Made by a program: the position numbers and the translations under genes | Notes under the pieces: model-generated | Databases searched by the model: none | The model's input: the letters and a program-made list of their open reading frames with translations, nothing else | Told to the model about the DNA's origin: nothing | NCBI GenBank assembly: GCA_030248295.1 | Contig: JASANH010000357.1 | Span: forward strand, 62,001 to 126,000 | Source: Mesodorylaimus sp. YZB2_4 | Lineage: Eukaryota; Nematoda; Enoplea; Dorylaimida; Dorylaimidae | Reading direction: 5' to 3' | Length of the DNA: 64,000 bases | Shown: one piece after another, positions 1 to 64,000 of the stretch | How positions within the stretch are numbered: position 1 is the first letter of the stretch | How the letters are laid out: every line of letters begins with the position of its first letter

Positions 1-446
1 AAGTTAATTTTCGTCGCGTGCTCCTAGAAAATGGCTCGTGAATGGGACTTGCCGATCTTCGGTTCGGTGGGCATGTGCTGGCTTGAATGGGATTCTGAGT
101 GCATCTCGATTAGCTAGCCTTGCATATTGCCCACTTTCCTTCCGATTCGTCATCGAAATCGGCGCGATCCCCATTCGTTAGGACGCGCCTAATGAAAAGG
201 GTCTTTGGTATTGGTTTGAATTTTCTTCCGTTTGCAGAGCTTGTTCTTGGACGATCTGCTAATCCGTTCTCCCGCCGCGCAATTTGCATCGGTCTCGTGT
301 GTTAATCGAGCTTTATTATCTCACTATTGGCACATCGGCACTCGGGCGCACAATTTCTTTGTTTCCGGCCATAATTTTGCGAAAGAAAAGCGAAAAAATC
401 TGATCATAAAAGCTTTGTTTGGAAAAATTTTCGTCGATTTCGGGCA
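1..446. other. 5' flank of the mec-8-like gene
   Basis: Upstream sequence including the likely 5' UTR (A-rich around 380-430). No coding content recognised and no upstream gene end seen. Confidence 0.5.
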
Positions 447-3400
447 ATGGACGGCCACAACGGCGATGGAACATTGACGGCTTCGGTGTCTATGGACAGC
501 GTTCATACGGGAGCCGATGATGAGGTGAGGGGAAAACGCTTGTTTGTCTGTATATTGCTTACGAGAAACCAAAAAAGGGGACATTGGGGCTGTGTTTGAA
601 AAGAACCAAGCACTGGCGTGTACGTGTACATTTGGGGAGGGTGTTTTTCTTTGGCCGTCTATGGCCTTACTGTACGGACGTATTGAATAGGAGAGGCCAG
701 CATATCGTTTGAATGTCGTTCCAGTTTTGACTCGATGGGGAGCCTGTGCATCTGACGGAACTGTAGCCTACATGCACAAGCTTGGGCAGATGTCTGTATT
801 GTACGCCATGCCCAGTCCAACATCGCCCGACCGAGGCAGGTTTTTATTAAATAGGAATACGTAGAAAGAACGAGTTTCGCGCTCCGACGACGAGGAGAAT
901 GGGCCCGAATTTGAGAAATGCGTTCGTCTATCTTCGGTGACACATCAACATAGACACAACTGACATTTCTGGCGCACACAAAACTGATCGCGCATGTCGT
1001 ATTTTCGACTCTGCATCACACGTCTCGAACATGAACAGGAAATGCCCATTTTACAAGCTGCAAAAATCATGACCTACGATTCATAAAATAAATATATTCG
1101 GGGCAACTTTAGGTTTGATTCCTTTTAAAAAGAGTAGGCGTAGTTGAGTTGTGAAGTTAGGATAGCATGACGAGCGTGGCCTCAGCTGTTTTATGCTTTA
1201 TCACCGATCCGTTGCGTCTAAATCACGCCCGGCCGAGTGGGCCGTGTTCGAGATGCATCTCGTCGGCTCGTATCGATTGAGCAAATATTTGGAGGTGGGC
1301 GAATGTTTCGCACCTTCCCTCTTTGCTGCAATCTTGTTGCAGTCGAGGGTTGGCTGGTTTCTTTGATATTGAAGGTGTTTGGACAGCCCAACTCCAACTT
1401 TGCTCGACTCGACGAGTGTGCAAAGTAAACTGGGCGACGAGTAGGGTTTACGCAATGCCAGGGGATGCTCGGTCGGACAACGAACTTTGTTGTTCGATTG
1501 GTGTCTTTTGTGTTGTTATTGGCGGGGCCACGCACGCGTCCTCGTCTAATTCCCCTCGGTCAACCCTCTTCCGCAGACCAATTGAGCGGACAAGGTAGCG
1601 AGCAATATGAGCCTAATAAATCACGAGCGCACGGTCGTACCTGGTCAGGATGCGAGGGCTTTTTAACACGATCGTTCATTGTCCCTGCTCAAAAGTTGGA
1701 CTCGGAAAGTATGATTTGAGCAGGTGGGCGGTTACAGTAAGCAAAGCCGTCCATGACGAATGTGGGCTTATTTCGAAGGGCCGGAGCTTATTTTTTCGTC
1801 TCGTCAGCTCGGCCATTTGTGTGATGAGTTCGTTTCAATTTTCATCACGCGGCGCTTGGCAACGTGCGACGAATGTTGGATCTTTTGTTGAGCGTCATCG
1901 GCGAAAGCGCAGAGTAAATTGTGGACACGGAGCGATGCACAAATTGTGCTTGTGCGTGATGCGCTCGTGTCGAAGGCGTAGGAGACGAGCGGTCATTTGT
2001 CTTTTGCCCAACAAGTGAAAGGCTTTTTCGTGTTTGCTCTCGGATTTACCTGTGTCGTCAGCCGTGCTCGCTGACCCTAATCCCACAGAATGTACATAAA
2101 AGAGAGCGGAACTTGGTCTCGGAGGAGCCAGCGGCGACGGCGTTGACTACGGCCATGTATTTAGAAAGCATTATCGCAGCGGGAATCTTTCATCAAAGCG
2201 GGAGGAGGAGCGTGAGCGTGAGAAGGCCAAGAGAGTCGGCCGTTGTAAAAAGAAGAAATTGCAGTGTATGGCGCCTAAGCGATAATGTCTGCTTCATCCT
2301 CAACAGCTCCTCAGATGGAATAGGAAAATCAATGGGGATAAGACGGAGCGCGGCGAAGAAGTAAAAGTAATTTCTGTAAGAGGCTTGACCAAGCGAACGA
2401 TGACGGAGCTGGCCAATGTATTAAGTGTGTGAGAAAGGGATAGGCGTTTAGGTGAGCTAAGCATTCGATCGAAAAACAAAGTGACACGTGTTTTCTATGG
2501 ATTGCACTTTTGTGTCAATGTCATATTTTTGTCTTGATTAATGAGAAAATGTAGGCACCTCGATTAATATGCCAGGCATGTCCGGCGTGAAATTGCTCTG
2601 CTCGTGGGCGATCAGCGGGCGCCCATTCGACTGTCCAATTACGCATTAGCACTTGATGGCACCTACGTGCTTCATACGTAAATTGGCCCATTATGTCGGT
2701 CAGACGTGGAAGTCGAGTTCCGGCGCCAAGGTCGTACATATCGAATAGGATTCTTTGACGTACGTGCTGCCAGTCGACTTTGCTTTTTCATGGCTTAGCC
2801 GAGCTTGTTATTGTCGCTTAACACCTAGTTAGGACGGAGCTAAAGTAGCAGCAAATTGATGTCTAGCGGAGCGGATCAACGTCGAGAACCTGCAAGGAAT
2901 TATCGCCATTTCATTTGGCTCGGGTCTCGCAGGGGGTCGGCTAATAGAGTTGGAACGCGCGGGCGGTATTCCTCGTGTGACTCTTGCTCGAGCGAGGGAA
3001 CGAATCATATCAAACATGAAAACAGTGCAGAGCAGGGAGGGGATGCTCTTGATGGGGCCCAACGTGTCCGAGACCTTGTTTCCTAATTTCCGTGTCCCTT
3101 GTTCGGCCAACTGAGACCTGGCCCGCCATTTCAGGTACGAACATTATTCGTCAGCGGTCTTCCTATGGACGCCAAACCGCGCGAACTATATTTACTATTT
3201 CGAGGCTACAAAGTAAGATTGGAATTTGAGAAGTTGTCATTTTTGACTGACTAACCTAGAATGTATTTTCTATGTAATTTTAGGGATACGAAAGTTCTTT
3301 GCTCAAAGTGACGAAGAAAAACGGGAAATCATCATCGGTGAGACTGGCTGGGCGTTACAGTAGTGTGGGCCTGGGGAGTGCAATTTACTAGACTTGTGTC

Positions 3401-5988
3401 GCATAGGTAGAGTGGCCAAAAATGCGTATTGTTTGCTTTTTGCGAGAAGAGGGTGCCCATTTTGACGCTTTTGTGTAGGCCAAACACTAATGGGGCCGAG
3501 CGAGGAGTGCACTGGCCAAACCTGTTCCCAATATAAACTATCGAGAAAATGGGCTGATTTCACGCCCGTCGACCGTGAGCGGGGGACTGTATCTGGCGGG
3601 GGGTCGTTCCTTGAGGGGCCCTAATTAGTGGCTAATGCGTAAGGCTGTGCCAGACGATCCGCGCTAAGCCGTCTTCATTGGTCTCGTTAGATCGATTTTG
3701 TGCTAGCGAGCAGGTGTGTGTGAGCCGTGCGGACGACCACCCATTGTGAAATCGAGGCCCAACTATTCGAGTAATAGGCGGAGGGTCGAGACACGGTCGG
3801 CCATTTGAGCTGGCCTCGGATAGGGACGTGTTTGTAGGCGATACTGGACGGCTTGTGAGTATTCGAACGCACTTTGTTGCGCGTTAATTATTAACATTAA
3901 TCAATGGAATTGGCAACCCCTCGTCGGAAACCAAGAGATGGCTCGTGTCGATGCGCGCCCTTCAACACATTGGATCGATGGGGTAGAGTGTGTCCAGTGC
4001 GAGGAGATGGGGCGCTGCGGGCCGACGCCATCTTCGATCTTGGTGCGCCGGGGGAAGGAGATTATATGGGTGCATGCGGGATAGGGCCAATTGATTAGTC
4101 GTCGTGACAGGTGGTCGCAGGTGCAATCAAGGCCGAGTGATGTACGGCTTTGTTGATGAGAGCGTGATGGGTGTAGACATTGTGTGCCCAATACATATGT
4201 GAGAGGACACGGTGATCGATGGCCGCAGCCAATCGTAAAACTCGCTGCAACTAATCATCGTTAATGAGCTGTTGAGAGTGGAGTGGCAACGCGGGCTGAG
4301 ATGTGGGGGGGTCGTTGATTGATCTGCTTCGCACTGGTTGACCTAACGTGTCATCGCGTGCAACTGTAGTTGACCGTAGGTGATTCTAGTGTGGGTCGTC
4401 AGGTGTCGGCTTGTATGCTAACTGATCTGTTTCCTTTTTTAGCCCGTCGGGTTCGTCACTTTTCAAAGCCGGGCGCTTGCCGAAATTGCCAAGCAAGACT
4501 TGCAAGTAAGGACGCGTGACTGTCACCGTCGATGAACGACGTTGGCTCAGTGTTGGAGTAGAGGCTTGTTTTGATGAGTGCACAGACACACGGGCACACA
4601 CGTCACTAACTCACAAGACCTGTAAGCTAGTCATGTCCACTCGATGCGAATTTGGCCGTCATCTTTTTTAATAGTGTCACAGAAAATTCCTTCGCTTTTC
4701 CTCTGGCGCCTCTCTATTGCATTAGTTGTAAGATAACGAGCAAATAGAGCGAAGATATTGGAGCGACGTCGTTCGTCGGCGGACGGGTGTTTTGTCCTCC
4801 TGGTCACTAATTGTGTGCTATCATCACCGTATTTTGCAGGGCGTCAAGTTTGACTTGGAATTGCCTCAAACGATACGCCTGGAGTTTGCCAAAAGCAATA
4901 CTAAAGTGAGCAAGCCCAAGCAACAATCACCCCCTGCCGCCGCTTTGCCCACTTTTCTTCACCCGTTCACTGGTCGTAAGTGTTCACCGTGGATTCACGC
5001 CGGCACTCGGCATGCTTCCACTTTTTGTTGTACGCAACAGTTTTGTATATTGGGAGTAGGCCAGCGGGAGACAGGGTCAGAGCACACAACCCGACACCGC
5101 CATCACCACTGTCCGGGTTGAGATGATGCAAGCCAGCACGCTCGTTGGTGACCACCGACAACTCATGTTTCCCTCCTTGTTTCAGCGGAACTGATCACGC
5201 CCTTCTTGCACGCTGGAGGCGCCGAACTGCTTCACCCGTCCGCTTTGGCCACCTACGCCGCCGAATCCGCGGCACCGGCCAATGCCGCATTGCACGCGGC
5301 CTACCCGTTCTTGCAAAGTCTGCAGGCCCTTCCGGTAAGTCAGTGCCCTCGGTGTTGGTTGGTGGCGATGACGACTGTGCTTTGCAGGGCCACGTCCCCA
5401 TCACGTCCTTGACCGGCCACCCGGCAGCTTACTTGACGGCCACCGGATTCCCGGCTTTGATTCAATCGGCCGCCGGAGCCACGCAGGTTGTACCAACTTC
5501 AACGAGCGTAGCGCTGGCTGGTGGCTTGCACGCCAGTATGAACAGCGGGCTGGGGCAGACGATGCCTTGCTCGACTTTGTTCGTGGCCAATTTGGGGCCG
5601 ACGGTTAGTGAACAAGAATTGAGAGAAATATTTGGCAGCTTTCCCGGATTTTGTCGCTTGAGAATGCATAACAAAGGCGGGTCGCCGGTGGCTTTCGTCG
5701 AATACCAAGTAAGCGATGCTAGAATTCCCCTTTTCTTCTTTTGTAAGCTGCCTATTTCAGGATGTTCGCCAAGCGACGCAAGCGATGGCCGGATTGCAAA
5801 ATTTTGTACTGATTTCATCGGATCGAGGCGGAATTCGAATCGAGTACGCGCGACACAAGATGGGCGAGGTAGGGAAGGGCCGTCCGAGACCCGGGTGGCC
5901 TTTACGGGTGTGTGTGTTTCAGCCCACGGCCAAGAAGGACGACAGTGCGAACAATCAGGCGTCGCCGATCACTGTCCAATCGTGTTGA
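447..5988 (+). CDS. mec-8: MEC-8/RBPMS-type two-RRM RNA-binding protein (9 exons)
   Basis: Nuclear RNA-binding protein of the MEC-8/couch potato/RBPMS family; in C. elegans MEC-8 regulates alternative splicing. I read exons 447-524, 3135-3212, 3284-3337, 4443-4505, 4840-4975, 5186-5334, 5388-5708, 5761-5868 and 5923-5988; all phases agree and give 350 residues. RRM1 (about residues 27-105) has RNP2 LFVSGLP and RNP1 PVGFVTF; the typical segment [11 protein letters not shown] follows. An Ala/Pro-rich linker leads to RRM2 (about 247-329) with RNP2 LFVANLG and RNP1-like PVAFVEYQ, ending IEYARHKM. The first ATG used is the one directly upstream of the RRM1 splice. Intron 1 is 2.6 kb (525-3134) and holds nothing else I recognise. 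A 336-codon frame across 5145-6155 is just retained introns. Family assignment is very secure; the exact start is likely. Confidence 0.93.
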
Positions 5989-7302
5989 GTGGAGGAGGCG
6001 AGTTGGAAAACGAGATTATACAATTCGGCTTTAGTGTACTCCTTCAATCATGGTCGGTTCTTGTATTTCTCAATCTAGAAGTGGTTCTTGGCAACAAGTC
6101 CCATGTTCAAGGTGGGTGTCGATCTCTTATTGCTGTGAGGAAACCTGAGCAATAAGTTCTTGTAGGTATGGGGATGAGATGTGTTGTGTAGGTTTATTGA
6201 GAATGCAATGATTCGAAAATTGTCCGAGGTTGTTCTATTTTCATATATGGCTTGGAGACGGATGATTTTGTGATTGTGACTTTAGCATTTTTTGACTACT
6301 TATATTCCGTTGCTTTGTTCAACGGCTGTTGACCAAAATTGATTACGAATCTGTGCGAGTGGAGAAGTTTATATGGCGTTTATAAGTTTTGCAGGTTTTT
6401 TTGTGAATGCGTACTTTGCATATGGGTTGTACTTGAAAAGTATTACTTTGTACTTTCTTACGATAATTCTTTTTTGTGTAAGATTTAGGCAGTGATTGGA
6501 GTGAATGGGAGGCGGGCGTTTGGATCGTGCGACAGCTTTAGCCACATTCCAATGCCGAATGTTTTAATGGAATGTTCTGCGGAGGATGTTTTTGTATATG
6601 CTTATTTTCCTGTGCTTTTTGTCTTTGTGACAATTTGGCGACCGTCCTGGCATTTTCAGTTTGATCCTTATTTGGGGGGGCCGTTGAGTCTTATAGGTAG
6701 GTTCTGTGGATGAAATTGTTTGATGTACGTTTTATGAGTGAGCATATTTAGTTTTGCACTTTGCTTTTGGCTGAGCACGCGTGGTTGTCTCAAGATCACA
6801 TCACTGGTCGTGACGAGGCCTTGACACTGTTCAGTTCGGTCACTGGCACAACTCACTCACCCTTGACACACGTTTGCAGAGAGCCTTAGCCAATGCAAAT
6901 GCTCAACGGGCACCCATCTGGCACACACCCTTTCAGGCACCCGTTTTCTTCTCGGCAAGCGTATCGGTTGAGGTTGTGCCCCTCGTGCTTTACAATGCAT
7001 CCGCCCCGATTGATTGACCAAACAGTCGAGTATTTTATATTTTTACAGGCTGTGTCGAGAATATTTTAGGACTACGGCTTTAACACTGAGTGTCGTGTAC
7101 ATTACAATAATGGTGTCTATTTGAAACCCCCCTACAAACCAGTTGCATATCAGCAGGCCAGTGCAGGCGAACACAAAACTGTGTCAACACACAGGCGATT
7201 AGATCGAACGCAATCACAAGTGGAACATTGACAGGGTTAAAAGGAATACAAATTACATAGACCCACACAAACCCGAACAGCCCGTTTTCGGACAATATCT
7301 GC
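5989..7302. other. Convergent 3' intergenic region, mec-8 / cdc-27
   Basis: Spacer between two genes that end facing each other. It is AT-rich near 6150-6700, consistent with the 3' UTR of the upstream gene. I see no conserved coding frame, no clear AATAAA hexamer close to either stop codon, and no RNA gene. Confidence 0.6.
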
Positions 7303-10300
7303 CTAAGACGAATCGTCGCTGTCCATCGCCTGCATCTCGCTAGCATCCTCCGGATCTGAAAAACCTTTCTTATAGCACGAGTCGGATCCGTGCTGCCACT
7401 CACGATCAGACTCCCACTCACCCATGGCGGCCAATGCTGTGACGGGCTCTTCATCGTACCGCCTATCCCCGACCACAGGATGATGCTGCTCGCCTCGAGG
7501 ATCCAGTTCAGTCGCCCACGAAAAGTTCATCAAAGCCAAGTGCGGCTCTCCCATTTTCTTGTACACCTACGAAACAACTCACTGTATCCCCACGGCCCTA
7601 TCGACCACCCGCACGCAGACCTACCTTGCCGGCCAGAAAATATACCATGGGTTCTTTGGGAGCCAGCTGCTTCAGTTCATTCAATTCCACTAACGCTTCG
7701 TCGTGACGCTCTTGAGCAAAGAGGAGATGAGCTCTGTGATAACGACATAAGGCATTCCGCGGCGACAACGCCAATGCCTCGTCCAACAGTTTCAGCGCGC
7801 CACGCCTGTCTTCCAGTCCTTGTTGTACCTGAAACACCGCAACCTTGCCCTAACTCGCTCCTTTTGAGTCGACTCCCTCGAGTCAGTGCGGCACTCACCA
7901 AGCTTACGTGGCACATCAGCACGGAATTTCGTGGATTGATATCCAACGCCCGCCGCAAGTGAAGTCTGGCCAATCCCAACTTCTCTTGTTTGTAATAAAT
8001 TAAACCAATACCGTACCTGCATAGACACCAGGAGGCATACAAATGTTAGCACAAAACTAAAACAACCACTCTTACCATGCATTGTAATGTCTCGGCTGCA
8101 GACGCAAAGCCGCGCGGAAACATTGAAGAGCTTGCTCGTACGCTTCGATTGCAACGTATTCGTGTCCCAACAGTGTGTACGCGTATGAGAAATCCGGATT
8201 CAGCTAAAAACCAAACTTATCTTCTATTCAGCTAAGCTAAGCCGAAATCCGCCCATACCTGAATAGCGCGCTGGAAAAACTTGATGGCGGTATCGTTATC
8301 TTTTTGCAAACTAAAACAATTGCCAGCGCTACACCAACTCTGAAACAAACAATCGTTAGGAAACACAATGCCCTCAGCAAGCATCCTCAGCTCCATACTT
8401 CGGGCGCAAATCGATGTTGTTCAATAAGCTCTTGCGACAATGCAGACAATTCTGTATCCTTTTGAAGATGCCACAAAGCTGTGCTGTAATATTCCATTCC
8501 TCTGATAAAATAATTGTACACGCGTCTGATTTCCCGAAAGCATTCATCCGCCTGAAATACCAAGTCATATACAGTACACTAACGTATTCGTACCTAACCA
8601 AACCTCCATCGGGTAAACCAGGGATCGACCAGACACTGAATATTTAGCCTATGCGCTGGACAGTACTCTACCAGATGATGCACTTTCCGGTATCCCCCTG
8701 ATCTGGATTGGGCCACACTTTTTCCAGGGATTCATTAAAAATTTTGTACTCTACTGTAGAGCTCTTATAACCAGCTTTCAATCAAAGCCTATAGCTACTC
8801 CTGACTATAGTTTCCCAGATGATCAACCATAGCAAAGTTCAGCGAACATGAGAAAGACTCTTGGCCTTAAAAAATAATAATTTCGCAATTTCTGCTGGAG
8901 GGTCGTTATCATTCTAATCCCGCTGGCTTAGGCCTGGTTAGATCCATCATCCAAAAGTAACTATTTGGGTGCTGTTTGACCTACATAAGCTCAATGCATC
9001 TGATTGCCAATAAGTCCATGGCATGTCGCGACGACGCGAGGAATAAAGAGGGCGAAGAAGTGTAAAGAACAGGACAAAATGACTGTGCACACGTTATAAG
9101 AGGAGAATGTTTTGTGAATAGGCTCTAAGACGGTCGATTGTGTGATTTCAGCAAATATATATCACATCGTTGTACTTTGTCGACTCAACGACATGGCATT
9201 GACTATCGAGTCCATCCGCGATATTTGGGCAAGTGTTTCAGAGAAAATGGGTCCAATTTTTCATAGCCACCCGTGCAAGATTTGGCACACAGCAAAGAAC
9301 AAAAAATACCTTGTGATAATTTGCTTGTTCGAAATATGCCCGCGCCAACGCCAACAATCCAAGAGGCGACGAACGATGGCAGTCCAATAAATTCTGTACT
9401 AAATCGATCACACGATTCGAATCATATCGGCTAAGAGCAGTCTCGATATCTGCGAATTTCCGTAATCCTTCTGAGAAAAAGAAACAAGAAAAATCCGGAT
9501 AGAGAAATAAAAAAGAGAAACAAGAAGTATAGCAGCTTAGCTTACCAAAAACAGGATCATCTTCAACGACAGGATTGTCGCGTTTACCTTGTCCATTGAC
9601 TGGAGGTGTAACCACCGCATCTTTCCCGCCACAAATGTCCTCTTGATTGGCTCGTACTACTTTGTTTACTTCGAGGTTGTTGGTCAGTTTCTCGGTCTCG
9701 ATTTTACGAGAACGATTAGCTCTTTTGACTACAGATATCTTGGCCGCGTTGAGTTTGTCGTTACGAGCCGACGTGATTTCGTTTTCGTTTTCCTATAAAT
9801 AAGGTCTAACGCCCTCGGAAAAGGTGTAAGCTCAACCCAATTTACCTTCACGTTATTTTGAAACAACCTTGTACTTCTACGAGTTGCTATTTTTACTTGA
9901 TTTTGAGTCAAAACGCGTTGACTTTGCTGACGAGTGACAACGCGAGTACCGTTATGATTAGAGTCGACGTGTCCGCGACGAGTCATGTTCTGAAGAACAA
10001 ATGAGGACTGATTAAGAAAAGAAGGATCATAGAACAACTTTACCTTCGTGGGAGCTTTGGGCACTGGTTTAGAGTCAGCGGTCGATAATCCAGGATTAAA
10101 ATACGGCGTTTTGCAATTAGACGAGTTATTGACGTTTTGTTCAGCAGGGGCAGCTGCGTGGGCGGCAACGGGAGGTGTTTCAATTGAAGCTACGAATATT
10201 TCCGGCGTTGATGTACGCGACATACCACCGATACAACCCGATCCAATGGATCGAAATGTCCTTTGAGAGCCCATCGACTAAAACAGAGAATATTACTGTT

Positions 10301-11393
10301 GTCCGCATGAGTGACAGGATTCGCCAAACTCGGAAGTTCAGATTCTAATGCACTCAGAAAACTTACATCACGCAAACTTGGCATCCACTCACGAACAGGT
10401 TTTGTAGACGATCCGACAGCTGGTGATGCGACTGACACCGAGCTAAAATACTGCGCAGCATCGTCGTCTCCACCCAAATTGTGAATCGCCTTGAAAGACT
10501 CCAAAAGAAACGGTAATTTTGACAAAGCTGCACGATGTTCGCTGATGGCTTGAGTAGATCGATTGGTTTTACTAAAACGAACGATGTATGATTCTTTTCT
10601 GTCAAACAGTTTCCGAACCGAAAACTTACCCATAAATTCTTCCAAGCAAAGCGTGAACAAAAGGAGCAGTATGCTCGGATTGCTTTTCCGCTAATTTGTC
10701 AGCAGCAAACGAAGCAGCGAAGAAATTTCCTTCCGTAAGCACTTCCTCTGCTTCGGTCAGCCTATAACCAAATAGAAACGTGCAAGAAGAAAGTCGCCGG
10801 AAAGACCCATGTTAGTCGCTTACTTGTTCAGCTGCTCGCAGCATCTAGCGAACAAGAACCTAGTCTCCGCCGTACGCGTACCGAAACTCTTCAGAAATTG
10901 ATACGTAGATGTGAACTGACCACTACGAAAATACGAAGTAGCCAACAAAAATGCGGCATGATCCGTTTTCTCTGAAAAATTGTTCAATTTTTCTAATGGC
11001 ATCCCCATCATTTAAGCACACGTGGAAATTTCTTAGCTCTGGCGGAGCAACTGTCGTAAGGCAGCCCAGTGAAGAAGATAGCAGTACATATATGGGAAGA
11101 ATTATGATAGCTATTTCGAGCTCCGGAAAATGATAAGTAGGCCTAGTTATATGTACAGTATATGTGCCAACCTCCACATACTGTGCCACGGTCAACGGTA
11201 GCATATATGCTGGTGCAGATTCAATTCTTACTTTCAGAGAAATTCAGTTCAGCTAGAACAATGGCATCTTCATATGCGTAGTAATCCCAACAGGAGCGAA
11301 TCAAGTTCTAAAAACCATTTTTCAATTTTGTCACCGAAATAGCTTGCACAGTAAAAGCTTCTGACATACCTCAGTCGCTCCCATAAATGACAT
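7303..11393 (-). CDS. CDC27: APC/C subunit 3, CDC27 (15 exons)
   Basis: TPR scaffold subunit of the anaphase-promoting complex, which binds co-activator tails and substrates for ubiquitination in mitosis. Exons in coding order: 11370-11393, 11232-11307, 10824-10971, 10630-10761, 10367-10571, 10044-10277, 9846-9989, 9546-9792, 9310-9470, 8399-8551, 8259-8339, 8076-8203, 7908-8016, 7625-7828, 7303-7566; phases all fit, giving 769 residues (human is 824). The N-terminal TPRs show LLATSYFRSGQF, the middle is a Ser/Thr/Asn-rich low-complexity linker, and the C-terminal TPR superhelix is highly conserved (GMEYYSTALWHLQKD, YAYTLLGHEY, GLIYYKQEKLGLA, HLALMNFSWA) followed by an acidic tail ending DSDDSS. 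The first exon encodes only 8 residues. The start codon lies 332 bp from the divergent antizyme start. Confidence 0.95.
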
Positions 11394-11725
11394 TGCACCA
11401 AAGCAAAATTTATGGACACAACATATAAGATCACAGCTCTAAATTTTAAATCCTAAATTTCTTGACCTGGCCCGTCTCACGGTTTGTTTTGTTTTTTTTT
11501 GTCCGCCAACGCCATGGCCGCGCACACAGCAGAGCACCATCAACTTGTCATAAGCAGTCGAATGATGTCACTCGCACGCGATTGGTCGCCGTCGCCGGAG
11601 AATTGGCAAGGAGTGGATCGATAGGGTGGCATATAAGCAACTGCTGAACCACTTGCCACTCATTGTATGCGTTGTTCCTCTCCGGAGGAAATCGGCGAGA
11701 CGGCGACGATATCAAGTAATCGACT
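11394..11725. promoter_or_regulatory. Shared divergent promoter region, CDC27 / antizyme
   Basis: Only 332 bp separate the CDC27 start codon (minus strand) from the antizyme start codon (plus strand), so this segment must carry both 5' UTRs and both promoters. A CATATAAG stretch at about 11630-11637 could be a TATA-like element for antizyme; this is inference. An in-frame stop (TAA at 11717-11719) just before the antizyme ATG fixes that start. Confidence 0.6.
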
Positions 11726-12911
11726 ATGATGGACTCTACAACCAACGATATGACGTAAGTTTTTAAACTACCTAATTCTCGAAAACTAGAACATATGAAT
11801 GGTTTCAGCCTAAGCAAACAGTACTCGATCCACCTCGAGCCAGGACCCACGTACTGCTCCTGATGTGCCCCACGCCGCCAATCTTTACACTTTAACCAAG
11901 TGCACAGAGGGCAGCGGTGTGGGGTTCAAAAAAGAGCCCCCTGTGTTGTCTGAGGCTAGCATCGCGGAGTTAACGGTAAGTGTTTTTATTAATTTTCCCG
12001 CTATAGTACCTACTTCTATTCGTTTTTGGGTGTGGCCATTTTAAGGGTTCTTGTACTCCTGGCCTAGTTTCGAGCTGCCTTGAGGACTGATGTCCTCTGG
12101 GTCACAATTTCTAGATCACTGTAAAAAGAATACATATGGAAGCCATTCCAAGTTTTTTCTAAGCGGTTCTTTATTTCGTCAACTGGGTAAAACTTCCGTA
12201 TTGCGCACGTCTTGATAGGTACTGTAACTCCCCTCCAATGTTCCATTCCACCACCCGTCCGTCCGTTTGTCTGAAAAACCGTCTCTGACGTGTTGTCACG
12301 TTCGGTTTTTAGGATTCTGAACTTGCGCTCGGTGGTGAAATCGGCATCGAGTTCGTATTTGATGTGGCCGATGATTTTGATGTACGTTGGGAAGCCACCA
12401 TGTATCCGGAAGGCCGTTTGTTAGTACACGTTCCGACTGCAGCGTTACCGGAAGGATCGAAAGAAAGGTAAGCGCACGTGTACCCGCACAGTGGCAGGAA
12501 CACCTTCGTTCGTACGTCTTATGTCATCATCGTTCACGGCTTGTCTGACATTTACCAAACTAATGGGTTTTCTCTTTCGCGGGCTAACCTAATAGAGACA
12601 GAGTCCCTTTGCCCCGTTTTTCCATTACCCACGTTTCCGCCCGTAGTTTTTCAAACTTTTTTCAGCTGATTAAACACGACTTCCTGACGCCTAACTGAAC
12701 AGGTTCTTTTTTCAGCTTCGTACGCTTGTTGGAATTTGCGGAGGAAGATCTTGGATGTCGGTCCGTGTACGTTCAGTTCGGCAAGCATCGATCGGATCGG
12801 GCTCACCTCGTGCGCACGTTCATGTATTTCGGTTTCGCGATGCTACCCCCAGATATTACACCACTCCCGACGGATCCGGAAAGTATAACTATGATTTATC
12901 GTATCGATTAG
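11726..12911 (+). CDS. OAZ: Ornithine decarboxylase antizyme, needs +1 ribosomal frameshift (4 exons)
   Basis: Antizyme binds ornithine decarboxylase, blocks its dimerisation, sends it to the proteasome without ubiquitin and limits polyamine uptake. Exons: 11726-11754, 11809-11975, 12313-12467, 12716-12911. ORF1 starts at the first of two adjacent ATGs, preceded in frame by TAA, and codes for 27 residues to TGA at 11861-11863. Reading continues only if the ribosome skips T11861; frame +1 then runs 38 codons to the splice at 11975 and on to TGA/TAG at 12911, about 181 residues in all. The C-terminal antizyme fold is clear: VPTAALPEGSKES, FVRLLEFAEEDLG, HLVRTFMYFGF. The first intron lies between the start codon and the shift site. 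Expression should be autoregulated by polyamines, as in all known antizymes; that is established for the family, not shown here. Confidence 0.95.
11858..11863 (+). promoter_or_regulatory. +1 programmed frameshift site UCC-UGA
   Basis: The context TAC TGC TCC TGA T matches the canonical antizyme shift site, in which the ribosome reads TCC (Ser) and then slips to GAT in the +1 frame. The frame-0 stop is TGA at 11861-11863. Both flanking frames are antizyme coding sequence, so the shift is required rather than optional. Confidence 0.95.
11868..11924 (+). promoter_or_regulatory. Predicted frameshift-stimulating RNA stem
   Basis: Bases 11868-11878 pair with 11914-11924 as an 11-bp stem with ten Watson-Crick pairs and one G-U (11874/11918). 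It begins 4 nt after the frame-0 TGA, the spacing expected of a 3' stimulator. The 35-nt loop contains a second 5-bp hairpin (11888-11892 with 11898-11902). I see the pairing directly; its role is inferred. Confidence 0.65.
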
Positions 12912-13456
12912 AAACCTCGTCATCCCGCCCAGTTTTTTTTGCTTTTCATAAAATCAATAGTAGAGTACAGCTTTTGTCTTTTTTTGGCGTTTCCTGGGCT
13001 CCAGCAGAAGATCGTGGTTGCGTGTTGTTTGTTCTTGGGTGCATGAGACTCGGATGGTCTAGATCACTGCGACGCATTCGCCAGTTTTCAGGACGATGGT
13101 TGATGTATTTTTGTATTTTCTATATTAGCCTAGTATTGTTTAAGGTGATATGCATGACCGTAACCCCCCTATTCTCCCCGAGTATCTATATTAGTGCCGT
13201 GTGCATTTCATAACCGTCCTTGGCTCTCAACCTATTTTGTGATCCCATGATATCTGTCCGTGCTAGGCTTATGTTAGACCTGAGTTTTCTGAGTATACCG
13301 AATAATACATTCTAAGCCTTCTAGTAACGTCATTCTTGTCCCGGGGGAGAGTTGTTTGAACTCGGCTAGTTCCTTGCGTAAAGCTAACCATTTGCTCTGG
13401 ATCAATAAACGCGTTTTCCCTTTGAACAGCCGCAGTCATGGCAACAGGGGACGTTA
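12912..13456. other. Convergent 3' intergenic region, antizyme / LACTB
   Basis: Holds the antizyme 3' UTR, T-rich around 12930-13200, and the end of the LACTB transcript. No coding frame with recognisable content and no clear poly(A) hexamer on either strand. Confidence 0.55.
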
Positions 13457-16400
13457 TCATGCCGCCTGCACAGCACTGGATCGATCGAATATGTCAGCCA
13501 GTCTCACAGCTAGTTGGGCCACTCCGCCGCATCCCTCCATGTTCATGAGGACGGCCACCGCCAGGGAGCCCGTTGCCTTCTCGTTGCGAGGTCTAAGCAG
13601 CAAAACGGACGTGGCTCCCACGGCACCGCCCGTATGGCCCACGAAGAACTGTCCATCACCGCGCAGACTTCGATCGGGCGCCACCGACCATCCCATGGCG
13701 TATCTGGGCTCGGACGCCCGAGCAGCCGGCACCTCCTCGACCGGCGTCCAAATCGTGCTCATCGTTCTTCTGTCCAAGTAGCAGTCGCTCATGCGTGCGC
13801 CGTCCGGACATCGCTCGTAGAAGTAGAGCAGGCCATTCGCGAACGACAGCAGGTCCCCCACAGTCGACACCACCCCACCACCGGCCAGCTTGTACGAGTT
13901 ATTGACCGAGGGCACGTTCACCAGTCGATGCCCCCTCCCGCTACGACCGTAGTAGCTAGAAAACAATCAATCGATATCCGTGCCCACAACTACTGATCTG
14001 GCCCCACCTCACGCGGTTCGGAATGAGTGGGCCATTTTCATCCAAATACGTCGTCCTCATACCAAATAGGGCGAACAGGTCCTTGAACAGCTCCGCGAAT
14101 TCCCTTCCACTCGCCCCCTCGAGTACGGCACTAACGAGCGTCCAGCCATGAGTCGTGTACAAGAACTTCTCCCCTGCAAACAAATCATATGCGCGCACGT
14201 AATCGATCGGGCCAAGGCCCCCCCCCCACCCGTCAAACCAGTCCAAACCAAGCACTCACCCGGTTTGCATACGAGGGGGTCATCCTTGAACATGTGCAAG
14301 GCCTCATCGATCGAATCGTATTGCTTCTGATTATAAAACTCTTCCTGCTCCAAATCCGTTGCTTTTTGCGGCTGCTTGGCTGGTTCGGCGACAGGTTTCT
14401 GACATGTCGGGCACACTTCCTTAAAAGGCCATGGCATTTAGCTCATCGGAACGAGTCTAATATAAGCTCTTTGACATATTAATAGGCCATCGTGCTCTTT
14501 GAAAGATGATAGCGAAGGAGTTCGCACTGGGTCCACTTACAGTGCCTTATCTACTATCACCCCGTGGTGCGTCTACAAGGCCTGAGTAGGCCTGACCATA
14601 CCGAGCGCCTTCGCATGTTATGCACCCAACAAGGCCTGACACAACATTGCTCTTTGACAGCCCTTTCCCCGGGTGGCTGAGATGTATCCCGTTCCGAGCA
14701 CTGCCTTTAGTGCCAATCGATTCTTGACGTCAGTGCCAAGTGCGAGCACACACGAATCCTAGTTCTAAGGTTTCCACGGGCTGTTTCACTCGGCCTGTGA
14801 TGAGCCTGTTGCAAGAGCCTAGCACTTGGCTGAAGTGCATTCGAGCACGTAGGCCCAGGTACAAAGTACATCGGCCCGCGCCACACCAACATCTCCTGTC
14901 GACTTATATAAGATTTACAAAAATCCGCCTGCTACAGCGGGGCATATTCATCATGCCCGCGCGCGTTACCTTATTCTGCATTCTCGACACACCCACACAC
15001 TGCCCGTCTCATGAATACACCGAGCAGGCAGCACGTGCTCAGTCAACTAAATTAGACCCAAGCAGGCAGCACATTAGCACGCGCCACACGGCACTGCCGG
15101 GGAGACTGATAACACGCTCCTGTCATGTTGTCCAAAGATCATGTGATAAGGAATGAAACAAGGGGTGAAAGTGGCGCTCACGATCCGTCCGTCGGTTGCA
15201 TAACATGATAACAGACCAAACACGGAGACGAAACGCGTGTCCGCATTGCGTCAGGGCAAAGAACAGTTTTCAATATTATACGGTCCCCAAAACTGGCCCG
15301 CGTGATCAGCAAGTTTCTACTGGTTGGAGCAGCCGAAAATAAAACTGGTTCGTACTTATATTGAGCAGTTATTTTTGGTGCTCCTATGCCTGACTAATAA
15401 GGTCACACATCCCCGGCTATCACCCTCGATCCCATTCCAAGGGTCGTTACATGACATGGTAAATCAGGGAGGCCATCCAAGATGTCAAGCACCCTTATGA
15501 GCCCTGGCCAGCAGAGCCTATTAGCTATGCATGAAACCCCGATCGGCTAACACGCGACACCTAACGCTTTCCAATTTGGCCTTCCCCAGCGAAAACACTC
15601 GTTACGTAAAGAGGTACCATTTGCGCCGACGGGTCGCTGGCACCCGTGCTCTTCTGATTGACAGCGTCAGCGGTTGTTGTGGTTGGATCCGGTTTCGTGT
15701 AGTGACGGATGCCACCCAAATGACTCACCAGTTGCCGCGTGGTTATAACAACCTGCAAACAAGGACCTAAATTAAGTCCCAAAGAAAACAACAACATCAC
15801 GCACCTTCTCCCCGTTGACTTCCTTTTCTGGAAATGAGGGAACGTATTTTTGAATAGGAGCGTCCAAATCGAGCAAACTGTCCTGCATCAGTTTAGCCAC
15901 TAAAGTCATCGTTAGACTTTTGCTAATCGAAGCTATTCTCATGGCCGAGTCGCCAGTGCAAGGGGCCAGATTTTCCACATCGGCATACCCGTAACCTGGA
16001 AGACAGGAAATACACACCAGACCGCTTGCTTCCTGGGATATCAGCATTCGGAGGGGGCCCGACCCAGGATACAAGTGGGGTTTCACAGGATGCCGAACAG
16101 GGTCTCTGCCTACTCCATAAGCCATATGATTCGGTCTTTCACATCGTAGAGGTCCGTCTGGTAATCGATCTTCAGCATGGAGCCAGCAGATGGGAGCGTC
16201 ACCCGTCGGGGTGATGTTAGCCAGGGACCAGGTCGGAAGACTTGATAGGCTGCCCTGGGTTTTCGCAGCGGTGCTAAAGCTCCACCAGTCACTCCCTCCA
16301 CTGTCCACAGTTCCGAGGTCCATCCAATTTTGTACCAAATTTCAACAGTGTAAACTATATAAGCATCCTGTAAAACTTATGTCCCCTCCTGGTATTGCTT

Positions 16401-17092
16401 CTTCACAGCGGTTTCACCCATGCGTAGAAAACTAACGATATCCTTTGATGATCGAATCAAAGACAGAAAATGGTGATGTGACAATCTCATGGTCAAGCAT
16501 GTTTCCTACCAAGGTAATCAGTCCTAGTAGGCGTATTAAGGGGGTTTCCGGGACAAAAACTGCGACTGGAGCAGGCAAGTCTTGCGACTATATCTACGGC
16601 TGAAGCATCAACTCTACGGGTTGTGGTCTCTCAGCCAGGAAAAAGAGTACCGATTACGCTCTCCCACTCAACATAGCCTGCCAGGCACGAGGGTTACACA
16701 AATAACATGACGAATTCAGCAAATGAATACACGAACTTCCTGAACAGCACCTCACCTGTCTTCCAGACCACTCGCCCGTTCACCGCAACTCCAACGCTGA
16801 TCCCGGGCACGCCTCTTTCCTCCTAAAACGAGACCATCCATGTCCGAACTAGCCCAGTCCCACCCCTCCTTACCTTGTACCTTCTCACAACCTCATCAGC
16901 CCTTTTTATGGCTTCCTCGAATGGTTGCTTTTGAAGCAGTGTCTGCTCGGCCTGTTCTCCCCCCTTGGCCCCTTTCTTCTCCTCACCCTTTGCCTCCGAC
17001 TGGCGATCGTGGACCAGGACGGCGGCCAGCGTCCCGGCAGCCCCGCCAAATACGAGCCTTCGGACATTCGACCACAAACGAATCGATGCCAT
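13457..17092 (-). CDS. LACTB: LACTB-type mitochondrial serine beta-lactamase-like protein (7 exons)
   Basis: Member of the penicillin-binding/beta-lactamase fold that became a mitochondrial serine protease; in mammals LACTB forms filaments in the intermembrane space. Exons: 16874-17092, 16756-16822, 15805-15995, about 15606-15752, 14260-14398, 14008-14173, 13457-13955, about 475 residues. The N-terminus is basic and hydrophobic (mitochondrial targeting plus a membrane segment near residues 13-28). The catalytic SxxK motif SISK sits near residue 118 in RIASISKSLT, and the third motif is HTGG (FFVGHTGGAVGATS). RLVNVPSVNNSYK and WTPV also match the family. The donor of exon 4 is uncertain (15606 or 15618, both phase 0). 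The intron 14399-15605 is 1.2 kb and shows no other gene; the 14174-14259 intron has a run of ten C. C. elegans has several LACTB paralogues, so orthology is not proved. Confidence 0.92.
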
Positions 17093-17418
17093 GACTAGGT
17101 GAGTCCTGAAATGAGAACACGTGCCGCGGCCACAGCACTAAGTGCAAAGTACTCGTTTCCACGAGGCCTCATCACCAACTTCATCCAGCCAAGCATAAGT
17201 CATTTCCTTCAAACCAACAACATTCACAAAAGTAGCCAATTGCAAATAAATGGAAAAGCAAATATTAAGTGCTCGAACCATAGAACAGAGCAGGGGAAGT
17301 AAGTGTCGCACTCATGGTTATCATAAGTCATGGTACACAACCGTGAATAAGGCAGCCAGCAGGGGTAAATAACCGAATAACATTTGGTCCCTTCAAATAA
17401 CATTATATATTTGCATAT
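17093..17418. other. Intergenic spacer, LACTB 5' / RalGAP alpha 3'
   Basis: Tandem spacer of 326 bp between the RalGAP alpha stop codon and the LACTB start, both on the minus strand. It must hold the LACTB promoter and the 3' UTR of the upstream gene. No distinct element recognised. Confidence 0.5.
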
Positions 17419-20400
17419 TCATGAACTTCTCACCAAGGCCTTGTGCGCTTGATTCGATTGTTGCATCTCTCCCGCGCCCGTCTTCAAAATCGAACTGAGC
17501 AAATTGCTGTACGACGATTGAGCCTGCAATCTTTCGATGGCCTGGTGCAAACTATCAAAACGATGCTCGTAGAAATTTTTATAATTGGCCGCCGAAATTC
17601 GTTTCGCTCGACTTGCATTGATGGCCGTCGATCTGACGGCCGACGCCAAAATTGGCCACGGCACCAGCATTCCATCCGTCAATGGCCCGAACTCGCCGAT
17701 TTCTGCTTTCTTTTCTATACGAATTTTGTAAAAAGGGATCTTCTCCAAAGGATACACCACGATCAGGACATCGCAGAATTCGGTGGCGATGATCGATCGT
17801 CTGTAATCCCTCCAATGCTCCGACCACACGATGTGCACTTCGTCGTTGCCCAGATGTCGTAGGTTCTTGGTCGGGTCATCGTTGGGCAATCGAGTACTCA
17901 CGTGGAACACCGTCTCGGTCGTTGCCGTTGCGTAGTAAGTCGTTGTCAAATGAACATCGGCCGACAGACCACCGGCATATCCGCAGTGACTCTTCAAATC
18001 CACTTCCCATCCCAGGGCCGCAACGAAGTCTTCGAAACCTGACGAGCCGCGTCGATTGGCCAAAATTGATTGCTTATCTTCTTGACCATCTCCAACATAC
18101 AAAACTGCGATTTTGTGGGCCTCCGTCAGCAGCAGGCCATCCAAATGTTTTAATTCCCGTTGCAGTCGCTCCGATTTGTTCTCCAAGGCCGATATCTCCA
18201 TTCGACTATGACTATCCCAATTCACCACTCCATCACTTCCCAACAGGAACTTATAACCAGCAAAATCTAAATTTCCCCCGTTCCAGCGACTCGATTTAAA
18301 CAAAGCTTTAAGATCCACCGAGTTGGCTGTTCTGGCCCTCAAATTCATTTGAGCAATGGCCGCCGAAACCGTTTCTTCACTGACAATGGTCGTAAAGTAA
18401 TACTCGCTCATCGGTTGATCCAGTCTGATCTGATTAGCGAAACACTCGGGGCTAGTCGTGTTCAAGTGCCGCATCAATCGATCCAAGCAGTCCTTGCCAT
18501 CACGCATCTCCACAATGCTGCTCGAACTCGCCTTCTTGCAACTTTGAGTCAGAGCCTGATTCAGCTCGTGCTCTCCCGCCTTCCCAATAGTGGCCGCTAG
18601 CCATTCGTTGAACGAACACACCAGCTCGGTCTTCTTTTTGCCTGCATGCATCGACCGCACACTGACCATATCCCAACACCGTCTTCCTCCACCGTGCCGG
18701 AACAGAAGTCGACTCGACCAGGATCGTTGTTGCATGGAGAAAATAGTATTTCTTTTCGAACTTAGCACCAAGGGCTTGCTAAATAGGTTTCCTGAGTTGC
18801 CCTGCTCCTCGGCCGCACTGCAGAACTGCTCTTTGATAAACGACTGCGTGTTCCCGCCTTGATTGAACTTGGAGGTCAGGAAAGTCAATAGCAGACCAGA
18901 AATCACACTGGCCGTCTTCTGCACGTCGTGGCCACCATTCCTCGACAAACACGAATAACACAATTGGACCAGTTTCCACACGACTTCTTTCGAGGATGCC
19001 GATATTTCTTGCGGGGCGAGCAACATACACCAGTCGATTAGATCCAAGGCCAACCTGGTCGAGTATTGCTCATGTTGCAATAATTCAGTCTGGCCGAACT
19101 TGAAACTTGTTAAATCCCTGAGCGATAGTTCCAGAGCCATCGAAAATGCTTGCACAACTCGCCATGTCAAGTTCATCTTCGACGATGGCAAGAATTCGCG
19201 CAGTGGTTGAAGCGTGTAGCAGATCAAGATACCAACATCGGGCCCAGCGGACGGCAAGCTCTCCAATAGTAGCTGGAATGATTCCTCCATTTCCTGGTCT
19301 TCCAACGTGCCTCCACGAGCCAGTTGATCAGCCAAGTAGAAGCCGATTCCCTTCACGCTTTCCACCTTGATCTCCTTCTCCACATTCGATCTCGCCAATT
19401 GCCGCAGAATTTGCACAATTTCCTTCTGTATAATACTACATTGCACTTTCCTCATGTCCCAGTCGTTGGCGATGCACGGGCAATATCCAACCAAGGCGGC
19501 AGACAGGCAGGCGATCGACGATAAGAATTTGGCCGCTGCGATCCGATCACTCTTCGATGCCGCATCTGAGCTAAGTAGCAAAGCAGCTCCGCGTACGAAG
19601 TCGCAAAGTAGCAACGTGCTCCCACTAGCCAGCTCGCCGTGAGCGAAAATACTTGTTCCGCATTCCGTAATGATTGTTCCAGCAAGTTCTTCCACTCCGC
19701 TCATCAAGGAATCGTGAAGAACAGAGAAAAATTGGGCCACAAGTATTCGATCGACTGACGGGGCCACGCGATGATGATTGATCATGGTTCGACAAAGCAG
19801 ACGCATAGCGATCACCTTGCTTTCGTGATAACGTTCCGACAAGTGCAGGGCATTCAGAAGCCACGTTGCAACGACCGACTGGTGAGGAACAATGGCTGGC
19901 GGCGCGATCAATTGCTGGCCTGTTCCTCGCTCCGCTTCAACGTTCTGGTTGTCCTTGATTTTGAACAGATTCTCGGTCAGCTGTTCCAACGACTGCAAGC
20001 ATCCCAAATGCAAGTCTGGTTTCTGTATTTGGTTGATATCGCCCAGGCAACCTACAAGGACCATCGTGTACATGCACATCGAGGAGCACATTTCAGCTGC
20101 ACTTACCGAGGATTCGCCTCCAAACAATATAAACTGTGGCTGGGCCACAGTCGGCCATCACGGACTCCTCGTCCACAGTTTCGGTCTCACCATTGTCACC
20201 CACTGCTCTCGTGTCTTCGGCAACCGTGAATTCTTCGCTGACACTGTCTTCGCCATCTTCTCCCGGTGCGGTTGTGGTGGCCATCAGTTCATTGTCGAAC
20301 AAGCTCTCCCTCGGGCCATCGCCTTGTCCCTCGCACTCGTTGGATGACATCGTCGGGGCACTGCTGTCCAAACTGGTGCTCCCATCCAAACTGGTTTCCT

Positions 20401-22639
20401 CTGGACTGACTGCTTGAGCTGGGCTTCCTGAAAGCAGAGACCATCAGTCACTTCAAACGATACAAGTCGTACCAAACTCACCGCCACTGTTTGCCAGCTG
20501 TCGCATGGCCGTCGAAGGAGCAGCATTCTTTCCTATGACTGCTCCCCCGATCCCAGTCACTGACACATCGCTATGACGATGGACCGTCTGTCCATTTCCC
20601 AGCTGCACAGCGGAACCGTTGGACATAGGAGAGCCCTGCACAAAGTCGTACATTGGTTTTGCTACCCCCAGTCCACCACCGTCCTGGCCGTGGGCACTGG
20701 CCACACAGGCAGCCATTGTTTTCTGCGCATCGTGCGCCTCTGGAATTTGACCTCGCGACGCACCTTGGCGCTTGATCAATTTCTGTTCCGAGAGACGTTC
20801 CAAAGGCAGGTCCAGGATGTCGACACTGTAGACTGCCACCCCCAAGGCTCTGGTGACACTCTCGACCACCTTGCCCCATTCGGATATCAGTTCGGGCCAT
20901 GTCGTCCTGGCACGCAATACATCCAGCAGCTCGTCCCACATTTCATTCGATACACTGCTGTACAGACCGCCGTAGACCCAAGCGATCAGCAGAGTTTGAA
21001 AGAGATGTCCGGAGAGACGTTGGACGAGGGTGGGCTGAGACGGGTCGACGTTGACGGGCGGTGATAAGGGGACATTCTTTTGCACCACGTCCATCAGAGA
21101 TTTCAACAAATATTGCCACGTTTCGTGCGACAGCTGACACGAATTGCAGGCCATGTACTTGAATAAGGCCAATACCTTAGCACTGATTTGCACGATCAGC
21201 GTCGCCCTTTCCTCGTCCTTGTACAAATATGGATTGTTGAAGAATGACGACAGTACGTAGATAATGGACATGTAGGCGCACTGAAGACCGGCGTAAGGCT
21301 CGGAAAGGTTAGCCAAGGAGGACGGTTCGTTGAAAAATATTGGTCGCTCCTCAACGAATAACCATTCTCGCAACGTCTTGAATACTCGGCCCATGGTCGA
21401 TGCGTAAGACAGTGGCAATAGGAAACTTTCACGGAACATAGTGAAGACGAAATTGACCATGGGTTTGCTGCCGAACAGACATTCCCGTATCAATTCGAAA
21501 TTTGGTGGCATCTTGGTATCGGCCGCACGAGGGGATGGGCTTTGCGGAAGGCCATCCTTCAATACGCCGAAACTTCCTTCCGCACTGTTCGTATTGTTCA
21601 ACGAGTCCGAAGCTTTCTTGTGACTGAAGGCGTACACAGCCACCCATCGGATGAGTGCATGACGACACGCCGTCACTGGATCGTCGATTGCGCACGGTGC
21701 CACGGTTCCATTCGCTGCCATGGCATTCCCACAACTTGTCGCGCTCATCGAAGATAATTTGGGACGAAATACATCAAACTGGACAGACGATGAGTCCGTG
21801 ACGCAAACAGAAACGTAATATCGACGTAACTTTTCCATTAATAGCCTCAAACATCGTTTCTGGATCTCCACTCGATTCCCAGACCATTGGATTTTGGTAA
21901 CATCGGCTGAAATATATTCCAGGATCTTCTCCATGCACGACTGAGATAAAGCACTTTTCGAAGCTTGGGCAGTTTTATCCCCGGATTGCGGTGACGTGAC
22001 CGGGCCCGGTTTCCTCGTCAAATAGGAAAGGGCGCAGATCGATGACGCATCAGCCACGGTTTGGCGACGTCCAAGCATGTTCTTGACGCACGGTTGTTCG
22101 CACAATTCACTCAACCACTTGTCCGTCGTCTCCCCATCCGTGCTCGCCAAGAAAGGTACCAAGCTGCTGAAATACGGGTCCAATTCATGACAACCGTGCG
22201 GTCCAACGCCCAAAATTTGATACCATTGAAGAAAAAGACGCATGGCGAATCGACGAACACCGAGAAAATTTTGCGGGTGTAATAACTGTTTCATAGCCAG
22301 TGCCACGCCGTTGTACTGCCATCGCTGTGCTATCATTTCAGGCAAATAGCAAAATATAGCCTCTAATAACCAAAAGGCGCATTCCAATTCTTGTACAGCC
22401 AATCTCGGTCCGGGATGTTGCAACGTGATCGATTCCATTTGACAAATCATTTCGTGGAACAAATGATACGTTTCGAAAGAATATTGTTCGATGAATGATT
22501 TCCTCTCGGCTACTTCGGGCATCGATTCAATAATGAAACGTAAATGTTTGAATCGACTGCTCGGATCTCGACGAAAATCGAGAAATCGTTGAAGTGAATT
22601 GAATGAATCATTTTTTGCCTTCTTCGCCCCGCCAAACAT
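17419..22639 (-). CDS. RALGAPA1: Ral GTPase-activating protein alpha subunit (3 exons)
   Basis: Catalytic alpha subunit of the RalGAP complex, related to tuberin, which switches off Ral GTPases and links to TOR signalling; the nematode counterpart is named hgap-1. Exons 20482-22639, 20107-20427 and 17419-20051 join in phase (phase 1 at both junctions) to give 1703 residues, versus about 2036 in human. The start MFGGAKK followed by SRFKHLRFIIESM and MIAQRWQYNGVALAMKQLLH matches the conserved N-terminus. The Rap/Ral-GAP domain is near residues 1499-1665: GWEVDLKSHCGYAGGL, FHVSTRLPNDD, RHLGNDEVHIVWSEH, DVLIVVYPL, VRSTAINASRA. The asparagine in HLGNDE (about residue 1562) is the catalytic Asn thumb, so the enzyme should be active. 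Only two introns in 5.1 kb of coding sequence is odd beside its intron-dense neighbours. Long plus-strand frames across it are shadows. Confidence 0.95.
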
Positions 22640-23441
22640 TTTCTCAAACTTCTCCTAAAAGCGAAAGTTTCTGAACTGAAAAAATCGCCCATTAAGCATT
22701 TGGTTTCTAACCAACACGAAATTCAATGTCACATACGATACAGCCTACCAAAGTGACTCCCCAGAGTTAGCACCATTCCCGAATCTTTTTTTATCTAAAA
22801 ACTGGTACCTACCTAATCCTACCCCAATAGAAACTAGATGGCGGAAGGCTTTGACAGATAAAAAGTACAGTAGCGTACAGTCCAGCACAAAAAGTGTTTC
22901 CATTACCTGCACTTGCATTTTGACGCTGTGTTCCATTAGTTACAAATAAACCAACATTTCAAACAACTTTACAACTTCAAATAAGTCATCGTCCACGTGC
23001 TCACACTGAATTCTTCACATTCCCGCAGTGTAATAAAACACAAGACGAGGGACATGACCGAGAGAGAGCAGCCACAAGTTCGAGATGGCCTTGGCTGGTG
23101 CCAGTCGAGTGGCCTCAAGTGCCCCAGTGTACAAACATGTGCCAATCAAATGCTGCTCACTGCCTAAAACGGGACTCATACGATTAATAAACAATTTTTA
23201 GTTATTAGCTTACCAAATTTGGTAATTAGCGGGCGATAAAACGATAGCGCCTTAAGTGGGTAGCGGTGGTCTGAAACTATAATTTACCAGTGTGCGCGGC
23301 TACTGTACTTGGGTAACGTTGGGCAATCGCGATTGTAGTAGATTGCCATATGGCCACACGTTGATTACGTTGCAGTCACGGAATACTATAGGACTTGGTA
23401 ATTGGAAGATTTTTCGATAATTTGTTTAAATCAGTGAAATA
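22640..23441. promoter_or_regulatory. Divergent intergenic region, RalGAP alpha / listerin
   Basis: About 0.8 kb between two start codons pointing away from each other; it should contain both promoters and possibly non-coding first exons. AT-rich around 23190-23240. I see no coding frame worth reporting. Confidence 0.55.
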
Positions 23442-26400
23442 ATGAGTGGCACGGGAAAGAAGCAGCGAACGAAAGGGAACGTCAAAGTGAGTCTGGTCTA
23501 CAAGCATGTGTTTGGTGTACGGCACTGTAGGCCTATACATACTGGTGATAGGTGAGATAAGCACACTGGTCACGCCTGCAGTGGGATGCTAGAAGTACAG
23601 TTACGATTTGAGTGCATAGGCTCACCCGAGGTGCCCCTTCTGCCCATTTTTGTGGCGCAAGTGGTAGGTACCAAGCTAATCCAACATGTTCAAACGTACC
23701 ACTTTCAGCCGTCTAGCAGCGCCCGAGCTGCCGAACTGCTTGCAGCAGCAGGTTATGGAATTCCAAACACGGTCGGATTCATGGGTTTCGATGCCATTCC
23801 AGCGAACGCCGTCCTTGAGGGATCGTCTTTCACGTCTGGCAATGTCGAAGAACCCGAAGACTTGGACGAGGATTTTCGAGTTGCCTTCAGGAAGGCCATG
23901 AAAAAAGATGTTGTCACGAAGACAAAAGTGAGCGTTGCTTCTAGCGGCAGCGGAGCGAACCAGTTATGTTATTTTCTTTTTCAGGCATTGCGAGAAGTTA
24001 TCGGATTAATCTCGGACAAAGAAGCAAAGACAGTTCTTGTGGCGTGGCAATGTTGGCCTCGATTGTATTTGAAGCTGGCTTTGGTAAGATTTTTTCAACA
24101 CTCGCACTTCCCCAAGTTTAACCTATAGTTAATCTAGGACGGCAATTTCAAAGTTCGAGAATTGGCTCACTCAGTTCTGGGAGCATTCGCCCAAAAGCTA
24201 AGCCGTCAAATCGCTGGTCAATTGAAGAGCGTCGTACCTTATTGGCTCATGGGTGAGCATGACTCGTATCAAGTGGCAGCTCAGGCGGCGAAGCAAACTT
24301 TTCAAGATGCATTTCCGGCAGGAAAACGGCCCCAGGTGATGGCATTTTGCAAGGAGTCAGTGATTTCAGTAAGTCTTGGATTGGATTCCAGACATGCCTG
24401 TATTCTTTTGTCAATATCTGCTCTTCTATAGCAATGTTCCCCTCTGGTGTTTTCCGTCGACGAAGCATCCTCAGCAGGCACTTCGAGGTAAGATGATTGC
24501 TCAGACTGGGGTTTGCGAAACGATGTCCTAACCCAGTGCGTTTAGTGCCGACACTACCGAGGAATCTTCTGAGACTCGCGCAGTTCGGGTATCGTCGTGC
24601 TCCTTGTGGGCTTTGCACACCCTTCTATCGACTATCACCGACGACGAAATGGTTGCATCTCAAGAATTCCTGCAACAGTCGTTGTTCTCGTTGCCAAAGT
24701 TTTGGAAATTGGGTGATAAGGCGAAACCAACTCCAGTAAGCGATGCAGGGTCATCTGACACGCCTGTACTCCCTCCTATTTTCCTCGTAGGTTCGAGTGG
24801 CATGGTTCAACCTGGTCCTGTGCCTGATTCGACGTAACCATACTGTCCTCTCTGACAAGACGAGCAAGCTAGTGCCGGTAATCGTTAACGCTTTGGAAGA
24901 AACTACAAGCAGTATAGCTGGTCCTGTATGGGACTGCTTTTCGAGCTACGTGAAAACTGATCCTGAAGTAAGAGCCTGACCTGTGGCTGTACTGACTCAT
25001 AGATAATCTTTTCTGTTAGGAATTCTGGAAGAACTGTAACTTCCGAAAGGCCTTCTTGCCTAAATTGGTTTCGACAATTCGAAAGGCTTTCGGCGGTTGT
25101 GCAAGCGCTGTTGGACAGTCGGTCGGCGTAGCGATCAAACATTTTCCCAGTAGCGATGAAACGGCTGATATCTACTCCAAGCTTTTGCCGGCCTTTCATT
25201 CCGGGTGAGTGCTTTTTCTTTACCTAATATCTATTGAATAATAAAGATTGTTTTTTTAGGTGCGCCCATCTTTTGGAGTCAAAGATCCCATCGGAAGTCG
25301 TCGCGTTCAATCGTGTTTATTGCGATTTCATAAAAACTGTATGCTCGAACCAGTCAGCAATCAGTTTCGGGAAGGAATTCTTGTCGGATCCTGATAAGGT
25401 GAGCGACGATGCGATTGTCACTGATAAGCGAGGCCTGTTCTTTTCGTTTTAGTCGCTCTACGTCCTATCTCTGTATATGAAATCATCTTCGACGATCCTG
25501 ATCCCAGATGTCTTCCGACTTCTCGCGGGTATGGTCTCGGTGATCACGGATGAATTGCCATCGAAAGAAAGCGATTTGAGCAGCGCTGCCAACGCTTTCC
25601 AATCGAATTTATATGAAGCCATCATGCTTGAATTGCATTCGAAAACGTCCGTTCCATCGTTGTCTAATCTTTTGTCGGCGTTAGAAAATCAATCGATCAC
25701 TCTCAAGGCTTCTTGCGTGGCCGCGTGTCGCGATTGTTGGAGCATGTACGAGAAGACTGGAGATGGCGATTATTTGAAAATATTTAGGAATGTCCTCTGT
25801 TGGTCGAATGACGTGCCTGGTTTTATTATTAAGTGCGAGAATACGGGTGAGCCCAGTGCTGCGGTAGAGCAGTTTTCCTCTCGACTCTTATCACGAATAC
25901 GACTACTCGATGGAGATGAGAACACTGGGGTGGAAGAAATTAGTAACGTATTAGATTGTTGTTTTATTGCAATTCCTGCCCTCGATTCGACTCAGAAAGA
26001 AGATGCTTTGAAAACACTGTGCCAAGTATGTCCTTGATGTTTTTGTGTGACGAACCCGGCCCCTCAGGACCCAAACCAGGCCTCGTCGACTATGCTCAGA
26101 AGCTCTGACGCCTTTGGTCTTTTTGGGCCGGCCCCCCGTGTCCCCCTAGCTTCGCCTATGTTGGAGACATTTTGTATTCAGGCTCGCCGATTTGAAACCC
26201 AGTACCAGCTTCTTTCGAAATTGCGTCAAGCAAAAAATGAGACTCTGCTCGAGATCATCCCTAAAACTGAGTTCGCAGCTTTGTTTTTGAACTGCTTCAA
26301 AGGCATCTGCTTGGTTTTGACTGCGGACTCGACAGGTGATGAACAGCGAAAACAGTGGCGTTTATTCAGTGAATATTTGGCTGTAACTTCGCGGCAAGGT

Positions 26401-29400
26401 AGGTTCAGTGCTGCTGATCCCTGGGTGAATGCTGATCGTGCTGGCATTCCAGGGTCGGCGACTTTATCAACTAACGTGGCCGCCGAAGCCTTGCAACATT
26501 TGACGACCCTTGTCGGGCCGGAGAGCACTGGACAACATGTCTCTTTCGTTGTGTCCTTGGTTGGCCAGCTCGCTGCGGACGTGCTGGTCTCCCATAAGGT
26601 AAGAACCAGTGGCAGCGTGCATTGGAGTCTGCGTTTCTGACTTTCTCGTTTAGAATTTGCTCACCGAAAAGGCTGGTCCGGAGTTGGTCAAACAGCTGTT
26701 CGATTTGTATTGCATCCATTCGGACGAACTAAACGGTAAGAAATTGTGTGTCGGGTGCCTGATAACGATTGACCCCAAGACAAATATATGGTTGAGGTAA
26801 TCGGAAAAATCAGTTCAGGATGGAGTACCAGTGTTTGACTTACCGTTTTTAATGCAGCACTGGGCCTCTATCCCGACTTAAAAGTCAATAAGAGCAGTGC
26901 CTACCAGGCATTGTCCAACTGGCATTTACTTTCCACTTTGGCTGTTGTATCATTGGCAGTCAGTCTTGGGCAACTCAGCTTGTGTGTGATGAGGGAGCTG
27001 ATATTAGGGCACATTTACTCTTGAGAGTCCAGCTATACTTTCCATTGATGAAACTAGTTTTTCCTGTGCTATTGATCAATAATTATGGTCAACAATGTTA
27101 TGTTTCTGCGAAGGCTCAGGTGCTGTAGATGCCTCGAGATACAGGCATAGGAAGTAAAGCATACCTCGACCATAAAACCCACAATACACTATTGACCCCC
27201 TTTTTCAGAGGATGCATTGAATTGGACGAAGAAAGCGTGGTCGACAGCGATGGCTGTCCTCATTGACAGTAGCGATCACTGGGCGACGCAAGGTCTGGTT
27301 GTAGTGCTTGCTGACCGAGTGCTGGATTACGTGCGGAAGGGGGATCTGCATCGTGACAGGTATGCCATATTGTTTTCATTGCTTCGGACTTCAACCAAGT
27401 GGTTTTTGTTACTTTAGGCTAGAATGGTTGTGTTCAGTTGCTATGGACCTTGTAACAACGTGCAAAGAAGTTCTGTCCAAGAGTACTAAAGTGGAGAATA
27501 CGGAAGATTTGATTAGGGTCATCTCTCACTTGGTGCCGATGAAATCCGCGGATTTGCTAGGCAATTCGGATAAAAGCGGTTTGGTAAGCTTTGCTTATAT
27601 TTTTGTCGATGTTTGTGAAATAACGATTGTTATTCCAGTGGAGCATAAATGGTGTCGTGGGTGGCCATCTGCCCGTCTTCGATTTGGATTTCTGTAATGA
27701 CGACTTGGCCATTGCAAGCGGTCTGGACAATGACAGCGCTGACAAGTTTTTGAACTTGGCTGCGTATGGACTGCGACTGGGATTTTATCTAACTTCTGCC
27801 GGGTCAGCAGCAGTGCCCTCGTCCTCGTTAACGGATCAGTTGGCTGTGATATCTGTTCGTGCCTTCTCTGCAATCGCCTACATTTACCACATCACGTCGG
27901 TTCAATCTGTGTGTGATCGTCGCGAGCATACCTCGTCCTTGAAGGCATTTGGATCTTGGATGTCGTTGATCGCTATCGATTTTTGGGATTCGTTGGCGGA
28001 AAGTGAACGGCGGGACGTGGCACGAACATCCATGAGGAGAATATTGGCTTCGAACAATGACTTGGCGTCCCAGGCAGTGGAATTTTTGCAGTACGATTCG
28101 GACAAAGTGGATTTTTTGTTCGATGATTTGAAGTACGACAACCGACAGCGAGTGTGCATGCTCTGCTGTGCCCCGTTATTGATGGAGAATTACGGAAGCT
28201 TCGTCGAACCAGGTACGCTCTCTTCTGACGTTGTGAGCGGATTTCTGCACATTGCTGCCAATAATGTGGTCAAGCGATTGTCGGCTTTTGACTGGTTAAT
28301 GACGGTGAAACAGGAACTGCTGGACGAAAAGATGCTGTTTTCTTGGTAAGTTCTGTAGTCCTCGTCGCGCGGGCCATGGCACGTGGGGGTGTATTATCGA
28401 TATGTCCTGGCTGGGAGACGTCGAACCCCCTAGGTTGATATTTCAGCCGCAGGTGTAGTCGCAAGACACGCCTTGATCTATCTCTAGTCGGAGTTTCTTC
28501 CCTGACACAGTCGGTCATCCTCTCTTACGCCCGCCTGTCGAGAGTTGCAGTTGGTTCTGATGATGGCTGGCCTGAGTGGGTGATGACAGGATGGTGTTTT
28601 GTTGCAGTGACATCGGGGGCGCGAGCGACGACACCATTGTGCTCAATGTCAGCTTGATGCGGTACTTCGAGCGAGTGATCTACTGCCTTTTGGAGATGAG
28701 CAATGAACAACGGGACTTCTTGTTGTGTGCTACACTGACTTGGTTGCAGGTGAGCGAGTATGGGTCTCTGTATGTTGTACTCTGTGGATTGAGTCTGCGT
28801 TGTCTGGTGCGGCGTTTTATGTCTGCATTTTTTAAGGCCTGCGCTGAGTCTGACCAGTCAAAGGGAAGAGTTCAGATTTTTATTATCCACGCGCTGCGAT
28901 TGTTCTGCCGCCTTGCTAAATTTATGGAATCTGGTAAAGATGACCCGAACGCAAGTGCCGTCGTGGAGGAGTGGAGCGGATTCTTTCTGAAAGGATGCGT
29001 TCAGATTGTTGTGCCTGTATTCTTCAAGCTGACCAGTAAGATTTTGTCTCACTTTTATGTGCACAGTGCGTAGAGTGTCTCGTCATTTAGAAAAGGCGCC
29101 GTCGTCGTCGCCTCTGCAGCACTACCTGCTCTCTGAGGTGTCGAATGCGATAGCTTATGCTCACCAAGAAGACTTGACGAGTGTCGAGTTGCCTCCGTTG
29201 TTGGCGCCTGAATTGGATAGTTTGGGGTAAAGTGGTGATTATATTGCGTTATAATTGCAGGCTACGTGCTTTTGGTTTTGTTTTAGATATCCAGAAAAGT
29301 TGCAAACGTTGTTGCTCAATGCTTTTCCTCTTTTGGAAAGGTCGAGTGTCCCAGTTCAAGTGGCGACATTTGCTATTTTGGAAAAGTAAGTGTTTTTCTT

Positions 29401-31093
29401 CGGTCTCTTATGCGTGAGACTTCCTGAAATGTGTTTAGGTTTGTCAGCCAATTGTACGAGTACGAAGCGAAGACTGTTAAAGAAGCTGATGGCGACGAGA
29501 CGAGGTAAGCTGCTTGAAATAAGAGTTTGTGGACTCTTCTCAATCGAACCGTCTGAAAACGACTCTCGGCATTGACTGCAGTCTCTGTTTTGCAGGGAAA
29601 TACCATCATATTTTCTCAGCGCCATAAATCGGCTTTACGAATCGATCGAACACGAGTTTGAAGATGTTGGTCATTTGGAAAACAGCCCCGCCTTTTCGGC
29701 CTACTTTCTAACATGGAAGTTGCTGTTGAAGTTCTTCAGCTCAGTTAAGACGGAAGATCGGCCCGCTTATTCTGCCGCTTTGTCATCTTCGAAAATACTG
29801 GATAAGCTCATGCTCACGCTACTGGCCGTGCTGCCAGAGAATATTACGTCGTCAAAGAGGACTTCGCCCGGTGGACCCGACTTCAATCGTAAATTACTGC
29901 AATATGAGAAATCGTTTGCAGAGATCGAGTTGAAATCTGTTATCGACGTTGGCGATGTTGGTCGAATTTTCCTGGAACCGCCTGAATACTCGGGAAGTAA
30001 GTTTACTAGGCTTTGATATCTGAGAGATGTGCAAGTGCAGGCTCGTTGTAGGTGTGCCTACTACTCGGTATGTGCAGGAATACGCCTGCCATGTCCTGTT
30101 CGAAGTAAGTGCTCTCTACTCATGGCTAAATAAGGTAGGGAAGGTTTTACCTTTTAGACCCTGCGATCGTTTCCGGCTGCTGTTAGACATTGGTTCAATG
30201 GCCAGGAGAAGAAAGTAGCTAATTTGATCGAGCGGTAAGAATTGCGTTGTATAGTTGATCAGAGGGTTGTAGCATTTCTTCTTTTGCTCAGGCTTACCAC
30301 CAAGTACGTGAGCCCGCTTCTGTGCTCGTTCGAATTGCAAGCTATAACCAAGGGCGAAAGGAAATACGAGAACATGACGGTAAGGGGGACTGGGTATTTT
30401 TTACCATCTAAGCTCTTGATGTCTTGCTGTACATGCCACACGTGGCCTCATCCGTCTCATGATGCGAAAGGGTAGGGGTCACATGGCTGTAGAAATTCCC
30501 AAGTAGAACTGACATCAGTTTCTGGTTGTCGTTTTTATGGGTGCAATCACCGTTTCAGCTACTGGCGCGACCAGCGGCACGAGAAGTAGTGGCTTGTTAT
30601 AAACTGGAAGAGCTAAGCATGGAACTGGTCGTCACGCTACCCCAAAATTACCCGCTAAACGCGGCGGCAGTGGACGTGGATCGGAGGGTTGGAGTTTCGG
30701 TCGAGCAGTGGAGGAAGTGGATGCTGCAGCTCACTGTCTTTTTGTCGCATCAGGTACGGCTGAGCTATTTATTTGCTCTACTCCAGTTATCTCTTGGCAA
30801 TATTTTCAGAATGGTGGTCTCTTGGATGGCATGCTTTTGTGGAAGCGGTGTATCGACAAGCATCTCCAAGGTGTCGAAGATTGCATGATTTGCATGATGG
30901 CTGTTCACGGCTCCAATTACCAGTTGCCCAAAATCACGTGCAAGCAGTGCAAGAAGAAATTCCATGCGGCATGCTTGGTAAGTTGGCCTGGCTGTGTGAG
31001 GGGGACTGTAACTGACCATTGGTCTCCTTTCAGTACAAGTGGTTTAACACCAGCAGCAACACGTCGTGTCCGCTGTGCCGAACGTCTTTTTAG
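23442..31093 (+). CDS. LTN1: Listerin E3 ubiquitin ligase (27 exons)
   Basis: Listerin binds 60S subunits carrying stalled nascent chains and ubiquitinates them in ribosome-associated quality control. Exons: 23442-23486, 23709-23927, 23985-24083, 24138-24368, 24432-24487, 24546-24735, 24791-24967, 25020-25204, 25260-25398, 25453-26025, 26068-26598, 26654-26735, 27209-27359, 27418-27583, 27639-28345, 28608-28749, 28837-29035, 29067-29226, 29287-29385, 29439-29504, 29596-29996, 30052-30104, 30158-30234, 30292-30379, 30559-30753, 30810-30977, 31034-31093. All phases fit and give 1752 residues (human 1766). The N-terminus GKKQRTKGNVKPSSSARAAE matches the 60S-contacting region; HEAT-like repeats fill the middle; the RWD-type segment precedes the RING. 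The C-terminal RING (about 1702-1752) reads CMIC, CKQC, FHAAC, CPLC with all zinc ligands. The junction at exons 17/18 is the least certain. Confidence 0.95.
28381..28445. repeat. Dispersed repeat, type 1 copy in a listerin intron
   Basis: Shares the framework GTGGGGG...ATCGATA...CCTGGCTGGGAGACGTC.AACC...GTTGAT with the copy at 41896-41957. Lies wholly inside the intron 28346-28607. Confidence 0.65.
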
Positions 31094-31426
31094 TGGATGC
31101 GCTCTGTTATACTATGGATTAGGCAGTGAGGTAGTACTGGTATCTGTGTGCCAGGTTTTGTATGGGTTTAGTGATTTATCAAGATGGGTAACAAACCAAC
31201 AATGGAAGAGTTCTCTCACAAGTGGCGTCCTACCCCGATTTTGATGCGGTCGTAGCCATTAGCTCTCCATGCTCACGTAGGCCAAAGCAGTATATCACAG
31301 TTTACTCCTGGACCATGGTCTATGGCGGTCAGTAATACATATTTCGATGCCTGTCCGTAATTCACAATGGACTCGAAAATGGCATGCTGTTTATCAATCT
31401 AATATATCCCGTGTCTCCTATACGAT
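31094..31426. other. Convergent 3' spacer, listerin / PHM
   Basis: About 330 bp containing both 3' UTRs. No poly(A) hexamer close to either stop and no coding content recognised. Confidence 0.5.
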
Positions 31427-33575
31427 TCATAAAGAGCTGGCGTCCTCGTCCGGAATGTTGGTCAGACCTCCCTCCTTCGCCCAGTAGTAGTTGGGAGGGC
31501 CTGGCGAGAAGCACGTGTTGTCACTCAGCAGCTTTGTTCCATCGACCCAATACATCATGTAGAAGTTGCACATCTCGTCGTCACCCGTTGGTCTGAAAAA
31601 GGACAGGTCAGAAGAAGGTCAGGGAAGGGGAAGCAGCACCTTACCCGATCAGGATATCGCGGTCGGATGGGTTGGCCATTGTGCATCGGGCGGCCTGAAA
31701 GTGGACTATGTAGTGAGGAAAGCCAGCATGAAAGACGGGTGCAGACTTACCAAGATGTCGTTCTTGCGCACGACAAGGTCGGAGTTCTTGACGGGGTAGA
31801 ACATCTGAATGAGAATGGATGATCAGTGCATGGCCACGGGGCCCAAATCTGGGAAGTTAGTCACCTGTGGATCCATCGGGTTTCGTTTACCGATTAGTTG
31901 CCATTGGCCTTCGTGGATGACGTAGCCGGAGACCACTTTGCCTAAAAGGGAATCGGGTTTATGATTTGAATGACCTACGCAGCCTGTCTGCCTACCCTGC
32001 TGATGAGTGTGGGTTCGGAATGCGAATGGGTGCAGTTCTACGTCTTCGTCCACAATACAAGCGGTTTCGAATTTTTCTGCAAAGGAAACGCTCGTGGTCT
32101 AAGGAGATACAGGGAGATGAGAGGGTTGGGTTAGCTGCAACCACTGGACAGCAAATCCCTTCCCACGGTCAAAATATCATCCAGCGGACAGGAGCTACCC
32201 CAAGCTCGCCAGTGGACGCATACCCGTGGCTTGTGCCGGCAGTTTTCCACCTGTCACCATCAGTGCTACGCCAGCCGACTTCGGCATCCTGAAAGGATGG
32301 GGGCTAAATCAATAGCAGTGCAGTCTACGGTCCTCTACTTACGGTTGTTTGGTTGAGTGCAAAGTGATTCCGGAATAGTCGGGGTCTGTAACAGATGGCA
32401 ATCGTCATAAAATCCTACAGTGGATTAGATAATTGGCCACTTACGTTCCAACGGGTGCATGTAATGGGTTTGCAAGACGAGGTATTGGATTCTCGTCTTT
32501 CCACCAACCCGAAATCCGACATCTGAAAAACCGTAGCTTTTATTGTCCGTGTCAGCAGTCAAACCTTCAAACCAAGGCCAGGCAAAGCCCACGGCAATGT
32601 CTTTCTGCCTCATGCTAGGCAAAATTTCAGTTCCCTCGAATATTAGCTGTGACCCTTACCTTTCGGAAGTTGAAGTTCGGGAGCGTCTCTTGCCCAGGCG
32701 TAGATGATATGGGCTCCATCAGCGCAGACGGGTCCTTGCGGGTATTCGCTCTGTTCATCGCCATTGTGCATTTCTCCGCAGTCCCTAAGTGATGATCACC
32801 TTATCATATCCATGACTACACTCGGGTCGATCGATGGCTTACCAAGCGTCAGCTCCCGATCCGGGCAACGAACAGCCGTAGAGAAGCTAAACGAGTATCG
32901 CCCTATCACCAACTAATCACTTCATTAGCGAAAGAGGGGTCTTACCATGTGGTGCATCGAATGCATGCTGCCATGCGGAACGAATTTTACTGAAACACAA
33001 AGACTCGTTTACTGGGTCGATAGAGCGTGACGAAGGGGTCGTTAGGGTGTGCGCACGTTACCTACCAAGATTATGTTCTTCATTCGGGTCCAGCCGAATC
33101 GAGTGACACAAGTACAAATCGCCCTGAAAGGAACGAGTCTCGTGGAACCGATGACCTTAATTTACATCAGTATCAACACGTAGGTCCGGAAGTGAAAGTG
33201 AAAGAAAGGTCGGATCTATTGACGGGGGGGGGGGGGTGAAAGGTTCAGAGAAATTCATGAAAAAGTGTGCATGGTGGTGTGGATGGAGTTGAATGCATGA
33301 TCATTTGATAAGGGGAAGAGTGTCCTGGCGAGAATGGACAGTAGATGGACTACGTCGGATAGAAATGCCCAATGCGTGACTATTTTGATGATGCCTGCTA
33401 AAGCCTCTTAACACCTGAAAAAGTGAATTAGGTGTCACGAAAGCTGTCTTACCCGTTTGGGCGAAATACCCGGCATTCGTAATTCCGTCACCTCCCATTG
33501 TGAGGCGAAGGCGGATAACAGTCCGCATGCTAATATGAACGAGGCTAACATAGAGCATAACCGCCAGGCAGCCAT
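31427..33575 (-). CDS. PHM: Peptidylglycine alpha-hydroxylating monooxygenase, PHM-only form (13 exons)
   Basis: Secretory copper enzyme that hydroxylates the C-terminal glycine of neuropeptide precursors, the first step in peptide amidation. Exons: 33453-33575, 33066-33123, 32946-32989, 32843-32886, 32660-32784, 32445-32522, 32343-32385, 32224-32288, 31996-32076, 31865-31941, 31751-31804, 31645-31694, 31427-31592; phases agree, 335 residues. A signal peptide covers about residues 1-25. Copper ligands are visible: the CuH pair in SMHSMHHM, the His in LQTHYMHP, the CuM pair in RTHTHQQG, and the Met ligand in DEMCNFYMMYW. Cysteines of the two PHM subdomains are in place (GCSLPGSGAD, WDCGEM). 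There is no lyase domain, so a separate PAL enzyme must complete the reaction, as with C. elegans PGHM-1. Thirteen tiny exons is notable. Confidence 0.94.
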
Positions 33576-34728
33576 TCTTCGTCAGTGTTCGAGACACGTA
33601 CTGCCTCTCCTCGACCAGCCTCACCGCTTTTCCTCCCTATATGCCCAAAGGAGACTCAGCGAGCGCACGTATTCCGGCCGTGGGCCCGTATTGATCATGG
33701 AAGCCAGAGCCATAGAAGCCCTCTCGGAGAGGCTTCTCAAACGTTACGACATTCTTTGTTATTAACGAAGGAAGCCAAGGCCGACTAGAACGTCTCTGAC
33801 GCTTCATTCGTCGCTGCTAGGGGCAACCCCTGATGGACTTGAACGAAAGTTATCAGGACACACACGCCCTCCCGTCCCCATATGTGCATGCCCTAACCGA
33901 CTCCCGACGAGGCGTGTCTTGTTCTGTCGCTTGGAAAAGGCGCCTCCATGTGTTCTCAAGTGCCACATTGGACACGTAGCTTCACAACACAGTATTGGAC
34001 TATCGGCTCACACAAGCACGTAGGCATGGTGTGGCCGAGGTAGCACGGCAATTTCGGTCCATTTGACCTTGTCCACACGCATTCGCCGCATGATCGCGAA
34101 TGCAGAACATGTCAATAAACAAGCCAAATAGGACCATCGTTTCCTCTTTGCCAATGTACACCAAAGCAGTTGGCGCTCGCAACTCTGCTATTCGTCCTTG
34201 AAAATGTTTAAAAACGTGATCAAAACTGGAAAACGTGCCTCTGAAAGTGCGCTTTTTTGTGCGACGAGAGGACGAACGAGGGAATAAAACTAGAAAAACT
34301 GGTCACTGTTCGAAATTTAAATTTAAACACTTAGACGGGTGAGGACGGGGCGTGGCCGAATCGCCCTCCCAACTATAAATGGTCAGAACTGATTCGAAAA
34401 AATGCAGTACTCGACATTGTGCGTGAAATCTTCGCACCCTTATACTCGTAGTCACATGTCAACGTGCAGATTGAACTGAGGTTTATGACTCTTTTTCGAG
34501 CATCGTGTCGCGTGTCTGCGCACAATTGAACATATATTTTCTGCTCGGTCCTCCTTTTCCCACAATTCTCTCATATTACTTCGCTTGCAGGCCATCTCTC
34601 AGATGACTCGTGTCCTGCCTTACCTCGCTGAACCTACCCATTCAGTGAAGGGCGCGTGGTCGAAGACGGGTGCTGAGCAGCCATGAGAAGAGGACATCGC
34701 CTAAAAGTCATTTCGGTTGGAGTGAGGA
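33576..34728. promoter_or_regulatory. Divergent intergenic region, PHM / B4GAT1
   Basis: About 1.15 kb between divergent start codons. A TTGCAG acceptor-like site near 34590 could mark a non-coding 5' exon for the glycosyltransferase; this is a guess. No coding content recognised. A run of 13 G at 33224-33236 lies just inside the PHM gene. Confidence 0.5.
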
Positions 34729-36551
34729 ATGTTCAAAATTGGGTGTAATTTTATACGTCGACGTCCAATTTGCGTCATGGTTCGTATTTCATTTACGGCC
34801 CTCCTCGTTAATGTAGCTGTGTCCAGTGTCATATTCCTAATCACCACTTACGCCTTTCTCTTACGTTCCACCAAATTCGACTTAACTCCAGAAAACCCTA
34901 ACTTAGGCTCTAAGCCTTATGTAACCCAAGATGGAGATTTTTGTGTTTTACCTAACGCTATAATGGCCGATGACCAATCCATATTTTCAATGAACGATCA
35001 CGTGACTTTGGTGACTCAGAGTTCCTTGCATTACTTGGACAGTGCTGTAGCGCAAAGTCAGTTGTGGGACGGCCCTATTTCGTACGCCCTCTACCTGCCT
35101 TCGTGGACATTGATCAAGAGCATCCACATTTCCTTATTAGCTCTACGAAATTGCGCCTCTGACTTCAAACGCAAGGTGTCAATACATTTTTTCTATCCAT
35201 CTGCCAAAGACTCGCTCTCACCCTGCCCCATTCACAACATCTCGCCCGACTTATTGCTCAATTTTTCCGACTGCAATTTTTCTTTGGATAATCTTTTGAA
35301 CAAAATTATGCCACAGCATCCGAATACACTGGCCAAGACTAAATCATATCCGGTGAACACTGGCCGCAATGTGGCTCGACGGGCCTCGTCCACCCTGCTA
35401 TCTTTAGTAGCAGATGTCGAACTGATGCCTAGTTCCAATTTCGTTAATATGTTTATGGAATTTTACAAAACTAGACACACATCCCGTCCCAAACAGGCCT
35501 TTGTCCTACCCGTATTCGAACTGGACATTAACAGACCCCTGCCTCCGACTAAAGACCGGTTACACGAGGAAGCCAGAAATGAGCTGGCCCTTCCCTTCCA
35601 TTCGAAACGTATTGCTTACGAGTGCCATCGAATACCTTCGCTGAGCAAATGGTGGCACGCGGGCTCATCGAATCGGTCTCGTCTGGGCATATTCGCCAGC
35701 ACACCTTGGATCAGGCCTTGTTGGGAGCCCGTCTTCTTGTCCCTCTCTTCAGAAACCCCCTTCTACGACGAACGATTCCGAGGCTATGGAAAGAATAAAA
35801 TACAGCAAGTAGGTTTGACACCCTTTTCAAACGGCTGTTACTCCTTTCTTGTATCACTTTTTCCCGTCGTCGAGTGGGAGAACCCATAAAAATGGCCACC
35901 TGACCATATAAACGTTTTCGGAGACTCGTGAAGTAATTGGTCAGTGCAACCATCGAACCCAGTTCGCCCCGTTATGACACGGCAATCAGCGCGTGTATAA
36001 GCACCCTCCATCCCACTGACCCTCAATACATGCCACTCGAAAACGATTCGAGCACGTGTTTGCTTTTTCGAGATACGAAAGTCCCCGAGGGGCGACCAAC
36101 TGTCAAACTCGGCCTTACGGGAAATATGCGAGTTCAAATAACCCCTGACCAAACGAGGGAAACCTGACAATCTGCGAGGGAAACTGGCACCGACACTTGG
36201 CATTCTCCTCTGTGACCTTGCTCGAGGCCACGCGCACGGATGACTCGTCATTGAATAATGCCGCGTGGACTTGGATGTGATCGGGGAAATGACCAATTCT
36301 CATTTTAGGTCTACGAGATGTGCCGGGCTAATTTCACGTTTTATATCCTCGATAACGCTTTCTTCGTTCACCATAACATCAGCGTGCTGTCGGAAAGAGA
36401 GTGGAACGAAATCAGTTACACGGTCACCCAGAACAATGCTCTGTACGAACGATTTCGACGAGAACTGGACACTCTCTACACGAATAGCTTCCAAAGAGAA
36501 TACTGTGACAAGATTGTTGGCCTGGGCACACCGTTTGTGAGAAGATTATAA
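34729..36551 (+). CDS. B4GAT1: B4GAT1-like glycosyltransferase, family 49 (2 exons)
   Basis: Golgi type II membrane glycosyltransferase of the Glyco_transf_49 family; human B4GAT1 adds the glucuronic acid that primes matriglycan on dystroglycan, and C. elegans has several bgnt paralogues. Exon 1 is 34729-35808 and exon 2 is 36309-36551, joined in phase 0 for 440 residues. A short basic cytoplasmic tail is followed by a membrane anchor near residues 22-46. The segment LLSLVADVELMPSSNF aligns with the DxD-bearing motif of B4GAT1, but reads DVE, not DVD. The C-terminal half shows WEPVF, FYDERFRGYGKNKIQQ and, after the intron, VYEMCRANFTFYILDNAFFVHH and YERFRRELDTLY, all family hallmarks. MVRIS at 34777 is an alternative start. 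Exact acceptor specificity cannot be read from sequence. Confidence 0.9.
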
Positions 36552-36671
36552 CTGTGTACTGTATGCTGCCTACACCCCGGTCTGTCCCTGCCCAATCCTG
36601 CCATGCTCAAATTGTACAAAGCTGAAGCTATGATAAGTGCACAACAGTCATTTTTAGAGATCACAGACGAA

Positions 36672-36677
36672 AATAAA
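36672..36677 (+). promoter_or_regulatory. Poly(A) signal AATAAA
   Basis: AATAAA, 121 nt after the B4GAT1-like stop codon and about 100 nt before the convergent MALT1 stop. A good candidate for the 3' end of the glycosyltransferase transcript. Confidence 0.6.
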
Positions 36678-36770
36678 TAAGTTGTGTACAACACATCTAG
36701 CGCACTTCATTACACACGTCCAACTTGGCTATCAGCAGCTCACCGAGGACAACTGACGGTTCGACAGATA

Positions 36771-39680
36771 TTACTTTATCAACTCCGCGCTGCTGCAGTC
36801 GTAAGTCGCACGCAAGCGGACCCTGAAGGAGAAAGTTGTAGAAACATCTTTCAACCCCCCCTTAAACTCGCCTTCAGTCTCTGCAAATGGCGAAGCAATG
36901 TTCGGACGGACACCCCTTCCTCGCTGTCCTCGCATACCGTCGACTGGGTGCTGTCCAGGTACTGAAAACTCCAAACTAGCCAATGGAAACGAACATCGAG
37001 AATATCAGTCTTACTTCAGGAAACACGAGAAAGGCAAGGTGGTTCATCGACACCTCATCTTGCTTAGGCTCTACGCCATCGCGGATAGTGCAGACGCTGG
37101 TGAACACATAGATCATATTCGTAAAGTGACCACAAAAGTCGAACCAAACAGTAACCATCAAATTGTGCTTTTTAAAGTGAACTTTGACAGGGTCGGGCAA
37201 AGCTGAAGAAAAAATTTGTTGACAACCAGGAACGAAAATAAAAACACATTTTACTCACCATGTATTTCTTGCCACTTGTACGTTCGAAAATCGAATGTGG
37301 CAGTATGGCCAGCGTAGACTAAAGAGTCTGTTAGACTCCTTGGACGAGCCAAATTAGTTCGGATTTCAGGAAACTGGACGTCACCAGCTTTTGGATCGCT
37401 TTCTAATGCTGTAAAAGAAAGGGGTTCATGGATTATGCACCAATAATCAAATAAAGTCACCCTACCCCTCATAACACGATGCAACACTTCGGTGACTGGT
37501 ACCGGATCGCAGACAAAGTTCTTGAAATATTTCATGAAAATGCCATTCACTTCGCCACGTACCTCGTACGCCCCTTCCCCCAGGCTCCTACAAACCAAAA
37601 CCGTTGTAATCGGACAGCTGATCCAAAAACCAGCGTTCGTACATGCGTCCTCGCCACTTCAGTGGACTGATGGTGACAGGTTGAAAGAAGCTAATACTTA
37701 CGTTGCATATCCGAACACAGTATTCCGATTAACTCGAGGTTTGAACTGCACCACTTCGTCCGTTACTTCCATAGCGTCATGACTAAAACAAGAAACAGAG
37801 TCAATCAAAGATGCGCCAGAGCAGAGCACAAACTTACGGCGGGAATCGACGACATATATCCAGAAGGATTACATTCAAGGACGGCTCGGTTTCTTGCATT
37901 TGCACCAGGGCTTCTTCGGCGCACAAACAATCCCGACACTTGTAATTGACGCTAGGAGCGTCAATGGGCAACAGGTAGCACTGGCCGCGAGTCTCGAATC
38001 CATGACCAACGAAGTAGAATAAAGCTAAAAGGCAGAATTCATAAGCTTGAGTGGAAAAATCTGTCGCGTTCTTACCATACACTCCTCTTCCGAGCAGTTT
38101 TCTGTATTCGTCCATCATACGCTTCATCTCCGACAAAGACAGGTCCGAAAGGGTAACTGTTTTAAAATTCAGCAAAAGAAGTCGTTCGGCCAATGTCTCC
38201 GCATCGCAAGCAGGTGTATTCAATTTGGGTAAATGCACATATTCAGAATTACATACGATTAAAGCCACTTTGTCAGTCGCTATGCAGTCTTCGAAATCAA
38301 TAGCCGCTGGTTGCACGTAGACCGGCTTGCGATCGCCATAAGCACTGCTCGGTTTGCCCACTTGCTAAAACGGAACAGTGATGAATGAAATGTCGCACAC
38401 GTTCAGTGGCTGATTGATGCTGACCTCTAGATCCTGATCGTTAAGCACTTTCTCGATCCTCTGCATGAGACTCCTCATGTCATCTTCGTTTGAAGGCGTG
38501 CACACGGGCTCTGAAAAGGAGACAGACAAAAAGAGAACTTTCTGAAAAATAGGCCCTACTAATCTTACCAGAAGCCACAAATGGCAGCATAGTGACTTCA
38601 ATGATCTCACATGTCTTGGCCGAACGAAACTCTTTGCCAGGCTTACGATAAAAGTTACTCCACGTTTCACCTTCGCCTATTTCGTTCCAAACATAGCAGT
38701 GATAAGATCCCGATAAAGAAGAATTTCTCCTGAAATAGTAACCGTGATTCAAGGAAAGAAAACCAAAATTGTCGTACGAACCCATCGAGCACCAATTCCG
38801 AGCCATTGCAGTCCGATATTGCCTCGCCATTGCGATACCACTGATAACGAGGATATGGAAAACCAGTAGCCACGCAGTTCAGGTGGATGTCATCTCCGTG
38901 AGACACAACATGCCGAGCAGATGGTGAGTATTTAACCACTTTTATCGGTTCTGCAAAGATTTTCGATGATGGCCAACAGAAAAGAATTATGATAAGATCA
39001 ATTCAACGGTCCTACAGTGATATTGCAGCTAGTAACACGCAGTAAGTTTTCTAAAGCGCCCCCTCCCCAGTGATAGTACCAGTAACCGGAGCCATGTAGC
39101 CTGCTGCCCCTCCTTCAAGACCAGATATCGTTCCCTCATGCATCAGAATGGTGAGTGGGGATCTCAAACACAGCTTGCCAACTAATCGATCAGTGCACTC
39201 CGACAGTAATTGCTCGAAGACCCATCCGGTCACCCTGAGGAGATGCCATCGACTCGGCTCTCCCCTCGACCACCCGAACCCAGTGATCATCCTCGATCAA
39301 TAATCACCAAAGGTACTGACTGGACAATAAAGACGAGAAAGATTTCACTTACTAAACTTTCTTCTCAAGACGAGTTGAGGCTTTTCATAACGCAAATGAT
39401 CCAAAACGCGTAATATGTCCCCGACCGTATGTAACCGATTTCCGAGTTCTCGCAACAGACTTTCTGTCGGATTTTGGAGTCGTCCCAAAGCATCAATTGC
39501 TTCTGGCCTAAATCAGGAGGGCTTGTTTGACTAGCTAGCCGTAGAACAGGGTCCTCACTTTGAAAACTCTTCTCCAAACGCTTCAGCAAGGTTCTTCCAT
39601 CGCTGCTCGGCATTCAAGTGAGTGCCTAGATAACTGACGATGTGCCAAGACAGTTCTGCCAGATTCGTATCACCGTTCAT
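36771..39680 (-). CDS. MALT1: MALT1-type paracaspase (about 14 exons, partly unresolved)
   Basis: Paracaspase with death domain, Ig domains and a caspase-like protease; C. elegans MALT-1 acts in IL-17 signalling in neurons. Exons I can place: 39559-39680, 39353-39507 (death-domain-like helices, FGEEFSK, LLRELGNRL), 38782-38950 and 38569-38729 (Ig: HLNCVATGFPYPRYQWYRNG, GSYHCYVWNE), an exon from about 38415 to 38515, then 38076-38364, 37838-38024, 37702-37782, 37466-37587, 37259-37408, 37015-37202 and 36771-36961. The protease core DKVALIVCNSEYVHLPKLN is followed by the catalytic His in FYFVGHGFE and the catalytic Cys in VILLDICRR, then FGYAT and NGIFMKYF. The C-terminal Ig3-like region follows. 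Between 38951 and 39352 part of the first Ig domain should lie, but I could not build in-phase exons. The last exon has a frame break at a G7 run (see findings). Start at 39680 is tentative. Confidence 0.88.
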
Positions 39681-41320
39681 GTCAAGTAACAAGATCCGCA
39701 AACTGCCATTTCCATAGGTCAAGCTTCGACAAAAACAAACATCCCATGCTTGCCGCCGCCAGCAGACACAGCAGCCCTCATGGACACATTCGATTCGGAA
39801 GCGTGTTCAAACGTTCAAAATGGGACACACGAATAAGTCAACTCAAATGTTCCAGTTTGTCGGAAAAACCTGCATGATTTCTAACGTTGCATTCATTTGT
39901 TGTGACCATTGCAGCTTGGGGTGTGGGTCGGGCAGTTAGCTCGGTGGGGAGGAGCCAGAGCGGTGTATAGGAACAGGCCGCCGGGAGAGATCAGGGCTTG
40001 CTTGCTTGCTTTCGCTCATAATTCGCTCCATCTAATTCTCACGATCAGAACAATCTTCCTCTGATCCTCAGAGCAATCAGATGGGCGCCCATCTAATTGT
40101 TCTGAATTTGTGGGAGCCATCCTTCGTCTTTGCCCAACCCATTTGGCAGACCCGTGGTGTGGGCCAGGGACTTCGAACAGCATCTCAAGGGGCCTTTGCG
40201 GCCGTTGCTTCCTTTGGTTCATGCTGGAAGAGTCAAGGAGTTGACTCCGGGCATGTACTTGATTTGTCTGCAGATTTGTCTGTGGGTAAGATCTAGGAGC
40301 TCATCGTCGAGCCTTTACTGCGCCGTCGACAGTGGAACTGTTCGCCAGCGTAGGCATCTTAGGACAAGGTGCATTCGACCAGCAGCCAGGCTAGTGTATG
40401 ATTGCACAGAGCAGTTGCAGGCACCCTTGGGAGGCGCGACATATACGCCTGAGGGGCTGTTGAGGAATCGGGGTCTTAGTGATCGATGCTCTGTTGGAAT
40501 AAGCCTTTCTACCAGGCTTGGGCTATTGATGACCTTGGACCGCTCGCTTCTAAGATTAGCCCGAACCCGCCGTTACGCGAGCGTAGAAACCTCGCACGCT
40601 CAAACACAACACATTGCTCCTATGATAGTGCGAATGACGGTCAGGACAACTAATATGACGTGATCGTAATGAGCTACTGAAAGGTACTCGAACAAGACCT
40701 CCCATGGAAAGATAAAGATACACCATTCTTCCTGGGGCGGATGGTGCACTTTATCTGTGCATATATGGTGCAAAACGCCGCGCACCTAAAACAGTACAGT
40801 ATACTCTCGGGGCAAAAACTCCAGCATATGGGAGGGTATACTCGAGGTAATCAGATCAGTCAGAGAGCTGGTCGGATATGGCAGGAGACATAGAAGTAAA
40901 GGCAGAAATCTAAAATTGAAGTACCAACAATCTGAAGAGTTTATCAGCAATATGTAAGGCCTGGGATTCTGGTTTTATAAAAAGCAATATGCCTTATCAA
41001 TAATGTGGCTGATTACTGTATAGTATAATTATATCACTGTGACCGCGTGAGATATTCTATCTTCAGCTGCACAAACTCTGACTGAAAGTTGCAGATTTCA
41101 ATTTAAGAATCTCCCTTGAGCCAGCCTCTACATTTGAACTGTGACTCCGACAGTACTGTACTCATTAATTCTACCAGGTGCCTTTCAGTTATGTGTTTTG
41201 CGCATACGACAGCATTCAGTTGCTAACTTTACTTTCGCGCTCTGGTGAAGAAACAGAAAATAAAAGCTTTGAGAGAAAAGCATTAAGAAATGTGAAGATG
41301 TGAATTTTTTAAGAAAAGGC
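39681..41320. other. Gene-free stretch with hairpin-rich segment
   Basis: 1.6 kb upstream of the MALT1-like gene. Overlapping frames on both strands at 40016-40663 have no family I know and no splice logic, so I do not call them genes. 40028-40110 contains several inverted repeats (see findings). AT-rich from 40850. Confidence 0.5.
40078..40093. repeat. Perfect 16-bp palindrome within an inverted-repeat cluster
   Basis: AGATGGGCGCCCATCT reads the same on both strands. Just upstream a small hairpin CTCTGATCCTCAGAG and a 9-bp inverted pair (TCAGAACAA near 40045 and TTGTTCTGA near 40096) surround it. Confidence 0.8.
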
Positions 41321-42431
41321 CTAGGTCGATTTTCTTGGGCATTTGCAGTACAGAGCGTCTGGGCCAGCTTTGCCTGGCTCTCCCTTCAAGCCGGGAATGC
41401 CAGGAGCGCCGTCTTTGCCCGCGTAGGAAACAAGGATCAAGATAAGAGTTAGCTGGTTCGAAGGAGCGTGAGCGTATACCTGGTGTGCCTGCTGGTCCCG
41501 CTGGACCGACCCCGCCTTCCTTGCCCGGAGCTCAATTTGGTCCTTTGTCGCTTGGAACATCGTCCGGACCACTGAAAGAGAAAGCATATCATTCTTGCGC
41601 TGCTATGGTTGCTTTATCAGACCACTTACTCATCTCTTTTCCGGCAAGTTCTGGAGGTCCCTTCGTTCCGTCTTCAGCATTAGCGCCTGAGGGCCCCTTA
41701 TCTCCTGGTCGACCTGGCTTAGCTCCTTCACCAGCTGGACTGGCTGGACCATCTGGGCCAAAGCTTCCTGGTTTGCCGTCAGGGCCCTGTGGTCCCAATG
41801 GGCCTTTTCCGCCGGGGGCACCAGCCGGACCAGATGGGCCGCGTTCTCCTTTTGGCCCGGTTAAGCAAATGTAACCCGCACCGGGCAGGCATGTCGAGTG
41901 GGGGAGAGTAATCGATACTCTCCCCTGGCTGGGAGACGTCAACCTCTCGAGTTGATGCCGCCTGAACGGGTTGCACGCCTGCCTGCACGGGTTGCACAAA
42001 CCCTGCAAGGCCCGAAAGTTGGCGCTGGCATTAAAAAAAAATTGACGCCCGGGGCACCTTTCGGACCGATAGGGTTAGCATTCGCTGCATCCTCACCCGG
42101 AGAACCTGGCGGACCCGGTGGACCAGGCGCCATGAATTTTCTAAAATAAGTAATTCGTTCTGTCAGCTATGCGTAAATCGCACGAACTGTACTCGCGCTC
42201 ATAAAAACGGCTTACTCCAGATTGGCGGGCGACGCGATCCTTGCCGTGGCGTGCTCCCATGAGCTTAGCCCAAGCGTCTTCGCTGATCTCCTTGAATTCG
42301 GTCATTCCTTCCCGGAGCTGGAACTGCACGTTGATGCCCTTTCGACAGAGCACTGGCTCAGAAATCAAGGCTAACGCAGCCGTTATGCTGAGCGTAATAG
42401 CGGCTGAAGCCACCATATCCGTCGCCGTCAT
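41321..42431 (-). pseudogene. Decayed cuticle collagen
   Basis: The first exon (42216-42431) reads as a collagen N-terminal domain: a hydrophobic segment, then GMTEFKEISEDAWAKLMG, the usual lead-in to the Gly-X-Y part. Downstream blocks include [14 protein letters not shown] and GPSGPAGAPGGKGPLG, and the C-terminus ends LYCKCPRKST. However the joined gene cannot be read: the only good acceptor for exon 2 (about 42141) is out of phase with exon 1; TGA at 41532-41534 stands where a Gly codon (GGA) belongs; and at least six other Gly positions between about 41550 and 41770 are Ser, Ala, Glu, Asp or Met, most of them one base from GGN. The final intron lacks a clean AG at the expected place. A copy of a dispersed repeat lies inside at 41896-41957. 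I read it as a pseudogene; unusual splicing or sequence error remains possible. Confidence 0.72.
41896..41957. repeat. Dispersed repeat, type 1 copy in the collagen remnant
   Basis: Same framework as the copy at 28381-28445. Here the start forms a perfect 10-bp hairpin, GGGGAGAGTA with TACTCTCCCC around ATCGA. Confidence 0.65.
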
Positions 42432-44433
42432 CTGCAGCTCGATCGTCTATATTCGAGACAGAATAACTTGAAGGGACTGATATCTGCATCAAAACCCTGG
42501 TAACGTGTCATACTCTAAATCAAGGGCACCAAAAATGGAATGGCATTCCATCAGTCTCATCAATCGTCACCCAAAAACTGAATCCATGCGTGCAATAAGG
42601 ACTTTGTGACAATATTACTTGTCAGTTTTCTTTTTCTACTCAGCCACCGCAAACCGGTCTCGAAAGGAGGTTAAGGTTAAATAAAAAGGTGAACATCTCA
42701 AAATTTTCCCCAAAAGATCACCCTGCTATGAAAACTTTTCAAAATTGTTGGTTGTAATTTCTCTGAAACCGCCCACTGGTTTGGGGTACATTTATCAGCG
42801 AAAGCAACAAATCCGTTTCAAGGCCTAAGTTTTTGACATTTAAGCTTGTGAAAGTGAAAACTAATTTTTAAAACTGGTGTAAATTAGACAGATTCCCTAG
42901 GAAAACTAGATGTCGGAGTATTGTGACTGGTTCTTTGATAATTCGGTCATGAGATACGACTCCAAGAGTCCAGTCATACCGCATGTCCAGTCCAGTCCAC
43001 AAGAATAAGGTCTGCAGTCATTTCCAGTTTTGGAGGGACTGCGTTTCAAAATATTTGTGCGTCTGGCGAGGAAATTACTTAAAAGTAAATCAGCTGTCTG
43101 CAGCTGATACAGTACGTTGGGCAGAGGATGTTTTAAAACAATTATTTTTATGCTGATGAACAACAAGATGCACGACGTTAGGCCTAAGTACAAATACCCC
43201 TCGGACTCACGATCAGTCTTTCCCTGTTCACGTGCAAACGCAGTGCGCAGTATGTCAAAACTGTAGAACATATGCAGCCAAGTCCAAGTCCAAGCCAGTT
43301 TAAGTGTACATATGCATACAAGCCAGCTTATGGCTGCTTCTATTCACCCAAATTATACTCTATGAGTGCCACCCCTGACTCTGTGATTAACCACGATTCT
43401 TCTAGCTTACTAACGTTCTCTTGATGTTGAAGTCTTTTCTGCTGACTGTTTTCTACCCAATCTTTCCTCACTGGTTCTGGACCTGGCAGTCCATTCTCCC
43501 TGCAACGCTTCCAGTAGCTTGACTAACCAGAAACAGCCATGACATACCTACGTATATGGATAACCTAGGTCTCTACCGTTTTTGGCTTATGCAAGAATTG
43601 AATTGGCTTATTGCAAGAACCGTGTGTAACGCCTGCAACGAGAAATGGCAACGTGAGACTACTTAGTTCCTTGAGAAGGACTTATGCATGCTTGACTAAT
43701 CAAAAAAAAAACTCTGATCAAGAGTGAGAAAAGACGTTGCAACAACTCCTCAAATAATCTAATGGGCAGCGGGCGGTGGCCATCTTCCTCAAACTTGCGA
43801 AGACTTCCCCAAAAATCAAAGTGTGCGAAATGCTGATCATTTTCAGTTTTCTTAGTCAGTGTCCATTAGGTCCAACATTTTCCTTGGGGCAGCCTGGCAG
43901 ATTGGTGGGAATGGCGGTGGGTCCGGCTGATATGGCAAGGTATGCACATCATACACAGGCACACAGGCATATTATACATACAGTACTATATCCATATGGT
44001 AATAGCTCTATGAAAACCATACTGTTTCTTGAATTTCCACGCGCTTGACTCGTTCGCTCGCTGTCCTACTCTATGGAGTAGACTAGTCCAAGACACAACT
44101 GTTCTATTTGGAATCATATGAAACACAAGTTCTGGCTAGACACTATGTTTTGCAGCACAACTTTTAACTGTTGGAAATAAAAATTTTGAGCAGGCCAAAA
44201 GCTAAGCCAGCCACACGTAATCACATTTGTTCTACGAAAGCGCGTAAATCAAGCTTCGAAGCGAATGGCATCATTGTCATACAAAGTGATCCAGCAGACA
44301 CGAATGTACAACACTGCTTATATGTACACATGCATACGGTTAGTATTTTGACCCGATTCATGAGCGTTCAATTGGATAATAGACTTGGTGAATAGCGACA
44401 GAGAATAAACGATTTTTCCAAGTTTGGAATGCA
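42432..44433. other. Gene-free stretch
   Basis: 2 kb between the collagen remnant and the 3' end of the calcium channel beta gene. AT-rich with short unconvincing frames; nothing recognised. Confidence 0.5.
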
Positions 44434-46240
44434 TTACAGAGCTAAATGATCTCGACCCGACACAACTGAACCACTAGCAGACTGAGTTTGTATAGCAGGA
44501 GGTGACGACGAGCCGGCACCAAAAGCCGCGCTGCTGTTATTTGGCACTGTTCGATGTTTCCGAATCTGAGGTGGTGTCTGAACTTGAGGATGTGTAGCTC
44601 GCCAATACTGTTCCAAAAACTCGGTCAAGTGCTGGCATGCGTCGTCCAATTGGTTCTTAACGGCATCCTTGTTTGAGAAGCAGTGCCAAAAGCAAAGCAA
44701 GTGGGAGCACTCACCTCGTCGAGTATAATATCGAACATTTCTGGCGGACACAAGGCCAACTTCTCGGCGGCTACCATTTGCACATTCAGATTTCTGACTT
44801 GCGACTTGCCTCGAGACTTGATCAAACGCTGCAATACTTTTGGCGAGGCAATTTTGATATAGACCATAATGGGAGCCATCGATGTCTTTATCAGCTGAGC
44901 TGGGTGATTGATGGTGTCGCAGTCGAGTACGACCAATTGCATGGAACGGGCCAATTCGAAGATACGCTCGATTTCCGCTTGCACTTCAGCTAAACAGGAA
45001 CATCGGTCGATCGTGACCGCCCCCGCGGGGCCACAGAACACATAGATTAGGCAGACATACCCAGACTGACTCCCGTTTTCGAATTGGAGCGCTCCATCAA
45101 GGCTCGTTTGATCGTAGGATTGTTCAGAGTGGACTTCTTGGCCATCGAGATGTCGGCCGACACTCTGGTAATTATGATCCTGTCAAAGCAGAACATCGAA
45201 CACTATATTCGAGTCGTGACCACGGGCGTACCCTGGCAGTCCTCACCGTCCTTCGAAATGGTTTTTGAGATGGTCAAAAACAGCCTTCTGCATCATATCG
45301 GTCACCTCAAAGCCTTTTAGCGAAGGTCCAACTAGGACAACTGGCCGCATTGACGGCACAACGTCGTAAGGAGGCAAATTCTCGTGCTGTAAAAGCATTC
45401 TAATTGCATTAGGGATTAGAAAATCGATATTGGGATCGTATACCTTTTTGAAAAATGGTATGCGTTTTTCTTTACTGAGCAACGGAATTGGCACTGGAGG
45501 ACCTTTCTGTGTTGCCTGAGATGACGGTCGGGCTGACTCGTTCTCGTCCATCGCTCCTTCGTGACTACCACGCTCTGAAATTGGATTATATCATGTTCAG
45601 CAAAGAGGCTGCTTCCCGGCTAGCACAGGGTACCTGGTGTGGACGGCGTGGAACTGCGGCCAGGCAGTGCGTTCTCTAAAGCACCAATATTGTTGGAAGA
45701 AGTGCTCGGATGACTAAATCGAATCAAAACATCTGCCCTCTGCCTCTTTTGCAAGAGCTGTAACACTTACAACAACCTAGCCGCTCGACTGTGCGTGTAG
45801 ATTCGCATGGACTCCAACTTTGATGGCGATGGAATGAAACCCAGCTCGGTCCCCTCCTTCACCAGTCGACCAATCCACCAATCGTTGTTATATTTCTGTC
45901 AAAGACAACACTGCACCAATCCGATTGGTCACAGGTCACCGTGACAGGCATACACACTTCTTTGACATGTAGATAATCCTTGGCTTCGAATGATACGGCG
46001 TATCCGGGCACGGGAGCATCGTCATCCAGAGCGCCATCATAAGCCACATTCGTCCTCACGGCGAAGGCAACTGGCTTATACTAAACGAAATATGCGTTGA
46101 TCTTTCACAATTGAATCCAAAGCTAACAATGAGAGTTGTACCTTGGCGCTTTCTAATTGAGCATTCGCTTGTTCTTCACTTTCTCGCTTACTCGCTTCTC
46201 TGGCCTCGTTGTTGTTCTCAGCAGCCGAGTCGGCGGATCC
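44434..46240 (-). CDS. CACNB: Voltage-gated calcium channel beta subunit (9 exons, 5' end missing)
   Basis: Cytoplasmic beta subunit that binds the I-II loop of the pore subunit and promotes its surface expression and gating; the nematode gene is ccb-1. Exons: 46142-46240, 45958-46080, 45771-45895, 45634-45713, 45444-45574, 45247-45386, 45061-45179, 44715-44989, 44434-44667, 441 residues in phase. The SH3 part shows [34 protein letters not shown] and [11 protein letters not shown] Ser/Pro-rich HOOK linker follows. The guanylate-kinase-like part shows [55 protein letters not shown] and [11 protein letters not shown]. The kinase-like fold is known to be catalytically dead and used for binding the channel. 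The first exon here begins [10 protein letters not shown], which aligns after the variable N-terminus, so at least one more exon must lie upstream of 46240; I could not find it. Confidence 0.94.
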
Positions 46241-49200
46241 CTGAAACATGCTACGGGCTGATTCATTGAGGGAAATCAGTTCAGATGCGAAACATTGCAT
46301 GCTAAAAAGCAGCGAGCAATTGGGATAAGAGGTGGTGGCCTATCCGACGTTGTCCGGATTTGGCACATGTAATGGCCCCGGCAAGCTCAAGCGTACAGTC
46401 AACAACAGGAAGAGACGGCAGAACCGTGCTTTTCTCACCGATGGGGGTATTGTTTGACGATGACGCAAATGGAATAGAGGCATCCTCCAATGACATTCAC
46501 CAAAATCCTGTCCTACACGTGGCCCTTGTTTCAAAGCTACTGTAGCGAACAGTGGACTTGCACCACGACGACGGAGACCCGACGGACGTGTCGGTGTTGG
46601 CAGCACTGACTTAGTTTTTGAGTTGAGGTTTTTAGTACTCTATCTGTCTTCCTAGCTTTTAGAGCCTTCATTGGCGACCCTATTGGAGAAGGACGTGAGC
46701 GAAAATTTGAGAAATAACACCGCCTTAATGGCATACGCGAGGGATTTTGGGAGTGCCAAGGTTTTACATTTGTTCACATTTCCTGTTCGCCTTCTCTGGA
46801 ACCGTATCGGGCCACCAAAAGAAAACGAAACCCAGCGGAATGGTCTCTGGAAAAAGCTAAATTGAAAATATAACGTGTTTGGCGCAGATGCCTTTTTTAA
46901 CGGCGGCCAGTGCTGCTCTGATGAAAATTGATTACGTTATGCCCTCGAAGAGTATCCGGCCTTGACTCACATGCTGCAAAAGGTCTGCTGTAGCTAATAT
47001 GCCTGGCCACGCCTGTGATACCTGAGTTCGCCGTCGCTTTGTCGAATGAGGCAGAAACGGCCGCGAGGAAATCGCCTTATAACGCACACCAAGCGACAAA
47101 CACAAATCCCAACGTACCCTCTGCCGGCGAGGAGTTTGGAGAAAAGCTAATGGAATTCGCATGTTCGTCCGAGTGGCTCGCACCCGTGACTCCCACCCCA
47201 ACCACTGATCGCAAGTGGTCGAATAAAGGACTTCCTAAGTTTAGCAGAACCCGCCCCTCGTCGCGCCTCACGTCATGCCTAAGAAGGAGATAAGAAAAGT
47301 TATGCAAATTAAATCGGCTTAAACTCCTCGACACATTGTCAAAAACATGTTTACCCAAAATCGAAAGGGACTGGGTGCGAGGGATTTGTCCGGAAGCATC
47401 TTCAACGCAGTGGCTCAGCAATCATGTTGACATTTGCCCTTTTTCGACTCAGCTTTTGGGCCAATCGATATGGAAGCCAGTATGTCTGCCAGGGTCGATA
47501 TAAGAAAGATAAGAAAATGAATGTTCTCGTCACGTCTTAGATTCGAGCAAAGAATGCAAAATAGCACCCTCCAAAAATGGGTTTGGAGTGGGGACGAATG
47601 ATGACCAACGTGAAAGATCGAAAACAAGCCCCTAATCCGGATGCAGGATCGAGATACGAATGATGTATACCTTGATATTGGTACGCAAAGGTCTCTCGAC
47701 TGATACAGTAGGATCATAGCTCAGCAAATGTACGTCTTCCATGCTCCTTGGGCCGATCCCTTGTCCGCGCTCAAATCGAACGCTCTTCTTGACCAATGCG
47801 CCGCTCGCCATTCATCACTGCTCGCTTATCACATCTCCAAAAATGCTGGCGAAAGGCCTCGAAGGACTGGACACATTTGAAAATTCGGAGGAGGATCTGG
47901 ATGTTTGGCGCACGTTCCGCGAATCAAATCCTTGTTAGCGGGCCTTTGCAGCGAAGATAATGTTCGGACATATTCAACTTGGTAGACTAGATAAAGCCGG
48001 TCACGGAATCAGCGTGAATGGAATGGAAGGAACTACTCGATGTGCACTCACCCTGACAATACTCGCTGATGAGCCACACGAGACTTTAAATAGAAAACTT
48101 TTCCGGCGCTGATACTAAAAGAACACTCTATCTATTGCCTGAAGACATTTGTCTAGACCCTCGCAGCACTTACGTGGTAGAACAAGGAGGGTATTGTGAC
48201 TCATTTCACACAGTCCAAACGATTCGCAAGCCGGAAGAGCAGGCCCCAGCCGTTCTTAGACTAGGTCCTAAATCGTCGATAAGGACCAAAAGTGCCTCAT
48301 TATGGTCCTTTCCTAAGGATCTCGGAAAGATAAACTTGGACACCCTACTGAAATCAAAGAGCCAATAGAGCCAGTGAACTACCGCTATCCAAACAAAATG
48401 ACATGCGCCAACACACAGCAGCGATTCCAAAAGAAAAGCCCAAGCTGACGTACAAAGAACTGATGGGGTATTTTCTGGCGGCTCTGCATCGTCGGGAATA
48501 GGTAATAATAAAAATTGATCACAGAGTAAGGTGAATCGGACGTACGTACAAGATAAGGATAGGGGATACCAATGAAAGTCAGGGTGGATAGCGTATTAGC
48601 ACAGGAATAAGTCACAAATCGGCTCGCCCTAGTCACGTACAGGTAGAGTCTTGTAGGCGGCCAGAAACAGTTGGATATGCTGCTTAAAAGTCGCATTCAT
48701 ATCTGAGGATCCTTTTCGACGTCAATTTGCACACTAAATTAGAAGACGAGAAAAAAACGCATTCGTCTTGCGAGCACCGAACGCGAGGGCAAAGAACGAA
48801 AGTAAAACGGTCCCAATCCGGGTATCTTCTATCCGGCTAATGCTGATTAGCCGTGCTGCGTTTGCTAAAATGGCTACCTCCCGCGAAGCAACCGGATCTC
48901 CTTCAACGGGGCTTCTCATGAGACTCTCATCGTTTAGATGCGTATCCGTCGTAACGGCGAAAGCATCTGGGGAAGCCCGAGCAGACCAGACCGGTTCGCT
49001 GCCTTCCTTAGCTTAGGTGGGTGTCGACGGAACCAAAAATGACGCTCCTTTACCAATACGTCGAAAGCTGCTTTGTTGGATTCGTGGCTGCTTGATGCTA
49101 GCCAATGCAAAGAAGCAGACATAAATTAGACGGGAATAGCACACACGAAGACAGCCCAATCAGGACGGGCGGGAGTGATATTAGGATCCAACACGCTTAA

Positions 49201-50502
49201 ATGGTCATAACGGGCGCCCGGACTGCATCTGGGGGTCGGTGTCAAACGCGCACTTTGAGTGATGGCGGAAAGAGGGAGCGCACAAAATGACTTACCGCGC
49301 GTTTGGGCAAACGATTTCCATGCGAAGACAACGGATTCGACTTGGGCATGCGCGAGTGTTGGTCGGCCGGAAAAGGCTAAATGCGATCGCGTATGGTAGG
49401 AGTGTATTGTGGAAACGGAATTTGGCTCCCCACTACCGGCTGGGCGTGCCCGAGGGCTTCAACCGCTTCCGGTCTCATTGTATAAGCATGCTTCTCTCGG
49501 GCAGGCTGGCTTCCTAGGTCGATGTTGGAAGAGTAAAGAAAGGAGCAGGAAAGAGCGCCCAGGAGCCGCCGCCGTTGCCGCAACGCAATTTACAGAGATG
49601 CCGCCGTCCGATAATGGACACAATGGCGTAGGGGACAAATTGAGTTTTCACCCAGATCGATCCGGACAGAGTTTCGAAAGCAACAGAGTCTTTCTCTTTT
49701 GTACTTGCTCCTCCTCTGCTCGCGCCAAGTTTTCACTAAAAAGTGTAACCACAACAGGAGTGAGCAAAGTTCTGAATAATGTGACCCTGGTACGATTCGA
49801 CAGGGCAGTATCAAAAACGAGCAGTCCAATCAGATAAAGTTTCGATTCTTTGGCTGGCTTGTCAGTCGGTGATGGGTTGACAAGGGACTTCACGCTAGCT
49901 TTTCATAACGGCACGCATCAGCCCGCGCCTTTTGTAACCTTGACGATTGCGTTCGAGCTTTTCCGACGATCGAAGACCATCAGATGGCTTACTCGCGTGA
50001 CTTCAATCAAGCTTCTGATGGCCAACAGGCAACCTATTCAACTCAGCCCGTATGCATTGCTCGTTGTGCACACCCTTATGTAAGGCGTTCGATAAACTAA
50101 CAATAAGCAATATTTGAGGCCTGCCGTTTGGTTCGCTGTGACGTAACGAGCTAATCGTGTTTCCGTTTCGAACTTAATAAGAATTGCTAAAGAGACCAGG
50201 AGCGGGCTCACGTAGTCACTACTGAATAAAAATGCTCCGCTGCTTAGCGGATGTTTTCATTTGGAACATGGTGGCAGCTAAAAACGGGAATCCCCAGTGG
50301 GGGCCAGTGTTTATGACCAGTTTTGTTAGTTTCACTGAGCAACGGTGAAATCTTTATTATAAGATTTATTATAACCAAATGTGAGTGGTCCAATCCAAAA
50401 GGAATGAAATGGCTCGTGCCGGTAAACACGCATCTATAGAGAGGGTAGATTGTGAACCTGGTGTTCGTGCGAATGATGAAAGTCGAACAGATAAGAATGT
50501 GA
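46241..50502. other. 4.3-kb region without recognised genes
   Basis: It should include the missing first exon(s) and promoter of the calcium channel beta gene. Medium-length frames exist on both strands (for example 47015-47293 +, 48135-48368 +, 48768-49016 +, 49409-49837 + opposite 49590-49893 -), but none carries a family motif, and sense and antisense frames overlap fully. I do not call any of them. Confidence 0.45.
50353..50370 (-). promoter_or_regulatory. Two poly(A) signals for the first intact collagen
   Basis: AATAAA occurs twice on the minus strand (50365-50370 and 50353-50358), 133-150 nt beyond the collagen stop codon at 50503. Either could direct 3' end formation of that transcript. 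Confidence 0.6.
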
Positions 50503-52207
50503 TTAAGCCTTGGCTCTGGCTCCTCCGTATCCTGGTGACGTGCGAGGCGGTGGGCAATGATCCTAAAAAAGACAAATGCCTCGGCTTTTAGCAACCTATT
50601 GATCAAGTGTGACCACTTACGCAGCTGCCAGGCTTCCCAGGTGGGCCGCGCGGACCTGAAACGAGGGACAACGTTCATATATCCAGTTTGAGCAGCATGG
50701 CGCCGTAATTATACGGTTGCGCCTTGAGCCTTCTTACCCGGTGGCCCTGGTGGGCCGGGCGTTCCATCGCCACCCTTGTCTCCAGGGTCTCCTTGTGGAC
50801 CTGAAACGAGGACAATGTTCGAATCTAGTTTGAACATGGCCTCGAGGATTGCGCCTCGACCCTTACCGGGAGGACCAGCTGGACCAGGTTTTCCATCGCG
50901 GCCGGGCGGACCTGGAGGACCTTGAGGTCCTGGCGGCCCTGGAGGACCGGGTGGCCCTAAAAATCAGAAAAAATGTAACTGAGTATTGAGTCTCACCCTG
51001 GCAAGAGAATGCACTACAAGAACATACCTGGCGGGGCACCATTGAGCACTTTGCCTGGATCGCCGGGCGGTCCCTTATCTCCTGGTTCGCCCGCCTGACC
51101 TTGGGGCCCAGGTGGACCTTGCGGGCCAGGACGTCCTGGCTGACCATCCGTACCAGGGGGACCAGCGTCTCCTTGTGGTCCCGGCAGCCCTGGGGTAAAA
51201 ATGGCATGATATAAATGCTATTTTAGGCAACTGTACATCTTTGGCATTTTTACCTTTTGGCCCAGGTGGGCCAGGTGGACCAGGTGGTCCTGTAAGAATC
51301 GGCTTATGAGTATCAATCGTTTTTCTGGCCAGTGATAAAGCTTACCTGGAGGGCACTAAAACGAATTGTTGTCAGAAGTGGATAAGTAAACATGTATTAG
51401 AAAATTTACTTTTTGACATGGAGGTTTGGGCGGCGGAGCTGGCAGTAAAGTTCCTAAAACGGGCACCAACTACAACCTTTGAAAGAAGACCTTCAATCCG
51501 CACAACTGTTTACCGTCGCGGCCGGGCGGTCCCTAAAATGAGATGACTACTGTCCGCTGGCCTATGTTTAAAATTATCTAATGGCAGAAAATATTAAAGG
51601 GGCCGGTTGACTTACAGGATTTCCAGGTCTTCCAGGCGCCCCAGGCCGGCCATCACGTCCAGGTGGCCCCTAAATAAAGGAAAGAAGTCAGTTAGAACGG
51701 AATCTGAAAGCTCCCCCAATTATATAGGGTCCTTACGGGTGGTCCCGGCGGTCCCTGCTGACATTGACAGCCTTAAAAAAAACCAATTCTAAGAATCGAG
51801 ATTGTTTAAAATGGCTCGTCGTAGTCTTACAGCTTCCTTGGCCAGTTCCAGTTGGGCCACTGTACGGAGCTGGACCTGGTGCAGGAGCAGGTCCTCCGTA
51901 ATTGGCCTGGCGAGCGGAACGGTGTCCAGTGAAGGCTTGTAGCTGGACCATTTCCTTCCACATATCTCGAGAACGAGTCTGAAAGAGATGCCTACAGTAG
52001 TCACTAATCTTTCTTGAGCCCCCGCAATCTCACCTTGCAGAAGTCCACTTCGCTCTGCATAAATGACTGCACGCTTTGCACGTAGTTGTACACCAGTGGT
52101 AGCGTGATAACACATGCTAACACGGCCACTGTGCTGAAAGCCACTGCGCAAAAGGCCACATTACGCAAGGACTTCTTGGGTTTCATAAGATCCTTGTCTT
52201 CACCCAT
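50503..52207 (-). CDS. Cuticle collagen A (about 13 exons)
   Basis: Secreted structural protein of the cuticle. Exon 1 (52034-52207) encodes [16 protein letters not shown] and a hydrophobic signal-anchor ending FCK, the Col_cuticle_N domain. Exon 2 (51831-51978) carries [10 protein letters not shown] and the subtilisin-type processing site HRSAR before a Gly/Pro-rich stretch. A CCQCQQ cluster precedes Gly-X-Y blocks spread over many very short exons, most beginning with a glycine codon or splitting one, including [18 protein letters not shown] and [19 protein letters not shown], with a non-collagen break [17 protein letters not shown]. The last exon ends [19 protein letters not shown], a tail typical of one cuticle collagen subfamily. 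The collagen frame stays open throughout, so this copy looks intact. Exon limits of the short internal exons are approximate. Which C. elegans collagen it matches best cannot be said by eye. Confidence 0.9.
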
Positions 52208-52210
52208 CTC

Positions 52211-52235
52211 GCTCTCTCTCTCTCTCTCTCTCTCA
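52211..52235. repeat. (CT)n microsatellite
   Basis: About twelve CT units directly upstream of the collagen A start codon (on the minus strand a GA repeat in its 5' UTR or promoter). Confidence 0.85.
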
Positions 52236-53237
52236 AAATACGACACAATATGAGATGGTTGGACGATCGAGTTTGATTTTATACTTGCACAAAGTGAAAT
52301 GAAAACCAAATTTCCAACGTCACCGAATCACAGACGCGACCTGGTTCGCTCAATGCACTTTTCCCTTATTCGGAGGCCGCTCGGTGCAGCCCGACGATTC
52401 GAGAAGGATTGCGAAAAACGGCCCGCGGTCTCTTTCGCAACTGAAACGTGACCCACATATCAACGACCGAGAATGCCGCATCGCACCACTTCTTATCGAA
52501 ATACTCACCTTTTTAGGTCGCATCGTTCAAGGTGCTGAGACTGGCAGCGCTGATTTTTATCCGACATTGTCGAACGCGTCTGAAACTCCTACGTTTTCTC
52601 CAGATGGGTTGAGTCATGCAATGACAAAAAAGATGGAATGAAAGAGCGATAACTAGACCTTTTGACAGCGTATGATTAGGGAGACCATGAAGTCCGGGGC
52701 ATGGCGCCTGAGTATAATAAATCGCTGAATGTTGTCAAGGGCAGGCCAGTGGCCAGCTAGAACCGCTCTAATCTGTTGCTCCTCTGACCTGCGTCTGCTA
52801 AACGCGAATGAAATTTCCGTTCCTGCGCTCTCGCGTGCTTCCCTGTTTTATCTTACTGCTCACCTTTGCGTCTCCAATAGGGCACCTAACAAACGTGGGC
52901 AGATCAGCCCCACATGCTAATAGGCACGAGGATGTACAGCACTCGGATCACATCCTTGTATTTTCTCTACATGCACAGTATTTGTAGCACCACTTTGTGT
53001 CCTCTGAATATCCCTTCAATGAAAAATGAAGACCAAGTAGACAGACAACACTGTGGGAAGAAAGGAGTCATAAATAGAAGATATGCACAAGACCAAGGAT
53101 CGCTACCAGCACAACAAAGAAACATAACCATATCGCACAGAAACCGTAGCTTGAAGGATTGGTTTATTGTCGATGACGAACTCGGCTAACTCGATCGACG
53201 AAGAATACACCACCGTCGCCTCAAAGAGAAGCTCTGT
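52236..53237. other. Intergenic region between collagens A and B
   Basis: 1 kb upstream of collagen A on the minus strand, so it should hold its promoter. No gene recognised. Confidence 0.5.
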
Positions 53238-53247
53238 TTTATTTATT
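53238..53247 (-). promoter_or_regulatory. Overlapping AATAAA poly(A) signals for collagen B
   Basis: On the minus strand two overlapping AATAAA hexamers lie 22-31 nt after the collagen B stop codon, an ideal distance for 3' end formation of a short 3' UTR. Confidence 0.7.
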
Positions 53248-53268
53248 GCTGTTCTGTATGCTAAGGAG

Positions 53269-55098
53269 CTAGAGTAGGTGGTCCCATAAAAAGCAACCGC
53301 CCACCCTAAACCCTAAAATTTCAACAAAATTTCGATATGGATAAGCACCTGCACAATATGTCGGGCAAATGCCCTTTTCACCAGGCGGACCAGCTGGACC
53401 TGCTGGTCCAGGCTGGCCAGGCTGACCATTATTTCCAGGCTGACCAGGAGAGCCTTTTGGTCCCTTATTTCCAGCAGGGCCTTGTGTTCCATCTTCTCCA
53501 GGTGCTCCAGGAGGACCTAAAGGCGATCTTATCAAGAGGCGCGCCGCAAAGGAACGCCACATTAACAAACTGATCACATACCGGGGGGGCCTGAAAAATA
53601 TGCAGACTGTAAAACAGGGCAATAAAAGTGCTAGCCTATCTCCCGCCCTACCAGGTGGTCCTGCATCGCCAGGATCTCCAGGATCGCCAGGAATAAGTGG
53701 TGACGTTTTCGCATCCTAAAAGGTGCAATAATTTAGTTGATCAGTCATTCGATCTTTCAAGATTTAAAAACTTACCGGTCCGGGATCACCAATTGCTCCA
53801 TCCATGCCAGGAGTCCCCTAAACGCGACAATAAAAGTGTAAATCTCATTGACGCGCCTTAACCATAGTTCATACCGGTAGTCCAGGAGGTCCTGAAATTG
53901 AGAATTCTTATAGCAGTCCTAAACGGCTGCTTGTAGTCTCAGCTCACCAGAGGGTCCTACTCCGCCGTTATCGCCTGATTTCCCGGACGTGCCAGGTTTA
54001 CCCTAAGAGTAGCGACTCACGCGTTATGCTTCCAGTTATGGCAAACTCATTCTTACGGGTGGTCCCTGAAAACAAGCAAGTCAGATGCGAGAACACGTAT
54101 AGCCAACCAGAGCTAGTCTTACATTATCTCCTGCAGGTCCCGGCGGTCCTAAAATGTCGAGATGGTATTCGATCATTTTTAGGCATTATCGAATAAGGAA
54201 GTTTCTTACCAGGCGGCCCAGGCGGCCCTGCTGGGCATTTGGGGCACACTAAAACACAGAAGTTATTGAGTGCAGCATGTCTTACAAGTTAGTTACAGAG
54301 TCATGAGTTCAAGCTAAACTCGCAAGGAAACTAAACTAACTTATTCCAAGCACTCACTTTGAATTAACGTGGCTTCGCAGTACGTTGCTGATCGTCCCAT
54401 CGGTCCCATGGTGCCTGAAGACAAGAGGCTAATTATGATTGTACAATGCCGTCCCTGAATGTCCCAAAGGTCCGATTCGTAAGTCCGGTGCGCGAGATGC
54501 TGGACCTGCTGCACCCATGGAATGCCAACTAACCTGGAGCTCCTGGTGGGCCTAAAATGGAAACAGTGGGTTGCAAAAAATCTCAATTGAACGGAAGCGT
54601 CTCCTCACCGTCGACGCCGTTTAATCCAGGTTTACCAGGGGAGCCAGGTGGCCCTGGTTTGCAGCACCTGTACCGACAACAGATTATTCATAAGCAGACC
54701 ATACCATTAGCAAAATTCTTGAAAAACTTACGGTTGGCAAGGTGCAGGTGTTGGAGGTGGCGGAGGTCCCCCGTAATCCACTTGCCTCGCAGACCTATTA
54801 TAGCTGCCGTGCTGGATTCGTTCATTGACAACGGCACGAAGAGTCGTCACTTCTTCCCAGATGTCTCTGGCGTTGCCCTAATAAAAGTAACATTCTGAGG
54901 ATCACCAGCAATGCGCTATCATCCAGGATGACCAACCTGACAAAAGTCCAGTTCATTCTTCATTTGGGTCTGTACATAGGAGACGTAGTTGTAGACTAGT
55001 GGCAGTGCAATGCAAGTTGCTACAACTGCAACTATACCGAAAGCTACGGAGCTATAGGCAACGACTCGGTAAGCTTTCTCCCGAATATCCCAATCCAT
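53269..55098 (-). CDS. Cuticle collagen B (about 15 exons)
   Basis: Exon 1 (54937-55098, 54 codons) encodes [20 protein letters not shown] and the signal-anchor, ending DFCQ. Exon 2 starts at 54877 with [10 protein letters not shown], carries the processing site SYNRSARQV, and leads to a Pro-rich segment APCQP and CKPGPPG. The Gly-X-Y part is split over many short exons ([43 protein letters not shown]) with a cysteine-bearing break ([20 protein letters not shown]). The C-terminal block ends [11 protein letters not shown], then a short last exon with GFRVGGC. ICPxYCA plus a DGG-like tail is the signature of a large cuticle collagen subfamily; here the tail departs from the usual DGGVFFEDG. It is a close paralogue of collagen C, which it faces head to head. 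Internal exon limits are approximate. Confidence 0.9.
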
Positions 55099-56870
55099 GG
55101 TAACCGGTAGGGTCTGAATATAGACTGCTACAAAGTCGATATCAAACTGACTGTCTTGACTCTTCCGACAAAGCTCACGAAATTCGTGCACCTGAAAACA
55201 GTTGACTGACAAAAGTCACTTAAATTATTTATTCCTCTCAATGTAGGTACTGTAAATGGCAGAGGCGGCCAACGCCCTCGAACGAACAAGTTAGACCATG
55301 ATACGAGAAAAACAATTTTGCGAAGGCCGCGACATGGAAAATGAACAAACTCATGGAGAAGACGATTTGGAACGACCGCCATCCCCCGAGATGCTCGCTG
55401 CCCAACCAACTGTCCCGATTGGCATGAGTATGTGAATGACCTCGTGAACCGCCCTCGCCCGTATTGAGCAACGGCTGGTAAGGCGAAGGGTGACAAAATT
55501 TCAGACGCGCTCGATTGAGGGCAGTGAAAAATCACCAGCAGAACACAAGAAGGGTCTGTTTGGATGGATAAGGTAGCATTATAAGAGAATACAGTGCGGC
55601 GACTCCTCGCACATAAGGCACGCTCATCACTCATCACGAGTGGACACGAGTAGGACGACGAAGAGCAAACTAGTTGTATCCCCCTTATTGACCTCTATCG
55701 TCTCATTGCAATCGAGGTTAGGTATTGACCAAAAATGAAACGCCTATCCATTTCTCCAGATGTTTTTCAAGGTGGAATTGAAGCCAATTCAGGGCTATAA
55801 CATAGTTTTCAAGTGCAAATGCCTGACTGAATGATGACATTCAGATGGATGGCCTGGTGATTTTCGAACGAGATGCCAGACCGCATGATGGACAGAACGA
55901 CGCGGTGACCCCGTTCTTGTTTCATATGCGCAATGTTAACCTGGTAACTGTCTGAACTAGTACACATTGTCCGAACAATATCTCGCAAAGTTACGTCACG
56001 TTTATGGCATACCAAAATGGCGGGAGTGTTTGCGAGTGGCGATGAGACTATTAACACTGTCTTGCCAGAATCGCACGCTGATATGCTCTTTCGATGCGGA
56101 GAAATTGGTCATCGGAATAATGCTCAGCGTAAATAGGTCCATGTGTCGGGGGGGGGGGGGGGTCATTTTAACGACCCAGAGACGATCGAAGCGATGGATG
56201 CAGAGATAAGTTGGTCAAGTCGGTTAATACCACAGGTTTGGGTCGATCGAAGTAGACTGGTGGGCCGGAGACTACACTACCAACTTCTCGTCCTTGTCAT
56301 CCGAACAGAGCGTATATTTTCTCGACCATACTTGCTCTATATTTTCTTTGGTTTGTCGTTATAGTTTGCTTGTCTTCGAGTGCGTCGTGTGAGAACATCG
56401 TGAGTGCAGGCTTGCATGCTGCCTCGCGTCATCCTAGAGTGTTCCAGTTAACATTTATAAATGTTTTCTCGATTTTCTCTGGCCAAATCATCTTCGCCTC
56501 CCTTTTACGGCACGGGTTACAAGGTCGTATTTCGGATGGGCGGCCGACTGTTCCGATTGGCCCAGCATTTCCTAGATTTATACCAAATACGTGTTGAATA
56601 GCGTTCGAATCTCAGCAAACGACATACAGACTCGCCATTTAGGTCTTGCGTCCAGACTGGAATAGGGAGTCGATGGGCTACCTATTAGCTATCTGAACTA
56701 TCCGTAACGGACTTCGGTTCATGTAATTTTTAAAATCATCCTTTTTATTGCAGATTGTTTTTCAGTCAAGTCAGTCACTCCACGTACTGTCCATTGCGTG
56801 GAATTTTGAGGGAGCTACCTGAACGGGTAGTTAAGAAGCCTGTCAAACGAACTTTTGTCTCACAGTCAAT
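55099..56870. promoter_or_regulatory. Divergent intergenic region between paralogous collagens B and C
   Basis: 1.77 kb between the start codons of two head-to-head collagens. It should contain both promoters and perhaps shared moulting-cycle control elements; none is identified by eye. A run of 15 G lies at 56148-56162. Confidence 0.5.
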
Positions 56871-59001
56871 ATGGAAGAGGATCTACGAGAGAAGGCTTAT
56901 CGGGTCGTTGCTTACTCGTCCATCGGATTTAGTATCATTTCCGTTTTATCAGTTAGTATAACCCTTCCTATGGTCTATAATTATGTCGAGCACATACAAT
57001 CCCAAATATCAACTGACGTGGGGTTTTGTCGGGTAAGAACGTCTCCTTGACGGAACCGCGGTGCTTGATAATAAGCCCTTCTTGCAGGAATCAGCAACTG
57101 ACATTTGGCAGGGTTTGGAGGAGATTCAGTCCATACAAATTACAGACTCAAATCGGACAGAGAGACAGGCCTATCCTGGCCCAGCTCCAGTCCCCCAACC
57201 TTACGGTCCCCCTCCAACGCAGCTGCCATACGTGCCACCTACGCCGCCTACACCAGCGCCTTGCCAGCCTTGCTGCACACCGGGGCCACCAGGGCCTGCT
57301 GGTCCACCAGGAAAGAATGGAGACAATGTGAGACTTGATCAGCTTGTATGTTGCATTAGGCTAACAAAAGATTTTTAGGGTAAACCAGGATCGGCTGGAC
57401 TGCCAGGCATGCCAGGTAAGCCAATCATGACTCATCCGCAACTAATGCAGGCCCCGCAAGCATTGCGCTAGAAACAGTTTATGCCAACATCTCACGTGTA
57501 CTGCCCAAATTTTAGTGACAGTTCTACCTGCTGACCCAGTTTACGTTTCCCATTTTAGGAATGTCCCCAATGAGACCGTAAGTACTGACGACCTTTCCTT
57601 ATCTTACCATCTCTTGCACAATCTCACACATCTTCTTATTTTTCAGATGCATCGAGGTATGTTCTGTGGCAGGTTCACTTATTGTGCTGTTGACTTACTG
57701 TGAATTCGCTTGCATCCCCTCTTATAAGCATCGGGTTGAACCCCTTTGAAATCCCTGCTCTTGCCCCCCCCTTCCCCCCTCCCCTCCCACCTGCTATAAG
57801 AAATACATATGGCTACCTGTCATAAAATAGGTACGTTTGGGTCGCCACTGTTTTATTTTGTTTTCATAATTTACCCTTCCCCAACCATTCAAATCCCCTT
57901 CCTAAAGCCCTGCTGGCGATGAGAGAAGCCAACCTTGGCCCAAATCCGGTTGATGATAAAGAGATGGGTGGGAAGGGGAAGGGATCATTTTTATGGCTAC
58001 CACCATAATGGCCTTAATACTAGAATGGAGGCCTAAAAATATATACTTTGAGCAGGAGAGCCGGGCCCCTTTTTAATCCGATCGCCTCCAGTATAACGAG
58101 GTACGTACCCGAACGTGCCCCGATTTTCTGTGCTTTTTAAGGCAACAGCCCCTCCATGCAAACCATGCCCGGCCGGGCCACCCGGACCACCTGGTCCTGC
58201 TGGAACTGAAGGTTCACTATTGCCTTGGTTCAGACTAAGTAGCACAAAATTGACGACGACTTGTTCATTATAGGTGACCCAGGTCCTATGGGACCATCGG
58301 GCAACCCAGGAAACAACGGAAAAAATGGAGATCCTGGACCGCGGGGTCCACCAGGTAAGTCAGTAGAATAATGTGCGATAGAAAAGACTATTTTCAAAGT
58401 TTATCTCCCAGGTCCACCTGGTCCCGCTGGCAGTGATGGTCCTACTGGAGATGCTGGTTCACCTGCCAATGCGTCACCCTTGGTATGCCACATTACTTGA
58501 TGCCCTCTCTCATAGTTTACAGCTTGTGCTTTCAGATTCCTGGAGACCCTGGGGATCCTGGCGATGCTGGACCACCTGGCCCAGCAGGTATCAAGATTCT
58601 CTGGAGGTATACTAGTTTGAATGTGTAAACATCTCTTGACTTCCTCAAGGTCCTGCTGGCAATCCTGGAGAAGATGGTCAGGCAGGCCCGCCAGGTAACA
58701 AAGGTCCGAACGGTCAACCTGGTCAACCCGGAAAGAACGGTCAAGGCGGTGCCCCGGGTCAACCTGGTACGTTCAATAGCATCCTTCCTCACTTTCACCC
58801 GAACTAACTTTGTTCTATATTTAGGAGGAGCAGGCCCGCCTGGTGAAAAAGGCATTTGTCCGACTTATTGTTCAGCCGTAAGCTTAAAATTTTTTAAACA
58901 GCATAGATGATTGGTATTTATTGTAATTTTAGGACGGCGGTATCTTTTTCGTCGAAGGAGCGGGTGGCAACAAGCGCGCCCCGGGCGTCAAGAAGGCATA
59001 A
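56871..59001 (+). CDS. Cuticle collagen C (12 exons)
   Basis: Exons: 56871-57032, 57088-57327, 57379-57415, 57559-57577, 57647-57656, 58142-58211, 58274-58354, 58412-58482, 58536-58587, 58650-58766, 58825-58877, 58933-59001; phases agree throughout. Exon 1 encodes [20 protein letters not shown] and a hydrophobic signal-anchor (54 codons, as in collagen B). Exon 2 has ATDIWQGLEEIQ, the RxxR-type site NRTERQ, a Pro/Tyr-rich spacer and [20 protein letters not shown]. After two very small exons (19 and 10 nt) carrying a lone cysteine, the main Gly-X-Y part runs to [12 protein letters not shown], and the final exon DGGIFFVEGAGGNKRAPG is the standard subfamily tail. The intron 57657-58141 is 485 nt, pyrimidine-rich, and contains a dispersed repeat copy at 57904-57957. 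Secreted cuticle component; stage of expression unknown. Confidence 0.93.
57904..57957. repeat. Dispersed repeat, type 2 copy in a collagen C intron
   Basis: Begins AAAGCCCTGCTGGCGATGAG and ends near CAAATCCGGTTGATGATA; about 80% identical by eye to 61364-61411. Confidence 0.7.
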
Positions 59002-60009
59002 CCTTATCAGCATGTCAAACATGCTGCGCGCTTGCTACAACGCCAAAGGAACCATGTTGGACTGCTGGCCCACCCTGTTGGTATCACTTTTATCTCACTG
59101 ACCCCACATCGACTTTCTTGTTCGTGCTCCAAGAGTATCCGTCTTTGTTTTCCTGTCTCAAGCACTGGTTGCCGGATAGAGTGCCGCTGGCGTGTTCTCG
59201 TGCACAGCCCTATCCGCTATTATTCGTTCTAACAGCTAGTCTGTGCCCATTGCGTCCGTGTGAATATTTGTGTTTGTCGTATATATATTGTATTGACCAG
59301 TAATAGAGGAATCAGTTTTATGGGCAAGCGATATGTCTGTCTTGGGCGCACATGGTACACTATATACCTGCTTACATCTGGCCTGCTCATATCCCCGCTC
59401 CAGGTTGTTAAGCACATTGCTTGCAGGGCAGACTTGGATACGCTACTCGTGCTTGCTATGCCATGCATCGCTTACTGTAGTTGCTTGTGCATGATAATGC
59501 TTTTCTGAAAACGAGAAGCAGCATATATGCTTTTTTTGACATGGAATGCAGAATATGAAAATCAGAAAATCAAAGCTCAAATCTGCAGTCCCCTCCGTAG
59601 TTCACCGAGCAGGTCCCGTTTTACACATGGCAGACTATCAAATCATCGAAACTCTTGTGAATCGAAAAAATCTATCAAAAAGCGAAAATGAACTCTGTAA
59701 AATATTACACGGTAAAAGGCGCTCCTCTACGATTGCGTCTGTCAGTCATACGGACGTGTCCCAAACGTAGGCCAGATTCGGATATTCGAAATCTAACGGA
59801 GAACGATAATGCCGACCGCTTGAACGTGACCAAGGTGAGTCGTACGCGCCTGCATTAGTGTCAGTGGAACGCCGCGATGGAATTCGGGACAATGGCCGCA
59901 GTTGTACCTGTCAAATAAGAAACGGATTTGAATTTATAGCAACGTCCTCAGTGGCTCGGGGATCGCGTGAGGAGTCCAGTGAGTGGCACCAATTTGAAAC
60001 AATGAAGGA
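59002..60009. other. Convergent 3' spacer, collagen C / MARCH ligase
   Basis: About 1 kb with both 3' UTRs. The minus-strand frame 59934-60332 runs into it as a read-through of the MARCH gene's last intron. Nothing else recognised. Confidence 0.5.
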
Positions 60010-61313
60010 TTAGGTATTCTAAAAAAGTGACATTGGACAGACTTCAAGTTGGGTAGTAGGGTCACGACTGAAGGACTTTCGTCCGTGTAGACGTCACTCG
60101 GAGTGATGTCTACACGGACGAAAGTCCTTCCGACACGTTGAGTGGGCCTCCAAACAGGTAGAAGACAGAACTGGAGAGTACCTCTTGCTGGATTCCTACA
60201 AGGCAGACTCCAACTGGAAGCAACAGTGCTCACCATCTCGCGCGGCGACTGGTTGTTGTTATCATCCGTATCCTCCTCGGACACGCCGGCGTCATCCCGC
60301 TTGCCTTTTTCATCCGCTGTAATCACACGCACGCGCTGATTAACCTTTCTCCAATCACGCCATGCTTGAAAGTGATATCGAAGGGAGACCTAAAAGTGGC
60401 CTAGGTAAGTGGCTCACTGCAGATTGGAGCAAAGAATGAAAGCCAGCCCACCGACAGCCACACGAAATAGGTGACCATAAGGAATATGGCCAAACTGATC
60501 AGACCGGGCATGGCGATAGCATCGTTCCCAGTGTGCGCCACAGCCACGGCACCGGCTACACACAACCAACAACTGGCGAAAGCCATCGGAGTCAAGATAC
60601 ATAGGCACAGCAGATCGGCGAGCATGTTGCGACGAACCGATCGATTGCCAGAACTTGTCATAAACTAAAAATCGAGGGCGATAATTTTCCGTCCACCCAA
60701 GCTGTTTCTGCCTGTCTTACCTCGGTCCACGGTCTCGGATATCGCACAGTCAAGTACTGAAACTTGCATATTTCGCATTTATCCGTATTCGAAGTGGAAA
60801 GCCACGTTTCCAGGCAAGTGCGATGGTAGAGGCCCATCGAGCCACTGCAATGGCACGAAGAAATCAATGGTTCACCGTGATTGAACGGACATGATATTTC
60901 GCCCCCGTGACAAATACGGCATACAGCGGGCGACAGAACGTCACTGAAAACTTGAGCATGACCAATGCAGGAAACAAACGATCAATTAGCAAAGTCTTGC
61001 CTGAAATGCACGTGACGTTGCGCCTTGACAGCCTTCGGTGGTGTGTCGGTCATTTTGATTTCCACCATCCCATCCATATTGCTCTCAAATCTGACATTTT
61101 CGTGCTTCGTCTGTGATACCGAAACGAAATTCGCTTGAACGCTACTTGTCGAGATTTCCTAAAAAGATGGGCTAGGTGCAAAGGAGAGAAAGCAAGGCCC
61201 TGGATGCCACTCACAGGACGTAATCGATTCAACCCATTTGATTGCAATTGAGGAACAGAAGTCGATTTGGCAATGGTCGACGGTAACATATTCAATGGCG
61301 ATTCGCGAGACAT
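60010..61313 (-). CDS. MARCHF: Membrane-associated RING-CH (MARCH2/3-like) E3 ubiquitin ligase (6 exons)
   Basis: Two-pass membrane E3 ligase of the MARCH2/3/11 type, acting on membrane proteins in endosomes. Exons: 61215-61313, 61001-61158, 60721-60943, 60452-60664, 60234-60389, 60010-60018, 285 residues in phase. The RING-CH domain shows VCRICHGGE, the acidic/loop insert, LISSCHCSGSMGLYHRTCLE, WLSTSNTDKCEICKFQY and PRPWTE, with the C4HC3 ligand order of the family. Two hydrophobic segments follow (around LADLLCLCILTPMAFASCWL and LISLAIFLMVTYFVWLSV), then the conserved RYHFQAWRDWRKVNQRVRV and an acidic tail. Intron 2 is GC-AG. The last exon has only two sense codons plus stop; if the last intron is kept, the frame stays open for about 100 more codons to 59934, through a long palindrome. 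The N-terminal 33 residues (exon 1) are tentative. Confidence 0.9.
60070..60130. repeat. 61-nt near-perfect palindrome in the last MARCH intron
   Basis: Arms 60070-60099 and 60101-60130 are reverse complements with a single mismatch (60093/60107, G-U in RNA) and a one-base centre at 60100. It would fold into a 30-bp hairpin in transcripts of either strand. Confidence 0.92.
60944..61000 (-). other. GC-AG intron
   Basis: The exon ends ...TTTCAG and the intron begins GCAAGA; the acceptor is TTTTCAG. Only this donor is in the phase (2) that restores the RING-CH frame. The two nearby GT sites give a stop codon or the wrong frame. Intron length is 57 nt. Confidence 0.75.
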
Positions 61314-61363
61314 GATCTCCCGGGATGACGACGGGTGGACAGGATGACGCTGAAAAGCCCTGC

Positions 61364-61411
61364 TGGCAATGAGGGACGTCAACCGTGGGGTGCTCAAATC
61401 CGGTTTATGAT
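61364..61411. repeat. Dispersed repeat, type 2 copy upstream of the MARCH gene
   Basis: AAAGCCCTGCTGGCAATGAG followed by GGACGTCAACC and CAAATCCGGTTTATGATA, matching 57904-57957. It lies about 50 bp upstream of the MARCH start codon. The GACGTCAACC core also appears in the type 1 repeats, so the two types may be related. Confidence 0.7.
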
Positions 61412-62797
61412 ATAGAGTTGTATGCAATCAGACCTTGGCCCTTAACTTTCACTAACGTTTCTGTTCGACTGATGGCCAGCATCGAGCGGCCAGGACGTGC
61501 TGTTTATTCGCAAAGAGAACATGTTATCAATACATACCCGAACCCAAAAAAAAAGAGGAAGCATTAGGTATATCGGGCGAGGCTCACCCAGTATTATAGG
61601 CGATCATCCATGCGCGGTAGAGGCGATCACTGGAGGTAAACCTTTTGCATACTACTCTAGTCCATACAGGCCTGATATGGAGCTTATGTTGCCTTTGGAC
61701 TTGGCACTATTCTCAATCGCTCGCTGCTAATCTATCTTGGATATTTTGCTCCATTTTGACACTTCCCAAAATTAGCGGGGATAGCCCCAGTGCAGGGGGT
61801 ACAGTAACTCTGATTGTTGTTCACATGCCTTTCTTTGCACTTATGTCGATGTCGAGGTAGGGACTGGAAATCCGCTCCCATACCCTTGTCCCAGCATGAT
61901 CATGTTTTATTGTACGTGCAAATGCAAATTAAGCAAATTATGCGATGAGTACCACAGCAAAAATACCAAAAGTCTCTCCCATGCTCAGAGCATAAACACG
62001 CTACCCATTCTTTTACCTTTCCTTATTGAGGGCTTTAAAACTTGCTCCAATTAAAGCTGCAAATCCGCAGTTACTTTTGGGTAGGACTTCAAAGTGGTCC
62101 GACCAGGGAGATCAACCGTGGAGGGCACAGGATTTCGAAAAGGTGGTCGTATGATAGTCAGCACCAGTTCCAAACTCTGGGTCCATTTTCGCTTCTCTAC
62201 GCATCATATACCTGCATAATCTATGATTATTTCTGCATGGCGTCCCCAGGGTACATTGAAGAGACAGTAATTTGGATGACTGATACAGTTTACACTTCAG
62301 AGCACATAGAAACACAAAAGATACAAGAGGCCAAAGCACTATCACTAAAATCATAACGCGACGGTTGGAAGACCCTGTCTAAAGACGTCACTGTTGTATG
62401 TCCATGCCACATCAGGATTCACAAGTCAGTTTGTCCCAGTAAATAATAGTCGAATGCTCAAAGTACTGATCACATGCGGACAAAAGCAGTGAACGGTCTT
62501 CACTCTGGCACTCATCCTCCTGCCAGGCTCCAATACATGTCTGCAACGAGCTTCGGGTTATTGTGCCTACCATTATATTTATGTTTGGTTGTTGCGAGCT
62601 CCTCCGACGGGTGTCCCTTCTTAGGAGCTGCCCTGTACCTATGGATAAGCACCGACAGGGGAGATATAGTTGCAAGGTATAAGTCATCGAGTGAGGAATA
62701 CGTGCGTCATCAGTCGGTGTCGATTTTGTCGATGACAAATCTTCAATTCGCTAATCAGATACATATATTTTTTGGCAGAAAAATCTAATTACGTGTC
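61412..62797. promoter_or_regulatory. Divergent intergenic region, MARCH ligase / ANKFY1
   Basis: About 1.4 kb upstream of both genes, expected to hold both promoters. A possible decayed type 2 repeat fragment (GGGAGATCAACCGTGGAG) lies near 62105-62122. No gene recognised. Confidence 0.45.
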
Positions 62798-64000
62798 ATG
62801 AGCGGGTCACCAGGTGAGTTTTGCTCTATGGGCTGTAGTCTGGTGTGTAGGTTTTAGTGTGGTCAATTTTGTTTTTTGCCCTTCGCAGTCACATTTTACC
62901 ATGAGTTGTCATTTAGGCAGATACCTAGTACTCACCTCACTTTGGTGATTTGTGGCGTATGTATTAGCCATGTTGGTCAGCGATTATACGCTTTCGAACC
63001 TCCGTTTCGGTATCTATAGGCTGCCTTATTCGAATAGGGCTACCTACAGATACCGAATGGGGATAGGGTACATATCAGAGATCTCTGGTTCAAAGTGTTT
63101 CCGTTTAGAAGTCGCGAAATTGGAGAAACATTTAGCGTTACTCCGAGAGGAGTACGTGAAGCTACAAAATCGATTATCGGACTCGGAAAGAAAATATGAA
63201 ATGTTAGCGGCATCAACAGGAGATCAGAACTTGCCCGAGAAGTCTTTTGTTGGTCGTCTTCTAAGGAAGGTCACCGATCTTTTCGAAAAGGATCTTTACA
63301 GGTATATTATTGGTTATTCTTTAAATTGTTGACCTTATATTTAAATGTTTTAGTGACATAACAATCCATTTGGAGGGGCACCAGCTGCGAGGGCATCGAT
63401 TCGTTTTGTCAGCCCGTTCTGACAATTGGGGAGTGCAAGATTTGTCTTCTGCCGATCATTTGGAATTTCCAGGTAGGCCTATTACGTAGATCGTAGACTC
63501 TCGCAAGTATATGAGCCCGGGCTTGTGCTTTGAAAAAAGTTGTGACCAGGGGCTCTGAGAAAAGCGATCTTAAAGATTTTAGTTAACCAAAACCCTTTGA
63601 GTCTCCATAAAAGAAAATCTCATTTTTTGTCAATCAGAATCTTACTGCCCATTAAAAAATCAGGCCCCTAACATTGCACAAGACCTTGTAAAATCGGAGG
63701 TTCCTCACAAATTTCGAGAATATTTCCATCATTGTCAAATTCCTACCCTGCGCAACTCCTTAACGCCGAGCTAGTGAGTGGGACTTACGACGATCTGTGG
63801 TACAAGTATGCCCTAATATCGGTGTCATCCTGGCCTCCATGTCTTTTGTTTCGTAGTTTGGTGAAGTCGCTACATACTTTTATTCTAGGCATATCGTACA
63901 GTATTGGTTACACCTTGCTAAAGTGGGTCTACACGGATCAATTAGATTCGAAATTAGGCGATGGATTTGTGGTGGATCTGATGAGAGCGGCCAAACAGTT
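62798..64000 (+). CDS. ANKFY1: ANKFY1 / rabankyrin-5, 5' part (4 exons seen, runs off the window)
   Basis: Endosomal Rab5 effector with a coiled-coil start, a BTB domain, many ankyrin repeats and a C-terminal FYVE finger; only the first part is here. Exons: 62798-62813, 63109-63301, 63354-63472 and 63889 to the window end, in phase, 146 residues so far. The opening VAKLEKHLALLREEYVKLQNRL is the family's conserved coiled coil, followed by SFVGRLLRKVTDLFEKDLY and the BTB core RGHRFVLSARSDNWG. The fourth exon reads YTLLKWVYTDQL, matching the BTB segment MLRWIYTDEL of the human protein. The first exon provides only MSGSP. The ankyrin repeats and FYVE domain are expected beyond position 64000. Confidence 0.92.

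Follow-up and report, generated by a model that had tools for sequence, protein, structure and literature searches.

The antizyme gene and its paralogue

The window, by which we mean the whole 64-kb stretch of DNA that was analysed, comes from contig C179, in a genome assembled as 145 Mb and 1067 contigs. On its + strand, at positions 11726-12911, lies a four-exon ornithine decarboxylase (ODC) antizyme gene, the exons of which were placed by hand on the evidence of splice signals, open frames and a paralogue, and are predictions from sequence alone. The paralogue, on contig C21 (locus L001; G000:C21:394206-397355), shares both the four-exon plan and the shift site TCC TGA T, and these two loci are the only antizyme loci recovered from the genome by a search with the ODC_AZ domain and by a DNA search. 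The coding exons are:

11726..11754, + strand: coding exon 1, with the start of ORF1 (ATG at 11726); hand-built gene model
11809..11975, + strand: exon 2, with the end of ORF1, the shift site, the 3' element and the start of ORF2; sequence reading and gene model
12313..12467, + strand: exon 3, ORF2; gene model
12716..12911, + strand: exon 4, ORF2 with its stop codon, and an exon-level match to ODC_AZ at 12714-12863; domain search and gene model
L001 819-844, 901-1073, 1261-1418 and 1503-1698: antizyme exons of the paralogue; gene model

ORF1 comprises 27 codons, ending in TAC TGC TCC TGA, and a +1 shift at TCC gives a predicted product of 181 residues. This shifted product matches Pfam ODC_AZ with an E-value of 4.4e-16 and that of the paralogue with one of 9.3e-17 (59.2 and 61.4 bits, respectively, against a cut-off of 24.2); the product also matches solved antizyme chains, with a best E-value of 7.1e-19. 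Both copies display the antizyme layout, namely a short ORF1 closing at UCC UGA followed by an ORF2 in the +1 frame, and PMC5009743 gives UCC_UGA as the majority shift site of antizymes. The two proteins are identical at 121 of 179 aligned residues. In contrast to the two genes of this genome, C. elegans has a single antizyme gene according to the same source (PMC5009743, section 17). As for the genomic neighbourhood, an ORF that matches ANAPC3 (anaphase-promoting complex subunit 3; 10820-11011, - strand, E 1.2e-11) adjoins the gene in the window, and its place upstream of the paralogue is taken by a RING-finger exon (L001 1-150).

The cuticle collagen domain, which we take to be a nematode marker, has 133 matches genome-wide, and we read the genome as that of a nematode on this assumption. 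Matches to the N-terminal domain of cuticle collagens also occur in the window itself, at 52025-52153 (-), 54937-55056 (-) and 56913-57041 (+). A search of the genome for the SL1 pattern with up to two mismatches returned no match, and neither did a search for the SL1 family in which 50 of 31302 candidates were scored, which does not imply that SL1 is absent, and a tRNA scan of the 64-kb window returned none. ODC-type decarboxylase exons are found on contigs C142 and C185, the former stretch being presumably ODC by its motif; hence, the target of the antizyme is likely present in the same genome. The C-terminal half of a separate intronless open frame of 867 residues (L007 1069-3672, - strand, contig C108) contains a domain of the ornithine/arginine decarboxylase type, and the N-terminal half is without a Pfam match. 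The frame was possibly acquired from another organism, and contig C108 also bears cuticle collagen matches.

The shift site and the stem that follows it

The first part of the 3' element can be read directly from the sequence:

11858..11864, + strand: +1 shift site TCC TGA T; read directly, the same in the paralogue
11868..11878, + strand: stem 1, 5' arm CCCCACGCCGC; read directly, kept in the paralogue
11914..11924, + strand: stem 1, 3' arm GCGGTGTGGGG; read directly, kept in the paralogue

The codon TCC (11858-11860) and the stop codon TGA (11861-11863) are followed by a 4-nt spacer, TGTG (11864-11867), and then by stem 1, an 11-bp helix of 10 Watson-Crick pairs and one G.U that encloses a loop of 35 nt (11879-11913). 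The original prediction had placed the shift site, the spacer, this stem and loop, and a 5-bp hairpin within the loop, and direct reading finds every one of its coordinates correct. The segment 11868-11924 folds at -29.7 kcal/mol, a value equalled by none of 200 dinucleotide shuffles (1/200 for the paralogue). When a 95-nt stretch was redrawn with synonymous codons, a comparably strong stem starting within its first 10 nt arose in 16 of 20000 redraws, the observed stem being counted here with an imperfect extension to 11864. The outer stem thus exceeds chance. The extension in question, between 11864-11867 and 11925-11928, is available in both copies with different bases; since it reaches the UGA, it is ruled out for as long as the UGA occupies the A site. 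A match to the Rfam mir-205 family, at 21.9 bits against a gathering score of 55, was taken as a chance hit arising from stem 1.

A predicted second stem interlocked with the first

A pairing search revealed that most of the 3' end of the loop is complementary to a stretch shortly downstream of stem 1, and this completes the element:

11879..11902, + strand: loop 1 (24 nt; paralogue, 30 nt)
11903..11912, + strand: stem 2, 5' arm CACAGAGGGC; pairing search, kept in the paralogue
11913, + strand: junction of 1 nt (A) linking stem 2 (5' arm) to stem 1 (3' arm)
11925..11935, + strand: loop 3, A-rich, 11 nt (8 nt in the paralogue)
11936..11945, + strand: stem 2, 3' arm GCCCCCTGTG; pairing search, kept in the paralogue

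Stem 2 runs C-G, A-U, C-G, A-U, G-C, A.C, G-C, G-C, G-C, C-G, that is, nine pairs and a single A.C mismatch (11908 with 11941), which is found in both copies. As complementary sequence, stems 1 and 2 are interlocked in the topology of an H-type pseudoknot, and the same two stems recur in the second copy. Further, a search for the strongest interlocked pair of stems in the stretch returned precisely stem 1 and stem 2, together with weak extensions of both.

The pairing is rare among sequences with the same coding content. For the window copy, 20000 versions with synonymously redrawn codons never reached the observed pseudoknot score, and three other codon weights let it be reached 0, 0 and 5 times in as many versions; in the paralogue, two codon weights gave 1 and 80 of 20000, with the higher counts arising under strong G/C bias at third positions. 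With stem 1 held fixed, the score was reached in 22 of 10000 redraws (window copy only), and with the stem-1 codons fixed and the rest redrawn synonymously, a downstream pairing as good appeared in 21 of 5000 redraws for the window copy and 13 of 5000 for the paralogue. When both strands of the 64 kb were scanned in 11620 segments of 95 nt at a step of 11, three scored as high: the antizyme site itself and two mutually overlapping segments on the minus strand at about 60128-60139. These two span the palindrome 60070-60130, whose 30-nt arms are 97% complementary and separated by 1 nt; apart from it and the antizyme site, nowhere in the window is the score as high.

We therefore propose, with a probability of about 0.82, that this nematode antizyme gene carries an H-type pseudoknot as the 3' element of its +1 frameshift cassette. 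We infer that the RNA folds in this manner, that the fold stimulates shifting and that polyamines control the process.

Constraint on the arms in the two copies

Comparison of the paralogues shows a marked difference between the helical and the single-stranded parts of the element. All four stem arms are identical letter for letter in the two copies, whereas the two long loops have diverged in both sequence and length; in alignment A3, stem 1 keeps 11/11 pairs and stem 2 has 9/10 positions paired. No pair of either stem varies between the two sequences compared (n=2), and compensatory changes are absent for the simple reason that the arms do not vary. The identity of the arms could also stem from the encoded peptide or from recent gene conversion.

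The synonymous positions speak to the former of these. In codons of shared residues, fourfold sites are identical at 10/10 positions in the arms versus 19/45 elsewhere (P 7e-4), and degenerate codons are identical in 15/15 cases versus 56/102 (P 3e-4), the counts of 10/10 and 15/15 resting on one hand-placed gap that aligns EPPV with EPPV. With the gaps of a MAFFT protein alignment, which splits EPPV, the corresponding figures become 7/9 versus 19/45 (P 0.056) for fourfold sites and 11/13 versus 56/102 (P 0.036) for degenerate codons. MAFFT misplaces the gap when run on the whole exon, and aligns EPPV when run on the DNA stretch ending with stem 2.

Alternative readings of the 3' element

The original prediction had regarded the loop of stem 1 as the site of a nested fold and had suggested that such a branched hairpin, if real, would be a stimulator built otherwise than the pseudoknot of vertebrate antizymes. 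The feature at its centre is:

11888..11902, + strand: nested 5-bp hairpin (CACTT 11888-11892 / AAGTG 11898-11902); at chance level, 3/5 pairs kept in the paralogue

In its more general form, this alternative holds that stem 1, an inner helix and an apical hairpin together stimulate shifting, and that the pairing with 11936-11945 is incidental. Computed energies lean towards it, with the nested folds at -34.7 (window) and -35.7 kcal/mol (paralogue) and the pseudoknot at about -28.6 and -28.0, respectively, so that by this simple sum the pseudoknot is not the more stable of the two in either copy. The pseudoknot values, however, come from a rough Dirks-Pierce-style sum with coaxial stacking left out, which is too crude to decide the matter, and it is consequently the pattern of constraint that carries the argument for the pseudoknot. 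It can be further said for the branched hairpin that only 109 of 20000 synonymous redraws of the 95-nt stretch attain a nested fold as good overall, a quality owed mostly to stem 1, which is common to both models, and that an inner helix, UCUUU/AGAGG, can form in both copies.

Nevertheless, the constraint falls elsewhere. Of 200 shuffles, 47 fold as well as the isolated loop (43 of 200 for the loop of the paralogue), and with stem 1 fixed the fold inside the loop is equalled in 2300 of 5000 synonymous redraws (1613 of 5000 for the paralogue), against the 21 and 13 of 5000 found for the downstream pairing. The loop-internal fold, including the inner hairpin, is thus at chance level in both copies, and the named hairpin loses two of its five pairs in the paralogue. 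Moreover, 11936-11945, just beyond the coordinates originally considered, plays no part in the nested fold and yet is identical in both copies as the pseudoknot partner of the loop. Hence, while the antizyme +1 site with a strong 3' stem stands, being backed by the matches to ODC_AZ and to the solved chains, we set the branched hairpin aside as an unlikely architecture, given that the loop folds no better than chance and that the named hairpin is not kept.

A second possibility, which we consider improbable, would retain both structures as alternating states. Because the UCUUU/AGAGG helix shares bases, on its 3' side, with the 5' arm of stem 2, a nested fold made of stem 1 and this helix would be mutually exclusive with the pseudoknot, the balance between them being tipped by polyamines or by the ribosome. 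Such a switch, if real, would make the 3' element itself a part of polyamine sensing in both gene copies.

Finally, it is very improbable that there is no functional 3' structure, with the likeness of the arms due to peptide and codon bias and shifting due to UCC UGA and the 5' sequence: with the gap placed by hand, the two copies indeed encode the same residues in the arms, the comparison comprises only two sequences, and strong third-position G/C bias makes the score less rare (the 80 of 20000 of the paralogue), but redraws that preserve the peptide still rarely or never reach the score of the window copy (0/20000, and 0, 0 and 5 with other weights) and the fourfold sites in the arms are identical throughout (10/10).

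Relationship to known antizyme pseudoknots

The H-type pseudoknot favoured here has thematic counterparts in other animals. The invertebrate antizyme pseudoknot, known from oyster and aphid, follows the +1 site and is distinct from the mammalian one (PMC5009743), and the legend to Figure 14 of that article describes its stems as conserved and its single-stranded parts as varying. The oyster pseudoknot has been tested in mammalian cells, as stated in PMC4505036, which cites Ivanov et al. 2004 (J Mol Biol 339:495) as the source for the invertebrate pseudoknot. The nematode element resembles these in having a +1 site followed by a putative pseudoknot with constant stems and varying loops, a likeness of general description.

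The Rfam model RF00381 (Antizyme_FSE), which represents the vertebrate antizyme pseudoknot, does not match the nematode element, either in 11840-11960 at E-values up to 10 or in L001 at E-values up to 1, and a further Rfam search gave only an unrelated match of 20.5 bits against a cut-off of 40. However, the consensus of RF00381, for which the figures below are our own reading of the printed version with two positions hidden, has the same H-type topology: its loop ends in a stretch complementary to one that lies 3' of stem 1. As so read, it starts 2 nt after the UGA (4 nt in the nematode element), with a stem 1 of 12 pairs including one mismatch (11 pairs in the nematode), a loop 1 of about 6 nt (24 or 30 nt), a stem 2 of about 6 positions (10 positions) and a loop 3 of about 9 nt (11 or 8 nt). 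In the +1 frame after the UGA, the consensus encodes D-A-P-H and the nematode sequence D-V-P-H.

With regard to the shortest of these loops, the coronavirus-type -1 frameshift pseudoknot has an 8-nt loop that spans an 11-bp stem 1. A loop 3 of 8 nt across an 11-bp stem 1, as in the nematode paralogue, is hence feasible; the direction of the shift and the shift site are different in the coronavirus type, and no homology is implied. Thus, the nematode element is probably a further case, perhaps a variant, of the known animal antizyme pseudoknot. Among the titles and abstracts searched, none concerns a nematode antizyme pseudoknot, though the likeliest papers lie outside that coverage. In a viral contig collection, a protein scan gave 16 pattern matches, none confirmed, and a DNA pattern scan gave none; in a collection of genome contigs from organisms other than nematodes, a protein-alignment scan gave 35 pattern matches, again with none confirmed.

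A proposed mechanism and its implications

By analogy with the antizymes that have been studied, the cassette may be envisaged as operating in the following manner. A ribosome completing the 27-codon ORF1 would have UCC in its P site and UGA in its A site, and would meet the pseudoknot at +11 from the first base of UCC, where stem 1 starts. This distance corresponds approximately to the mRNA entry of the ribosome. With termination at UGA proceeding slowly, the knot would delay the ribosome, and some ribosomes would slip by one base to GAU and go on to make the 181-residue antizyme. High polyamine levels would raise the shifted fraction, and the product would in turn curb ODC and polyamine uptake. 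Polyamine control, the targeting of ODC and the control of uptake are all known from the antizyme system, as set out in PMC5009743 (section 17); at the nematode gene, frameshifting and its response to polyamines are inferred from that likeness.

Taken as a pseudoknot, the element amends the earlier suggestion that a novel frameshift architecture is present here and would add a nematode case to the animal antizyme pseudoknots. The pair of paralogues, with their identical arms and drifted loops, offers a natural starting point for tests of the stems. More generally, the presence of two antizyme genes in one nematode raises the question of whether each copy may respond to a different level of polyamines.
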